Virus record (IMG/VR): IMGVR_UViG_3300045999_003205
Coordinates: 1 to 39,753 of that record
From: a virus
Direction: 5' to 3' (one strand)
DNA length: 39,753 bases
Below are positions 1-39,753 of the stretch, in pieces. The stretch's first letter is position 1, and every line of letters begins with the position of its first letter. A program made the translations under genes and the position numbers. The notes under the pieces were generated by a model. It saw only the letters and a program-made list of their open reading frames with translations, made no database searches and was not told where the DNA came from.

Positions 1-207
1 GAAAATATCTACATAGAACTATTTGTTGATGGTAAATTAAAAAATGGTAAAGATACTTTCAAAGTTTGGAAGAGATTAGGAATACCATTTACCATACAAC
101 CAAAACAAATTGTTGCAGTTGATATGAAATTTACAACAGAAGAAATTAAAGAAACAGTAGCAGGTAGAGTTGGAAGTTTTGATTTTGAGTTTGGTATCCA
201 AGAATGA
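1..207 (+). CDS. 3' part of a hypothetical early protein (continues from 39447)
   Basis: This is the C-terminal 68 residues of a gene that starts at 39447 and is cut by the linear ends of the record. The frame is open from base 1 and stops at TGA 205-207. Joined across the circle, the product is 128 residues, acidic and soluble, with no domain I recognise. The stop overlaps the start of the next gene by four bases (ATGA), which implies translational coupling. The first 126 bases also occur at the right end, so the reading frame across the join is secure. Confidence 0.8.
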   Translation, partial: ENIYIELFVDGKLKNGKDTFKVWKRLGIPFTIQPKQIVAVDMKFTTEEIKETVAGRVGSFDFEFGIQE

Positions 208-443
208 GAACTAAAAAACTAAATAAATTTATATTCAATGAAATTATTATTGAAGAAAGAAAGTTTATGAAAGTTTCTCAAGAAGTATTTGGTAAATTAT
301 TAGGAGTAGATGGTAAAACTATATCCGCCTACGAAGTAAAATCAATTGTTCCTAGCACAGAAGTAATTACTCTTTTGTTAAAAACATTTCAATTAAAATT
401 AAAAGTAATAGATAGATTTGATAATGAAACTATTTATGAATAA
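204..443 (+). CDS. Small XRE/Cro-like HTH protein (putative regulator)
   Basis: A 79-residue protein. Roughly residues 22-62 resemble a helix-turn-helix of the XRE/HTH_3 kind: a Q-E-x-F-G-K-L-L-G-V helix, a G-K-T-I-S-A-Y-E recognition helix and a P-S-x-E-V-I-x-L-L tail. Such proteins bind short palindromic operators, and candidates are the ATTATAAC-N7-GTTATAAT sites in this phage. The start codon overlaps the upstream stop (ATGA), so it is the last gene of the rightward early operon that crosses the join. A bidirectional hairpin follows it. The family call rests on the motif only; target and sign of regulation are inference. Confidence 0.65.
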   Translation: MRTKKLNKFIFNEIIIEERKFMKVSQEVFGKLLGVDGKTISAYEVKSIVPSTEVITLLLKTFQLKLKVIDRFDNETIYE

Positions 444-448
444 ATGAA

Positions 449-478
449 AAAGGGTAGCAGAATTAACTACTACCCTTT
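449..478. terminator. Convergent-gene hairpin terminator
   Basis: A perfect 9-bp stem: AAAGGGTAG at 449-457 pairs with CTACCCTTT at 470-478, with a 12-nt loop. Rightward genes end at 443 and the leftward HNH gene ends at 463, inside the loop. On the minus strand the stem is followed by a T-rich run (CCCTTTTTC). It is likely to end leftward transcripts and perhaps rightward ones too. Confidence 0.6.
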
Positions 479-720
479 GTCCTTAACTCTGTAAAAGTAT
501 AAGGACGACCTGTTTCCTTGCCGTAGTGCAAAATATCATGACACCTACAACAGATGACCATTAAATTAGCAGGATTGTCCTGTCCACCGTATCTTCTCCA
601 CACGATGTGATGGACTTCAAGGATATAATCCGAATACCTGCCACCACGACCACAAAACCTACAAAGAAACCTATCACGGACAAGGATTTGATACCTGTAT
701 TCCTTACTAAGTTTTGCCAC
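463..720 (-). CDS. HNH endonuclease-like protein
   Basis: An 85-residue HNH protein. It has two CxxC-type zinc ligand pairs (C-R-F-C near residue 20 and C-C-R-C near the C-terminal third) flanking the E-V-H-H-I catalytic motif and the N-P-A-N-L segment. HNH enzymes nick or cut DNA with a metal ion. I place the start at GTG 718-720 because AGGAG lies 7 nt before it on the minus strand; an upstream in-frame ATG at 759 has no such site. The gene overlaps the end of the preceding minus-strand gene by 14 bases. It is the last gene of a three-gene leftward operon. Whether it is a homing, packaging or defence nuclease cannot be told. Confidence 0.8.
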   Translation of the reverse strand: MAKLSKEYRYQILVRDRFLCRFCGRGGRYSDYILEVHHIVWRRYGGQDNPANLMVICCRCHDILHYGKETGRPYTFTELRTKGSS

Positions 721-892
721 ATATACACTCCTGTTTAGCATGAACCAAATGCCAACCATCTGTAATGTATGGTTTTGCCATACTACTTGCCTGTTCCATA
801 TAGTCAGGGAAATAGAAATTCCTTTTATGTTTTATGGTAAAAGAAAAATCATCTTTGACTAATTTGATAACAACCCATACGGAGCAAGTCAT
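707..892 (-). CDS. Small hypothetical protein, paralogue of the upstream gene
   Basis: 61 residues, starting at ATG 890-892 with a strong AGGAGG site 5 nt upstream on the minus strand. No known family is recognised. It can be aligned by eye with the 70-residue protein encoded just upstream: both have a V-V-I/V-x-L-x-D N-terminal strand, an M-E-Q or V-E-Q segment, a Y-x-x-x-G-W motif and a similar tail. They look like an old tandem duplication. A C-x-C pair is present near the C-terminus. Confidence 0.65.
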   Translation of the reverse strand: MTCSVWVVIKLVKDDFSFTIKHKRNFYFPDYMEQASSMAKPYITDGWHLVHAKQECICGKT

Positions 893-901
893 AACTACCT
901 C

Positions 902-1114
902 CTAGTCGTGTTCATAAAGATTATCTGTAGTTACGAACTTATAGTTTTGTTCATAAATACGACTAATCTGCCAACCATTCTCACGATACTCCTTTGTCCA
1001 TTGCTCTACCAATTCCATTACAACTGTCTTGTACAAACTAGTGCATCTCCGGACAATGCTTAACTCATCTCCATCTCTGAGAAGAATTACCACAACTTCA
1101 AAGGTATAGTCCAT
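902..1114 (-). CDS. Small hypothetical protein, first gene of the leftward operon
   Basis: 70 residues, start ATG at 1112-1114 with AAGGAG on the minus strand four to six bases upstream. It is highly charged, with alternating beta-strand and helix-like sequence and a Y-R-E-N-G-W motif shared with its neighbour at 707-892. Its function is unknown. It is the first gene after the divergent control region that holds promoter P1, so both directions may be controlled from one intergenic segment. Confidence 0.65.
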   Translation of the reverse strand: MDYTFEVVVILLRDGDELSIVRRCTSLYKTVVMELVEQWTKEYRENGWQISRIYEQNYKFVTTDNLYEHD

Positions 1115-1191
1115 ATATCTCTCCTTACCTATGACTAGATTTTAACTCTAAATCACTAAATAAAAAATTGAATTTAAGAACCTTTATCATA

Positions 1192-1206
1192 GGGCATCTA
1201 CCTCAT
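1192..1206 (+). promoter_or_regulatory. 15-bp element upstream of P1, inverted copy of one upstream of P4
   Basis: GGGCATCTACCTCAT is the exact reverse complement of 37657-37671. Both copies lie about 20 bases upstream of an identical promoter (-35 at 1225 and at 37693). Conserved position with opposite orientation suggests a protein-binding site rather than coding sequence. Confidence 0.5.
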
Positions 1207-1224
1207 CTTATAGGGTAAGTATTT

Positions 1225-1252
1225 TTGACATTATAACCAATTATGTTATAAT
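1225..1252 (+). promoter_or_regulatory. Promoter P1 with palindromic operator
   Basis: A consensus sigma70 promoter: TTGACA at 1225-1230, 16-bp spacer, TATAAT at 1247-1252. The arms ATTATAAC (1230-1237) and GTTATAAT (1245-1252) form a perfect 8-bp inverted repeat around 7 bases, overlapping the -10 and the spacer, as expected of a repressor site. It drives the rightward genes from 1285. Near-identical copies lie at 37693 and 38462, with partial copies at 2231 and 36862. Confidence 0.8.
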
Positions 1253-1284
1253 ACATTAAGTAATTAAAGAAAGGAAATAACAAG

Positions 1285-1590
1285 ATGAATATAACAAAAA
1301 TAAACATTGAGTTCATAAATAACAGTATCTATTTCAAAGACCAAGATGGTAAATCCGTAGTCATAATCCACCAAAACTATCAAAAAGAAGGTTGGAATAT
1401 TACTTTTTCAGGTTTAGGAGAACTTCACAGATTATCTTTTGAAAGATACCTAATAGTTTTTAACTATGCCAAGTTAATGCTTAGAGGTTTAGAAAAGATT
1501 AAACAAGACGATAAATTATATGACCTAAAAATTGAGGGATTAGTAGATACTTACGACTACTCTTTAAACAGAGAGTTGATGGAGAATTAA
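1285..1590 (+). CDS. Hypothetical early protein
   Basis: 101 residues, the first gene after promoter P1, with an AAGGAAA ribosome site upstream of ATG 1285. The sequence looks like an alpha/beta fold, with alternating hydrophobic strands in the first half and a long amphipathic helix in the second. A G-W-N-I-T-F segment near the middle resembles S-W-K-I-N-F in the next gene, so the two may be distant paralogues. No known domain is recognised. Its location suggests an early host-takeover or regulatory role, which is inference. Confidence 0.7.
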   Translation: MNITKINIEFINNSIYFKDQDGKSVVIIHQNYQKEGWNITFSGLGELHRLSFERYLIVFNYAKLMLRGLEKIKQDDKLYDLKIEGLVDTYDYSLNRELMEN

Positions 1591-1591
1591 A

Positions 1592-1876
1592 ATGAACCAA
1601 GTGGAGTTAAATGTAAAATTAAATAGAAGTAAAGATACAGTATCAATTTTTGTTGGAGAAAACGCAGATAGATTTGATACCTGTGAGTTATACAAAAATG
1701 AAAAGGATAACTCTTGGAAGATAAACTTTGCCTATGGTTCTACTATAGATGTTTCTACTGCTAAAAAATTAAATTACCTAAATACTGTAGGTGTTTTATT
1801 AGCAGATAAATTAACTAAAAACTTTGAGAAAGAACCTTACTCAATAATAAATGAATTTATGAAAGGACAAAAATAA
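1592..1876 (+). CDS. Hypothetical early protein
   Basis: 94 residues, ATG 1592 one base after the upstream stop, with GGAG 7 nt before it. The N-terminus (M-N-Q-V-E-L-N-V-K-L) resembles that of the protein at 38119 (M-K-Q-V-S-I-N-V-K-L), so both may start with the same beta strand. It has a central W-K-I-N-F motif and a helical C-terminal half. Its stop overlaps the next start (TAATG), so the three genes 1285-2238 are translated as one unit. Confidence 0.7.
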   Translation: MNQVELNVKLNRSKDTVSIFVGENADRFDTCELYKNEKDNSWKINFAYGSTIDVSTAKKLNYLNTVGVLLADKLTKNFEKEPYSIINEFMKGQK

Positions 1877-2238
1877 TGGATTACTGGAAAGAAGTTATGG
1901 ACTTAAAAAAAGCAGGTGTTAAAGAATCAAAAGGAGTTGCTAATACTTTAACAAGAGATGACCTAAACACTATCTTAGCAACAGCAGATTTCTTTGGTTG
2001 TAGTGAAGCAGAAATGTCTCAAATATATTTTGATTTGCATATTGCGAAATACAGGGTATTTGATTGGTTAGCAATGGCAATTGGTGGCAGAATACCAAAC
2101 CAAAGTGTCGTTAAGGTATTTACCTATTCCTTTGTTAAATCAGGTGGAGTTCCTTCTAAATTTATAGAGGATTTACAAACTACTGATTACGATGTTATTA
2201 GAGATTGGGAACGAATTGACTTATTAAATAATAACTAA
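1876..2238 (+). CDS. Hypothetical early protein
   Basis: 120 residues, start coupled to the previous stop by a TAATG overlap. It is predicted mostly helical, with an N-terminal charged helix, a T-R-D-D-L-N-T-I-L helix and a central hydrophobic stretch around F-D-W-L-A-M-A-I-G-G. That stretch is too short and interrupted to call a membrane segment with confidence. No known family is recognised. It is the last gene of the P1 operon, and promoter P2 overlaps its 3' end. Confidence 0.7.
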   Translation: MDYWKEVMDLKKAGVKESKGVANTLTRDDLNTILATADFFGCSEAEMSQIYFDLHIAKYRVFDWLAMAIGGRIPNQSVVKVFTYSFVKSGGVPSKFIEDLQTTDYDVIRDWERIDLLNNN

Positions 2239-2250
2239 TTATGTTATAAT
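2231..2250 (+). promoter_or_regulatory. Promoter P2 (partial operator copy)
   Basis: The sequence ATAAC-N7-GTTATAAT matches the -10/operator half of promoters P1, P4 and P5, with TATAAT at 2245-2250. The left palindrome arm is degenerate and no good TTGACA lies at the right distance. It starts a new unit just before the zinc-ribbon gene at 2270. Confidence 0.6.
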
Positions 2251-2269
2251 ACATATGGAGGAATTAAAG

Positions 2270-2485
2270 ATGATGAAATCAATTAAAACAAACCTAAATG
2301 TAATTATGTTTTACCTAATTAACTTTCCTTTATGGAAGAAAACTTATTGTTCTACCTGTAAAAATTTATTTACAGATTTAGAACAAATAAGATTTATTCA
2401 CGAAATAGGGGAGTGTGGCAATTGCGACCACAACAGATACTCAATTTTAGAAGAAGTTTATAGTTATGAAGAAAAGGAGGAATAA
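2270..2485 (+). CDS. Small zinc-ribbon protein
   Basis: 71 residues. Two CxxC pairs (C-S-T-C near residue 28 and C-G-N-C near residue 54) form a probable zinc ribbon, preceded by a hydrophobic N-terminal stretch (V-I-M-F-Y-L-I-N-F-P-L). I choose ATG 2270 because GGAGG (2257-2261) lies 8 nt upstream; an in-frame ATG at 2255 would overlap that site and lie at the transcript start of P2. Function unknown. The acidic C-terminus is followed closely by the next gene's ribosome site. Confidence 0.65.
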   Translation: MMKSIKTNLNVIMFYLINFPLWKKTYCSTCKNLFTDLEQIRFIHEIGECGNCDHNRYSILEEVYSYEEKEE

Positions 2486-2490
2486 TTAAG

Positions 2491-2652
2491 ATGGCAAAGA
2501 AGAAAAATCAATTCAGAACTTTGAATGATTACAATGAAATTGTTGCTTACTTACAAGAGCGACAAGCAAAAGAGAGAAATATCATTATTGCTATTCTAGG
2601 TGCGACTTTAGGAATAGCATTAGTTATCGTATATGTTTTAGTGAAAGGATAA
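2491..2652 (+). CDS. Small single-pass membrane protein
   Basis: 53 residues, ATG 2491 with a strong AAGGAGG site 9-10 nt upstream, ending two bases before the next gene. It has a lysine-rich N-terminus, a short charged helix, then one strong C-terminal transmembrane segment (roughly residues 31-50: I-I-I-A-I-L-G-A-T-L-G-I-A-L-V-I-V-Y) with a short V-K-G tail. It is tail-anchored in appearance. Position in the early operon and tight spacing make it a real gene; the function is unknown. Confidence 0.75.
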   Translation: MAKKKNQFRTLNDYNEIVAYLQERQAKERNIIIAILGATLGIALVIVYVLVKG

Positions 2653-2654
2653 AG

Positions 2655-3014
2655 ATGAGCAAACAATTAGAACTAGAAAAGATGCTAGTTGAAGCAGGTG
2701 ATGAATTAAAAGAAATTGCCAATGAGTTAAATAAAAACTCTACAAAGTTAATTAAAGCAGAATTAAAAATTAATCTAGTGAAAGCACAATTAGTTAGTCA
2801 GGCAGAGATTGTTTCATTACCAAATCAAGTTATGAGGGATGCAAAGATAGAGGAATTGCTACAACAAGACCCTATGTATGCTGATGACTACAGGAACTAT
2901 TTAGTTCTTAAAACTGAAAACAAAGTTTTATTTACTAAATGGGTACTACAACAAGAGTTAAATAAAAATATAAGAGTAATGTTAATGAAAGGACACAATG
3001 ATGAGAACTTATGA
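2655..3014 (+). CDS. Hypothetical coiled-coil early protein
   Basis: 119 residues, start ATG 2655. Residues 1-55 form a long helix with heptad-like hydrophobic spacing and many E, K and N residues, so a coiled coil is likely; the C-terminal half is also helical. No catalytic motif is seen. It lies in the same operon as the SSB-like protein, and its end overlaps the next gene by 17 bases, so a replication or recombination role is possible but unproven. Confidence 0.65.
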   Translation: MSKQLELEKMLVEAGDELKEIANELNKNSTKLIKAELKINLVKAQLVSQAEIVSLPNQVMRDAKIEELLQQDPMYADDYRNYLVLKTENKVLFTKWVLQQELNKNIRVMLMKGHNDENL

Positions 3015-3300
3015 ACCTAAAAAACTAATCAAAGGGTATAAACTTGGATTAAAAAATGGATTTGCTAATGCAGATTTATTTGCTGTTCCAAGGCACAACC
3101 TACCTTGTATAGTTAAATGGGAAGGCAGAGAAGAAGAAGTAGATTTAGAAAGGTTTTATGTATTAGAACAGGAATTTGAGGACAAATTTGGTAGGGATAG
3201 AACTTATGTATTAAGGTATTTTGAGTTAAAAGAAGTATTTAGAACTCCTATTGCAGAAGCAATGGCAGAAATGTTTGAGAAAGGAAATAACAATGAGTAA
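2998..3300 (+). CDS. Hypothetical early protein
   Basis: About 100 residues. Two adjacent ATG codons (2998 and 3001) follow an AAAGGA site; the second has the more usual 7-nt spacing. The N-terminus is basic (K-K-L-I-K-G-Y-K-L-G-L-K) and the C-terminus acidic. A small beta-barrel-like stretch with W-E-G-R-E-E-E-V-D-L occupies the middle. No family is recognised. It overlaps the SSB-like gene's start by 8 bases. Confidence 0.65.
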   Translation: MMRTYEPKKLIKGYKLGLKNGFANADLFAVPRHNLPCIVKWEGREEEVDLERFYVLEQEFEDKFGRDRTYVLRYFELKEVFRTPIAEAMAEMFEKGNNNE

Positions 3301-3637
3301 TCAATGGAAAACAGTTGATGATAAATCAGCAAATCCAATGCACGATTTTGAAGTGCAAAAAGAAATAACAGGTATTTTATTTAACATCAAAGAGGATGTA
3401 GGACCAAATAACTCTAAAGTTTATGAGATTGAAATTGGTGATGAAATATTTGGAGTATGGGGAACTTCTATACTAGACCAAAAGATGGCAAAGGTAGAAG
3501 TTGGAGATGAAGTAAGAATTATCTTTAATGGTAAGAAAGTTAGTGAAAAAACTAAAAGACAATACAAGGACTTTACTGTTCAGCATAGAAAAATAAGTGT
3601 TGCTGATAGCATAGATACCTCTGACCTACCATTTTAA
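3293..3637 (+). CDS. SSB-like single-stranded DNA-binding protein
   Basis: 114 residues, start ATG 3293 with GAAAGGAAA upstream. The body looks like an OB fold (strands around E-I-T-G-I-L-F, K-V-Y-E-I-E-I, E-I-F-G-V-W-G-T and E-V-R-I-I-F). The C-terminus ends T-S-D-L-P-F, a close match to the acidic D-x-P-F tip that bacterial SSB proteins use to recruit replication and repair partners. Lack of a classical SSB signature makes it a divergent member. It would coat single-stranded DNA made by the PrimPol-helicase. The operon ends here and an extended -10 promoter follows. Confidence 0.7.
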   Translation: MSNQWKTVDDKSANPMHDFEVQKEITGILFNIKEDVGPNNSKVYEIEIGDEIFGVWGTSILDQKMAKVEVGDEVRIIFNGKKVSEKTKRQYKDFTVQHRKISVADSIDTSDLPF

Positions 3638-3638
3638 T

Positions 3639-3647
3639 TGGTATAAT
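3639..3647 (+). promoter_or_regulatory. Extended -10 promoter before the HNH/modification region
   Basis: TGGTATAAT is a perfect extended -10 element. Only a weak -35 (CTGACC) is present at short spacing. A transcript would start near 3654, giving an RNA leader of about 100 nt before the HNH gene at 3752 that includes the long stem at 3669-3725. Confidence 0.55.
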
Positions 3648-3725
3648 CTACTCACAGATTGTGGGTAGATACCTGTGTTTGTCATTGCCTTTTTCATCTT
3701 GGGCATCTCCAACAAGCACAGGTAT
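3646..3725 (+). ncRNA. Structured leader or small RNA between SSB and HNH genes
   Basis: The 114-base gap holds two stems. The first pairs 3646-3655 with 3661-3670 (10 bp, one G-U). The second pairs 3669-3682 with 3712-3725 (14 bp, one G-U) around a 29-base loop that can itself form GCC/GGC pairs. They share bases 3669-3670, so they compete or stack. No run of T follows, so this is not an ordinary terminator. It may be a leader that controls the downstream genes or a stable phage RNA; no known riboswitch class is recognised. Confidence 0.4.
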
Positions 3726-3751
3726 TTACCTTCAATGATAAAATTAAATAA

Positions 3752-4183
3752 ATGGACTACAAAAAATGTAAAGTATGTAAGGGAACTTTCCAACCCTTTA
3801 GTTCTATGAATATTTATTGCTCTCCTAAATGCCTAAAGGAAGCACTAAATAAAAAGGCAAAGAAAGTTGCTAGTGCTAAAAAAAAGGAAAAGAGAAACAA
3901 AGATACGGAGTGGGCAAAAGCAGTTAAAGAAAGAGATAATTACAGGTGTCAGTATTGTGGTTCAAAAGATTATTTAAACTCTCATCATATATTTTCAAGA
4001 AATAATTTATCTACAAGACACGATATTGATAATGGAATTACTTTGTGTGCCAAACACCATACTTTTAGTAATGAATTTTCAGCACATAAAACACCTACTG
4101 AATTTACATTTTGGTTACAAAAATTAAAAGGTAAAAAATTTATGGAAGATTTAGGAGATAAAGCAAGAACATTAAAACTATGA
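3752..4183 (+). CDS. HNH endonuclease with N-terminal zinc finger
   Basis: 143 residues. An N-terminal zinc finger (C-K-V-C near residue 6, then Y-C-S-P-K-C) resembles the start of NinG-type proteins. A lysine-rich helix follows, then an HNH domain from about residue 50: C-Q-Y-C, S-H-H-I-F catalytic histidines, D-N-G-I-T-L-C and H-H-T-F. In HK97-like phages an HNH protein often sits just before the small terminase and helps DNA packaging. Here the modification block separates it from terminase by 8 kb, so either role is possible. Its stop overlaps the next start by four bases. Confidence 0.8.
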   Translation: MDYKKCKVCKGTFQPFSSMNIYCSPKCLKEALNKKAKKVASAKKKEKRNKDTEWAKAVKERDNYRCQYCGSKDYLNSHHIFSRNNLSTRHDIDNGITLCAKHHTFSNEFSAHKTPTEFTFWLQKLKGKKFMEDLGDKARTLKL

Positions 4184-4452
4184 AGTGTAATACCTGTAAA
4201 AAAGAAGCAAGTTTAATCAAAGGCAAGTTTATTGATGGTAAGTATTTAGAAGTGTGCAACAACTGCACCGATATTGCCGTATCTACTATGGGAGGAACTG
4301 GTGACGGGGGAGTAACTGCAATTTATGCAGACCAAAAAGGTAATACCTATGCTGTTAATAAAAAAGGAAACATTGTAGAAAATCACAATAACCCATACAG
4401 GAATGATGCTAGAGGTTGGAAATATGCTGGTAAAAAAAATATTAAATACTGA
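4180..4452 (+). CDS. Small CxxC zinc-binding hypothetical protein
   Basis: 90 residues, start in an ATGA overlap with the HNH gene, so co-translated. An N-terminal treble-clef-like zinc site is suggested by C-N-T-C-K-K (residues 3-6) and C-N-N-C (residues 26-29). The rest is glycine- and asparagine-rich and probably loops, with a Y-A-D-Q-K-G-N-T-Y-A-V hairpin. Function unknown; coupling suggests a link with the HNH protein. Confidence 0.65.
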   Translation: MKCNTCKKEASLIKGKFIDGKYLEVCNNCTDIAVSTMGGTGDGGVTAIYADQKGNTYAVNKKGNIVENHNNPYRNDARGWKYAGKKNIKY

Positions 4453-4458
4453 TATAAT
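4450..4458 (+). promoter_or_regulatory. Extended -10 promoter before the glycosyltransferase block
   Basis: TGATATAAT, nine bases before ATG 4468, with no TTGACA upstream and no clear ribosome site. A transcript would have at most a few untranslated bases. It is the same element type as at 10238, 12554, 26684 and 33581. Confidence 0.5.
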
Positions 4459-4467
4459 CCAAGTAAG

Positions 4468-5271
4468 ATGATTACAATTGGCATACCTGTATTAAATCAA
4501 TTTCAAAGCACAGAGCAGACTCTTTATTCTCTAAAAGCAAAGCAAAAATACAAAGAAAATAAATATATCTTATTTGATAATGGTAGTTTTGAACCACTTG
4601 CTACAAAGATTAAATTAGATTTTGGAAACGATTTAGTTATTAGAGTTCCTGAAAACATTGGACTACCTAAAGCATTAAACTTAATTTTAGATAATGCTAA
4701 AACAGATTACGTCTTTTTCACTCACAACGATATAGAAATGTTTGAACAAGATTGGGATGAGAAGATTCTTAAAGCAATACACGAAGCAGGTAATGTGGGA
4801 GTTGCTGGATTTTATGGTGCTATGGGAATTGGAACCTTTGATATTTATAAAACACCTTACGTTATGCAACAGTTAGTGAGAACTAATCCAATTGCTGGTA
4901 CTAAATGCAGACAAGACCCTGCTATACACGGACACTCTCAATTTACTCAAGACTGGATTAAATGCGGAGTTCTAGATGGATTTAGTTTAATTATTAAAAG
5001 AGATGGAGTTTTAAGATTTGAAGAAAGTTTTGGACCTCACCATATGTATGATAATGATATTTGCCTTCAAGCATATGCTAATCACAAACAAGTAATTTGT
5101 ATAAATATGGACATAATCCATTATGGTGGTAGAACTGATGTTAATGAAAATTGGAGTAAAGGATTTGGTAAAGAGAAACACGAAGTCCACGCTGAAGCAC
5201 ACCCACCTTTCTACGAAAAATGGAGAACAGGAAACAACAATGGTAATGTTAAGTTGCCTTTTAGAGTATGA
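4468..5271 (+). CDS. GT2-family glycosyltransferase
   Basis: 267 residues with a GT-A fold. The N-terminus (I-T-I-G-I-P-V-L-N) is the nucleotide-sugar-binding start of GT2 enzymes, E-N-I-G-L-P-K-A-L-N is the usual helix, T-H-N-D-I-E (residues 86-90) replaces the D-x-D metal site, and Y-D-N-D-I-C-L supplies the likely catalytic acid. There is no membrane segment, so it acts in the cytoplasm. It is the first of four glycosyltransferases before the TET/JBP genes and overlaps the following methyltransferase by four bases. In this context it probably adds a sugar during DNA base hypermodification; modification of virion protein or host glycan is the alternative. Confidence 0.8.
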   Translation: MITIGIPVLNQFQSTEQTLYSLKAKQKYKENKYILFDNGSFEPLATKIKLDFGNDLVIRVPENIGLPKALNLILDNAKTDYVFFTHNDIEMFEQDWDEKILKAIHEAGNVGVAGFYGAMGIGTFDIYKTPYVMQQLVRTNPIAGTKCRQDPAIHGHSQFTQDWIKCGVLDGFSLIIKRDGVLRFEESFGPHHMYDNDICLQAYANHKQVICINMDIIHYGGRTDVNENWSKGFGKEKHEVHAEAHPPFYEKWRTGNNNGNVKLPFRV

Positions 5272-5834
5272 CATTTGAGGAAGTTTGGAACTCCGGAACC
5301 CATATCTCACAATCTATATTTAGAGAGGAAGGTGAGCAATTATACAAGGAAGTTATGAAACTACCTGAAGGTTCAGTTATTGTTGAAATTGGTGCCTATG
5401 TTGGTAGAAGTACCCATGTCCTTTGTACTACAGCAAATTTAAGAAATAGTATTGTAATTACTATTGACCCTTTCCTAACTGCTTTTGATGGTTGGCATAA
5501 CTCTGACCCTAAAACTGCTTTTACTGAAAATGTTTTAACTAAGTTTAACAATTTAACTTTGATAGAAGGTTACTCTCAAGACGTGTCAGAGCAAATATTA
5601 TATTGTGATTTTATATTTATAGATGGCGACCATTCATATGAAGGTGTTTTATCTGATATAGAATTATATTTACCTAAACTAAAACCTGGAGGTTGTGTTG
5701 CATTTCACGATTATGTTGGTAGTTCTTTTCACGGATTACAACAAGCAGTAAATGAAAAAGTTGGACATTGGCATACAGTATCCACAGCATACTCTTTGTT
5801 GGTTAAACAGAAACCTTTTGAAAATGAAAATTGA
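5268..5834 (+). CDS. Class I SAM-dependent methyltransferase (Methyltransf_24-like)
   Basis: 188 residues. Motif I is V-I-V-E-I-G-A-Y-V-G-R-S-T (about residues 37-49), the acidic residue of motif II is in V-I-T-I-D-P-F, and F-I-F-I-D-G-D-H-S-Y-E is the Methyltransf_24 signature with its metal-binding D-x-D-H. G-G-C-V-A-F-H-D follows. Relatives methylate sugars or small molecules, often in glycan clusters. None of the cytosine-5 methyltransferase motifs (such as P-C-Q) is present. Start and stop overlap neighbouring glycosyltransferase genes, so it most likely O-methylates a sugar built by them. Confidence 0.8.
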   Translation: MTFEEVWNSGTHISQSIFREEGEQLYKEVMKLPEGSVIVEIGAYVGRSTHVLCTTANLRNSIVITIDPFLTAFDGWHNSDPKTAFTENVLTKFNNLTLIEGYSQDVSEQILYCDFIFIDGDHSYEGVLSDIELYLPKLKPGGCVAFHDYVGSSFHGLQQAVNEKVGHWHTVSTAYSLLVKQKPFENEN

Positions 5835-6540
5835 TTTTATATTACCTATAAAAGTTGATGATGATAAAAGAGTAGAATTACTTGCTCAAACTTTAACTAC
5901 CTTTTTTTTGACAGTTGATACAAATAAATTTAACAGGTTAATTGTTATCAATGACCAAAGCACCCACCCTGAAATAGAAGAATTATTTAGCAGACCGGAG
6001 TTTATAGTTAATCCTTTAATAGTTATAAATTACAATCAAACTCAATTAGGGGTAGGAGGTTCTAAAAATAGGGGAGTTGAACTAGCAAGACAATTTGGAG
6101 AGGGAGATGCACTTTATTTTATGGATGGTGATGTATTTTATACTTGGAATTGGTTAGAGAAAGTATTAGAAGCATATGACAAATACAAAGATGATTTCAA
6201 AATCATTGCTGGTGGTGTTCATCCTTATCTACGACCGAGATTTAGTGAGGATAATGTTTTACTTACATCACACGACGCAATATCTGGCTGGAGTTGGTTT
6301 TTGGACTACAACACTTGGGACAAGTACGGAAAGTTAGCAGATAATTCATTAGGAACAGGTAAAAGTGAAGATTGGGAATACTGCCAAAGAATTAGAAATG
6401 ATGGGTACAAAGTTGGTTGTTTGAAAAATCAAGTTATTGCTCATTGTGGTATTACGAATACAGAAGGTAATCAAATACCTGGATACAGGGAAAGTATTGA
6501 TTTAGCAAATTCAATTACAGATAAGGCAATATTGTTATGA
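5824..6540 (+). CDS. GT2-family glycosyltransferase
   Basis: 238 residues from ATG 5824, which overlaps the methyltransferase end by 11 bases. It starts with the GT-A strand K-I-D-F-I-L-P-I-K, followed by V-I-N-D-Q-S and a G-V-G-G-S-K-N-R-G-V-E helix. F-M-D-G-D-V (D101-G-D103) is a canonical D-x-D that holds the metal and nucleotide-sugar. S-E-D-W-E-Y-C-Q-R carries the likely catalytic base. It resembles polypeptide or glycan GT2/GT27-like enzymes in the final G-W-x-W motif. Donor and acceptor are unknown; context points to sugar chain extension in the same pathway as its neighbours. Confidence 0.8.
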   Translation: MKIDFILPIKVDDDKRVELLAQTLTTFFLTVDTNKFNRLIVINDQSTHPEIEELFSRPEFIVNPLIVINYNQTQLGVGGSKNRGVELARQFGEGDALYFMDGDVFYTWNWLEKVLEAYDKYKDDFKIIAGGVHPYLRPRFSEDNVLLTSHDAISGWSWFLDYNTWDKYGKLADNSLGTGKSEDWEYCQRIRNDGYKVGCLKNQVIAHCGITNTEGNQIPGYRESIDLANSITDKAILL

Positions 6541-6608
6541 CTTTAACTAGAAAAATAGTTTTAATACTTTTTATATGTGCCGTATTTTATTATGAAGGAA
6601 TACTATGA
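6537..6608 (+). CDS. 23-residue hydrophobic peptide coupled to both neighbours
   Basis: A very short frame whose ATG overlaps the upstream glycosyltransferase stop (ATGA at 6537-6540) and whose TGA overlaps the next gene's ATG (ATGA at 6605-6608). The peptide has three basic or polar starting residues followed by a membrane-like run (I-V-L-I-L-F-I-C-A-V-F) and a short polar end. The double overlap is what one expects of a translated cistron. It may be a tiny membrane peptide or simply a coupling device. It also contains the AAGGAA ribosome site for the methyltransferase at 6605. Confidence 0.5.
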   Translation: MTLTRKIVLILFICAVFYYEGIL

Positions 6609-7129
6609 AAGTCAATCTTGCTTCAGGACAAAGACCTTTTAAGAAACCTTGGATAAATGTTGATATTAGAAATCAAGGATATGATATTGATATTGAATGT
6701 GATGTTAAAAAACTCCCATTTGAAGACGAGAGTTGCGATATTTTAGTTGCTCATCACCTTTGGGAGCATATTCCTTTACACGAACAAGAAGAAACTATCC
6801 GAGAATGGCATAGAGTTCTCAAAAAAGGTGGCACTCTATCTATCTTTGTGCCAAACATAAGGGAGATAGCAAATGCTTGGTTATCCGGTAGGATTGACAA
6901 TTTTATTTTTAATGTAAATGTCTATGGTGCTTGGCAAGGACACATCACTGATTTACACAGATGGAGTTATGATGAAAAGGAACTATATGATAGGGTAACT
7001 TGCCAAAGAGATGGACAAGGTTTATTTGATTTTGAAATGAGAAACTATAATCCTACAAATCCACTATACATAGGTGCGGATATTGCTCAGGATTGGTGGA
7101 TACTATCAAAGGAGTTTATTAAAAGATGA
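6605..7129 (+). CDS. Class I SAM-dependent methyltransferase
   Basis: 174 residues. Motif I is reduced to V-N-L-A-S-G-Q near the N-terminus, followed by W-I-N-V-D-I, D-V-K-K-L-P-F-E-D-E-S-C-D, H-L-W-E-H-I-P and R-V-L-K-K-G-G-T-L-S-I-F-V-P-N-I, the usual order in small Methyltransf_11-like proteins of glycan clusters. AAGGAA lies before the start. No DNA-methylase target-recognition region is present and the protein is short, so a sugar or small-molecule acceptor is more likely than DNA itself. Confidence 0.8.
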   Translation: MKVNLASGQRPFKKPWINVDIRNQGYDIDIECDVKKLPFEDESCDILVAHHLWEHIPLHEQEETIREWHRVLKKGGTLSIFVPNIREIANAWLSGRIDNFIFNVNVYGAWQGHITDLHRWSYDEKELYDRVTCQRDGQGLFDFEMRNYNPTNPLYIGADIAQDWWILSKEFIKR

Positions 7130-7153
7130 TAAAATTACTTGGAGGAAATAAAG

Positions 7154-7948
7154 ATGGCAGAACTTCACATAAACATAGTCACATTAAATAATTTAAGTTA
7201 TCTAAAAGATTGTATTAACTCAATCAAAACTAAACATAAATACAAATTAAGAATTATTGACCAAGAAAGCACAGATGGAACTCAAGATTGGTGCAGAACT
7301 CAAAGTATAGATTGTCACAGGTTCCAACCAAGAGTTAGTTTATCTGAAGCGTGGAACTATGGAATTAGAGAAGCACTAAAAGATAGTCAATGTGAGTTCA
7401 TATTCTTTCCAAATAACGATGTTATCTTTCACCCTACAACAATTGACAATTTAATTTATGCTATGAAGAAATTTAAGTATGCTATGGTTACTGGTTCTAA
7501 TGTTGCTCACGATATTTCTTTAGAAGATATGAAATCAAGATTAGAAATGGGGGATTGGAATTTTGATGGATTACCTATTTCAAATTGGAGAGAAGAAGGA
7601 CCTGATTTTAGTTGTCCTTTAATTACTAAAAAAACAATTGAAGAAGTTGGATACTTTGATGAAAACTTTATGCCTGCTTATTTTGAGGATAATGACTATC
7701 ACCTAAGAATACTCAAAGCAGGACTACACGCAAAAAGAATTACTAAGGCACCTTACTACCATTTTGGTTCTATGACTATTAGGAGTAATCCAAACTTGGG
7801 TATTTCTTCCTCAAGAACTCAAAATGTATTTCTACAAAAATGGGGAGCAATGCCTGCTGATTGTATGGATGGAAAAGGATACAACACACCTTATAACGAA
7901 GCAGATAAAAAACATAAACATTGGAGAGGATTTGAAAAATATGAATGA
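7154..7948 (+). CDS. GT2-family glycosyltransferase (rhamnosyltransferase-like)
   Basis: 264 residues. ATG 7154 is chosen because GGAGG (7141-7145) lies 8 nt upstream; an in-frame TTG at 7139 has none. GT-A features: H-I-N-I-V-T-L-N-N start, I-I-D-Q-E-S-T-D-G-T, W-N-Y-G-I-R-E-A helix, F-F-P-N-N-D-V as the metal motif, and Y-F-E-D-N-D-Y-H-L-R as the catalytic-base motif typical of rhamnosyl-type GT2 enzymes. It is cytoplasmic, with no membrane helix. It is third in the glycosyltransferase series and probably extends the same glycan. Confidence 0.8.
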   Translation: MAELHINIVTLNNLSYLKDCINSIKTKHKYKLRIIDQESTDGTQDWCRTQSIDCHRFQPRVSLSEAWNYGIREALKDSQCEFIFFPNNDVIFHPTTIDNLIYAMKKFKYAMVTGSNVAHDISLEDMKSRLEMGDWNFDGLPISNWREEGPDFSCPLITKKTIEEVGYFDENFMPAYFEDNDYHLRILKAGLHAKRITKAPYYHFGSMTIRSNPNLGISSSRTQNVFLQKWGAMPADCMDGKGYNTPYNEADKKHKHWRGFEKYE

Positions 7949-8057
7949 AGAAGAAAAAGGAAGAACAAGTATTTACATAGGTTGTGCTTGTTTAGGTTGT
8001 TTAGGTTTATATGTTTTAGTAATGAGTAGTATTTGGTTAATAAGTTTGATGTTTTAA
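7941..8057 (+). CDS. 38-residue membrane peptide
   Basis: Start ATG 7941 overlaps the end of the preceding glycosyltransferase by 8 bases and the frame ends just before ATG 8059. After a short charged N-terminus (M-N-E-E-E-K-G-R-T-S) there is a continuous hydrophobic segment with a C-A-C-L-G-C cluster, long enough to cross the membrane once. The tight packing between two enzyme genes supports it as real. Function unknown. It is the second tiny membrane peptide in this operon. Confidence 0.55.
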   Translation: MNEEEKGRTSIYIGCACLGCLGLYVLVMSSIWLISLMF

Positions 8058-8058
8058 T

Positions 8059-9534
8059 ATGAATAAAATTAAAGTTTTAGCATTAATGGATTCTCCTACT
8101 GTAGCAACAGGTTTTGCTCAGGTAAGTAAAAATGTTTTAAAGAAATTACACGATACAGGTAAGTACGATATTACTGTTGTTGGCATAAACTTTCACGGAA
8201 CCTTAACCAAAGAACAAATGGAAAAGCACCCATACAACTTTACACCTGCTATGCCTAATGGATATGCTGACCCTTATGGTAGGGGTAGAGTAATACAAAT
8301 CTTACAAGGTATAGATAGAGATATAAAACCACCATTTGATATTTTATTTACAATTCAAGACCACTTTATATTGGCAGGTGGAGATGAGTTAGCACAAGGT
8401 TATAACTTTTCAAAAAGAATCAAAGAAATCCAAGCAGAAATATTAAATAATCAAAACATAGATATGAAATACCTATTTAATTGGGTAGGTTATTTCCCTG
8501 TTGATGGCACTTTACAAAAAAAATGGGTAGAGGCAATTGGAAATTGTGATTATCCTGTTGCTTATACTGAATTTGGAAAGAAAGAAATTGTTAAATTTGA
8601 TACCGATATATTAAGATTACAAGAGAGGTTAAAAGTTATTTATCACGGAGTAAATATAAAGGACTTTTATCCTATGGAAGAACAAGAAATTAAAGAATTT
8701 AGAAAGAATTACTTTCCAAAAGAAATGCCTGAAGATGCATTTTTAATTGTTAATGTTTCAAGAAATCAAACAAGAAAAGATGTTGCCTCTACAATTAAAG
8801 CATTTGCTGAATATAAGAAAATAAATCCAAAAGCATATTTATATTTACATATGAAACAATACGACCACGGAGGTGATTTGTGGGAAATTGCTAAACAATT
8901 TGGTTTAGAAGTTGGTAAAGATATGATGCTACCTACAAACTTTGACCCACAGTTTGGATTTCCAATTGAATTTATAAATAAAATCTACAATTCAGCAGAT
9001 GTGTTAATAACTACCACTTTAGGTGAAGGTTGGGGATTTATTAACACTGAAGCAATGGCAGTTAAAAAACCAATTATTACACCAATGAATACTGCTATGC
9101 CTGAAATAGTAAATATAAATGATGACTACTTTGTAAGAGAACCAAGTATTGAATACATTGAAAATAATATACATAATTTAAGGGGAGTTCCAATTAAATC
9201 AGGTTATGGATTAAATGATTGGATTTGTTTAGGTGCTATGGATAACGGAGTTGTAAGACCAAAAGTTGATATTCAAGATACCGTAGATAAATTAAATTGG
9301 GTATTTAATAATAAAGATAAAGTGCAACAGATTGCACAAAACGGGTATGATTGGGTACAGGAACTAACTTGGGATACAATTTGTAAAGAGTGGGAAACTA
9401 TATTTGATACTGCCTATGCTGAATTAGAAAAAGAAAGAAAGTTAGGACATATAACAGGTAAGATAAAACAAAGACCTAATGACAGATGCAATTGTGGTTC
9501 AGGTAAAAAGTATAAAGTTTGCTGTGGAAAATAA
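8059..9534 (+). CDS. GT4-family glycosyltransferase with C-terminal SEC-C motif
   Basis: 491 residues with a GT-B fold. The N-terminal Rossmann domain starts K-I-K-V-L-A-L-M-D-S-P and contains a G-F-A-Q-V-S motif. V-I-Y-H-G-V-N marks the domain linker. The C-terminal donor domain has I-V-N-V-S-R-N-Q-T-R-K-D and the GT4 signature T-L-G-E-G-W-G-F-I-N-T-E-A-M-A (glutamates that hold the nucleotide-sugar). The last 18 residues form a SEC-C zinc motif (R-C-N-C-G-S-G-K-K-Y-K-x-C-C-G), unusual on a glycosyltransferase and known elsewhere as a protein- or nucleic-acid-contact module. No ribosome site is obvious. Likely partner in the hypermodification pathway; acceptor unknown. Confidence 0.85.
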   Translation: MNKIKVLALMDSPTVATGFAQVSKNVLKKLHDTGKYDITVVGINFHGTLTKEQMEKHPYNFTPAMPNGYADPYGRGRVIQILQGIDRDIKPPFDILFTIQDHFILAGGDELAQGYNFSKRIKEIQAEILNNQNIDMKYLFNWVGYFPVDGTLQKKWVEAIGNCDYPVAYTEFGKKEIVKFDTDILRLQERLKVIYHGVNIKDFYPMEEQEIKEFRKNYFPKEMPEDAFLIVNVSRNQTRKDVASTIKAFAEYKKINPKAYLYLHMKQYDHGGDLWEIAKQFGLEVGKDMMLPTNFDPQFGFPIEFINKIYNSADVLITTTLGEGWGFINTEAMAVKKPIITPMNTAMPEIVNINDDYFVREPSIEYIENNIHNLRGVPIKSGYGLNDWICLGAMDNGVVRPKVDIQDTVDKLNWVFNNKDKVQQIAQNGYDWVQELTWDTICKEWETIFDTAYAELEKERKLGHITGKIKQRPNDRCNCGSGKKYKVCCGK

Positions 9535-9535
9535 T

Positions 9536-10228
9536 ATGGAATACAAACAAAAATGGATTTATAAAAAAACTTACTACCCTAGACCTACCTATGAATTTAA
9601 TCTACCTGCGGGGCATTCTTGTCCATTTGCTAAAGACTGTAAGATTAAAGTTGATGAACATACAGGTAAATTTGACACCATAGGTGCAGGTTATAGATGC
9701 TATGCAGCAATAGCAGAGAGATTTCCTGGAGTTAGAAAACCAAGATGGGAGAACTTTAGATTTGTTTTACACGGAGGTAAGATAGAAGTTCCGGATAACG
9801 CTAAATATGTCCGTATTCATTCATCAGGGGATTTCTTTAATCAAGAATACTTTGATAAATGGTTACAAATATGTAGGGAACATCCTTACGTAACTTTCTG
9901 GGCATTTACTAAATCAATTAGATTTTGGTTAGCAAGAATAAATGAACTACCTGAAAATCTAACTATGACAGGTTCTTTAGGAGGACACGAAGACCATTTA
10001 ATTCACGAACACAAGTTAAAACATTCAAGAGTCGTTAAATCAATTGAAGAAGCAAAACACTATGACTTACCAATAGATAATGATGATACTTTAGCAATGA
10101 TTGGACCTTATTCATTTGCTTTGTTAGACAATACCAAATTCACAATTAAAGAAAGGCAAGAATTAACTGATTTACATAATCAAAATTACCAACATATCTT
10201 TGATGAAGTTAAATCAAAAATGAGATAG
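9536..10228 (+). CDS. GP88-family phage protein, possibly radical-SAM-like
   Basis: 230 residues from ATG 9536. It matches from memory the phage gene-product-88 (GP88) family: G-H-S-C-P-F-A-K-D-C (C29, C35), Y-R-C-Y-A-A (C55), R-F-P-G-V-R-x-P-R-W-E-N-F, V-R-I-H-S-S-G-D-F-F-N-Q-E-Y, and F-W-A-F-T-K-S. The family has no established function that I know. Its order of motifs (cysteines ending in C-Y-A, then S-x-x-D-x-F, then T-F-x-x-x-T-K) parallels the DUF5131/Gp37-Gp68 family, which looks like a TIM-barrel radical-SAM group, so a metal cluster is possible. It lies directly between a glycosyltransferase and the ParB-TET genes. Confidence 0.7.
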   Translation: MEYKQKWIYKKTYYPRPTYEFNLPAGHSCPFAKDCKIKVDEHTGKFDTIGAGYRCYAAIAERFPGVRKPRWENFRFVLHGGKIEVPDNAKYVRIHSSGDFFNQEYFDKWLQICREHPYVTFWAFTKSIRFWLARINELPENLTMTGSLGGHEDHLIHEHKLKHSRVVKSIEEAKHYDLPIDNDDTLAMIGPYSFALLDNTKFTIKERQELTDLHNQNYQHIFDEVKSKMR

Positions 10229-10237
10229 AACTCATAG

Positions 10238-10252
10238 TGATATAATTTATAT
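10238..10252 (+). promoter_or_regulatory. Extended -10 promoter giving a leaderless ParB transcript
   Basis: TGATATAAT (10238-10246) is followed by exactly six bases and then ATG 10253. There is no -35 match and no Shine-Dalgarno site. Transcription from it would start at or next to the A of the start codon, giving a leaderless mRNA for the ParB-TET-TAGT genes. Confidence 0.65.
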
Positions 10253-10861
10253 ATGAAAGAATTAGTAATCAATCCAAGTAATCCAAGAAGCATAACAAAA
10301 AAAGATTTTGAAGCATTAAGAACTTCAGTAAATGAATTTGGCAAAATGTTAGAACTAAGACCAATTGTTTATGATGATGAGAACGTAATATGGGGAGGGA
10401 ATATGCGATACCAAGCATATAAATTAGCAGTACAAGAAGGATTACTAGAACACGATGAAAAATACTTTAAGAAATTACCTAGTGATTGGAATATAGAAGA
10501 TAAAAGAAGATTTGCTATTGCTGATAATGTTAATAGGGGAGATTGGGATGATGAGATTTTAGCAAATGAATGGGACGATTTACCTTTACAGGAATGGGGT
10601 ATCAATACTGACTCTTGGGCAATCCACGAACAATTTGAAAGAGCAAAAGATGTAGGTGAATTAGATGAAGCAATGAACACCTACCTAAACGGAACTATTA
10701 AACAAATAGTTTTATATTATACAAATGAAGAGTTTTTAAATATAATGGCAAAAGTAGATGAAGTAAAAACATTAAATAATTTGGAGGATAACACAGCATT
10801 ATTTAACTTCTTGCTGGAAAACTATTATGAAAACAATATTAGTAAAGAGAAGAGAGATTGA
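10253..10861 (+). CDS. ParB/Srx-fold DNA-modification-associated protein
   Basis: 202 residues. The N-terminal 110 residues match the ParB-N fold: N-P-S-N-P-R-S-I-T, an L-R-P-I-V-Y-D strand, and G-G-N-M-R-Y-Q-A (residues 48-55), the phosphate-binding box. I-A-D-N-V-N-R-G-D-W-D-D-E-I-L follows, the region that in many phage proteins leads into a fused DNA methylase; here no methylase follows. ParB-like proteins recur in predicted DNA-modification loci and may guide the modifier along DNA. It overlaps the TET/JBP gene by 35 bases, which ties the two functionally. It probably does not partition DNA, since no ParA is present. Confidence 0.8.
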   Translation: MKELVINPSNPRSITKKDFEALRTSVNEFGKMLELRPIVYDDENVIWGGNMRYQAYKLAVQEGLLEHDEKYFKKLPSDWNIEDKRRFAIADNVNRGDWDDEILANEWDDLPLQEWGINTDSWAIHEQFERAKDVGELDEAMNTYLNGTIKQIVLYYTNEEFLNIMAKVDEVKTLNNLEDNTALFNFLLENYYENNISKEKRD

Positions 10862-11693
10862 TTTAGAAAAATACAAACATAGAACTGCTTTAGAAACTGA
10901 CTATTCCACATTATTAACCGAATCCGCAATTATTGCTGATGAAGATACAGGAGAAATCCTATGCATTTATAAAGAATTAGATGATGAAGAATTAGATTAT
11001 GCACCGATATTGGGAGCATTAAATAATGTTTCATTTCATACAGGAAAAAGAAGTCATTCAGGTTTGCTATCTACTTCAAGAGTATTTGGTTATTCACCAA
11101 GATTAACTTTAAGAAGAGATTATTGCACCTCTACTTCATTTGCTAGAGAATTTCCTGAAGAACACGCAATAGTTTGTAATTATGGAGAAAAGATAGCAAA
11201 TATCTATCACGAATCAGACCCTGTAATGTATCAAAAGCACGCTGAGATTACAGGAGAGAAAGTGCTAGGAGAATACAAAATACCTAAAACTCCATTTACT
11301 TCAGGAATTGTTAATAAAGATAATCAATTAAAATACCATTTTGATACAGGTAATTTCAAAGAAGTTTATTCTGCTATGTTAGTTCTAAAAAGAGATATTG
11401 CTGGAGGACACCTATCTATACCTGAATTTGATATGGGAATTGAACTTAAAAATAACTCTCTATTTATGTTTGACGGACAAGGATTACTTCACGGAGTAAC
11501 TCCGATATTCAAGAAAACTGCAAGAGCAGTAAGATACTCTATTGTTTATTACTCAATGAGGCAAATGTGGAACTGTCTGCCAATTACCGATGAACTAATT
11601 AGAATTAGAAAGAAGAAAGCAGAAAGAGAAGCAAAGAGAATTGAAAGAATGAGAGAGCAGGAGAAATCTAATGCTGAAAGTTCTAATTCCTAG
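10827..11693 (+). CDS. TET/JBP-type 2OG-Fe(II) dioxygenase
   Basis: 288 residues. A double-stranded beta-helix core carries the iron ligands H171-x-D173 (K-Y-H-F-D-T-G-N) and H222 (G-L-L-H-G-V-T-P), with R233 or R236 (A-R-A-V-R-Y-S-I-V-Y-Y) as the 2-oxoglutarate salt bridge. The A-G-G-H-L-S-I-P-E-F stretch between them is characteristic of the TET/JBP family, which oxidises the 5-methyl group of 5-methylcytosine (TET) or thymine (JBP) in DNA. The N-terminal 100 residues fit the same family and the C-terminus is a basic helix. Overlaps with ParB (35 bases) and TAGT (23 bases) put all three in one unit. It would create the hydroxymethyl group that the glycosyltransferases then use. Confidence 0.85.
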   Translation: MKTILVKRREIDLEKYKHRTALETDYSTLLTESAIIADEDTGEILCIYKELDDEELDYAPILGALNNVSFHTGKRSHSGLLSTSRVFGYSPRLTLRRDYCTSTSFAREFPEEHAIVCNYGEKIANIYHESDPVMYQKHAEITGEKVLGEYKIPKTPFTSGIVNKDNQLKYHFDTGNFKEVYSAMLVLKRDIAGGHLSIPEFDMGIELKNNSLFMFDGQGLLHGVTPIFKKTARAVRYSIVYYSMRQMWNCLPITDELIRIRKKKAEREAKRIERMREQEKSNAESSNS

Positions 11694-12561
11694 TTATAAA
11701 CGTGGAGGCACAATTAAAACTCATCTAATCTTTCAAGATTATCCTGAGTTATTTGAACCTCACATTATTATTCACAATCACGACCAAGAGTATTTTGATA
11801 ATCCTAATATCAAATGCCAAATACACATTTCAAATGCTCCATCAGGAGTAGTTAATCAAAGAAATTGGGTATTAGAAAATCTAATAGAAGATGGTGAATG
11901 GTTTGTTATGGCAGATGACAACATAGATGAATTTACAGTAGTAGAGAAAGATTACTATTACGAAGAAACATTAGACGTTAAAGACAAATCTAATACCTTT
12001 TGGAATAAAGTATTTGCTAAGAGATTAGAAGGTAAAGAAATGTATGATTATTTTACCGAAGATATACAAATTGCTAAAGACAATAAAGCATACCTAATTG
12101 GATTTGCTACAACTCCTAATCCGTTCTTTAGGGAACGAAAATACAGATATGTGGGATATGTGCTATCTAAAGCAATATTGATGTGTAAAACTGATTTTAG
12201 ATGGGATACAAATGTTTTAGCAATGGATGACTATCAATTATCAGCAGAGCATACATACAGATATGGGAAAGTAGTAATAAATAACTACATTAAACCTATG
12301 GCAAAACATTACCAAGCAGGTGGTATTGGAACCTATGAAGCAAGACTACCTAAAAAGATAAGAGATTGTAAGTATCTTAAAGCAAGATATCCTGGATTCT
12401 TTAGATACAAAGAAAAGTCAGGAAAACATCCATTAGCAGAATTACAAATAACAATGACATCTGAAGCACAAGTAGAAAAGTGGAGATTTATTATGAAGAA
12501 AGTTCTAAAATACGACCCTGAATTCTACAAGAAAAAAGTAGGGGAATTAGACTTGGTATAA
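11671..12561 (+). CDS. TET/JBP-associated glycosyltransferase (TAGT)
   Basis: 296 residues, ATG 11671 with AGGAG upstream, overlapping the dioxygenase gene. GT-A features: V-L-I-P-S-Y-K-R-G-G-T start, N-A-P-S-G-V-V-N-Q-R-N-W helix, and W-F-V-M-A-D-D-N-I-D (D82, D83) as the metal site. Further conserved-looking parts are A-M-D-D-Y-Q (185-189) and Y-Q-A-G-G-I-G-T-Y-E-A-R (214-225). This pattern and the direct linkage to a TET/JBP gene match the TAGT family, which is related to the eukaryotic GREB1 domain and predicted to glycosylate hydroxymethyl bases in DNA. It is the best candidate for the first sugar transfer. Donor sugar unknown. Confidence 0.8.
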   Translation: MLKVLIPSYKRGGTIKTHLIFQDYPELFEPHIIIHNHDQEYFDNPNIKCQIHISNAPSGVVNQRNWVLENLIEDGEWFVMADDNIDEFTVVEKDYYYEETLDVKDKSNTFWNKVFAKRLEGKEMYDYFTEDIQIAKDNKAYLIGFATTPNPFFRERKYRYVGYVLSKAILMCKTDFRWDTNVLAMDDYQLSAEHTYRYGKVVINNYIKPMAKHYQAGGIGTYEARLPKKIRDCKYLKARYPGFFRYKEKSGKHPLAELQITMTSEAQVEKWRFIMKKVLKYDPEFYKKKVGELDLV

Positions 12562-12568
12562 TTGAATT
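12554..12568 (+). promoter_or_regulatory. Extended -10 promoter giving a leaderless terminase transcript
   Basis: TGGTATAAT (12554-12562), six bases, then ATG 12569. There is no TTGACA and no Shine-Dalgarno site. The element overlaps the last codons of the TAGT gene. It would start the packaging and head operon. Confidence 0.65.
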
Positions 12569-12964
12569 ATGACTTCAAACCAAGACATGAATAGAAATCC
12601 AACAGGTAAAGGAGGATTCAAAGATAATCCACAAAATAGGAGTAATGGTTCTTGGAACTCAGAAGATAGTATTTCTTTTCAATACAAAAAACTAATTAGA
12701 ATGCCTGTTAATGACTTTAAGAATTGGTTACAAGATTACCCTGAAAAAGATAGAACTGTTGCTCAAGAATTAGCATACAATGCCGTAGTAAAAGCAAGGA
12801 AAGACCTAAAGTATTTAATAGAACTAACTAATAGAACTGAAGGAACTTCAAAGCAATCCATAGATGTTAATGGAGATTTATCAGTCACAACTTTACTTTC
12901 AAAATTAACAGGTGAGAATATACAAGATGAAAATAATACACAACAACCTACAAGAGATAATTAA
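12569..12964 (+). CDS. terS: Terminase small subunit (putative)
   Basis: 131 residues. The N-terminus K-G-G-F-K-D-N-P-Q-N-R-S and the W-N-S-E-D-S-I-S-F-Q-Y stretch are typical of a family of short phage proteins encoded just before the large terminase. A T-V-A-Q-E-L-A-Y helix and a T-N-R-T-E-G segment follow. Small terminases form a ring that recognises phage DNA and hands it to the large subunit. The gene overlaps terL by 38 bases. The C-terminal tail is polar and Q/N-rich. The call is by motif and position, since small terminases diverge quickly. Confidence 0.75.
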   Translation: MTSNQDMNRNPTGKGGFKDNPQNRSNGSWNSEDSISFQYKKLIRMPVNDFKNWLQDYPEKDRTVAQELAYNAVVKARKDLKYLIELTNRTEGTSKQSIDVNGDLSVTTLLSKLTGENIQDENNTQQPTRDN

Positions 12965-14231
12965 CTTTCATCCACACGAAATCCAACAAGAGATTATTAG
13001 AGATAACTCTAGATTTAAGATATTAAATGCTGGTAGAAGATTTGGTAAAAGTTTATTAGGAGCATACCTTGCTACTTATCAAGCATTACAATCTAATCAA
13101 AGAATTTGGGTAGTTGCTCCTACAAATATATTGACTGAGAAGATTTGGAGAGAACTATACTCTTGGTTCATAGGACCTCTAAATCCTATGGTAGAGCAGA
13201 TATATGGTTCTAGAGGTAATTTAAGACTAATTACAAAGACTGGTTCATTTATTGAATGTAAATCAGCAGATGACCCTACAGGACTTATTGGTGAGGGATT
13301 AGATTTATTAATTATGGATGAGGCAAGTAGGATTAAAGAGATTGCTTGGAGGGAAGCATTAAGACCTACCTTGTCAGATAGAATGGGTAAGTCAGTCGCT
13401 ATCAGCACTCCAAAAGGTTCTAAAAATTGGTATTACCAAGATTATAGAAAAGGAACTAAAGGTGAAGATGGATACAAATCTTGGAATATGCCAACCAATA
13501 CAAATCCTTTCTTTCCAAAAGATGAGTGGGAACAATTAACCAAAGAACTAGGAGTTGATAATCCTATTTTCAGGCAAGAGTTCTTGGCAGAGTTTATTGA
13601 TGATGTAGGTGCGGTTTTCAGGAATATACATAGTTGTATTGGTGGAGATTTTGAAGAACCAAAACCTAATATTAAATACTCTATTGGAATTGACCTTGCT
13701 AAAACAATGGATTACACAGTGAAAATGGTAATCAGGCACGATACAAGACAAATTGTTTATATGGAAAGATACAATCAAGTGCCATACGACGAACAAATAA
13801 ATAAAATTATAAGTTTGAGTAAAAGATATAACAATGCTAACATTTTAATTGACTCTACTGGTGTTGGTGACCCTGTTTTTGACATATTAAAGAAACAAGG
13901 TGTAAATGTTAAACCATACAAATTTACCAACCCTAGCAAAGAAAACTTAGTTAGAGGACTAATGATTGCTCTAGAAAACAAAGAGATTTCATATCCTAAA
14001 ATTGATGTTCTAATAGATGAGTTAGAAATGTTTGAATACACTTTGGGAGCAACAGGTGTAATGAGATATAATGCTCCTGAAGGGGAACACGACGATACAG
14101 TGATTGCTTTAGCACTAGCGATTAAAGCAGTTGAAGAAAACCATAGTGGAATTCTAGACTTTTATAAAGGAATAAATGAAAAAGAAGAAACAAAATATAA
14201 TATCAAAAACTTTCAGCAACTTGTTTATTAA
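12927..14231 (+). CDS. terL: Terminase large subunit
   Basis: 434 residues from ATG 12927 (an in-frame GTG lies five codons earlier). ATPase: Walker A G-R-R-F-G-K-S (36-42), Walker B L-L-I-M-D-E-A-S (D131, E132) and the I-S-T-P-K-G coupling motif. RNase H-like nuclease: D256 (G-I-D-L-A), D309 (L-I-D-S-T-G-V-G-D) and D389/D390 (E-H-D-D-T-V). It pumps DNA into the prohead and cuts the concatemer. Length is normal for the family. It overlaps the portal gene by 56 bases. The circular, redundancy-free assembly would fit headful cutting, but the sequence alone cannot prove the mode. Confidence 0.95.
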   Translation: MKIIHNNLQEIINFHPHEIQQEIIRDNSRFKILNAGRRFGKSLLGAYLATYQALQSNQRIWVVAPTNILTEKIWRELYSWFIGPLNPMVEQIYGSRGNLRLITKTGSFIECKSADDPTGLIGEGLDLLIMDEASRIKEIAWREALRPTLSDRMGKSVAISTPKGSKNWYYQDYRKGTKGEDGYKSWNMPTNTNPFFPKDEWEQLTKELGVDNPIFRQEFLAEFIDDVGAVFRNIHSCIGGDFEEPKPNIKYSIGIDLAKTMDYTVKMVIRHDTRQIVYMERYNQVPYDEQINKIISLSKRYNNANILIDSTGVGDPVFDILKKQGVNVKPYKFTNPSKENLVRGLMIALENKEISYPKIDVLIDELEMFEYTLGATGVMRYNAPEGEHDDTVIALALAIKAVEENHSGILDFYKGINEKEETKYNIKNFQQLVY

Positions 14232-15909
14232 ACCACTTAAACAAGAAATATCAAAAGAATTAAAGACTTTAAATAAAAAAGAAATAGTAAAGGAAGTAGT
14301 AATTGAGAAAGAATTATCAACACCTGCTGAAAGAGAGAATACAACAATACAATCACAACTAATGCAATTTAACGTAAATCCTTCATATTTTAATTCAGTA
14401 ATGCGACCTAACATTAAAGATAAACCTGAAGGTTATATCAACCCTATTGTTTTAAGAAGTTTCTCAATTGATTACCCTATTGCACGTGCTTGTATTGATT
14501 TTATTAAAACTAAAACAACTCAATTAAATTGGGAAATTGTTAAGACTGAAGAAGAGGATACATTAACTAATGACGACTTGGTAAGAAAGAATATAGAAGA
14601 GTTCTTTAAGAAACCAAGTGGGCAAGGTTCTTCAATGAGATTATTTTTGGAACAAATTATTGAAGATTATCTAGTAATGGGTTCAGTAACTATTGAAAAG
14701 TTAAGAACAAGAGGTGGCAAGATACTTCACCTTTTACCCGTAGATGCAGGAACAATTAAAGTTAGAGTAGATGAGTCAGGAAGATTACCACAATCTCCGT
14801 CAATAGCATTTGAACAATGGATAAGAGGTATGAAAACTGCTGAATTAACACAAGATGATTTAATATTTGCTGTAAAAAATGCTAGACCTAATACTATATT
14901 TGGACTATCTCCATTAGAGTCATTGGTAATTCAAGTTCAGTCAGCGTTAGCAGGTTCTTTATACAATTGGAAGTTTTTCACCGACTCAAATCAAGCAGAA
15001 GGATTTATTGAAGTACCACAGGAATGGACAAAAGACCAAGTAGCAGAGTTTCAAGCATACTTTGATGCAATGATTGCTGGGGACCCTAGATACCAAAGAA
15101 GATTAAAGATGATGCCTGGAGGAATGAAATACACTCCTACTAAAAAACCTGAAGATATGGCATTTGAAAGATTTGAACTATGGTTGCTACAACAAACTTG
15201 CTCAGTATTTGGTGTCACACCTCAGTCATTAGGATTTACTCAACAGGTAAATAAAGCAACAGCAGAAGTTCAAGGAGATATTACACAAGAAAGAGTTGGA
15301 AGAGGATTACAACAATTCATAGAAGAATTATTTACTAATTTAATTCAATACGATATGGGATATGTGGATTACAAATTCAAATTTGTTAATACCGACCCTA
15401 CAGACTTATTAGAAGAAGCACAAATTGAAGATATTAAAATTAGAAATGGGACATTATCAGTAGATGAAGTTAGAAGAAGAAATGGTATGGAAGAAATTGG
15501 ACTTACCCATTTTGTTATGACAGGACAAGGACCTATGTTAATTGAGGATATATTGGAAAGAGAAACAGAAGCAACACCTACAACAACAAATCAAAGAAGA
15601 ACACAAGTTGTTGAGCAAGAAGATATGGAGGATATGGAAGATGATATGGAAGAAGATGAGATGGAAAGAAAAGAATTAGCACAATGGAAGAAATTTTGTA
15701 TCAATGCTATTAAAGCAGAAGGTAGTCATAAAGATTTTAATGAATTCACAGTTAAATATATTAAATCAGATAAAGAAATTGAGATTAGAAAACAATTAGA
15801 AGTTGCAGATGATAAAGCAGACATAGTTAAAATATTTCAATACTATTTGAATAATGATTACAAACAAATAATGGAATTAAGGAAAATGTTTGATGAAATT
15901 AGCAAATAA
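14176..15909 (+). CDS. Portal protein
   Basis: 577 residues, ATG 14176 with AAAGGAA upstream. The core from about residue 90 has the portal pattern of HK97-type phages: Y-P-I-A-R-A-C-I-D-F-I, a V-M-G-S-V-T-I-E-K wing, L-L-P-V-D-A-G-T-I-K, N-T-I-F-G-L-S-P-L-E-S and F-G-V-T-P-Q-S-L-G-F-T. The N-terminal 45 residues are very basic, and there is an acidic run (D/E/M repeats) near residues 475-500 before a helical C-terminal segment that ordinary HK97 portals lack. The dodecamer forms the DNA gate at the capsid vertex and the terminase docking site. Confidence 0.9.
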   Translation: MKKKKQNIISKTFSNLFIKPLKQEISKELKTLNKKEIVKEVVIEKELSTPAERENTTIQSQLMQFNVNPSYFNSVMRPNIKDKPEGYINPIVLRSFSIDYPIARACIDFIKTKTTQLNWEIVKTEEEDTLTNDDLVRKNIEEFFKKPSGQGSSMRLFLEQIIEDYLVMGSVTIEKLRTRGGKILHLLPVDAGTIKVRVDESGRLPQSPSIAFEQWIRGMKTAELTQDDLIFAVKNARPNTIFGLSPLESLVIQVQSALAGSLYNWKFFTDSNQAEGFIEVPQEWTKDQVAEFQAYFDAMIAGDPRYQRRLKMMPGGMKYTPTKKPEDMAFERFELWLLQQTCSVFGVTPQSLGFTQQVNKATAEVQGDITQERVGRGLQQFIEELFTNLIQYDMGYVDYKFKFVNTDPTDLLEEAQIEDIKIRNGTLSVDEVRRRNGMEEIGLTHFVMTGQGPMLIEDILERETEATPTTTNQRRTQVVEQEDMEDMEDDMEEDEMERKELAQWKKFCINAIKAEGSHKDFNEFTVKYIKSDKEIEIRKQLEVADDKADIVKIFQYYLNNDYKQIMELRKMFDEISK

Positions 15910-16714
15910 AGACAACTTAAGAAATTTGATTAAGAGAAGTTTAAAAAATCTTAATGTAAATACAACACTTAATGAAATAGAAGCAAGTAGAGAATTCAAA
16001 GAAGTAAGAGCAGAATTAGAGGACTTTTTATATAAACAAGTTGAGAAGATAATGGTTACTGAACTTGTTGAACAGGCACTTTTACTAACTAGAAAAGCAG
16101 AAACAAATCCACAAATACAATTTTTAATTGAAAAAGAATTAACTACCGTTGCTCCATTTCCAAGATTTTTAATTGACGTAATGGTTAGATTACTAAGTAG
16201 AGCAGAACAAATTGCAGGACAAGATGCTTTAGATACCCTACAACCCGGATTAACTTACAGAATTGTTAATACTCCTTACATAAGAGAAAGAGTTAATAAA
16301 TTATTTCCACAATTAAATACAACAACAGCAAAACAAATCAGTCAGGAACTAGAAGAAGCAAAAGACGGATTTTTAACTATACAAGAAACAATTGATTATG
16401 TTTTGGAAAAACAAAGAGAAATGATAAAAAATAGAAGTCAGTTAATTGCTGAAAATGAAGTTGCTAATGTAGCAGGTGCTACTCAAAATGAAGTTTATAG
16501 AAAAAGTGGTGTTTTAGTTTTGAAATGGGTAACTTCACAAGACGAGAGAGTATGCCCTATTTGCCAACCATTAAATGGTAAAGTTATAAATGTTAATGGA
16601 AATTGGGTAGGTGGTAAAGGTATTGTTGGTAAGTACCCACCAATTCATATAAACTGTAGATGTTTCGTAATTCCTGAAGAAAGGATTGGAAGTCAAGTAT
16701 GGACAGGACAATAG
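15893..16714 (+). CDS. MuF-like minor head protein
   Basis: 273 residues from ATG 15893 with AAGGA nearby. It is helical for the first 200 residues. The C-terminal part has the Phage_Mu_F motif: W-V-T-S-Q-D-E-R-V-C-P-I-C-Q-P-L-N-G-K, then P-P-I-H-I-N-C-R-C-F. The four cysteines could hold a zinc ion. MuF proteins attach to the portal and are needed for head assembly or are ejected with DNA. The gene overlaps the end of the portal gene and the next gene by 16 bases, as expected for a portal-MuF pair. Confidence 0.85.
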   Translation: MKLANKDNLRNLIKRSLKNLNVNTTLNEIEASREFKEVRAELEDFLYKQVEKIMVTELVEQALLLTRKAETNPQIQFLIEKELTTVAPFPRFLIDVMVRLLSRAEQIAGQDALDTLQPGLTYRIVNTPYIRERVNKLFPQLNTTTAKQISQELEEAKDGFLTIQETIDYVLEKQREMIKNRSQLIAENEVANVAGATQNEVYRKSGVLVLKWVTSQDERVCPICQPLNGKVINVNGNWVGGKGIVGKYPPIHINCRCFVIPEERIGSQVWTGQ

Positions 16715-17340
16715 AACCAAATTTAGAAGAAAAGATAAAAGCAAGAAAGGCAATTGTTCCTTTTCTATACGATATGTTTAAGGGATTAGATAAAGTAGAA
16801 ATCTCAGATAACAGAAAAACTATTAATGCTATAAATATTCCTGAAATTAAAAAGGCATTAACAGATGCTATTTCAACAATTAAATTTCCTTCAATTACAA
16901 AAGTATCAGGACAAGTAGAAATTACAAATCAAAAAGAATTACAAAAGGTTGAAGTTGTAAATCAAGTAGAAGTTCCTGAAATATCTTTTCCTGAATTACA
17001 AAAGATTATTGGTGAAGTTAAAGCAACTAATTTACCATTAGGAAATCAAAAAGAAGCAAATTCAAAAACAGCAAATCCTGCCAACTATCTTATCGTCAGA
17101 TTATCTGATGGACAAAAGTTTATTGATGGAATTGGTGGTGCAACATCCGCACCTATGGGTAGAAGTACCGAGAATATCTATTTAAGAGAAGAATACTCAT
17201 ATACAACTGTTTCAGGTTCTCAAGTTCCTACAATGGTTAAAAAATGGACTGACAATATGGTACTTACTGAAACTTATGAATATGACGCAAATGCCAACCC
17301 TATTAAAAAGTTTAGAAGTATAGAACCATACAATGCCTAA
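16699..17340 (+). CDS. Hypothetical virion protein
   Basis: 213 residues, lying between MuF and the large fibre gene with overlaps on both sides (16 and 8 bases). Residues 60-115 contain a repeated V-E-I/V-x-N-Q/V-P-E pattern of short beta strands that may form a trimeric shaft. The C-terminal part has Y-L-I-V-R-L-S-D-G-Q-K-F and a beta-rich end. No known family is recognised. Position and coupling suggest a head-decoration or fibre-attachment component. Confidence 0.65.
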   Translation: MDRTIEPNLEEKIKARKAIVPFLYDMFKGLDKVEISDNRKTINAINIPEIKKALTDAISTIKFPSITKVSGQVEITNQKELQKVEVVNQVEVPEISFPELQKIIGEVKATNLPLGNQKEANSKTANPANYLIVRLSDGQKFIDGIGGATSAPMGRSTENIYLREEYSYTTVSGSQVPTMVKKWTDNMVLTETYEYDANANPIKKFRSIEPYNA

Positions 17341-20300
17341 AAGATATAACATTAATCCAATTAAAGATTTTGATTTAACAGAATACGAGGCAAAGAAACC
17401 TGGACCTGTTGGTGATATTGATTGGGGAGATATTGGTGGAACTTTATCAAATCAAGGTGATTTACAATCAGCATTAGATAGCAAAGTAAATGATACTGGT
17501 GACACAATGACAGGTGATTTAGCATTCACCAATGCAGGTATTAACAATGCTAATCAAGTAACTTTCAATACTTCAGCAACAGAAACAATTAGTGAAGGTG
17601 TTATGAGTTATAACTCAAATACAGGAAATCTAGAATTAGGTTTAGCAGGTGGCAATGTAGCGGTTGGTTTAGGTAAAGAATTAGTTTTACCTAGAAGAGT
17701 TAAAAATAGTTCAGGAACTACAATGTTTAAAGGCACAGTTGTTTATATTTCAGGAGTTGATGGAAATACACCTGTTGTAAGTAGAGCAATAGCAAATTCA
17801 GATGCTACTTCTGCTTTTACAATTGGAGTATGTGCTGAAAATATCAATGATGGAAATACAGGTTGGATTTTAACTAATGGATTATTAGCAGGATACAATT
17901 TTTCAACATATTCTGTTGGAGATATTTTATATTTATCAGGAACTAATGCCGGAGAATTTACAACTACAAAACCACAAGCACCTACACATTATGTAAGAAT
18001 TGGTGAGGTTACTAAAGCAACTGCTAGTGGAGAAGCAATTATTACAATATTAAATGGTTATGAATTAGATGAACTTCATAATGTTCAAATTAATTCTGTT
18101 CAAACAGGACAGATTTTACAATATCAAACAGATGGATTATGGAAGAATGTAACTTTAAGTGGTGTTATTACGAACCACAATGACCTACAAGGCATTCAAG
18201 GTGGAACAACCAACCAATACTACCATTTGACAAATAGCGAACTCACAACCCTTCAAGCAACATCAGGAACAAATACAGGAGATGTAACTGTTATTGATAC
18301 AACAACTGTTGATTTAACATTGTCTGGTCAGATTTTACAGGCAAATGTAAATCCTACAGGTATTACCCATAATTCTTTAAGTGAATTACAAGGTGGGATT
18401 ATTGGTGAATTTAATCATTTAACTAATGATGAATTGACAGTTGTAAAAGCAACTAGTGGAAGTAATAGTGGGGATGTAAGTGTTATTGATAGCGACACAA
18501 TTACTTTTGTTTTATCAGGGCAGGAACTTACTGCTGATGTTATACCTGCTGGATTTGAAGGAGAAATTACACACAATAATTTATTTGGACTACAAGGCGG
18601 AGTTTCAGGACAATATAATCATTTAACAAATGCTCAATTAACAGTTGTTCAAAATACAAGTGGAGTAAATACAGGCGACCAAGTTGTTCCACAAGACTCA
18701 GCAGGTATCATAAATAATTTCTTAACTTCATATGATGCAACAACAGGTGCTTTTAATAGAGCAAGACCTACTTGGGCAAATATTGATAAAACAACTTCTC
18801 CAATCAGTGATTTAAGTAACGTATCAGCAACAACTGCTGAAGATGGACAAGCATTGGTTTTTAATGGTGTAAGTAATCAATGGGAAAATGAAACACTACC
18901 TACTCAAATTAACTTAATTGAAAATGCTAATCAAATAAATAATTCAACTAATGGTTATGGAGCATTAAGTGATGGTTGGGCAGAAACAAATACAACATCT
19001 GTTCAAGGTGGATTTCCTGACGTTGATTGGAATGGAATTTGGGATACAGGTAATTTTACAGGTATTTGGTATTTGAATGAAACATCAGGTTCAGCAATAG
19101 ATGACAACGGTATTTATACTTTAACACAGTCATCAGCAATATCTTCCTCTAAAACAAATTCTTTAATGGCAAACAATAGAATAACAAATGGAGCAAATAG
19201 ATTTTCAGGAACAGTAAGCATTGGAAATGTAGTTGGTAATCAAACATTTATTGCTTATGTAAGACCAAGTAATCCTGCTACAGGAACAGTTCAACATATA
19301 TGTGGTTGGCACGATGGAACTAGATTTGCGACTTTAAGCATTGGAACAACAGGTAAAGCACAATTTTATATGTCAGGATTGACTGCTAATGTAATTACAA
19401 GTGATGTAACTTTGGAGGCAAACAAATGGTATTTGTTAATTGGTAGTTATAGTGCGGATGATACAGAATTGAGATTATATGTAAATGGTGTTTATAAACG
19501 AAATGGAGTTGCGGGAACACATACTCTTCCTACTTCAAATGTATTTCAAATAGGACAAGCAAATTCAGCAAATGGTTATAGTGGAAATCTAAATTGTGTT
19601 GCTCATATATACAATAATGCTTGGGATTTAGAAAAGATGAATAGTTTATTTGCTAAAACATTATATTCAGGAGTTAAGATTTTAAGAACAGATACAACAA
19701 GTGAAATATCTAATTTTCAATTATTACCTAGAGAAGATATGTATAAATATACAGGTAAGACAATTATATTTTCAGCAGAGGTTTATCAAGAAGCAAGTTC
19801 AAATGCAAAATTAACTATTTATGGTTCTGGAATGGGTAATCAAGACTCAACTGCTGTAACAGCAACAGGAACTTGGGTTAGTGTAAGTGTTATTGCTAAT
19901 ATTCCTAGTTCTTTACCTGAAATATATTTTAATTTAAGAAGTTCAAGTGGAACAGCAGGTGCTATTTGGTATAGAAACATTAGAGTCAATTACGGAACAA
20001 CACCAATATCTTTTGGAGTTCATAATCCTAACGATTGGATTAAATTTCCTAGACTTCTTAATTTAGATATACCTGATATGTATGAGGGCAGACCTTATCA
20101 ATATCAAGAAGATAGGTGGTATCCATATACAACAGTTTGTACACCTGCTGGAACAAGTGCTTCTCAAGCAAATGTAGAATGGAAATATAAAGGAAATACT
20201 TGTTATATTAAAGGACAATTAACACAGACTATGACTTCAACAACTTGGACACATACATTGCCAATTTATACAGGATTAAATGAAGTTGCTTATACTAGAT

Positions 20301-20470
20301 TTCTTAAAATCCAAAACAACGCAGGAACACAGGCAGTTGGAAATTGGGCACAACTTTCTCCTGGTTCTGGTAATGCTAGTTTATATGCGACAATAGCAAA
20401 TGGAACTTGGAGTGCTACATCAGGAGTTAAGATAGTTCAATTAGATAATATATTTTGGGAGATTGATTAA
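17333..20470 (+). CDS. Large fibre protein with internal repeats and LamG-like domain
   Basis: 1045 residues. An early segment has the D-T-G-D-T-M-T-G-D-L-A-F signature of tail-fibre repeats (near residue 55). Three 63-68-residue repeats begin near residues 279, 343 and 411, each with I-T-H-N-x-L, L/I-Q-G-G, H-L-T-N-x-x-L-T and S-G-x-N-x-G-D. A LamG/concanavalin-like domain spans roughly 565-775 (G-I-W-Y-L-N-E-T-S-G-S, R-L-Y-V-N-G-V-Y-K) and a carbohydrate-binding jelly-roll-like region follows at about 780-900. It probably binds a host surface glycan. Its position among head genes, before protease and capsid, is unusual for a tail fibre; a head fibre is possible. A strong terminator follows downstream. 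Confidence 0.8.
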   Translation: MPKRYNINPIKDFDLTEYEAKKPGPVGDIDWGDIGGTLSNQGDLQSALDSKVNDTGDTMTGDLAFTNAGINNANQVTFNTSATETISEGVMSYNSNTGNLELGLAGGNVAVGLGKELVLPRRVKNSSGTTMFKGTVVYISGVDGNTPVVSRAIANSDATSAFTIGVCAENINDGNTGWILTNGLLAGYNFSTYSVGDILYLSGTNAGEFTTTKPQAPTHYVRIGEVTKATASGEAIITILNGYELDELHNVQINSVQTGQILQYQTDGLWKNVTLSGVITNHNDLQGIQGGTTNQYYHLTNSELTTLQATSGTNTGDVTVIDTTTVDLTLSGQILQANVNPTGITHNSLSELQGGIIGEFNHLTNDELTVVKATSGSNSGDVSVIDSDTITFVLSGQELTADVIPAGFEGEITHNNLFGLQGGVSGQYNHLTNAQLTVVQNTSGVNTGDQVVPQDSAGIINNFLTSYDATTGAFNRARPTWANIDKTTSPISDLSNVSATTAEDGQALVFNGVSNQWENETLPTQINLIENANQINNSTNGYGALSDGWAETNTTSVQGGFPDVDWNGIWDTGNFTGIWYLNETSGSAIDDNGIYTLTQSSAISSSKTNSLMANNRITNGANRFSGTVSIGNVVGNQTFIAYVRPSNPATGTVQHICGWHDGTRFATLSIGTTGKAQFYMSGLTANVITSDVTLEANKWYLLIGSYSADDTELRLYVNGVYKRNGVAGTHTLPTSNVFQIGQANSANGYSGNLNCVAHIYNNAWDLEKMNSLFAKTLYSGVKILRTDTTSEISNFQLLPREDMYKYTGKTIIFSAEVYQEASSNAKLTIYGSGMGNQDSTAVTATGTWVSVSVIANIPSSLPEIYFNLRSSSGTAGAIWYRNIRVNYGTTPISFGVHNPNDWIKFPRLLNLDIPDMYEGRPYQYQEDRWYPYTTVCTPAGTSASQANVEWKYKGNTCYIKGQLTQTMTSTTWTHTLPIYTGLNEVAYTRFLKIQNNAGTQAVGNWAQLSPGSGNASLYATIANGTWSATSGVKIVQLDNIFWEID

Positions 20471-20472
20471 CT

Positions 20473-20691
20473 ATGAATGATATTTATTTAGACCCTAAAT
20501 GGTTTCAAATACTAGCACAAAGAAATGATTTGTTAAAAGAAACAGATTGGACACAATTACCTGACATTGAATTAACAATAGAACAAGTTAATGAAGCAAA
20601 GATATACAGACAAAAACTACGAGATATAACTAAAGATTTTACAAATCCTGATGATGTTGTATTTCCTACCAAACCTTCTTTTATAAACTAG
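20473..20691 (+). CDS. Phage_tail_APC-like small protein
   Basis: 72 residues starting two bases after the fibre stop. R-N-D-L-L-K-E-T-D-W-T-Q-L-P-D, Y-R-Q-K-L-R-D-I-T and the F-P-T-K-P ending match the small protein often encoded after tail fibres and annotated as a tail assembly chaperone (PF16778-type). It probably helps the neighbouring fibre fold or attach. The pair fibre plus chaperone looks like a transferable unit. Confidence 0.7.
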   Translation: MNDIYLDPKWFQILAQRNDLLKETDWTQLPDIELTIEQVNEAKIYRQKLRDITKDFTNPDDVVFPTKPSFIN

Positions 20692-20760
20692 TATTTGACA
20701 AATAGTTACTTACTGCTGATAATTACCTTAGTTATAGAACGAACCAATAATTATGATTTA

Positions 20761-20799
20761 AGTTCCGTTAGTACTTATGTATTAGTGGAACTTTTTTTT
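20761..20799 (+). terminator. Rho-independent terminator
   Basis: A 14-bp stem with three G-U pairs (20761-20774 with 20779-20792), a 4-base loop and a seven-T run at 20793-20799. It closes the terminase-to-fibre transcript before the protease gene. No clear promoter is visible between it and 20816, so partial read-through or an unseen promoter must feed the capsid genes. Confidence 0.8.
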
Positions 20800-20815
20800 A
20801 TGAAAGGAATAAGAA

Positions 20816-22618
20816 ATGCCAATGGGACCTTATAAAGATTTTAGTGCTTGTTTAATGGCATATGGTAAAAAAGGTAGAAGCAAAGCAAGTGCTTCAAGAA
20901 TTTGTGGTGCTATAAAAGCAAGAACAGAGGGTAAAAAGAAGTTGGAGAAATCAGCAGAGATGAATTTTAATTTTGAAAAATACTTACCAATTTCTAAAGT
21001 AAATGATGAAGAAAGAATGGTTTATGGTTATGCCTCCACTCCTGACCTAGATAGTCAAGGTGAAATTGTTGAACTAGAAGCGATTAAAAAAGCATTACCT
21101 AGTTATATGAAATTTCCAACTATTAGGGAAATGCATACAACCAATGCTGTAGGTAGAACTAAATCAGCAAAAGTTGATGATAAAGGATTATTCATTCAAG
21201 CAAAGATTGTTGATGACAATGCTTGGAAGAAAGTTAAAGAAGGTGTATTTAATGGATTTTCTATTGGTGGTAAAGCAGTTCAAATGATTGGTAATACTAT
21301 TAAAGAATTGAGATTAACCGAGATTAGTTTAGTAGATGTACCTGCTAACAAATCTGCTGTTATTACATTATTTAAAGCAGATGTAGATGAGGTTTATTCT
21401 AAATATCATTCATTGGTTAATATGTCTGCATCTTCATTAGAAAATTGGAGTAAAACAGAATGCTCTAAAAAAGCAAGTTTAAATAGAAGTCCGATTACAA
21501 GAAATATCAATTTATTAAAAAAGAAAAAAAGTGAATGGACTTCAGCAGACGTAAGAAGTGCCAACAGAACAATCTCATTCATATCAAGAATGAAAGGTGC
21601 TGAACAAGGCAAACCTGTCGCTGATGGTTGTCCTTCAAAAAGAGATATTTCATTAAAAAATTGGGGATACAATCCTTCAACAAGCAAAGTTGAAAAAGCA
21701 TTAGAAAAGGCAGAAGTTAAAATTGGAGATATGGTTGAGTGGAATTCAAGTGGCGGTAAAGCAAGAGGTAAAGTTACTAGAATAATTAGAAATGGAAAAG
21801 TATCAATTCCTGACAGTTCATTTGAAATTACAGGTGATAGTGAAAATCCTGCGTTATTAATTAGAATTTACAGAGAAAAAGATGGAGAAATGAAACCAAC
21901 TGACAAAATTGTAGGACACAAAATGAAAACTGTTAGAAGAATTGGTAAAGGTGAAGTTGAAGAGATTATTAAGTTTAATTTTTCTTGGGAGGAGGTGAGT
22001 CAGTTGGAAGAAATCAAAAAACACGAAGACAATGTTGAAATTGTTGAAGGTATTGAGGAAACACAAGTTGTTAATGAAGAACAAGTTGTTGTAGAGGAAA
22101 GTTTATCTGAAGATGAGAAAGCAGAGGTTGAAGATGTTTTAGCAGAAATTACAGATGCGGATGTTGAACAAGCAATAGCAGAGGTAGTTGAAGCAGACAC
22201 AGAAACCGAAGCAGAAAAATCAGAGAAACTAACTGATAACCTCATAATAGAAGAAACATTGGGTAAAATTGAGAAAATGGAAAAGGCATACGAGAAACAA
22301 ATTGAAAAGTTTGACTCTATTGAAAAAATGGATAAAGCAATATCTAAACTTACTTCTATTGTTGAGAAGTTAAGTGAGAGATTAGAAAAGGTTGAAAGCA
22401 CACCTGCAGAATCTAAAACTAAAGCAAGTTTTCTAGTAGAAAAAACTTTAGGTGGAGTTCAAATTGAAAAAAGAGAATCTGTTGAATTAGAAAAAGCAAA
22501 ATCAGAGTTTGCAGACCTTATGAGAATAAGAGAAACTAACCCTGAAAGATATGCTTTGGAAAAGATGTCAGATAGAGCATTTGAGTTGAAAGACAAGATT
22601 GCAAGACTAAGTAATTAA
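20816..22618 (+). CDS. Multidomain prohead protease with scaffold-like tail
   Basis: 600 residues. Residues 1-40 have the M-P-x-G-P-Y-K-D-F and S-A-S-R-I-C-G-A-I motifs seen in some phage protease fusions. Residues 50-190 are an XkdF-like S78 protease with likely catalytic H107 (R-E-M-H) and S149 (N-G-F-S-I-G-G). Residues 200-292 form a compact domain (C-S-K-K-A-S-L-N-R, S-L-K-N-W-G-Y) I cannot name. Residues 301-381 resemble the PF11160 TUDOR-like domain (K-I-G-D-M-V-E-W). The acidic, coiled-coil 390-600 region looks like a scaffold. It would shape and then trim the capsid. The inserted domains are unusual. Confidence 0.8.
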   Translation: MPMGPYKDFSACLMAYGKKGRSKASASRICGAIKARTEGKKKLEKSAEMNFNFEKYLPISKVNDEERMVYGYASTPDLDSQGEIVELEAIKKALPSYMKFPTIREMHTTNAVGRTKSAKVDDKGLFIQAKIVDDNAWKKVKEGVFNGFSIGGKAVQMIGNTIKELRLTEISLVDVPANKSAVITLFKADVDEVYSKYHSLVNMSASSLENWSKTECSKKASLNRSPITRNINLLKKKKSEWTSADVRSANRTISFISRMKGAEQGKPVADGCPSKRDISLKNWGYNPSTSKVEKALEKAEVKIGDMVEWNSSGGKARGKVTRIIRNGKVSIPDSSFEITGDSENPALLIRIYREKDGEMKPTDKIVGHKMKTVRRIGKGEVEEIIKFNFSWEEVSQLEEIKKHEDNVEIVEGIEETQVVNEEQVVVEESLSEDEKAEVEDVLAEITDADVEQAIAEVVEADTETEAEKSEKLTDNLIIEETLGKIEKMEKAYEKQIEKFDSIEKMDKAISKLTSIVEKLSERLEKVESTPAESKTKASFLVEKTLGGVQIEKRESVELEKAKSEFADLMRIRETNPERYALEKMSDRAFELKDKIARLSN

Positions 22619-22629
22619 GTAATAAATTA

Positions 22630-22655
22630 AATTTTGAAAGGTGGTGAATAAAGTA
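22630..22655 (+). promoter_or_regulatory. Capsid-gene leader shared with the tail-tube gene
   Basis: AATTTTGAAAGGTGGTGA occurs just before the capsid start and again before the tail-tube start at 25668. AAAGGTGG is the ribosome site, with an unusually long 11-base spacing to ATG 22656. An upstream in-frame GTG at 22641 overlaps this site and is unlikely to be the start. Sharing by the two most abundant virion proteins suggests a high-output translation leader. Confidence 0.55.
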
Positions 22656-23687
22656 ATGAATATACAGGACATTCAAAAAGGATTGTTAGCAGACACAGAA
22701 TTTCTAAATCAGTTTAAATCTGAATTAGCAAAAGGTGCTGAAGTAAAAACAACTTATACATTTGACCCATCTGTTAGAAGTATTTTCTCTCCTGAAAATC
22801 TTGAAGCAGACGTTAAATTATTAGTTCCTACTGATACTCCGTTAAGAAACAGATTACCTAGAACAAGAGGTTTTGGAGAAGCATCTGCTTGGAAAAGACT
22901 TACATCTAGATTAAATATGGGTAGTGATGGATACAATATGGGAACTAACACAACAGTTGTATTTGCAGACGCAGGTGCACCTAACGAAACTTCACAAACT
23001 TATTCAGTTGTTTCTGCTCCGTACAAACTATTAGGAAGAAAAATTGAAGTTGGTGTTCTTGCCAATACTGCTTCAAGAGGTGGAATCACACCTGAAACAG
23101 ATATGTTTGCACACAGACAAAGAATAAAGATGTTAGAAGTTATGCTTGGAGAAGAAGAATTGATAATTGGAGGTGACTCAACAAAAGGTTCTGGACTAGA
23201 GTTTGACGGACTTGGAAAACAAATCACAACAAACTCAGGAACAGCATCATTGTTAACTGCTTCTGGAATTGGAGTTTATTGTGAAACTCTTTACAGAAAT
23301 GGTGCATCACCAACAATGTTAATTGCTTCTGCAAGACAAACTAGAGCATTAGCAGATGAACTACAAGGAACAGGAAGTATCCAAAGAATTATGGTAGATA
23401 ATCAAGGAAATGGTATTGGAGGAGTTAGATTAGCAAAAATTGTTAATCCGATTGACGGTACATTAATTGATATTATGCCTTCTAGATACGTTGGTGGAAA
23501 CGCCTTCCTATTGACCGAAAGAAGTGCTGCTGGTGAAGTTTGGATTGATATGCAAGACCTAATACCTATGTCTAGAGTAGATGTTCCATCATCAAACTTA
23601 TCTATGATTAGTTTCGTTTATGAGGCAACTGTTCTAAGGGTAATTGGAGAACCATACCAATACAAGATTGCTGGATTAGCAATATAG
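22656..23687 (+). CDS. Major capsid protein (HK97 fold)
   Basis: 343 residues. It follows the protease gene and has the expected HK97-fold order: a helical N-arm (about 1-45), L-V-P-T-D-T-P-L-R-N-R-L-P with the E-loop region, a long spine helix (R-Q-R-I-K-M-L-E-V-M-L-G-E-E-E), T-M-L-I-A-S-A-R-Q-T-R-A-L in the A-domain, and a P-M-S-R-V-D-V-P end strand. No delta domain is fused, since the scaffold is at the end of the protease. The length fits a T=7 siphovirus capsid. A stem-loop pair follows the stop. Confidence 0.9.
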   Translation: MNIQDIQKGLLADTEFLNQFKSELAKGAEVKTTYTFDPSVRSIFSPENLEADVKLLVPTDTPLRNRLPRTRGFGEASAWKRLTSRLNMGSDGYNMGTNTTVVFADAGAPNETSQTYSVVSAPYKLLGRKIEVGVLANTASRGGITPETDMFAHRQRIKMLEVMLGEEELIIGGDSTKGSGLEFDGLGKQITTNSGTASLLTASGIGVYCETLYRNGASPTMLIASARQTRALADELQGTGSIQRIMVDNQGNGIGGVRLAKIVNPIDGTLIDIMPSRYVGGNAFLLTERSAAGEVWIDMQDLIPMSRVDVPSSNLSMISFVYEATVLRVIGEPYQYKIAGLAI

Positions 23688-23695
23688 TTTTGTTT

Positions 23696-23740
23696 AGTTG
23701 GGTAGTGTTCCTCATAGTCACTATCCAACTATATGAGGAA
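23696..23740 (+). promoter_or_regulatory. Two competing hairpins between capsid and connector genes
   Basis: Hairpin 1 pairs 23696-23707 with 23719-23730 (12 bp, one G-U). Its loop contains TTCCTCATA (23708-23716), which pairs perfectly with TATGAGGAA (23732-23740), the ribosome site of the next gene. The two folds exclude each other. No T-run follows, so this is not a plain terminator. It may limit connector translation relative to capsid. Confidence 0.45.
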
Positions 23741-23750
23741 ATAAAACTTT

Positions 23751-24389
23751 ATGGCATACATAACTAGAGAGGAATTAAAAAGATTATATCCAACAGTAGA
23801 TTACACTATTTATAGTGATGCTACTTTAGATGAAATATTAGAATTTGCTACTGAAAAAGTAGATGATTATTGTGAGCAATCATTTGGGGTAGAAACTTTA
23901 ACTGATGAAATCTCAAAAGCATTTATTGATTCAGATAATTCTTTAATTATATTTCCTAGAAAAGTTCCTTTAATTTCTATTTCAGCAGTAAGTATTGTTA
24001 AAGGTTCAGCAGAAGTTGATATAACTTTAACTAACGGATTAAATCAAAATATTTACACAATACCCTCTTCCGCAGATAGAATTATATTTCCAATTGGAGA
24101 TATATCTTTACAATCAGTTAGTATCTTAGATTTTGGAACATTAAGAAATGTAGATTTTTATTCAAAAATTACATACCAAGCAGGATATGCAACAATTCCA
24201 CCTGTTATTAAAGAGGCAACTGCTTTATTTGCTCTAGAAAGTATTACAAGAAATTTGAATATCACAGGTGCTAGTTCCGTATCACAAGGTGGAATAAGTA
24301 TCAGTTATGGTTCAAATGGGGGTAGTACTAAATTGAGTAATGAGGCACAGCGACTATTAGCAGGATTTGTTAAAGTCACTGGTTGGTGA
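23751..24389 (+). CDS. Head-tail connector (adaptor, HK97 gp6-like)
   Basis: 212 residues. The start Y-I-T-R-E-E-L-K-R-L-Y-P, D-A-T-L-D-E-I-L-E-F-A-T-E-K-V-D-D-Y-C and the later I-P-P-V-I-K-E-A-T-A-L-F-A-L-E helix match the helical adaptor family that forms the first ring under the portal. A beta-rich insertion lies in the middle. The ribosome site GAGGAA is about 11 bases upstream and can be hidden by a hairpin. It is the first of four neck genes. Confidence 0.8.
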   Translation: MAYITREELKRLYPTVDYTIYSDATLDEILEFATEKVDDYCEQSFGVETLTDEISKAFIDSDNSLIIFPRKVPLISISAVSIVKGSAEVDITLTNGLNQNIYTIPSSADRIIFPIGDISLQSVSILDFGTLRNVDFYSKITYQAGYATIPPVIKEATALFALESITRNLNITGASSVSQGGISISYGSNGGSTKLSNEAQRLLAGFVKVTGW

Positions 24390-24392
24390 TTT

Positions 24393-24737
24393 ATGATACC
24401 TATCAATACACATAAAGCAACATTTTATAAACTATTACCTGATAACTCTGATGCAAATAAAGAAGGTTACGTTGTTGTTAATAATCTAATAGGTATAAGT
24501 TGCAACATACAACCAACTACAGCAAATCCAACAGAGATGGCAACAGGAATGTTTTCTAATACCCACATTATGTATATTTCACCAACTTATTCAGGAATTA
24601 GAACAGGATACAGAGTTTTAATTTCAGGAATGTATGATGGAGAATTTAACAGGGTATTAACTGTAGAAGGAGTAGAAGATTGGAGTAAAGGACCTTTACC
24701 ACACTACGAAGTAAATTTGTCCGAGCAACAAAAATGA
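24393..24737 (+). CDS. Head closure (stopper) protein
   Basis: 114 residues, predicted beta-barrel: K-A-T-F-Y-K-L-L, I-S-C-N-I-Q-P-T, H-I-M-Y-I-S-P, Y-R-V-L-I-S-G and Y-E-V-N-L strands in the order of Phage_H_T_join/gp16-like stoppers. Position after the adaptor fits. It would seal the DNA channel until tail joining. Its stop overlaps the next start by four bases. Confidence 0.7.
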   Translation: MIPINTHKATFYKLLPDNSDANKEGYVVVNNLIGISCNIQPTTANPTEMATGMFSNTHIMYISPTYSGIRTGYRVLISGMYDGEFNRVLTVEGVEDWSKGPLPHYEVNLSEQQK

Positions 24738-25210
24738 TTAGAGTTAAAGTAGAAGGATTAACAGAATTAATTGAGAATATGGGAGCAACTAGAACTATGG
24801 TTAAACCTTTAATAGCAGGAACATTAAACCAAGTAGCAACTCAAATAAAATATGATGCAAGAAACATTGCACCAATTGCTTTTGGTAAATTAAAAGGTGG
24901 TATTAGTCATACAGTTAAAAAGAGTTCGTTAGAGGGCATTGTTTGGAGTAAAGAAAAATATGGTGTATTTGTGGAAAGAGGTACAAGACCACACTTTCCT
25001 CCTATTGAACCTTTAAAAAGATGGAGTGCTTTGAAATTAGGTAATCCTAACCTTGCTTGGGCAGTTGCTAAAAAGATTGCTAGAGAAGGAACAGATGCAC
25101 AACCATTTATGCAACCTGCTTTGGATAAGAATATATTTTTTATGAAAAAGAAATTTGGAGAATTAGCACAACAATTAGTAACTGTTATGAAATATGGAAA
25201 TAGAATATGA
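24734..25210 (+). CDS. Neck/tail completion protein (HK97 gp10-like)
   Basis: 158 residues. I-R-V-K-V-E-G-L-T-E-L-I-E-N-M, A-R-N-I-A-P-I-A-F-G-K-L-K-G-G-I, Y-G-V-F-V-E-R-G-T-R-P-H-F-P-P and A-Q-P-F-M-Q-P-A-L are signature stretches of the HK97 gp10 family, which sits at the head-tail junction. ATGA overlaps at both ends couple it to its neighbours. Length and motifs are normal. Confidence 0.85.
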   Translation: MIRVKVEGLTELIENMGATRTMVKPLIAGTLNQVATQIKYDARNIAPIAFGKLKGGISHTVKKSSLEGIVWSKEKYGVFVERGTRPHFPPIEPLKRWSALKLGNPNLAWAVAKKIAREGTDAQPFMQPALDKNIFFMKKKFGELAQQLVTVMKYGNRI

Positions 25211-25644
25211 GTGTAAATAGAATAGAAACAATTAAACAAATTATAGTCAATAAAGTTCAAGGATTAAGTCATATAAGGCATACCTATAACTACGAAAATG
25301 CTAACCCACAAGGTTTTCCATTTGCTACTGTCACACTAGATAGTTTTGACGGACAATTTGCTGACTTTTCTGCTATCTCAAAAAGAAACATTAGAAATTG
25401 GAACTTTTTAGTAAGAGTATATGTTGAAAGAGATGAAGCAAGTTTTGGAAGTGAAAAGGCAGAAAGAGTAGCAGTTGAAACAGCAGATGAACTACTAATA
25501 GCATTTGATAATGACCTTACCTTAGGTGGTGAAGTTAAAATGGTTCAGGTAGTCAGTGGAAGTTTCACAAATGAGCAAATAGGTAATACAGTAAGGGTAA
25601 TAGAATTCGTAATAAATTGTATGGATGTGGTAAATGCATCTTAA
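25207..25644 (+). CDS. Tail terminator protein (putative)
   Basis: 145 residues between the gp10-like gene and the tail tube gene, the usual place of the tail terminator. It shows an N-terminal helix, F-P-F-A-T-V-T-L-D-S, a W-N-F-L-V-R-V-Y-V strand and an A-V-E-T-A-D-E-L helix, the alpha-beta order of that family. It would cap the growing tail and join it to the head. Called mostly on position and fold pattern. Confidence 0.7.
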   Translation: MSVNRIETIKQIIVNKVQGLSHIRHTYNYENANPQGFPFATVTLDSFDGQFADFSAISKRNIRNWNFLVRVYVERDEASFGSEKAERVAVETADELLIAFDNDLTLGGEVKMVQVVSGSFTNEQIGNTVRVIEFVINCMDVVNAS

Positions 25645-25667
25645 TTTTGAAAGGTGGTGATTAAATT

Positions 25668-26648
25668 ATGTCATTAGTAATAGGAAGGCAAGGATATTTA
25701 GGATTAGCAATAGAAGGTACTTCAGGAACTCCTGAATCCTCTCCAAGTGTTTATATTCCTTTTACCGATAATTCCTTGGAAGTTATTGCTGAAAAATATA
25801 TGGATGTTTCATCAAGAGCAAGTAGAGTGTTAAATCACGATGCTATAGCAGGAAGAAATAGAACAGAAGGCGATATTGGTATGTATTTAGATGCAACTAA
25901 TTCAGGTTATCTGTTTAAGTTAGCGTTAGGACAAGAGGTTAAAACACAAGTTAGTGTTTCACCTGCAGTAGATAATCACCAATTTTTCGTAACTGCTTCA
26001 GGAAACTCTCCATTAACAGCAACACTATGGAACTTTAGAGGTACGGGACCTGCTGTAAAGCAATCAAGCAGAATGGCAGTAAATACTTTAGAGTTAGAAG
26101 TAACTAACGATGGACTTGCAACTATGACTGCTAATTTTATGGGTAATGAAAGTAATAATACTTCAGCACCTACATTAGCAACAACTTCAGGAACTATCTT
26201 ATCTTGGGCAAATGGTTGTTTAAGATTTGGAGATACTGTAGCAGAAGCAATTGCTTCAGCACCTACAAAGATTACAAACTTTACAATGTCTATAAATAAT
26301 AACGTTGAATTGTTATACAGATGTGGAAGTGGTAATCCGGACGGAGTAATAGCAAATGCTGTTGAAGTTACTGGTAGTTATACCTTGTATTTTGAAGATG
26401 ATACTCATTTGAATTACTATGTAAATAATTCTAAAAAAGCAATGGTTCTTACCCTAGAAGGTGCAAATCTTGGAGGAGTAAATGAACAATTACAAATTGC
26501 ATTTGATAGAGTTGTTCTAACAGAAAAAACAATTGAAACAGGACAAGATACATTGTTCGCACTTCAAGCAACATATTCAGCAATTCAAGACACTAATAAA
26601 CAATTAGTAGTTGTGAATTTACAGAACGGTAAAACCACCGTATATTAG
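25668..26648 (+). CDS. Major tail (tube) protein
   Basis: 326 residues with the same ribosome leader as the capsid gene. I-G-R-Q-G-Y-L-G-L-A, D-V-S-S-R-A-S-R-V-L and L-E-V-T-N-D-G-L-A-T-M-T-A-N-F and the closing N-L-Q-N-G-K form a beta-rich tube protein. The length allows an extra surface domain beyond the core tube fold. It forms stacked hexamers around the tape measure protein. A small hairpin and an extended -10 promoter follow. Confidence 0.85.
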   Translation: MSLVIGRQGYLGLAIEGTSGTPESSPSVYIPFTDNSLEVIAEKYMDVSSRASRVLNHDAIAGRNRTEGDIGMYLDATNSGYLFKLALGQEVKTQVSVSPAVDNHQFFVTASGNSPLTATLWNFRGTGPAVKQSSRMAVNTLELEVTNDGLATMTANFMGNESNNTSAPTLATTSGTILSWANGCLRFGDTVAEAIASAPTKITNFTMSINNNVELLYRCGSGNPDGVIANAVEVTGSYTLYFEDDTHLNYYVNNSKKAMVLTLEGANLGGVNEQLQIAFDRVVLTEKTIETGQDTLFALQATYSAIQDTNKQLVVVNLQNGKTTVY

Positions 26649-26653
26649 GTTTC

Positions 26654-26674
26654 TGAGTGGTGAAATGCCACTCA
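26654..26674 (+). other. Stem-loop after the tail tube gene
   Basis: TGAGTGG (26654-26660) pairs with CCACTCA (26668-26674) around 7 bases. No T-run follows. As after the capsid gene, it may protect the 3' end of an abundant mRNA or slow ribosomes. Confidence 0.5.
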
Positions 26675-26683
26675 AATAAAAGA

Positions 26684-26698
26684 TGGTAGAATACATTT
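26684..26698 (+). promoter_or_regulatory. Extended -10 promoter giving a leaderless chaperone transcript
   Basis: TGGTAGAAT, six bases, then ATG 26699: the same geometry as at 10238, 12554 and 33581. No -35 and no Shine-Dalgarno site is seen. Confidence 0.55.
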
Positions 26699-27010
26699 AT
26701 GGAATTGAAATCAATAATTAAAACAGTTATTAAAGAATACCCACAAGACCCTGAATTAAAAGTTAAATTCTACACAGATTTACCAATTGGAATAGCAGAT
26801 AAATTACAAGATGAAACAATGCCTGATTTAGAAAAGATGATTTTCTTTGCTAAACATATTGTTAGTGATTGGAACTTTGCTGATGAAAATGGAGTTAAAT
26901 TAGAAGTGACAGAAGAAAACATTAGAATTCTAAACGTTAGCATTGTTACTTGGATTATTGAAATTGCGACTGATTTAATAAAACCTGATGCAGATAAAAA
27001 AAAAGAATAA
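26699..27010 (+). CDS. Tail assembly chaperone, short form (lambda G-like)
   Basis: 103 residues, placed between tail tube and tape measure as expected. It is helical and acidic, ending D-A-D-K-K-K-E. The last codons form a run of nine A (26996-27004). The -1 frame opens at exactly this point and continues to 27222, so most ribosomes would make this short form and a few the longer form. In lambda, G and GT coat the tape measure before tail polymerisation. Confidence 0.85.
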   Translation: MELKSIIKTVIKEYPQDPELKVKFYTDLPIGIADKLQDETMPDLEKMIFFAKHIVSDWNFADENGVKLEVTEENIRILNVSIVTWIIEIATDLIKPDADKKKE

Positions 27011-27222
27011 CTAAAGAACTTATTGGTTTTCTATCTTCCAAAAAAGGAAGAACAAATATTCCTGAATACAAAATGATGAAGTTTTGTGAGACCTTTGGAG
27101 TTTCACCAATTGACTATTATTTGATACCATCAAAGACGGTAGATTTATTTTTTATGATGAAAAATTTGGAAGGACAATTTGATGGACAAAGAACTGAAAA
27201 TAGTAATATCAGCAGACGATAG
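26998..27222 (+). CDS. Tail assembly chaperone frameshift extension (lambda T-like)
   Basis: After a -1 slip on AAAAAAA (26998-27004) the frame continues for 72 residues to TAG at 27220-27222, giving a fusion of about 174 residues from ATG 26699. The -1 frame has a stop at 26995-26997 just before the slippery run, so it has no own start there. The extension contains L-S-S-K-K-G-R-T-N-I-P-E-Y-K-M-M-K-F-C-E and F-G-V-S-P-I-D-Y-Y-L, a compact T-domain. It overlaps the tape measure start. An internal ATG at 27073 lacks a ribosome site. Confidence 0.8.
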   Translation, partial: KKRITKELIGFLSSKKGRTNIPEYKMMKFCETFGVSPIDYYLIPSKTVDLFFMMKNLEGQFDGQRTENSNISRR

Positions 27223-29068
27223 AGCAACACCTACTATTTCAAAATTAGAAAACAAATTAAAAGGTACATCAAAAGAATTTGATAATACAACAATATCCAC
27301 ACAAGGATTTGGTAGTGCCATTACTAAAGCAAACGTGATTGCTGGTTTAGCAGTTGAAGGTATCAAAGCATTAGGAACTGCTCTGATTAACTTAGGTAGA
27401 GATGCAATTCAATCAACAGCAGATTTTGAACAATCAAGAATAGCATTTGACACAATGCTTGGTAGTGCCGCAAAAGGTGCAAAGTTAATGCAAGAGATTT
27501 CAGATTTTGCTGTTAAAACACCATTTGAATTACCTGAATTAGTTGATGCCTCAAAAAGATTGTTAGCATATAACATTGAAGCAGAAAAAATTATTCCAAC
27601 TATGACAATGTTGGGGAATATTACAGCAGGAGTTGGTAGAGAAAAACTACCTCAACTTATCCTTGCCTTTGGACAGGTAAAAGCATCAACAAAATTAACA
27701 GGTGCTGAGTTAAGGCAATTTACTGAAGCAGGTGTTCCTTTGTTAGATGCCCTTGTTAAAAAGGCAAATGAAGGTGGGGGAGCATTAGTTAAAGTTGGTG
27801 GTGCCTCAAAAGAATTAACAAGAGAAGCAGCAAAGTTAAATAAAAAATTAGATGACCAAAGATTTAAGTTGGATTATATGGCGAAAAACGGGGATAAAGG
27901 TGAAAAAGCATACAAAAACTTAGAGGAGCAAATTAAATTTACCAAAGCACAAATTAAAGACTTAGGACCAATAAGTGAAGGTTCATTCCAAAAAGTTCAA
28001 GTAACAGCAGAACAAATGATTGAAAAAATATCCGATGGAGAAGTTACTTTTCAACAAGTTGAAGAGGCATTAAAAACCCTATCAGGTGAAGGTGGGAAGT
28101 TCTTTAACTTAATGGAAAGGCAATCTAATACTTTTAGTGGAAGATTAAGTAACATCAATGACCAATTTGGTAGATTACAAAGAAGCATTATGGGTATGAA
28201 TGAAGCAGGAGATATTCAAGAGGGTGGTTTATTTGACAGATTATCTAAAGGTTTATTGTTTTTTATGGAATCTTTAGATGCAAATTCTCCACAGATTTTG
28301 GAAGCATTTAACTATATTGGAAATGCAGTTATGGAATTAGGTAAGTTTATTGGAGGTGCTGCTACAGATTTTTGGACTAAGTATGGTGCTGATATTACTT
28401 ACGTATTACAAGGACTTTGGGATTTTATAAAGTTTGTTGTTAGTGGAATTGTTTGGATTTGGCAAAATGACTTTGCTTATATTAGAACTATTATTACTTA
28501 TGTTTTAGATAGCATAGTATCAATGTTTGAAGGTGCTTTTAAGGTACTTCTAAATATTTTAAAGTTTTTCGTAGCATTATTTAAGGGAGATTGGAATGCT
28601 ATGTTTGAAGCAGGAAAGCAGATACTTATTGGATTTTTGGAAACAATAAATGGATTATTTAACAGGATACCAACTCTAATTTGGGAAGGATTAAAGTTAG
28701 GATATGAAAACTTAACAAAATGGTTGGGGGATATGTGGAAGTCAGTTAGTGAATGGGGGGATAAAGTTAGAAATAAAATCAAAGATGCTTTTGATTGGAA
28801 CAAAAAAGGTTCTCCATCATATAACGATTTAATGACTGAAACAGAAAAACAAAGTAAGAAGAAATTAAATATAATTTTGGATAATGGATATATGAGTAGA
28901 TTTGGAAACTCACCTACAAGTTCAACTCCTTTAACATCTAATAGTGTGAATATTAACTTTAATGGAAATATGTCAGTTAGAAGTGATAATGATATAACTG
29001 CAATAGCACAAGAAATTAAAAGAATGATTAACAGAGAGGATGTATTATTTTCTAAAGGATTATACTAA
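27182..29068 (+). CDS. Tape measure protein
   Basis: 628 residues from ATG 27182; GGAAGGA lies 7 nt upstream, whereas the in-frame TTG one codon earlier is ignored. The N-terminal half has the tape-measure core (F-E-Q-S-R-I-A-F-D-T-M-L-G-S, F-A-V-K-T-P-F-E-L-P-E-L, L-T-G-A-E-L-R-Q-F-T-E-A-G-V-P). A charged coiled coil follows around 215-265, then a set of hydrophobic segments (about 385-500) that can insert in membranes during DNA delivery. The short length predicts a tail of roughly 90-100 nm by the usual rule of 0.15 nm per residue. Confidence 0.9.
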   Translation: MDKELKIVISADDRATPTISKLENKLKGTSKEFDNTTISTQGFGSAITKANVIAGLAVEGIKALGTALINLGRDAIQSTADFEQSRIAFDTMLGSAAKGAKLMQEISDFAVKTPFELPELVDASKRLLAYNIEAEKIIPTMTMLGNITAGVGREKLPQLILAFGQVKASTKLTGAELRQFTEAGVPLLDALVKKANEGGGALVKVGGASKELTREAAKLNKKLDDQRFKLDYMAKNGDKGEKAYKNLEEQIKFTKAQIKDLGPISEGSFQKVQVTAEQMIEKISDGEVTFQQVEEALKTLSGEGGKFFNLMERQSNTFSGRLSNINDQFGRLQRSIMGMNEAGDIQEGGLFDRLSKGLLFFMESLDANSPQILEAFNYIGNAVMELGKFIGGAATDFWTKYGADITYVLQGLWDFIKFVVSGIVWIWQNDFAYIRTIITYVLDSIVSMFEGAFKVLLNILKFFVALFKGDWNAMFEAGKQILIGFLETINGLFNRIPTLIWEGLKLGYENLTKWLGDMWKSVSEWGDKVRNKIKDAFDWNKKGSPSYNDLMTETEKQSKKKLNIILDNGYMSRFGNSPTSSTPLTSNSVNINFNGNMSVRSDNDITAIAQEIKRMINREDVLFSKGLY

Positions 29069-29829
29069 TGAGATACGGAGAATTAGAATTACAAACAAAT
29101 GAAATTATAGTTAGTTCTGTTCAATACAGACAAATGGCAGAACGGGTTATGAATACTTCACCAATTTCTAGAAGAAGTGGTAATAAATATCTTTCTGATG
29201 AATTTACAACCAAAACAATTGTAATGGAAGGCCACGTTGTTTCTAACTCTACTTCAGGACTTATTGGAGTTGTAGATAATATGCACAGGTATTTAGCATT
29301 ATCTCAACAAGATTTGATTATTGATGATACTGACAGAGTTTATATTGCTACTTGTTCAAAAGCAGAATTTCCTGAATTATCTTTTACAAGAAGCACAACA
29401 CCATTTACATTAGAATTTTTATCAGTTCAACCATATGCTTATGGCGATAACTTAAATGCCACATTTGTAATGCCAAGTGGAGTAACTACTCAAACAATCA
29501 CAACTTATATTTCAGGTAGTGCTTATGCTGAACCACAATTATCTTTAACTACAATTGGAACCGCAGGAAATGCCGGATTTACAAAGATACAAGTTAATCA
29601 TACAAATACAGGAGGACAAGTTGTTATTAGTGGAACTTGGAGTCAGAATACAGAAACTGTTTTAAACTATGACAATGCCACAATTACTATTAGTGGATTA
29701 TTAACAGATTACACAGGTAATTTTACAAGTTTCCCTGTAGGTACAAATTCATTACAAATATCATTTACGGGTAATAACGATTTTGGTGTTTCAGGACAAC
29801 TTACTTATTTACCAAGATTTTATTTCTAA
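29068..29829 (+). CDS. Distal tail protein (Dit-like)
   Basis: 253 residues; start overlaps the tape measure stop. The N-terminal part contains an S-D-E-F-T-T-K-T-I-V-M-E-G-H-V stretch and an L-S-Q-Q-D-L-I-I-D-D-T-D-R segment like the Dit N-domain, followed by a beta-sandwich second half with repeated T-I-T-I-S-G-L type strands. Dit forms the hub at the tail tip. Position after the tape measure supports the call. Confidence 0.75.
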   Translation: MRYGELELQTNEIIVSSVQYRQMAERVMNTSPISRRSGNKYLSDEFTTKTIVMEGHVVSNSTSGLIGVVDNMHRYLALSQQDLIIDDTDRVYIATCSKAEFPELSFTRSTTPFTLEFLSVQPYAYGDNLNATFVMPSGVTTQTITTYISGSAYAEPQLSLTTIGTAGNAGFTKIQVNHTNTGGQVVISGTWSQNTETVLNYDNATITISGLLTDYTGNFTSFPVGTNSLQISFTGNNDFGVSGQLTYLPRFYF

Positions 29830-29832
29830 TGT

Positions 29833-31140
29833 ATGCACTTACCTGATTATCCAACTACAAAGAAAACTTTTACTTACAAAGTATATTCAAAATCAAGTTA
29901 TGAGTGGGATACTTTAGTTTGGGACGTAGATACTTGGAGTACTGGAACAGAAAAAGCAATTGTTGGTATTTGGAAGAATGATGTAATTTCTGACCCTAGT
30001 TTTAGAAGTGTTATAAACTCAGGTGATGCTGAAATGGAAATAACTTTAGCAAGACCATTTGATAACTTTGGAGAAGGACAAGATATTCAATTAAATAATA
30101 CTGTTGAGTGCCGGGTATTTGATAAAGAAGCACCTAATGGAACTTTAATTTTTACAGGTTATATATCTTCATATTCACCTATTTTAGATGATGATAATAG
30201 TTATTTAACAGTTTATGTAAGAGGTGTTGCTGATACTTTAGCAAATAGAATGTTAAGGGATAGTTCAGGAAATACCACTATTGCTTATAATTCAAAAGAC
30301 CCTAGTTTTATTATGAGGGATATTATTACCAAATTTAGAGATAATGATTTAGGAGAAATATTCTATACTGCTAATTCAATTAAAGATACTAATACAACTG
30401 TATCTTACACATTTAGTACCAATACTTATAAAGAGGCATTAGATAAAGTTATAGAACTATGTCCATACTTTTGGTATTACAGAATTGACCCTGATGGATT
30501 AGTTACATTAGATGAAAAAACAACAATTATTGACCATCAAATATCTACTAAAAAAGACATCGCTTATTTAAGACCTGAAAGAAATATTGAAGATTTTGGA
30601 AATGATGTTTATTTTACAGGTGGGGAAGTTGCAGGTTCTAATTTATTTTTAAGAACTACCGACCCTACTTCAATTGATGATTACGGTAGAGTTGTTATAA
30701 GACTTCAAGATGGGAGAGTAACTGATTCTTTGACTGCTCAAATAATGACTAATAGAGTTTTATTTGAAAAGTCAGAACCTACAAGAAGAACTGTTGTTAG
30801 AATTTTAGATAGTAATGGTACTAACTTTCCAACTAATACTGGTTATGATATTGAATCAATTAAAGTTGGACAAAATATACAAATTAGTGAGTTGACAGGT
30901 GCTGTTCCAAATCCAACTAAATGGGATAACTTTTACTGGGACGGTAATTTGTGGGACAATATTAAGAGTGCTAACATAGCAGATATTATGCAGATAACTT
31001 CTTTGACATATAATCCTGACTATGTTGAAGTAGAAGCAACAACAAGGTTGCCTGAAATAAGTAAGAGAATTGAGGATATAAAGAGGAATTTGGATAGAAA
31101 CAATTATTTACTTAATCCAAATGCACCTACAAATTTTTAA
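29833..31140 (+). CDS. Tail-tip (Tal/gp27-like) hub protein
   Basis: 435 residues. V-I-N-S-G-D-A-E-M-E-I-T-L-A-R-P, V-E-C-R-V-F-D-K, L-I-F-T-G-Y-I-S-S-Y-S-P and the long L-D-K-V-I-E-L-C-P-Y-F-W-Y-Y-R-I-D-P-D-G segment match the tail-hub proteins often annotated as Siphovirus Gp37-like. It lacks a peptidase domain at its C-terminus, so it is a short hub protein. An N-terminal W-D-T-L-V-W-D-V-D-T-W motif recurs near the C-terminus (K-W-D-N-F-Y-W-D-G-N-L-W-D). Confidence 0.75.
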   Translation: MHLPDYPTTKKTFTYKVYSKSSYEWDTLVWDVDTWSTGTEKAIVGIWKNDVISDPSFRSVINSGDAEMEITLARPFDNFGEGQDIQLNNTVECRVFDKEAPNGTLIFTGYISSYSPILDDDNSYLTVYVRGVADTLANRMLRDSSGNTTIAYNSKDPSFIMRDIITKFRDNDLGEIFYTANSIKDTNTTVSYTFSTNTYKEALDKVIELCPYFWYYRIDPDGLVTLDEKTTIIDHQISTKKDIAYLRPERNIEDFGNDVYFTGGEVAGSNLFLRTTDPTSIDDYGRVVIRLQDGRVTDSLTAQIMTNRVLFEKSEPTRRTVVRILDSNGTNFPTNTGYDIESIKVGQNIQISELTGAVPNPTKWDNFYWDGNLWDNIKSANIADIMQITSLTYNPDYVEVEATTRLPEISKRIEDIKRNLDRNNYLLNPNAPTNF

Positions 31141-31155
31141 GAAAGGAAATAAAAA

Positions 31156-31611
31156 ATGGCAGTACTAAATACATTTACACCGAATACAACAGCGAAAGCA
31201 AGTGAGGTTAATCAAAACTTTACTAATATCAATGCTCAAATAAATCCTGAACATAACAATGATGGAACACATAGCATAATTAACTACACAGCAATTAAAC
31301 AAAATATTGTGACTGTTGCTGATGGTGCAACTATAACTTTTGACCTAAATACATCAAACATTTTTTCTGTAATTCTTGGTGCTTCAGGAAGAACTTTAGC
31401 ATTATCAAATGCTAAAGCAGGGCAATGTTTTATTCTTAGGTTAGTTCAAGGTGGTTCAGGTTCTAACACAGTTAATTGGTTTTCAACAATTAAATGGGCA
31501 GGTGGAACAGCACCAACTTTAACAGCGACAAATGGAAAGGTGGACGTCTTTGGATTTATTTGCACTTCAAGTGGATTCTATGACGGATTTATTGTAGGAA
31601 TAAATTTATAA
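31156..31611 (+). CDS. Tail fibre or baseplate attachment protein
   Basis: 151 residues with a GAAAGGAAA ribosome site. The start F-T-P-N-T-T-A-K-A-S-E-V-N-Q-N-F-T-N-I is a common phage fibre N-terminus; the C-terminal half is a small beta domain ending G-F-I-C-T-S-S-G-F-Y-D-G-F. It is coupled to the next gene by TAATG. It likely attaches fibres to the hub. Confidence 0.65.
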   Translation: MAVLNTFTPNTTAKASEVNQNFTNINAQINPEHNNDGTHSIINYTAIKQNIVTVADGATITFDLNTSNIFSVILGASGRTLALSNAKAGQCFILRLVQGGSGSNTVNWFSTIKWAGGTAPTLTATNGKVDVFGFICTSSGFYDGFIVGINL

Positions 31612-32261
31612 TGTACGAAACTATTAAATTAGATTCATCATTTACAGAAGATAATGCTAATTTCAATTACAATAGTAATTTGACAATTGGTGCTAACAAC
31701 AATAGAGTAGTTTTCTTTATTGCTTGTTTTAATAATGCATCTGTAACTATCTCAAATAATACTTTTGCTGGACAGGCAATGACTGTTGCAGTTCAAAGAA
31801 GTTCTAACAATATGACAGTTTATATTTCATACCTTGTGAATCCTCCTGTTGGAACAAATTTAATGTATGCTGATTTTAGTGGTTCAGTACCACATCTTGG
31901 CACAGCAATATGTTTTTACAATGTAAATACCACAAATCCATTATATGCAACAAGAGATTTTGGAACACCTGCTGGTTCTTATACGGGGGCGATAGCAGTT
32001 CCTGAAAATGGATTATTTTTAGATTCTATTGCTCCTGATGGTAACGCTGTTATTTCTCCAAATGCTGGGCAAACTTTAATTGCAAGAAAAAACGGAACAT
32101 ATGGAGCATTAGGACAATCATACAGAATATTTACAACTGCTAATGCTAGTTATGTCGCAAGTTGGGACAATAACACTTTTCAAAACACAACTGTTTATGC
32201 TGAAGCAGTATTTAACCCTGCTATAAGGCAAGGAGGTTCTTTTGTGTATAACTTACTATGA
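31611..32261 (+). CDS. Putative fibre/receptor-binding beta protein
   Basis: 216 residues, nearly all beta-strand, rich in N, T, S, A and aromatic residues, with no charged helix. Such composition is typical of phage tip or receptor-binding proteins. It is coupled to the neighbours by overlapping start and stop codons. No known domain is recognised. The last gene before lysis. Confidence 0.6.
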   Translation: MYETIKLDSSFTEDNANFNYNSNLTIGANNNRVVFFIACFNNASVTISNNTFAGQAMTVAVQRSSNNMTVYISYLVNPPVGTNLMYADFSGSVPHLGTAICFYNVNTTNPLYATRDFGTPAGSYTGAIAVPENGLFLDSIAPDGNAVISPNAGQTLIARKNGTYGALGQSYRIFTTANASYVASWDNNTFQNTTVYAEAVFNPAIRQGGSFVYNLL

Positions 32262-32449
32262 GGGTAGATGAAAGAATGGCAAAATTAGAGGAGAAGGTTG
32301 AAAACATCAAAGAAAGTTTAGATGACGTTGTAAAAAACAAATTACCCTCAATTGAAAGAAAAATAGAGCATTTAGGAAGATACATTTACATTGGAATTGG
32401 ACTTGCTATGGCAATACAACTCGCATTAACCCACTTTTACAAAAACTAA
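32258..32449 (+). CDS. Small coiled-coil membrane protein (XhlA-like holin component)
   Basis: 63 residues: a 35-residue amphipathic coiled coil (M-A-K-L-E-E-K-V-E-N-I-K-E-S-L) followed by one membrane segment (Y-I-G-I-G-L-A-M-A-I-Q-L-A-L). The layout is that of haemolysin XhlA-type proteins, found next to phage endolysins. It overlaps the fibre gene by four bases. Probably part of the lysis cassette. Confidence 0.65.
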   Translation: MRVDERMAKLEEKVENIKESLDDVVKNKLPSIERKIEHLGRYIYIGIGLAMAIQLALTHFYKN

Positions 32450-32470
32450 AATTCAATATACATTTTAAGT

Positions 32471-32713
32471 ATGGAAAAATTTGCACAATTAGCAATTCTT
32501 TTAATTGTTTTAATTTTAATTATTTTTTTATCAATTATCTTTTTTGGTAGAGATAGTTATAGATATGAATGCCAAGACCCTGAAATGTGGAGTATGCCTG
32601 TTTGTAATCCACCAATTTGTGAAACTTCAGGAACTTGTACAAAAGACATAATTCACAGAGTAGAAAAAGTAGCAATTGATGAAGGAATTACAGATGAAAA
32701 AGATAAGAAGTGA
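32471..32713 (+). CDS. Small membrane-anchored cysteine-containing protein
   Basis: 80 residues. A very hydrophobic N-terminal segment (about residues 7-26) serves as a signal anchor. The outer part has four cysteines (C-Q-D-P, V-C-N-P-P-I-C, G-T-C) that could form disulphides outside the membrane. It lacks a clear Shine-Dalgarno site. It lies in the lysis cassette and may be a spanin-like, holin or superinfection protein; undecided. Confidence 0.6.
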   Translation: MEKFAQLAILLIVLILIIFLSIIFFGRDSYRYECQDPEMWSMPVCNPPICETSGTCTKDIIHRVEKVAIDEGITDEKDKK

Positions 32714-32972
32714 AGATTTAGATGTATTGTTAAAGTTTATTGTAGGTGTAATTCTTGCAATGACACTAGCAGGAATTATATTTACAGTTTTGTATTCTTT
32801 GATATTTGTTACTCAACCTATTGGTTTTCAATCTCCAAATGATGCCGAATTCTTTAAGTTAATTTCTCCAATAGCAACATTTTTAACAGGTGCATTATCA
32901 GGTATTATGTTAACAAAGAAGGATGCTCACTCAGATGATGAAGAAAGTAATAACAAAAAGAAAGGAAAATAA
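32694..32972 (+). CDS. Two-helix membrane protein, holin candidate
   Basis: 92 residues from ATG 32694, chosen because GAAGGA lies 7 nt upstream. Two membrane segments: about residues 12-38 (F-I-V-G-V-I-L-A-M-T-L-A-G-I-I-F) and about 56-74 (L-I-S-P-I-A-T-F-L-T-G-A-L-S-G-I-M-L), with a charged lysine-rich tail. This is the common shape of class II holins, and it lies directly before the endolysin. It overlaps the upstream gene by 20 bases. Confidence 0.65.
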   Translation: MKKIRSEDLDVLLKFIVGVILAMTLAGIIFTVLYSLIFVTQPIGFQSPNDAEFFKLISPIATFLTGALSGIMLTKKDAHSDDEESNNKKKGK

Positions 32973-32973
32973 A

Positions 32974-33381
32974 ATGAATTTAAAAGAATTTATTAAAAAG
33001 TATGAAAACAAAGCAGTAGATGTAGATGGAAACTACGGTGCTCAGTGTGTGGATTTATTCAATAGATATTGTATGGATGTTTGGGGAATTAAAGAACCTA
33101 TTAAAGAATTTCCTGTGGCATCTGCTTATCAGTTATACGATATGGCAAAAAAGAAATCTAACTTTGAAACTGTATTTAATAACCCTAATGCTGTTCCACA
33201 AGCAGGAGACGTAATCATTTGGAATCAAGGAGTTGGACCTCACGGACACGTGGGTATTTACGTTGAAGGTGATGTTATGAAATTTACAGCATTTGAACAA
33301 AATTGGAACAATATCCAAAAATCAGTTAAAAATCCACATACATACAATCACGTTCAAGGTTGGTTTAGATTAAAAAAATAA
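32974..33381 (+). CDS. CHAP-domain endolysin
   Basis: 135 residues from ATG 32974 with AAAGGAAAA upstream. The CHAP fold carries C25 (Y-G-A-Q-C-V-D-L-F), H92 (H-G-H-V-G-I-Y) and E108/N110 (F-E-Q-N-W), the cysteine amidase/peptidase triad region that cuts peptidoglycan. There is no signal peptide and no separate wall-binding domain, so it is a minimal enzyme that needs a holin to reach the wall. The N-terminal F-I-K-K-Y-E-N-K-A-V-D-V-D-G-x-Y-G fits known phage CHAP lysins. Confidence 0.9.
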   Translation: MNLKEFIKKYENKAVDVDGNYGAQCVDLFNRYCMDVWGIKEPIKEFPVASAYQLYDMAKKKSNFETVFNNPNAVPQAGDVIIWNQGVGPHGHVGIYVEGDVMKFTAFEQNWNNIQKSVKNPHTYNHVQGWFRLKK

Positions 33382-33387
33382 AGAAAA

Positions 33388-33417
33388 AGGAACTGTTTAT
33401 CTTGCGTCACAGTTCCT
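33388..33417 (+). terminator. Possible terminator after the endolysin
   Basis: A perfect 9-bp stem, AGGAACTGT (33388-33396) with ACAGTTCCT (33409-33417), starts seven bases after the endolysin stop. The downstream sequence is AT-rich but has only a broken T-run, so termination is plausible rather than certain. The non-coding stretch to 33580 holds a second inverted repeat (33508-33515 with 33538-33545). Confidence 0.45.
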
Positions 33418-33580
33418 AAATCTTTATTATTTGGCGTCAGTAACGAAGTTCTACTTGTAGATTTAATTTACCGAATTAAAGTATTCACTTTAAAAGGATT
33501 TCTTTCTACAACTTAAAACTTTATACTGTTGTTTTATTAAGTTGTAATTACATTATAACATTTTTTATTATTTTTATATT

Positions 33581-33595
33581 TGGTAAAATATGAAT
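33581..33595 (+). promoter_or_regulatory. Extended -10 promoter giving a leaderless peptide transcript
   Basis: TGGTAAAAT (33581-33589), six bases, then ATG 33596. The same arrangement as at 10238, 12554 and 26684. An ATTATAAC half-operator lies upstream at 33552-33559. Confidence 0.5.
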
Positions 33596-33700
33596 ATGAA
33601 AAATAAAAGAGGAGTAAAAACAATTAAATTAACTCTTACTGAAAAAGTTAAAAAAGTTGTTTTAACATTACTTCAAAAAATATTAACTAAATTAAAATAA
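33596..33700 (+). CDS. 34-residue cationic amphipathic peptide
   Basis: A short peptide with about eleven lysine or arginine residues and only one acidic residue. From about residue 13 onward, lysines and V/L/I alternate in the pattern of an amphipathic helix (E-K-V-K-K-V-V-L-T-L-L-Q-K-I-L-T-K-L-K), as in membrane-active or nucleic-acid-binding peptides. It is preceded by a leaderless-type promoter. ATG 33590 is an alternative start two codons earlier. Function unknown; nearness to the lysis genes allows a lysis or toxin-like role. Confidence 0.5.
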   Translation: MKNKRGVKTIKLTLTEKVKKVVLTLLQKILTKLK

Positions 33701-33705
33701 AATAG

Positions 33706-33945
33706 TTATTTAATATATTCATCATAAAATGCCTTTTCAAGAAGTTTGGGATTTTTTTTAACTTTCAAAAAGCAATCTTTATCTAGCAAATATTTTTTAT
33801 TTCTGTAAAAAACTTCAATAGGTTTATTGTAAAAATGTTTATGCCATTTACCCTCTGACTTTGAAAATCCAATTCCAATAGAGCAAAGACCACATCTCAG
33901 AGTAATTTCATCTTTCTGACGATAGTCTTTTTTAATGTGTTGCAC
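33706..33945 (-). CDS. Small cysteine-containing hypothetical protein
   Basis: 79 residues on the minus strand, starting with GTG 33943-33945. Cysteines C-G-L-C (residues 18-21) and a later K-D-C may bind zinc. The protein is very basic. A TATAAT six bases before the GTG suggests a leaderless transcript. It is isolated between the lysis genes and the replication operon, pointing the opposite way. A moron-like gene is one possibility. Confidence 0.55.
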   Translation of the reverse strand: MQHIKKDYRQKDEITLRCGLCSIGIGFSKSEGKWHKHFYNKPIEVFYRNKKYLLDKDCFLKVKKNPKLLEKAFYDEYIK

Positions 33946-33957
33946 GATTTAATTATA
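33946..33957 (-). promoter_or_regulatory. Leaderless-type -10 for the minus-strand gene
   Basis: On the minus strand TATAAT (33952-33957) is followed by six bases and GTG 33945. The TG of the extended -10 is absent and no good -35 is seen, so this is weaker than the plus-strand examples. Confidence 0.4.
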
Positions 33958-33988
33958 AATGAAATCTAAAATCCACAAAATTCAAAAT

Positions 33989-34046
33989 GTTGAGGCATAA
34001 TTAACTTTAGTTCTAGATTAAAAAATTAAAGAAAGGATACCTCAAC
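33989..34046 (+). promoter_or_regulatory. Leader stem at the initiator gene's ribosome site
   Basis: GTTGAGG (33989-33995) pairs with CCTCAAC (34040-34046), three bases before ATG 34050. The ribosome site GAAAGGA (34031-34037) lies in the loop close to the stem. Formation of the stem would hinder initiation and could limit synthesis of the replication initiator. Confidence 0.4.
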
Positions 34047-34049
34047 AAT

Positions 34050-34853
34050 ATGGATTATAACAATGAAATAATACCACACCAAGAACTAGAAGAGCAATTT
34101 TTCAAACCAAAGTTTATACCATTTTACCCACATATTCAGCAACAATATGACCTATCAGTTACTGAAACCTTATTATTTGCTTTTATAGATTTTTATTTAA
34201 CCTCTGCCTCTGACAAGTTCTATTTCAGCAATGATAGGTTAGGTAAAATGTTTGGAATTAGTGGCAAAACAATCCAAAGAAATATAGCAAAACTAGAGTC
34301 ATTAAAACTAATATATGTTTGGGAACATTATGAAGTAGGAACAGGAACAATTAGATTTATAACCAAAGAACAAATTGTCCACGAGATGGACAAATTGTCC
34401 ACCTATAATAATAAATATATAAATAATAAATTATTAACTAATAAACAATTAACTAATAACGTTAATAATAAACAGTTAATAGATAACAGTAACCTAACAC
34501 CTAACACCTTATCTCCTAGAACCCGTAACCTAACACCTAGGGTAAATAAACATTTAATAACCGAAGAAGAGATTGCTTGGTTAAATGATTTAGATGAAAA
34601 CACCGTTCAAGAATTAGTTGCCAAAATAAATTGCACAGAACAACAAGTTAGAGATTTTGCCGTAGGAGTTGCCGAACAATGCCAAATCAAACAATACAAG
34701 TATGCCGATTACAAATTGGTTTTAAGAAATTGGTTAAGAAACAAATATGGCAAGAGATTAAGTGAAAAAGAAGAGAAGTTAAAATTTTTGGAAGAAGTCA
34801 GGAAACAATATCCTGGCATCACCATATCCGGAGGAGGTTACGATGGACTATAA
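34050..34853 (+). CDS. Replication initiator-like HTH protein
   Basis: 267 residues. Residues 25-100 form a winged helix-turn-helix (L-S-V-T-E-T-L-L-F-A-F-I-D-F-Y, F-S-N-D-R-L-G-K-M-F-G-I-S-G-K-T-I-Q-R-N-I-A-K-L) like phage replication initiators. A low-complexity N/L/T linker at about 115-170 is encoded by repeat-rich DNA that may be the origin. The C-terminal helical part (165-267) ends in G-G-G-Y-D-G-L and has a DnaD/DnaT-like feel. It would bind the origin and load the helicase encoded next. Lambda O has the same plan. Confidence 0.75.
   Translation: MDYNNEIIPHQELEEQFFKPKFIPFYPHIQQQYDLSVTETLLFAFIDFYLTSASDKFYFSNDRLGKMFGISGKTIQRNIAKLESLKLIYVWEHYEVGTGTIRFITKEQIVHEMDKLSTYNNKYINNKLLTNKQLTNNVNNKQLIDNSNLTPNTLSPRTRNLTPRVNKHLITEEEIAWLNDLDENTVQELVAKINCTEQQVRDFAVGVAEQCQIKQYKYADYKLVLRNWLRNKYGKRLSEKEEKLKFLEEVRKQYPGITISGGGYDGL
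34371..34538 (+). other. Candidate replication origin inside the initiator gene
   Basis: Two CAAATTGTCCAC repeats (34371-34382, 34391-34402; period 20) overlap a 13-bp palindrome GGACAA-A-TTGTCC (34388-34400). An AT-only stretch of about 80 bases with repeated TTAACTAATAA (34434-34444, 34449-34459) follows, then two GTAACCTAACACCT repeats (34489-34502, 34525-34538). Iterons plus an AT-rich unwinding region within an initiator gene is the lambda ori arrangement. Confidence 0.5.
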
Positions 34854-34926
34854 CTAAAAAATTGAAACAACTGAATATTGTACTTTTTGATTTATTATTA
34901 AGTTTAAGAAAGGAAGCGTCTGCCAA

Positions 34927-36561
34927 ATGCAAAACTATGAGGATTTAATTAAAGACTATATCCAAAAAGGTTTGAACATTATACCTGTTAAGTTGGACAA
35001 AAGACCTGCGATAAATTCCTGGGTTGAGTTCCAAACTTCCAAAATTGATGTTAATAAATTCAATGAGTTATACCAAGAAGCAAGAAGAAAAGGCATTGTT
35101 GTAAATGGCATTGCAGTTATTACAGGAAAAATCAGTGGCATAACAGTTATTGATTTTGACAATGGTTCCAAAGACATTTTAGAAGGAACTGAAACACCGA
35201 CAGTAAAAACTGGTTCAGGTGGCAAACATTATTATTTCAAATACACCGATAAACTAAAACAATCAGCAAATGCGGAATTAAAAATAGATGTGAGAAATGA
35301 CGGAGGTTATGCCGTAATGCCACCTAGCAAATCTGAAAAGGGAAATTATGAGTGGGTAAAGGATATGCAAACACCACTCCTAGAAGTTCCACAATGGGTT
35401 ATAAACCACTTAAATCAAAAAGATGGGAATAGTTCCACCTCTACTAAAAAATGGGATTATAAAGGCGTTGGAGAAGGTGGTAGAAATTCTAGGGCAGTAT
35501 CAGTAGTAGGAGATCTTATAAATAAGTTCAAACACAAACCTGATGTTGCTTGGGAATTGTTCCAAGGTTGGAATTTAACTAACAAACCACCATTGGAAAT
35601 AACTGAATTAGAGAATATATTCCAATGGTGTTTTGAGAAAGACAAACAAAATGAACAAACAAGTGTAGTAAATAGTTCTAAACCATTATACCAGCAAACT
35701 TTAGAAGAATTAACTACAATTGAACAAAGAGAAATGCTATCAACAGGTGTAGCCGATATTGATAAAGATTTCCTTCATCCAACAGGTTATTACGTAATTC
35801 TTGCTAATCCGGGAGTTGGTAAAGGTTTTTGGGCATTATGGTTGACTAAAAAGTTTTGGTTAAGGCACCAAAAAAGAACTGTGTATTTTTCATTAGAAAT
35901 GACCACAGACTTAATCAAAAAAAGAATTCTCCAACAATGGAGTGGTTTAACTGAAGCAGAGTTTAATCATATTATGGATTCAAAGAACTTCAAACAACTG
36001 CAACCTGCAATAGATATGCTACAAGCAGATATGTTCAGGGTAGATGAATTTGGAGGTAGTGATACTTCACAAGTTAAACCTGAAATCTTTAAGAAGAAAT
36101 TTGATTATTACTACAACTTGGGATTTAGGATTTTTCATTTTGACCACCTACACGAAATTGAGGGAGCAGGAACAAATGAAACAAATCAAGGAATAACTGA
36201 AACTTGGGCAAAGACATTTCAAGGTATCTGTAAAGATTACCCTGATACTTGGTTATTTGTATTCGCACAACCAAAATCATCATCAGTATCTAAAACATTT
36301 TTAGATAAAACTGATATTAAAGGTAGCAAAACAATAACTGAAAAATGTGAGTTCTTTTATTCGTTAAACAGAAAAATTGAGATTGATAAAGAAAATGGAT
36401 TACCTAGGGTAGTTAATGATGACAGGAATGTATTTGTATTCTTGGATAAAAACAGAATAACTTCACAGCAATACAAGGCATTTTCATTCTACTTCAGTTT
36501 AACTGCAAACTTCCTAGGTAAATCTGAAAAAGGTAATTTAGTTGGTTTCTTTAAGGAGTAA
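34927..36561 (+). CDS. PrimPol-helicase fusion replication protein
   Basis: 544 residues. The N-terminal 170 residues are a Prim-Pol domain (PF09250-like): G-L-N-I-I-P-V, V-I-D-F-D (D76, D78 metal site), S-G-G-K-H (H101) and D-V-R-N-D-G-G (R123). From about 270 a RecA/DnaB-type helicase follows: A-N-P-G-V-G-K-G-F (K299), S-L-E-M-T and H-F-D-H-L-H as Walker B. The Walker A residue after lysine is glycine (G300) rather than S/T, which is odd. It would prime and unwind phage DNA. AAGGAAG precedes the start; its stop is 2 bases before the next gene. Confidence 0.85.
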   Translation: MQNYEDLIKDYIQKGLNIIPVKLDKRPAINSWVEFQTSKIDVNKFNELYQEARRKGIVVNGIAVITGKISGITVIDFDNGSKDILEGTETPTVKTGSGGKHYYFKYTDKLKQSANAELKIDVRNDGGYAVMPPSKSEKGNYEWVKDMQTPLLEVPQWVINHLNQKDGNSSTSTKKWDYKGVGEGGRNSRAVSVVGDLINKFKHKPDVAWELFQGWNLTNKPPLEITELENIFQWCFEKDKQNEQTSVVNSSKPLYQQTLEELTTIEQREMLSTGVADIDKDFLHPTGYYVILANPGVGKGFWALWLTKKFWLRHQKRTVYFSLEMTTDLIKKRILQQWSGLTEAEFNHIMDSKNFKQLQPAIDMLQADMFRVDEFGGSDTSQVKPEIFKKKFDYYYNLGFRIFHFDHLHEIEGAGTNETNQGITETWAKTFQGICKDYPDTWLFVFAQPKSSSVSKTFLDKTDIKGSKTITEKCEFFYSLNRKIEIDKENGLPRVVNDDRNVFVFLDKNRITSQQYKAFSFYFSLTANFLGKSEKGNLVGFFKE

Positions 36562-36563
36562 AT

Positions 36564-36863
36564 ATGTTATTTGATATGCAAGAAATAGAACAAAAATTAG
36601 ATTGGGATATAGTACCAATGCTTAAAGGACAGCACGATAGATTAAAACTATACTTTCCTGACCAAGATGCACCTTATTGGGCATTTGTAGGTAATGAAAA
36701 TTGGATAATAACTAGGAGTGTTGATGGGAATACAGGTAAGGTATTTTTCAGTATTTATGAAAGAAATTCATTTATCTGGGGAACTTACAAATACCTGAAA
36801 GATAAAGGTGAAATGGACAAGTATTGGCAAAGCAGGGCAACTCAAAATAAAACTGTTGTATAA
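36564..36863 (+). CDS. Hypothetical replication-operon protein
   Basis: 99 residues, start two bases after the helicase stop, with GGAG upstream in the helicase end. It has aromatic-rich strands (Y-W-A-F-V-G-N-E-N-W-I-I-T, K-V-F-F-S-I-Y-E-R) and a charged C-terminus. No family is recognised. Tight linkage suggests a replication accessory. Confidence 0.65.
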   Translation: MLFDMQEIEQKLDWDIVPMLKGQHDRLKLYFPDQDAPYWAFVGNENWIITRSVDGNTGKVFFSIYERNSFIWGTYKYLKDKGEMDKYWQSRATQNKTVV

Positions 36864-36882
36864 TAACTAATTATGTTATAAT
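36862..36882 (+). promoter_or_regulatory. Promoter P3 (partial operator copy)
   Basis: AATAAC-N7-GTTATAAT with TATAAT at 36877-36882 and TTGTAT near the -35 position. It matches the shared promoter family with a degenerate left arm, like P2. It overlaps the end of the preceding gene and serves 36957 onward. Confidence 0.6.
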
Positions 36883-36915
36883 ACACATAACCAATGCTGT
36901 CCGCAGAAGGTTTGG

Positions 36916-36943
36916 GGGTAGGATGCTGGGCAGGACCCTACCC
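36916..36943 (+). promoter_or_regulatory. Leader hairpin downstream of P3
   Basis: GGGTAGG (36916-36922) pairs with CCTACCC (36937-36943), 13 bases before ATG 36957. The sequence is clearly GC-richer than its surroundings. No T-run follows, so a leader control element is more likely than a terminator. Confidence 0.45.
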
Positions 36944-36956
36944 TCATTAAAAAACT

Positions 36957-37436
36957 ATGAGAAACATAACTGTAATAGACCAAGATTGGTATAAAAGTTT
37001 AATAGAAGATTGTGAATCAATAATTGTTGAGAAAGAGTTTGAACACAGGATTAGTTTAATTGAAGGTTACCACCAACTAGGAAACAGAATATTACAGGAT
37101 ACAGATAAGTTTGAAATGGGAACAGAACAGGCAGTGCAAGAGGTTGCACTTGCTATTAAAAAAAGCAGAAGAACCATAATGTATGCTGTTAAATTTGCTA
37201 AAACTTACCCTGACCTAAACTTGCTAAACGAAGGTAAAAACATTACTTGGAGCAAGATAGTTAGAAAGCATTTAACAGAACCTACTGAACCTGAATTGTT
37301 ACCTTTACCCGTACCTAGAAGTATGGAAGATATACTAATCAAAAATGCTTCTTGGTTAGTAGAAACTATGAAACAAAGTAAAAACGGTATTACATTTTTC
37401 TTGCCTAATGAAAGAATAGAAAATGAGATTTTATAA
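36957..37436 (+). CDS. Hypothetical helical protein
   Basis: 159 residues, mostly helical. I-E-G-Y-H-Q-L-G-N-R-I-L resembles the start of DUF1016-like and related phage proteins; a K-K-S-R-R-T-I-M-Y-A-V-K-F-A segment in the middle could be a DNA-binding helix-turn-helix. A proline-rich joint (L-P-L-P-V-P-R) separates a C-terminal helix. No ribosome site is obvious before ATG 36957. Its end overlaps the HTH gene by 14 bases, so the two are coupled. Confidence 0.6.
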   Translation: MRNITVIDQDWYKSLIEDCESIIVEKEFEHRISLIEGYHQLGNRILQDTDKFEMGTEQAVQEVALAIKKSRRTIMYAVKFAKTYPDLNLLNEGKNITWSKIVRKHLTEPTEPELLPLPVPRSMEDILIKNASWLVETMKQSKNGITFFLPNERIENEIL

Positions 37437-37635
37437 AAAAGAAATATATCAAGATAATGAATTTGGAAAGGTTATACCTAGTGTTAATAAACTAGCAGAA
37501 ATCCTTCAGGTATCTCAACCTTATATGCACAAGGTTATGACTAATCAAACCATCATCTCTGAAAAGCAATATGTAAGGTTCAAAAAGACCCTAGAGAAGT
37601 TTCAAAAATCAGCAAATACAATCCTAGAAAAATAA
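37423..37635 (+). CDS. Small Cro-like HTH regulator
   Basis: 70 residues. S-V-N-K-L-A-E-I-L-Q-V-S-Q-P-Y-M-H-K-V-M-T is a clear helix-turn-helix of the Cro/XRE kind, followed by a basic helix. It lies just before promoter P4 and its operator palindrome, which suggests it is the regulator of the shared ATTATAAC-N7-GTTATAAT sites. The other candidate is the protein at 204-443. Confidence 0.7.
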   Translation: MRFYKKEIYQDNEFGKVIPSVNKLAEILQVSQPYMHKVMTNQTIISEKQYVRFKKTLEKFQKSANTILEK

Positions 37636-37656
37636 TTGTATTTTACAATCCTGTTA

Positions 37657-37671
37657 ATGAGGTAGATGCCC
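37657..37671 (+). promoter_or_regulatory. 15-bp element upstream of P4, inverted copy of 1192-1206
   Basis: ATGAGGTAGATGCCC, ending 21 bases before TTGACA of P4. Its exact reverse complement lies about the same distance before P1. P5 has no such copy. Confidence 0.5.
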
Positions 37672-37692
37672 CACTTCAGGACTCACCTATTT

Positions 37693-37720
37693 TTGACATT
37701 ATAACCAATTATGTTATAAT
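37693..37720 (+). promoter_or_regulatory. Promoter P4 with palindromic operator
   Basis: TTGACA (37693-37698), 16-bp spacer, TATAAT (37715-37720), with the perfect ATTATAAC-N7-GTTATAAT palindrome. The 28-base core is identical to P1. It drives 37753 onward. Confidence 0.8.
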
Positions 37721-37752
37721 AGATTTAGTAGTAAATTGGAGAAAGGAAAAAG

Positions 37753-38070
37753 ATGAAAAACAAAACTCCAAACAAAATGTATAAATTTCAAATACTAAAG
37801 GACGGAGAAGTTCTTAAATATGAGTTCAATGAGGAAGATACAAGATTTATTATTGAACAATTATTTGATTGGGAGTTAATCCAAGAAAGAATTGATTATA
37901 CCTACAAAGGTAGATATTACTCTTTGGAACAAATCTTAAATAGATTTATTGAAGAAATAACTATTATGAGAGATTGGGACGGAAAGTATTTAGAAGAAAA
38001 GGTATTCCAAGAACAAAGAACCAATGAAGTTCTTAAAGTATTGGATTTTATGAACTCAAGAACTAAGTAA
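37753..38070 (+). CDS. Hypothetical early protein
   Basis: 105 residues, first gene after P4, with GAAAGGAAA before ATG 37753. It is acidic and helical with aromatic residues (F-D-W-E-L-I-Q-E-R-I-D-Y, R-D-W-D-G-K-Y). No known family is recognised. Early expression under the shared operator is the only clue to its role. Confidence 0.65.
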   Translation: MKNKTPNKMYKFQILKDGEVLKYEFNEEDTRFIIEQLFDWELIQERIDYTYKGRYYSLEQILNRFIEEITIMRDWDGKYLEEKVFQEQRTNEVLKVLDFMNSRTK

Positions 38071-38080
38071 TTTACAGGTT

Positions 38081-38105
38081 TGCTAGTTCCTACCAAAAAC
38101 TAGCA
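38081..38105 (+). promoter_or_regulatory. Intergenic stem-loop
   Basis: TGCTAGTT (38081-38088) pairs perfectly with AACTAGCA (38098-38105) around 9 bases, 13 bases before ATG 38119. No T-run follows. It may be an RNA processing site or a leader that affects translation of the next gene, which has only a weak ribosome site. Confidence 0.45.
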
Positions 38106-38118
38106 GAAAGAAAACAAG

Positions 38119-38457
38119 ATGAAACAAGTAAGTATAAATGTAAAGTTAATAAAAGGTGGTGCTGAAGGTATGGTTTTAAGAGCAACTTTTAAGGAGAACC
38201 TACCTTGGAAAGTAATCAAAAAAGATTACAAAGTTGTATCAGGTAAAAATGTACAAAGGTTTATTGAGGTTTTAATTAGAAATGGATTTGAAACTGAAAG
38301 AAAACAAGAAGTTACCAACAACCTACATAACTACATTGCTAAGTTGCAAACAAAAAATCAAAAGGCAAAAAAACAAATGACCGAACAAGAAGCATATAGG
38401 AATTGGGAGAATATCTTAACTCAAACCCTAAACAAGATGATTGCGGAAGGTTACTAA
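38119..38457 (+). CDS. Hypothetical early protein
   Basis: 112 residues. The N-terminal strand M-K-Q-V-S-I-N-V-K-L resembles that of the protein at 1592-1876. The rest is basic and helical, with W-K-V-I-K-K-D-Y-K-V and a coiled-coil-like lysine- and glutamine-rich region (K-L-Q-T-K-N-Q-K-A-K-K-Q). Possibly nucleic-acid-binding from its charge; no family is recognised. Confidence 0.6.
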   Translation: MKQVSINVKLIKGGAEGMVLRATFKENLPWKVIKKDYKVVSGKNVQRFIEVLIRNGFETERKQEVTNNLHNYIAKLQTKNQKAKKQMTEQEAYRNWENILTQTLNKMIAEGY

Positions 38458-38461
38458 AGTT

Positions 38462-38489
38462 TTGACATTATAACTAATTATGTTATAAT
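38462..38489 (+). promoter_or_regulatory. Promoter P5 with palindromic operator
   Basis: TTGACA (38462-38467), 16-bp spacer, TATAAT (38484-38489), with the perfect ATTATAAC-N7-GTTATAAT palindrome; one spacer base differs from P1 and P4. It drives the operon that runs through the join to 443. Confidence 0.8.
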
Positions 38490-38524
38490 AATAGTAGTAA
38501 AAAATTATGGAAGAAATAAAAAAG

Positions 38525-38788
38525 ATGAAACAATTTTATTCTCAAGAACTATCCAACGGTGCTACCCTGTATTCAATTATCAAGACTGATTCCAACCAAC
38601 CAATGACTGAGCAAGGTATGGACATTATGTTTATCTCAATGATTAACTTTGCTAGACCTAACACAGCAACAAGAACAATCAAGTTTAGATACGACTACCT
38701 CAAACAAGCAGGTATGTCTTTTGACCAACCAACAGTTGAGTATTTAGATTCAATAACTTTAGATATTATTGGCAAGTTTAAGATTTAA
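38525..38788 (+). CDS. Hypothetical early protein
   Basis: 87 residues from ATG 38525. An in-frame ATG at 38507 sits where the ribosome site should be (ATGGAAGAA), as in the leader of the gene at 2270, so the later ATG is preferred. A mixed alpha/beta sequence with T-L-Y-S-I-I-K-T and T-R-T-I-K-F-R-Y-D-Y-L. No family is recognised. Confidence 0.6.
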   Translation: MKQFYSQELSNGATLYSIIKTDSNQPMTEQGMDIMFISMINFARPNTATRTIKFRYDYLKQAGMSFDQPTVEYLDSITLDIIGKFKI

Positions 38789-38804
38789 GAAAGGAGGATA
38801 CAAG

Positions 38805-39056
38805 ATGATACTTAATAAAAACATACCTGTGTATTCTGAACAATTATCAGAAAATCTCAAAAGAAAATTAGCATATGATATTTATGAAGTTTTAATGAAC
38901 TCAAGAGAAGCATTAAAGTATGCCGAAGAAATAAAAAAAGATATGCACAAGTCCATAACCATAGAAGATATTTTGTGGGAAGTTGCCTACTACAACCTAG
39001 AAAATGACTTTTACAAATTAGAAGTAAATACAGTAATTAAATTAAAAAGGAACTAA
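38805..39056 (+). CDS. Hypothetical early protein
   Basis: 83 residues from ATG 38805 with a near-perfect AAAGGAGGA site. It is helical and lysine/glutamate-rich (L-K-R-K-L-A-Y-D-I-Y-E-V-L-M, A-L-K-Y-A-E-E-I-K-K-D). No domain is recognised. Tightly packed with the next gene. Confidence 0.65.
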   Translation: MILNKNIPVYSEQLSENLKRKLAYDIYEVLMNSREALKYAEEIKKDMHKSITIEDILWEVAYYNLENDFYKLEVNTVIKLKRN

Positions 39057-39058
39057 AG

Positions 39059-39454
39059 ATGATAAACAAACTAACTCAAAAACAAGTATTAAACTCATTA
39101 AAAGCAATTCAGCAAAATCACGAAAGAACAGAACTAGAAAAAGCAACTGCTAGGATACTTTCAAACAACATAACTGTTGAAGAAAATCCACAAAGATGGT
39201 TTAGATTATTCTGGGAAAATGATGGTTGCCAATCAGGACTTGTTAAAGAAATGATTTTTTACAAGGACACCTACCAATTCTTTGATAAACATAGCGAAGA
39301 AATCCTTGGTTTATTTAAACAAGAGGTTGAGAGTGGTTTTAAGTGCTCACCTGATATGTTTACTAAATCAGAGTTAAGTCATTTTGCCTTTGAGCAAGTT
39401 GCTTCAGATATACAAGTAGAAATTTATAATCAAGGAGAAATTAAAAATGATTGA
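39059..39454 (+). CDS. DUF7222-like small phage/plasmid protein
   Basis: 131 residues, AAAAGGA before ATG 39059. The stretch W-E-N-D-G-C-Q-S-G-L-V-K-E-M-I-F-Y-K-D-T-Y-Q-F-F-D-K-H-S-E-E-I resembles, from memory, a widespread family of small phage and plasmid proteins of unknown function (G-C-x-S-G-M-V and Y-Y-x-D-T-H-x-F-Y). The N-terminus is a basic helix. It overlaps the next gene by 8 bases. Confidence 0.6.
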   Translation: MINKLTQKQVLNSLKAIQQNHERTELEKATARILSNNITVEENPQRWFRLFWENDGCQSGLVKEMIFYKDTYQFFDKHSEEILGLFKQEVESGFKCSPDMFTKSELSHFAFEQVASDIQVEIYNQGEIKND

Positions 39455-39753
39455 ATTTGTAATGGATGACAGACACACAAGTGAGTTATCAGGATTTGAA
39501 TTTGAAGGTATTAAAAGCAATTGGAAGAGTGAAATGCATACTAGGATTATTAATAATGCCGACAAACCTTTAGAAGTATGGAGTTTTGTTGATTACAAAC
39601 AAACACAAACAAATAAACTGTTAGCAGAAAATATCTACATAGAACTATTTGTTGATGGTAAATTAAAAAATGGTAAAGATACTTTCAAAGTTTGGAAGAG
39701 ATTAGGAATACCATTTACCATACAACCAAAACAAATTGTTGCAGTTGATATGT
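39447..39753 (+). CDS. 5' part of a hypothetical early protein (continues at base 1)
   Basis: Start ATG 39447 with AAGGAGAAA upstream. The frame runs off the right end at residue 102, and the same frame continues in bases 1-207 after removing the repeated 126 bases, giving a 128-residue protein. The N-terminal half is charged with W-K-S-E-M-H-T-R and V-W-S-F-V-D-Y; no family is recognised. Confidence 0.8.
   Translation, partial: MIEFVMDDRHTSELSGFEFEGIKSNWKSEMHTRIINNADKPLEVWSFVDYKQTQTNKLLAENIYIELFVDGKLKNGKDTFKVWKRLGIPFTIQPKQIVAVDM
39627..39752. repeat. Terminal redundancy (copy of bases 1-126)
   Basis: Bases 39627-39752 equal bases 1-126 exactly; the final base 39753 (T) differs from base 127 (A). 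The overlap lies within a coding gene and has no sign of a cos site or of a true direct terminal repeat. It most simply shows that the assembly closes into a circle, the length being near a common assembler overlap of 127. Confidence 0.9.

Follow-up and report, generated by a model that had tools for sequence, protein, structure and literature searches.

A ParB-TET-TAGT module in a phage genome that may make a base J-like thymine modification, next to a glycosyltransferase cassette that is probably separate

The locus and its genome

The window analyzed here is the whole IMG/VR virus record IMGVR_UViG_3300045999_003205, a stretch of 39,753 bases. It carries a 126-nt exact direct repeat at both ends (1-126 = 39627-39752). 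Repeats of this kind usually indicate that an assembly is circular or terminally redundant; thus the 39.75-kb record is probably a complete phage genome. Terminase, portal, head, tail, endolysin and replication genes are all present. The locus of interest spans positions 4468 to 12561, and all features described below lie on the plus strand. It consists of a cassette of glycosyltransferase and methyltransferase genes (4468-9534), followed further downstream by genes for a ParB-like protein, a TET/JBP oxygenase and a TET-associated glycosyltransferase (TAGT).

All open reading frames named in a preliminary description of this DNA were recovered where it had placed them. The gene overlap from ParB to TAGT and the coupled upstream series that it reported are real: ParB and TET overlap by 35 nt, TET and TAGT by 23 nt, and the remaining gaps across the gene series are at most 64 nt. 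Between the cassette and the ParB gene lies a further gene that had gone unmentioned, encoding a GP88-family protein of 249 aa (9479..10228; PF17338, 3e-32, 113 bits). It is missing at the corresponding place in the closest relative of the window, the locus L001.

Directly downstream of TAGT follow a small terminase-like ORF (12569-12964), for which a small-subunit role is suggested by position, and the gene for the terminase large subunit (12912-14231; PHROG 2, 1e-45). The ParB-TET-TAGT genes thus sit at the boundary to the packaging genes. Searching for close relatives with the terminase returned a fragment only, and the profile search of genome contigs found three TET relatives only. The comparisons below use mainly the relatives of the oxygenase from a profile scan of IMG/VR, the best 80 of 476 confirmed, which we refer to as lineage A. 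Partner genes were counted at these 80 loci plus the three genome loci (n=83). Many of the related records are fragments.

The oxygenase belongs to the TET/JBP family

The oxygenase (10827..11693, 288 aa) is a 2-oxoglutarate/Fe(II) enzyme which matches Pfam Tet_JBP with 8e-16 and 58.1 bits, the cut-off being 34.9. Its AlphaFold model (pLDDT 93.7) is most similar in fold to TET2 with DNA (Z 20.8 over 250 residues, 3.5 A), followed by CMD1 (Z 19.8) and NgTET1 (Z 19.7). The top 16 folds are all TET2, CMD1, NgTET1 or CcTet; FTO and AlkB rank below. The modeled fold is thus the double-stranded beta-helix of TETs. The assignment to TET/JBP made in the preliminary description can thus, on profile and modeled fold, be regarded as secure. 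PHROG 6059 labels these TETs 'queuine tRNA-ribosyltransferase', a name that both the fold and the Pfam match make improbable.

In an alignment of 36 relatives, H171, D173, H222 and R236 show no variation. The three former residues are the predicted iron ligands and R236 the predicted 2-oxoglutarate ligand. R233 had been proposed along with R236; however, its column is neither invariant nor nearly so, and by this alignment R233 is not the 2-oxoglutarate arginine. N176 was considered as a single-residue marker for thymine since it seemed special compared with the D found in NgTET1-like enzymes. It was dropped because TET2 has N at this place, too.

A conserved module of ParB, TET and TAGT

The ParB-like protein (10253..10861, 202 aa) has the ParB/Srx fold and matches PHROG 620 (2e-13) and PHROG 498 (2e-18). 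A ParB-type relative is found at 72 of the 83 lineage-A loci, usually with its gene immediately 5' of TET.

TAGT (11671..12561, 296 aa) has a GT-A fold and a DDN motif at residues 82-84, and also matches PHROG 842 (1.4e-8). It resembles the TAGT family PF20691 in its adjacency to TET, in fold and in the family-level Pfam match, whereas its own direct score is weak (25.3 bits, slightly below the cut-off of 27.5). Among its aligned relatives, 13 of 16 match PF20691, the best with 1e-17, and GT-A glycosyltransferases were found at Z 13-15 with its AlphaFold model (pLDDT 86). Taken together, this supports the earlier naming of the gene as a TET-associated glycosyltransferase coupled to TET.

A TAGT-type gene is present at 52 of the 83 loci, where it either separates ParB from TET or immediately follows TET. 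The combination of ParB, TET and TAGT is also carried by the culturable Arthrobacter phage Altadena. Judged by these gene neighborhoods, the conserved modification module consists of ParB, TET and TAGT only, and would form a self-contained unit for DNA hypermodification.

This distribution also bears on the possibility that TET stops at 5-hydroxymethyluracil or oxidizes it further, while TAGT acts on some other acceptor. Two close relatives (L221 and L228) have a strong TAGT homologue at the same place behind ParB without a TET. Yet both are short fragments, so that TET could lie outside, and set against the positional association at the other loci they make such an uncoupling of the two enzymes highly improbable in our view.

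The upstream cassette is probably a separate system

The cassette begins with a GT2 glycosyltransferase (GT2a, 4468..5271; PF00535, 2e-13, 51 bits) and a Methyltransf_24 protein, O-methyltransferase-like (5268..5834; PF13578, 7e-20, 72 bits), which also weakly matches rhamnosyl O-methyltransferase. These are followed by a second GT2 enzyme (GT2b, 5824..6540; PF00535, 4e-8, 34 bits), which has a homologue in L001 and whose start at 5824 agrees with its homologues better than 5752. Next come a Methyltransf_11-type methyltransferase (6605..7129; PF08241, 2e-12, 48 bits) with 74% identity to its L001 counterpart and a third GT2 enzyme (GT2c, 7154..7948, start at 7139 or 7154; PF00535, 4e-13, 50 bits). 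The last gene encodes a GT4 glycosyltransferase with a C-terminal SEC-C motif (8059..9534; PF00534, 1e-12, 48 bits; SEC-C PF02810, 3e-6; PHROG 2170, 3e-44). The families given to these genes beforehand, i. e. three GT2, one GT4 and two methyltransferases upstream of TET, are thus borne out by Pfam.

The preliminary description had combined all of this into a single pathway, in which seven enzymes, five glycosyltransferases and two methyltransferases, would jointly attach a multi-sugar and possibly O-methylated decoration to the oxidized base. The arrangement on one strand, with genes overlapping or tightly spaced, is in line with such a pathway, as is the fact that the block adjoins TET in L001, too. 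The distribution of the cassette argues against it. Within lineage A (83 loci), the block of GT2, GT4 and methyltransferase genes is present only in the window and in L001, except that one subgroup has a Methyltransf_24-like gene. Conversely, a scan with GT4 yielded 80 relatives, many of which also share the GT2 and methyltransferase genes, and a TET was found on the contig of L001 only. Whole-record Pfam searches detected Tet_JBP in 0 of 50 GT4-bearing virus records and in none of the three complete phages TJE1 (from Tetrasphaera), S-CBS4 and Mae-JY09; L001 and two reference phages did give a match. GT2b and GT2c gave no tblastn matches in named phages.

The surroundings of the cassette in these relatives also stand against one common pathway. 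Many of the GT4-relative loci carry terminase, portal, protease and capsid genes related to those of the window itself. In S-CBS4 a trio of GT4, GT2 and methyltransferase genes, a combination also present in TJE1, adjoins the portal gene, and in Mae-JY09 GT4 lies among the head genes. We consider the single pathway quite unlikely. Since the block occurs without TET in related phages, the five glycosyltransferases would rather represent one TAGT plus a separable cassette, and the block GT2-methyltransferase-GT2-methyltransferase-GT2-GT4 is probably a system separate from the TET module and a trait of this phage family. From its position, its target is probably something other than a DNA base, most likely a virion protein. 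In the window, cassette and module share one direction of transcription and the gaps between the genes are small; for this reason they could be used jointly.

C5-methylase linkage divides the phage TETs

The preliminary description found no C5-methylase, hydroxymethylase or thymidylate synthase, and this holds: Pfam searches of the whole, probably complete genome gave no match to PF00145 (C5-methylase) or to PF00303 (thymidylate synthase and hydroxymethylase). It had regarded the missing methylase as the feature that stands out, which proved not to be the case. A second TET lineage is represented by Methylophilales phage Melnitz, where TET overlaps a HhaI-like C5-methylase. When both lineages were searched with one set of C5-methylase queries within 3 kb of TET, a methylase was found at 2 of 84 lineage-A loci and at 75 of 80 Melnitz-lineage loci (Fisher p about 1e-37, whereby related sequences are not independent). 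On this evidence, methylase absence is the normal state of the TET lineage of the window. The lineages also differ in motif, HxDxGD in the Melnitz lineage versus YHxDxxNF in that of the window.

Whole-record Pfam searches detected a C5-methylase in 3 of 49 virus records of lineage A (in one case, a record of 327 kb, the gene is distant), in 0 of 20 further lineage-A records, and in none of eight complete reference phages. In a set consisting mostly of the Melnitz lineage, 43 of 50 records had one (two of these P12024L-type). The P12024L-type TETs do not conform to a simple two-lineage rule: they have TAGT and no C5-methylase (0 of 20 loci, counted together with the Cr30-type).

These counts are relevant to a cytosine route, in which a C5-methylase of the host, a prophage or a second phage provides 5mC, TET oxidizes it to 5hmC and TAGT glycosylates the product. 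PMC12730594, citing Burke et al. 2021, treats such an order of steps as established for cytosine, with the phage TET following a C5-methylase and preceding glycosyltransferases. Within lineage A itself, the two loci with a methylase (L016 and L017; TET 49% identical) carry it directly before ParB-TET in the same operon and are placed near the window on the TET tree. However, the other 82 of the 84 loci have no methylase near TET, and few sites would be modified if the phage depended on 5mC from the host. Moreover, the same TETs are partnered by enzymes of thymidine hypermodification, as described below. We therefore regard the cytosine route as unlikely for the window, though less so than the single pathway.

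Partner exchange points to a thymine-derived product

In Wooper, Kozie and the loci L018, L094 and L095, lineage-A TETs lie beside the amino acid:DNA transferase ADDT (PF18724) and a P-loop nucleotide kinase (PF18751); several of the TETs paired in this way are from actinobacterial phages. Two IMG/VR loci show the gene orders ParB-ADDT-FAD oxidoreductase-P-loop protein-TET (L058) and ParB-TET-ADDT-P-loop protein (L034). On the TET tree L034 and L055-L058 are nested among TAGT loci, and at least five switches between TAGT and ADDT/kinase took place. Most active-site columns are unchanged between the TETs with TAGT and those with ADDT/kinase. Because the partners exchange at least five times while most of these columns stay constant, the two groups of TETs probably have a common substrate. 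Most simply, all of them would make 5-hydroxymethyluracil, and only the step that follows would be exchanged.

The established targets of ADDT and the kinase are 5hmU-derived bases. In thymidine hypermodification, 5-hydroxymethyluracil in DNA is reportedly phosphorylated and then conjugated. By this, the homologues beside lineage-A TETs would be expected to act on U rather than on C. PMC11955845 describes a five-gene set of Tonitrus (ParB/TET/aGPT-Pplase2/5-hmU-kinase) as possibly serving the hypermodification of thymidine.

Of the two options named in the preliminary description, thymine by a base J-like route and 5mC, the methylase and partner statistics support the former. Since a methylase is normally absent and the partners are known from thymidine hypermodification, thymine is the likely substrate of the oxygenase, and 5mC a rather doubtful one. 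The wider statement for lineage A comprises several parts: its TETs would hydroxylate thymine and not 5mC, in most members TAGT would then make glycosylated hydroxymethyluracil, a phage counterpart of base J, and the second steps (sugar or phosphate/amino acid) would be interchangeable. Taken as a whole, we see this statement as evenly poised.

Proposed mechanism

The interpretation that we favor, with some reservation, is that two modules are present: ParB-TET-TAGT makes a base J-like glycosyloxymethyluracil from thymine, and the cassette is separate with another target. The ParB-like protein probably brings the oxygenase and its partner enzymes to phage DNA after replication. The oxygenase would then hydroxylate the methyl group of thymine in the replicated DNA, yielding 5-hydroxymethyluracil as the partner genes suggest. 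No methylase would be needed, because thymine already has the 5-methyl group. TAGT, judged by its family and position, would attach a single sugar at the hydroxyl so formed, and glycosyloxymethyluracil would result. By analogy, such a bulky base could block host nucleases and thereby protect the phage DNA. The cassette would act elsewhere, as its distribution suggests.

Relation to known systems and meaning

The base J pathway of kinetoplastids (JBP1/JBP2 plus a glucosyltransferase) resembles the window in having a TET/JBP oxygenase without a DNA methylase and a dedicated glycosyltransferase after it, and the product proposed here is likewise a glycosyloxymethyluracil. The window differs in that its genes are phage genes with a ParB-like partner and without a J-DNA-binding domain. 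Gordonia phage Wooper and Rhodococcus phage Tonitrus (PMC11955845) share with it the ParB-TET pair and a proposed 5hmU intermediate, and the TET of Wooper, when tested, fell into the TET lineage of the window. Their systems have the composition ParB-TET-aGPT-Pplase2(ADDT)-5hmU kinase, whereas in the window a glycosyltransferase replaces the kinase and the amino acid transferase. Melnitz and its relatives also use a TET/JBP oxygenase for hypermodification of phage pyrimidines, but with a TET of the separate lineage and an adjacent C5-methylase.

The association of TET with TAGT is already recognized in the Pfam family name, and a published proposal already links ParB-TET to thymidine hypermodification (PMC11955845). 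What the comparison adds is that phage TETs can be divided according to whether a methylase is linked to them, and that TAGT and ADDT/kinase replace one another on a single TET tree. Our literature search, which fell short of the key primary papers, found no publication showing that a phage TET gives rise to glycosylated hydroxymethyluracil.

The result for the cassette is a warning that not all TET-adjacent glycosyltransferases are DNA-modifying. If the thymine reading is true, phages carry a counterpart of the kinetoplastid base J chemistry, and phage TET lineages differ in substrate in a way that can be distinguished by sequence and neighbors. These phages would then offer hydroxylases specific for thymine, and glycosyltransferases for DNA, that are ready for use, and the common assumption that cytosine is the substrate of phage TETs would have to be corrected.

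Genome ends and promoter-like repeats

Positions 1-126 of the window are repeated exactly at 39627-39752, the right-hand copy stopping one base before the last base. This 126-nt direct repeat at the contig ends suggests that the genome is complete and either circular or terminally redundant. A promoter-like repeat, TTGACATTATAACNAATTATGTTATAATA, occurs in five copies in the window (1223-1288, 2221-2286, 36860-36888, 37691-37756 and 38460-38525), and its spacer holds the inverted motif TTATAAC/GTTATAA. The five copies look like early promoters with one repressor site in common.

Names and neighbors of TET genes

The glycosyltransferase/methyltransferase cassette is separated from the ParB-TET-TAGT module by a GP88-family gene (9479-10228; PF17338, 113 bits), a homologue of which lies immediately upstream of a GT4 gene in another compared locus, L276. 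A further TET type with TAGT, the TET-associated glycosyltransferase, was seen in Nonlabens phage P12024L (L007, 4731-6996) and in loci L104-L119; no C5-methylase accompanies the TET in these loci. In P12024L an N6/N4-type DNA methylase lies behind TET and TAGT.

Phage records widely misname TET/JBP proteins "queuine tRNA-ribosyltransferase", as in phrog_6059 and RefSeq mycobacteriophage gene 2. Gp3 of Mycobacterium phage Nigel (L004, 1786-2382) is labeled terminase small subunit in its record; it matches the P-loop nucleotide kinase family PF18751 at 242 bits and is likely a modification kinase.

Possible gene exchange beside the terminase

In L001, the closest relative of the window, three other genes take the place of TAGT (9716-11819). 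The first is a second ParB-like gene, another resembles DpdA/TGT genes (PHROG 887, 4e-34), and the third encodes a queuosine precursor transporter (TIGR00697, 102 bits). Possibly, 7-deazaguanine modification exists alongside TET within this single phage. Two close relatives, the short fragments L221 (2749-4342) and L228 (3797-5330), carry ParB and a strong TAGT (130 bits in L221), and neither has a TET at the corresponding site between GT4 and the terminase. This site looks like a swappable modification slot.
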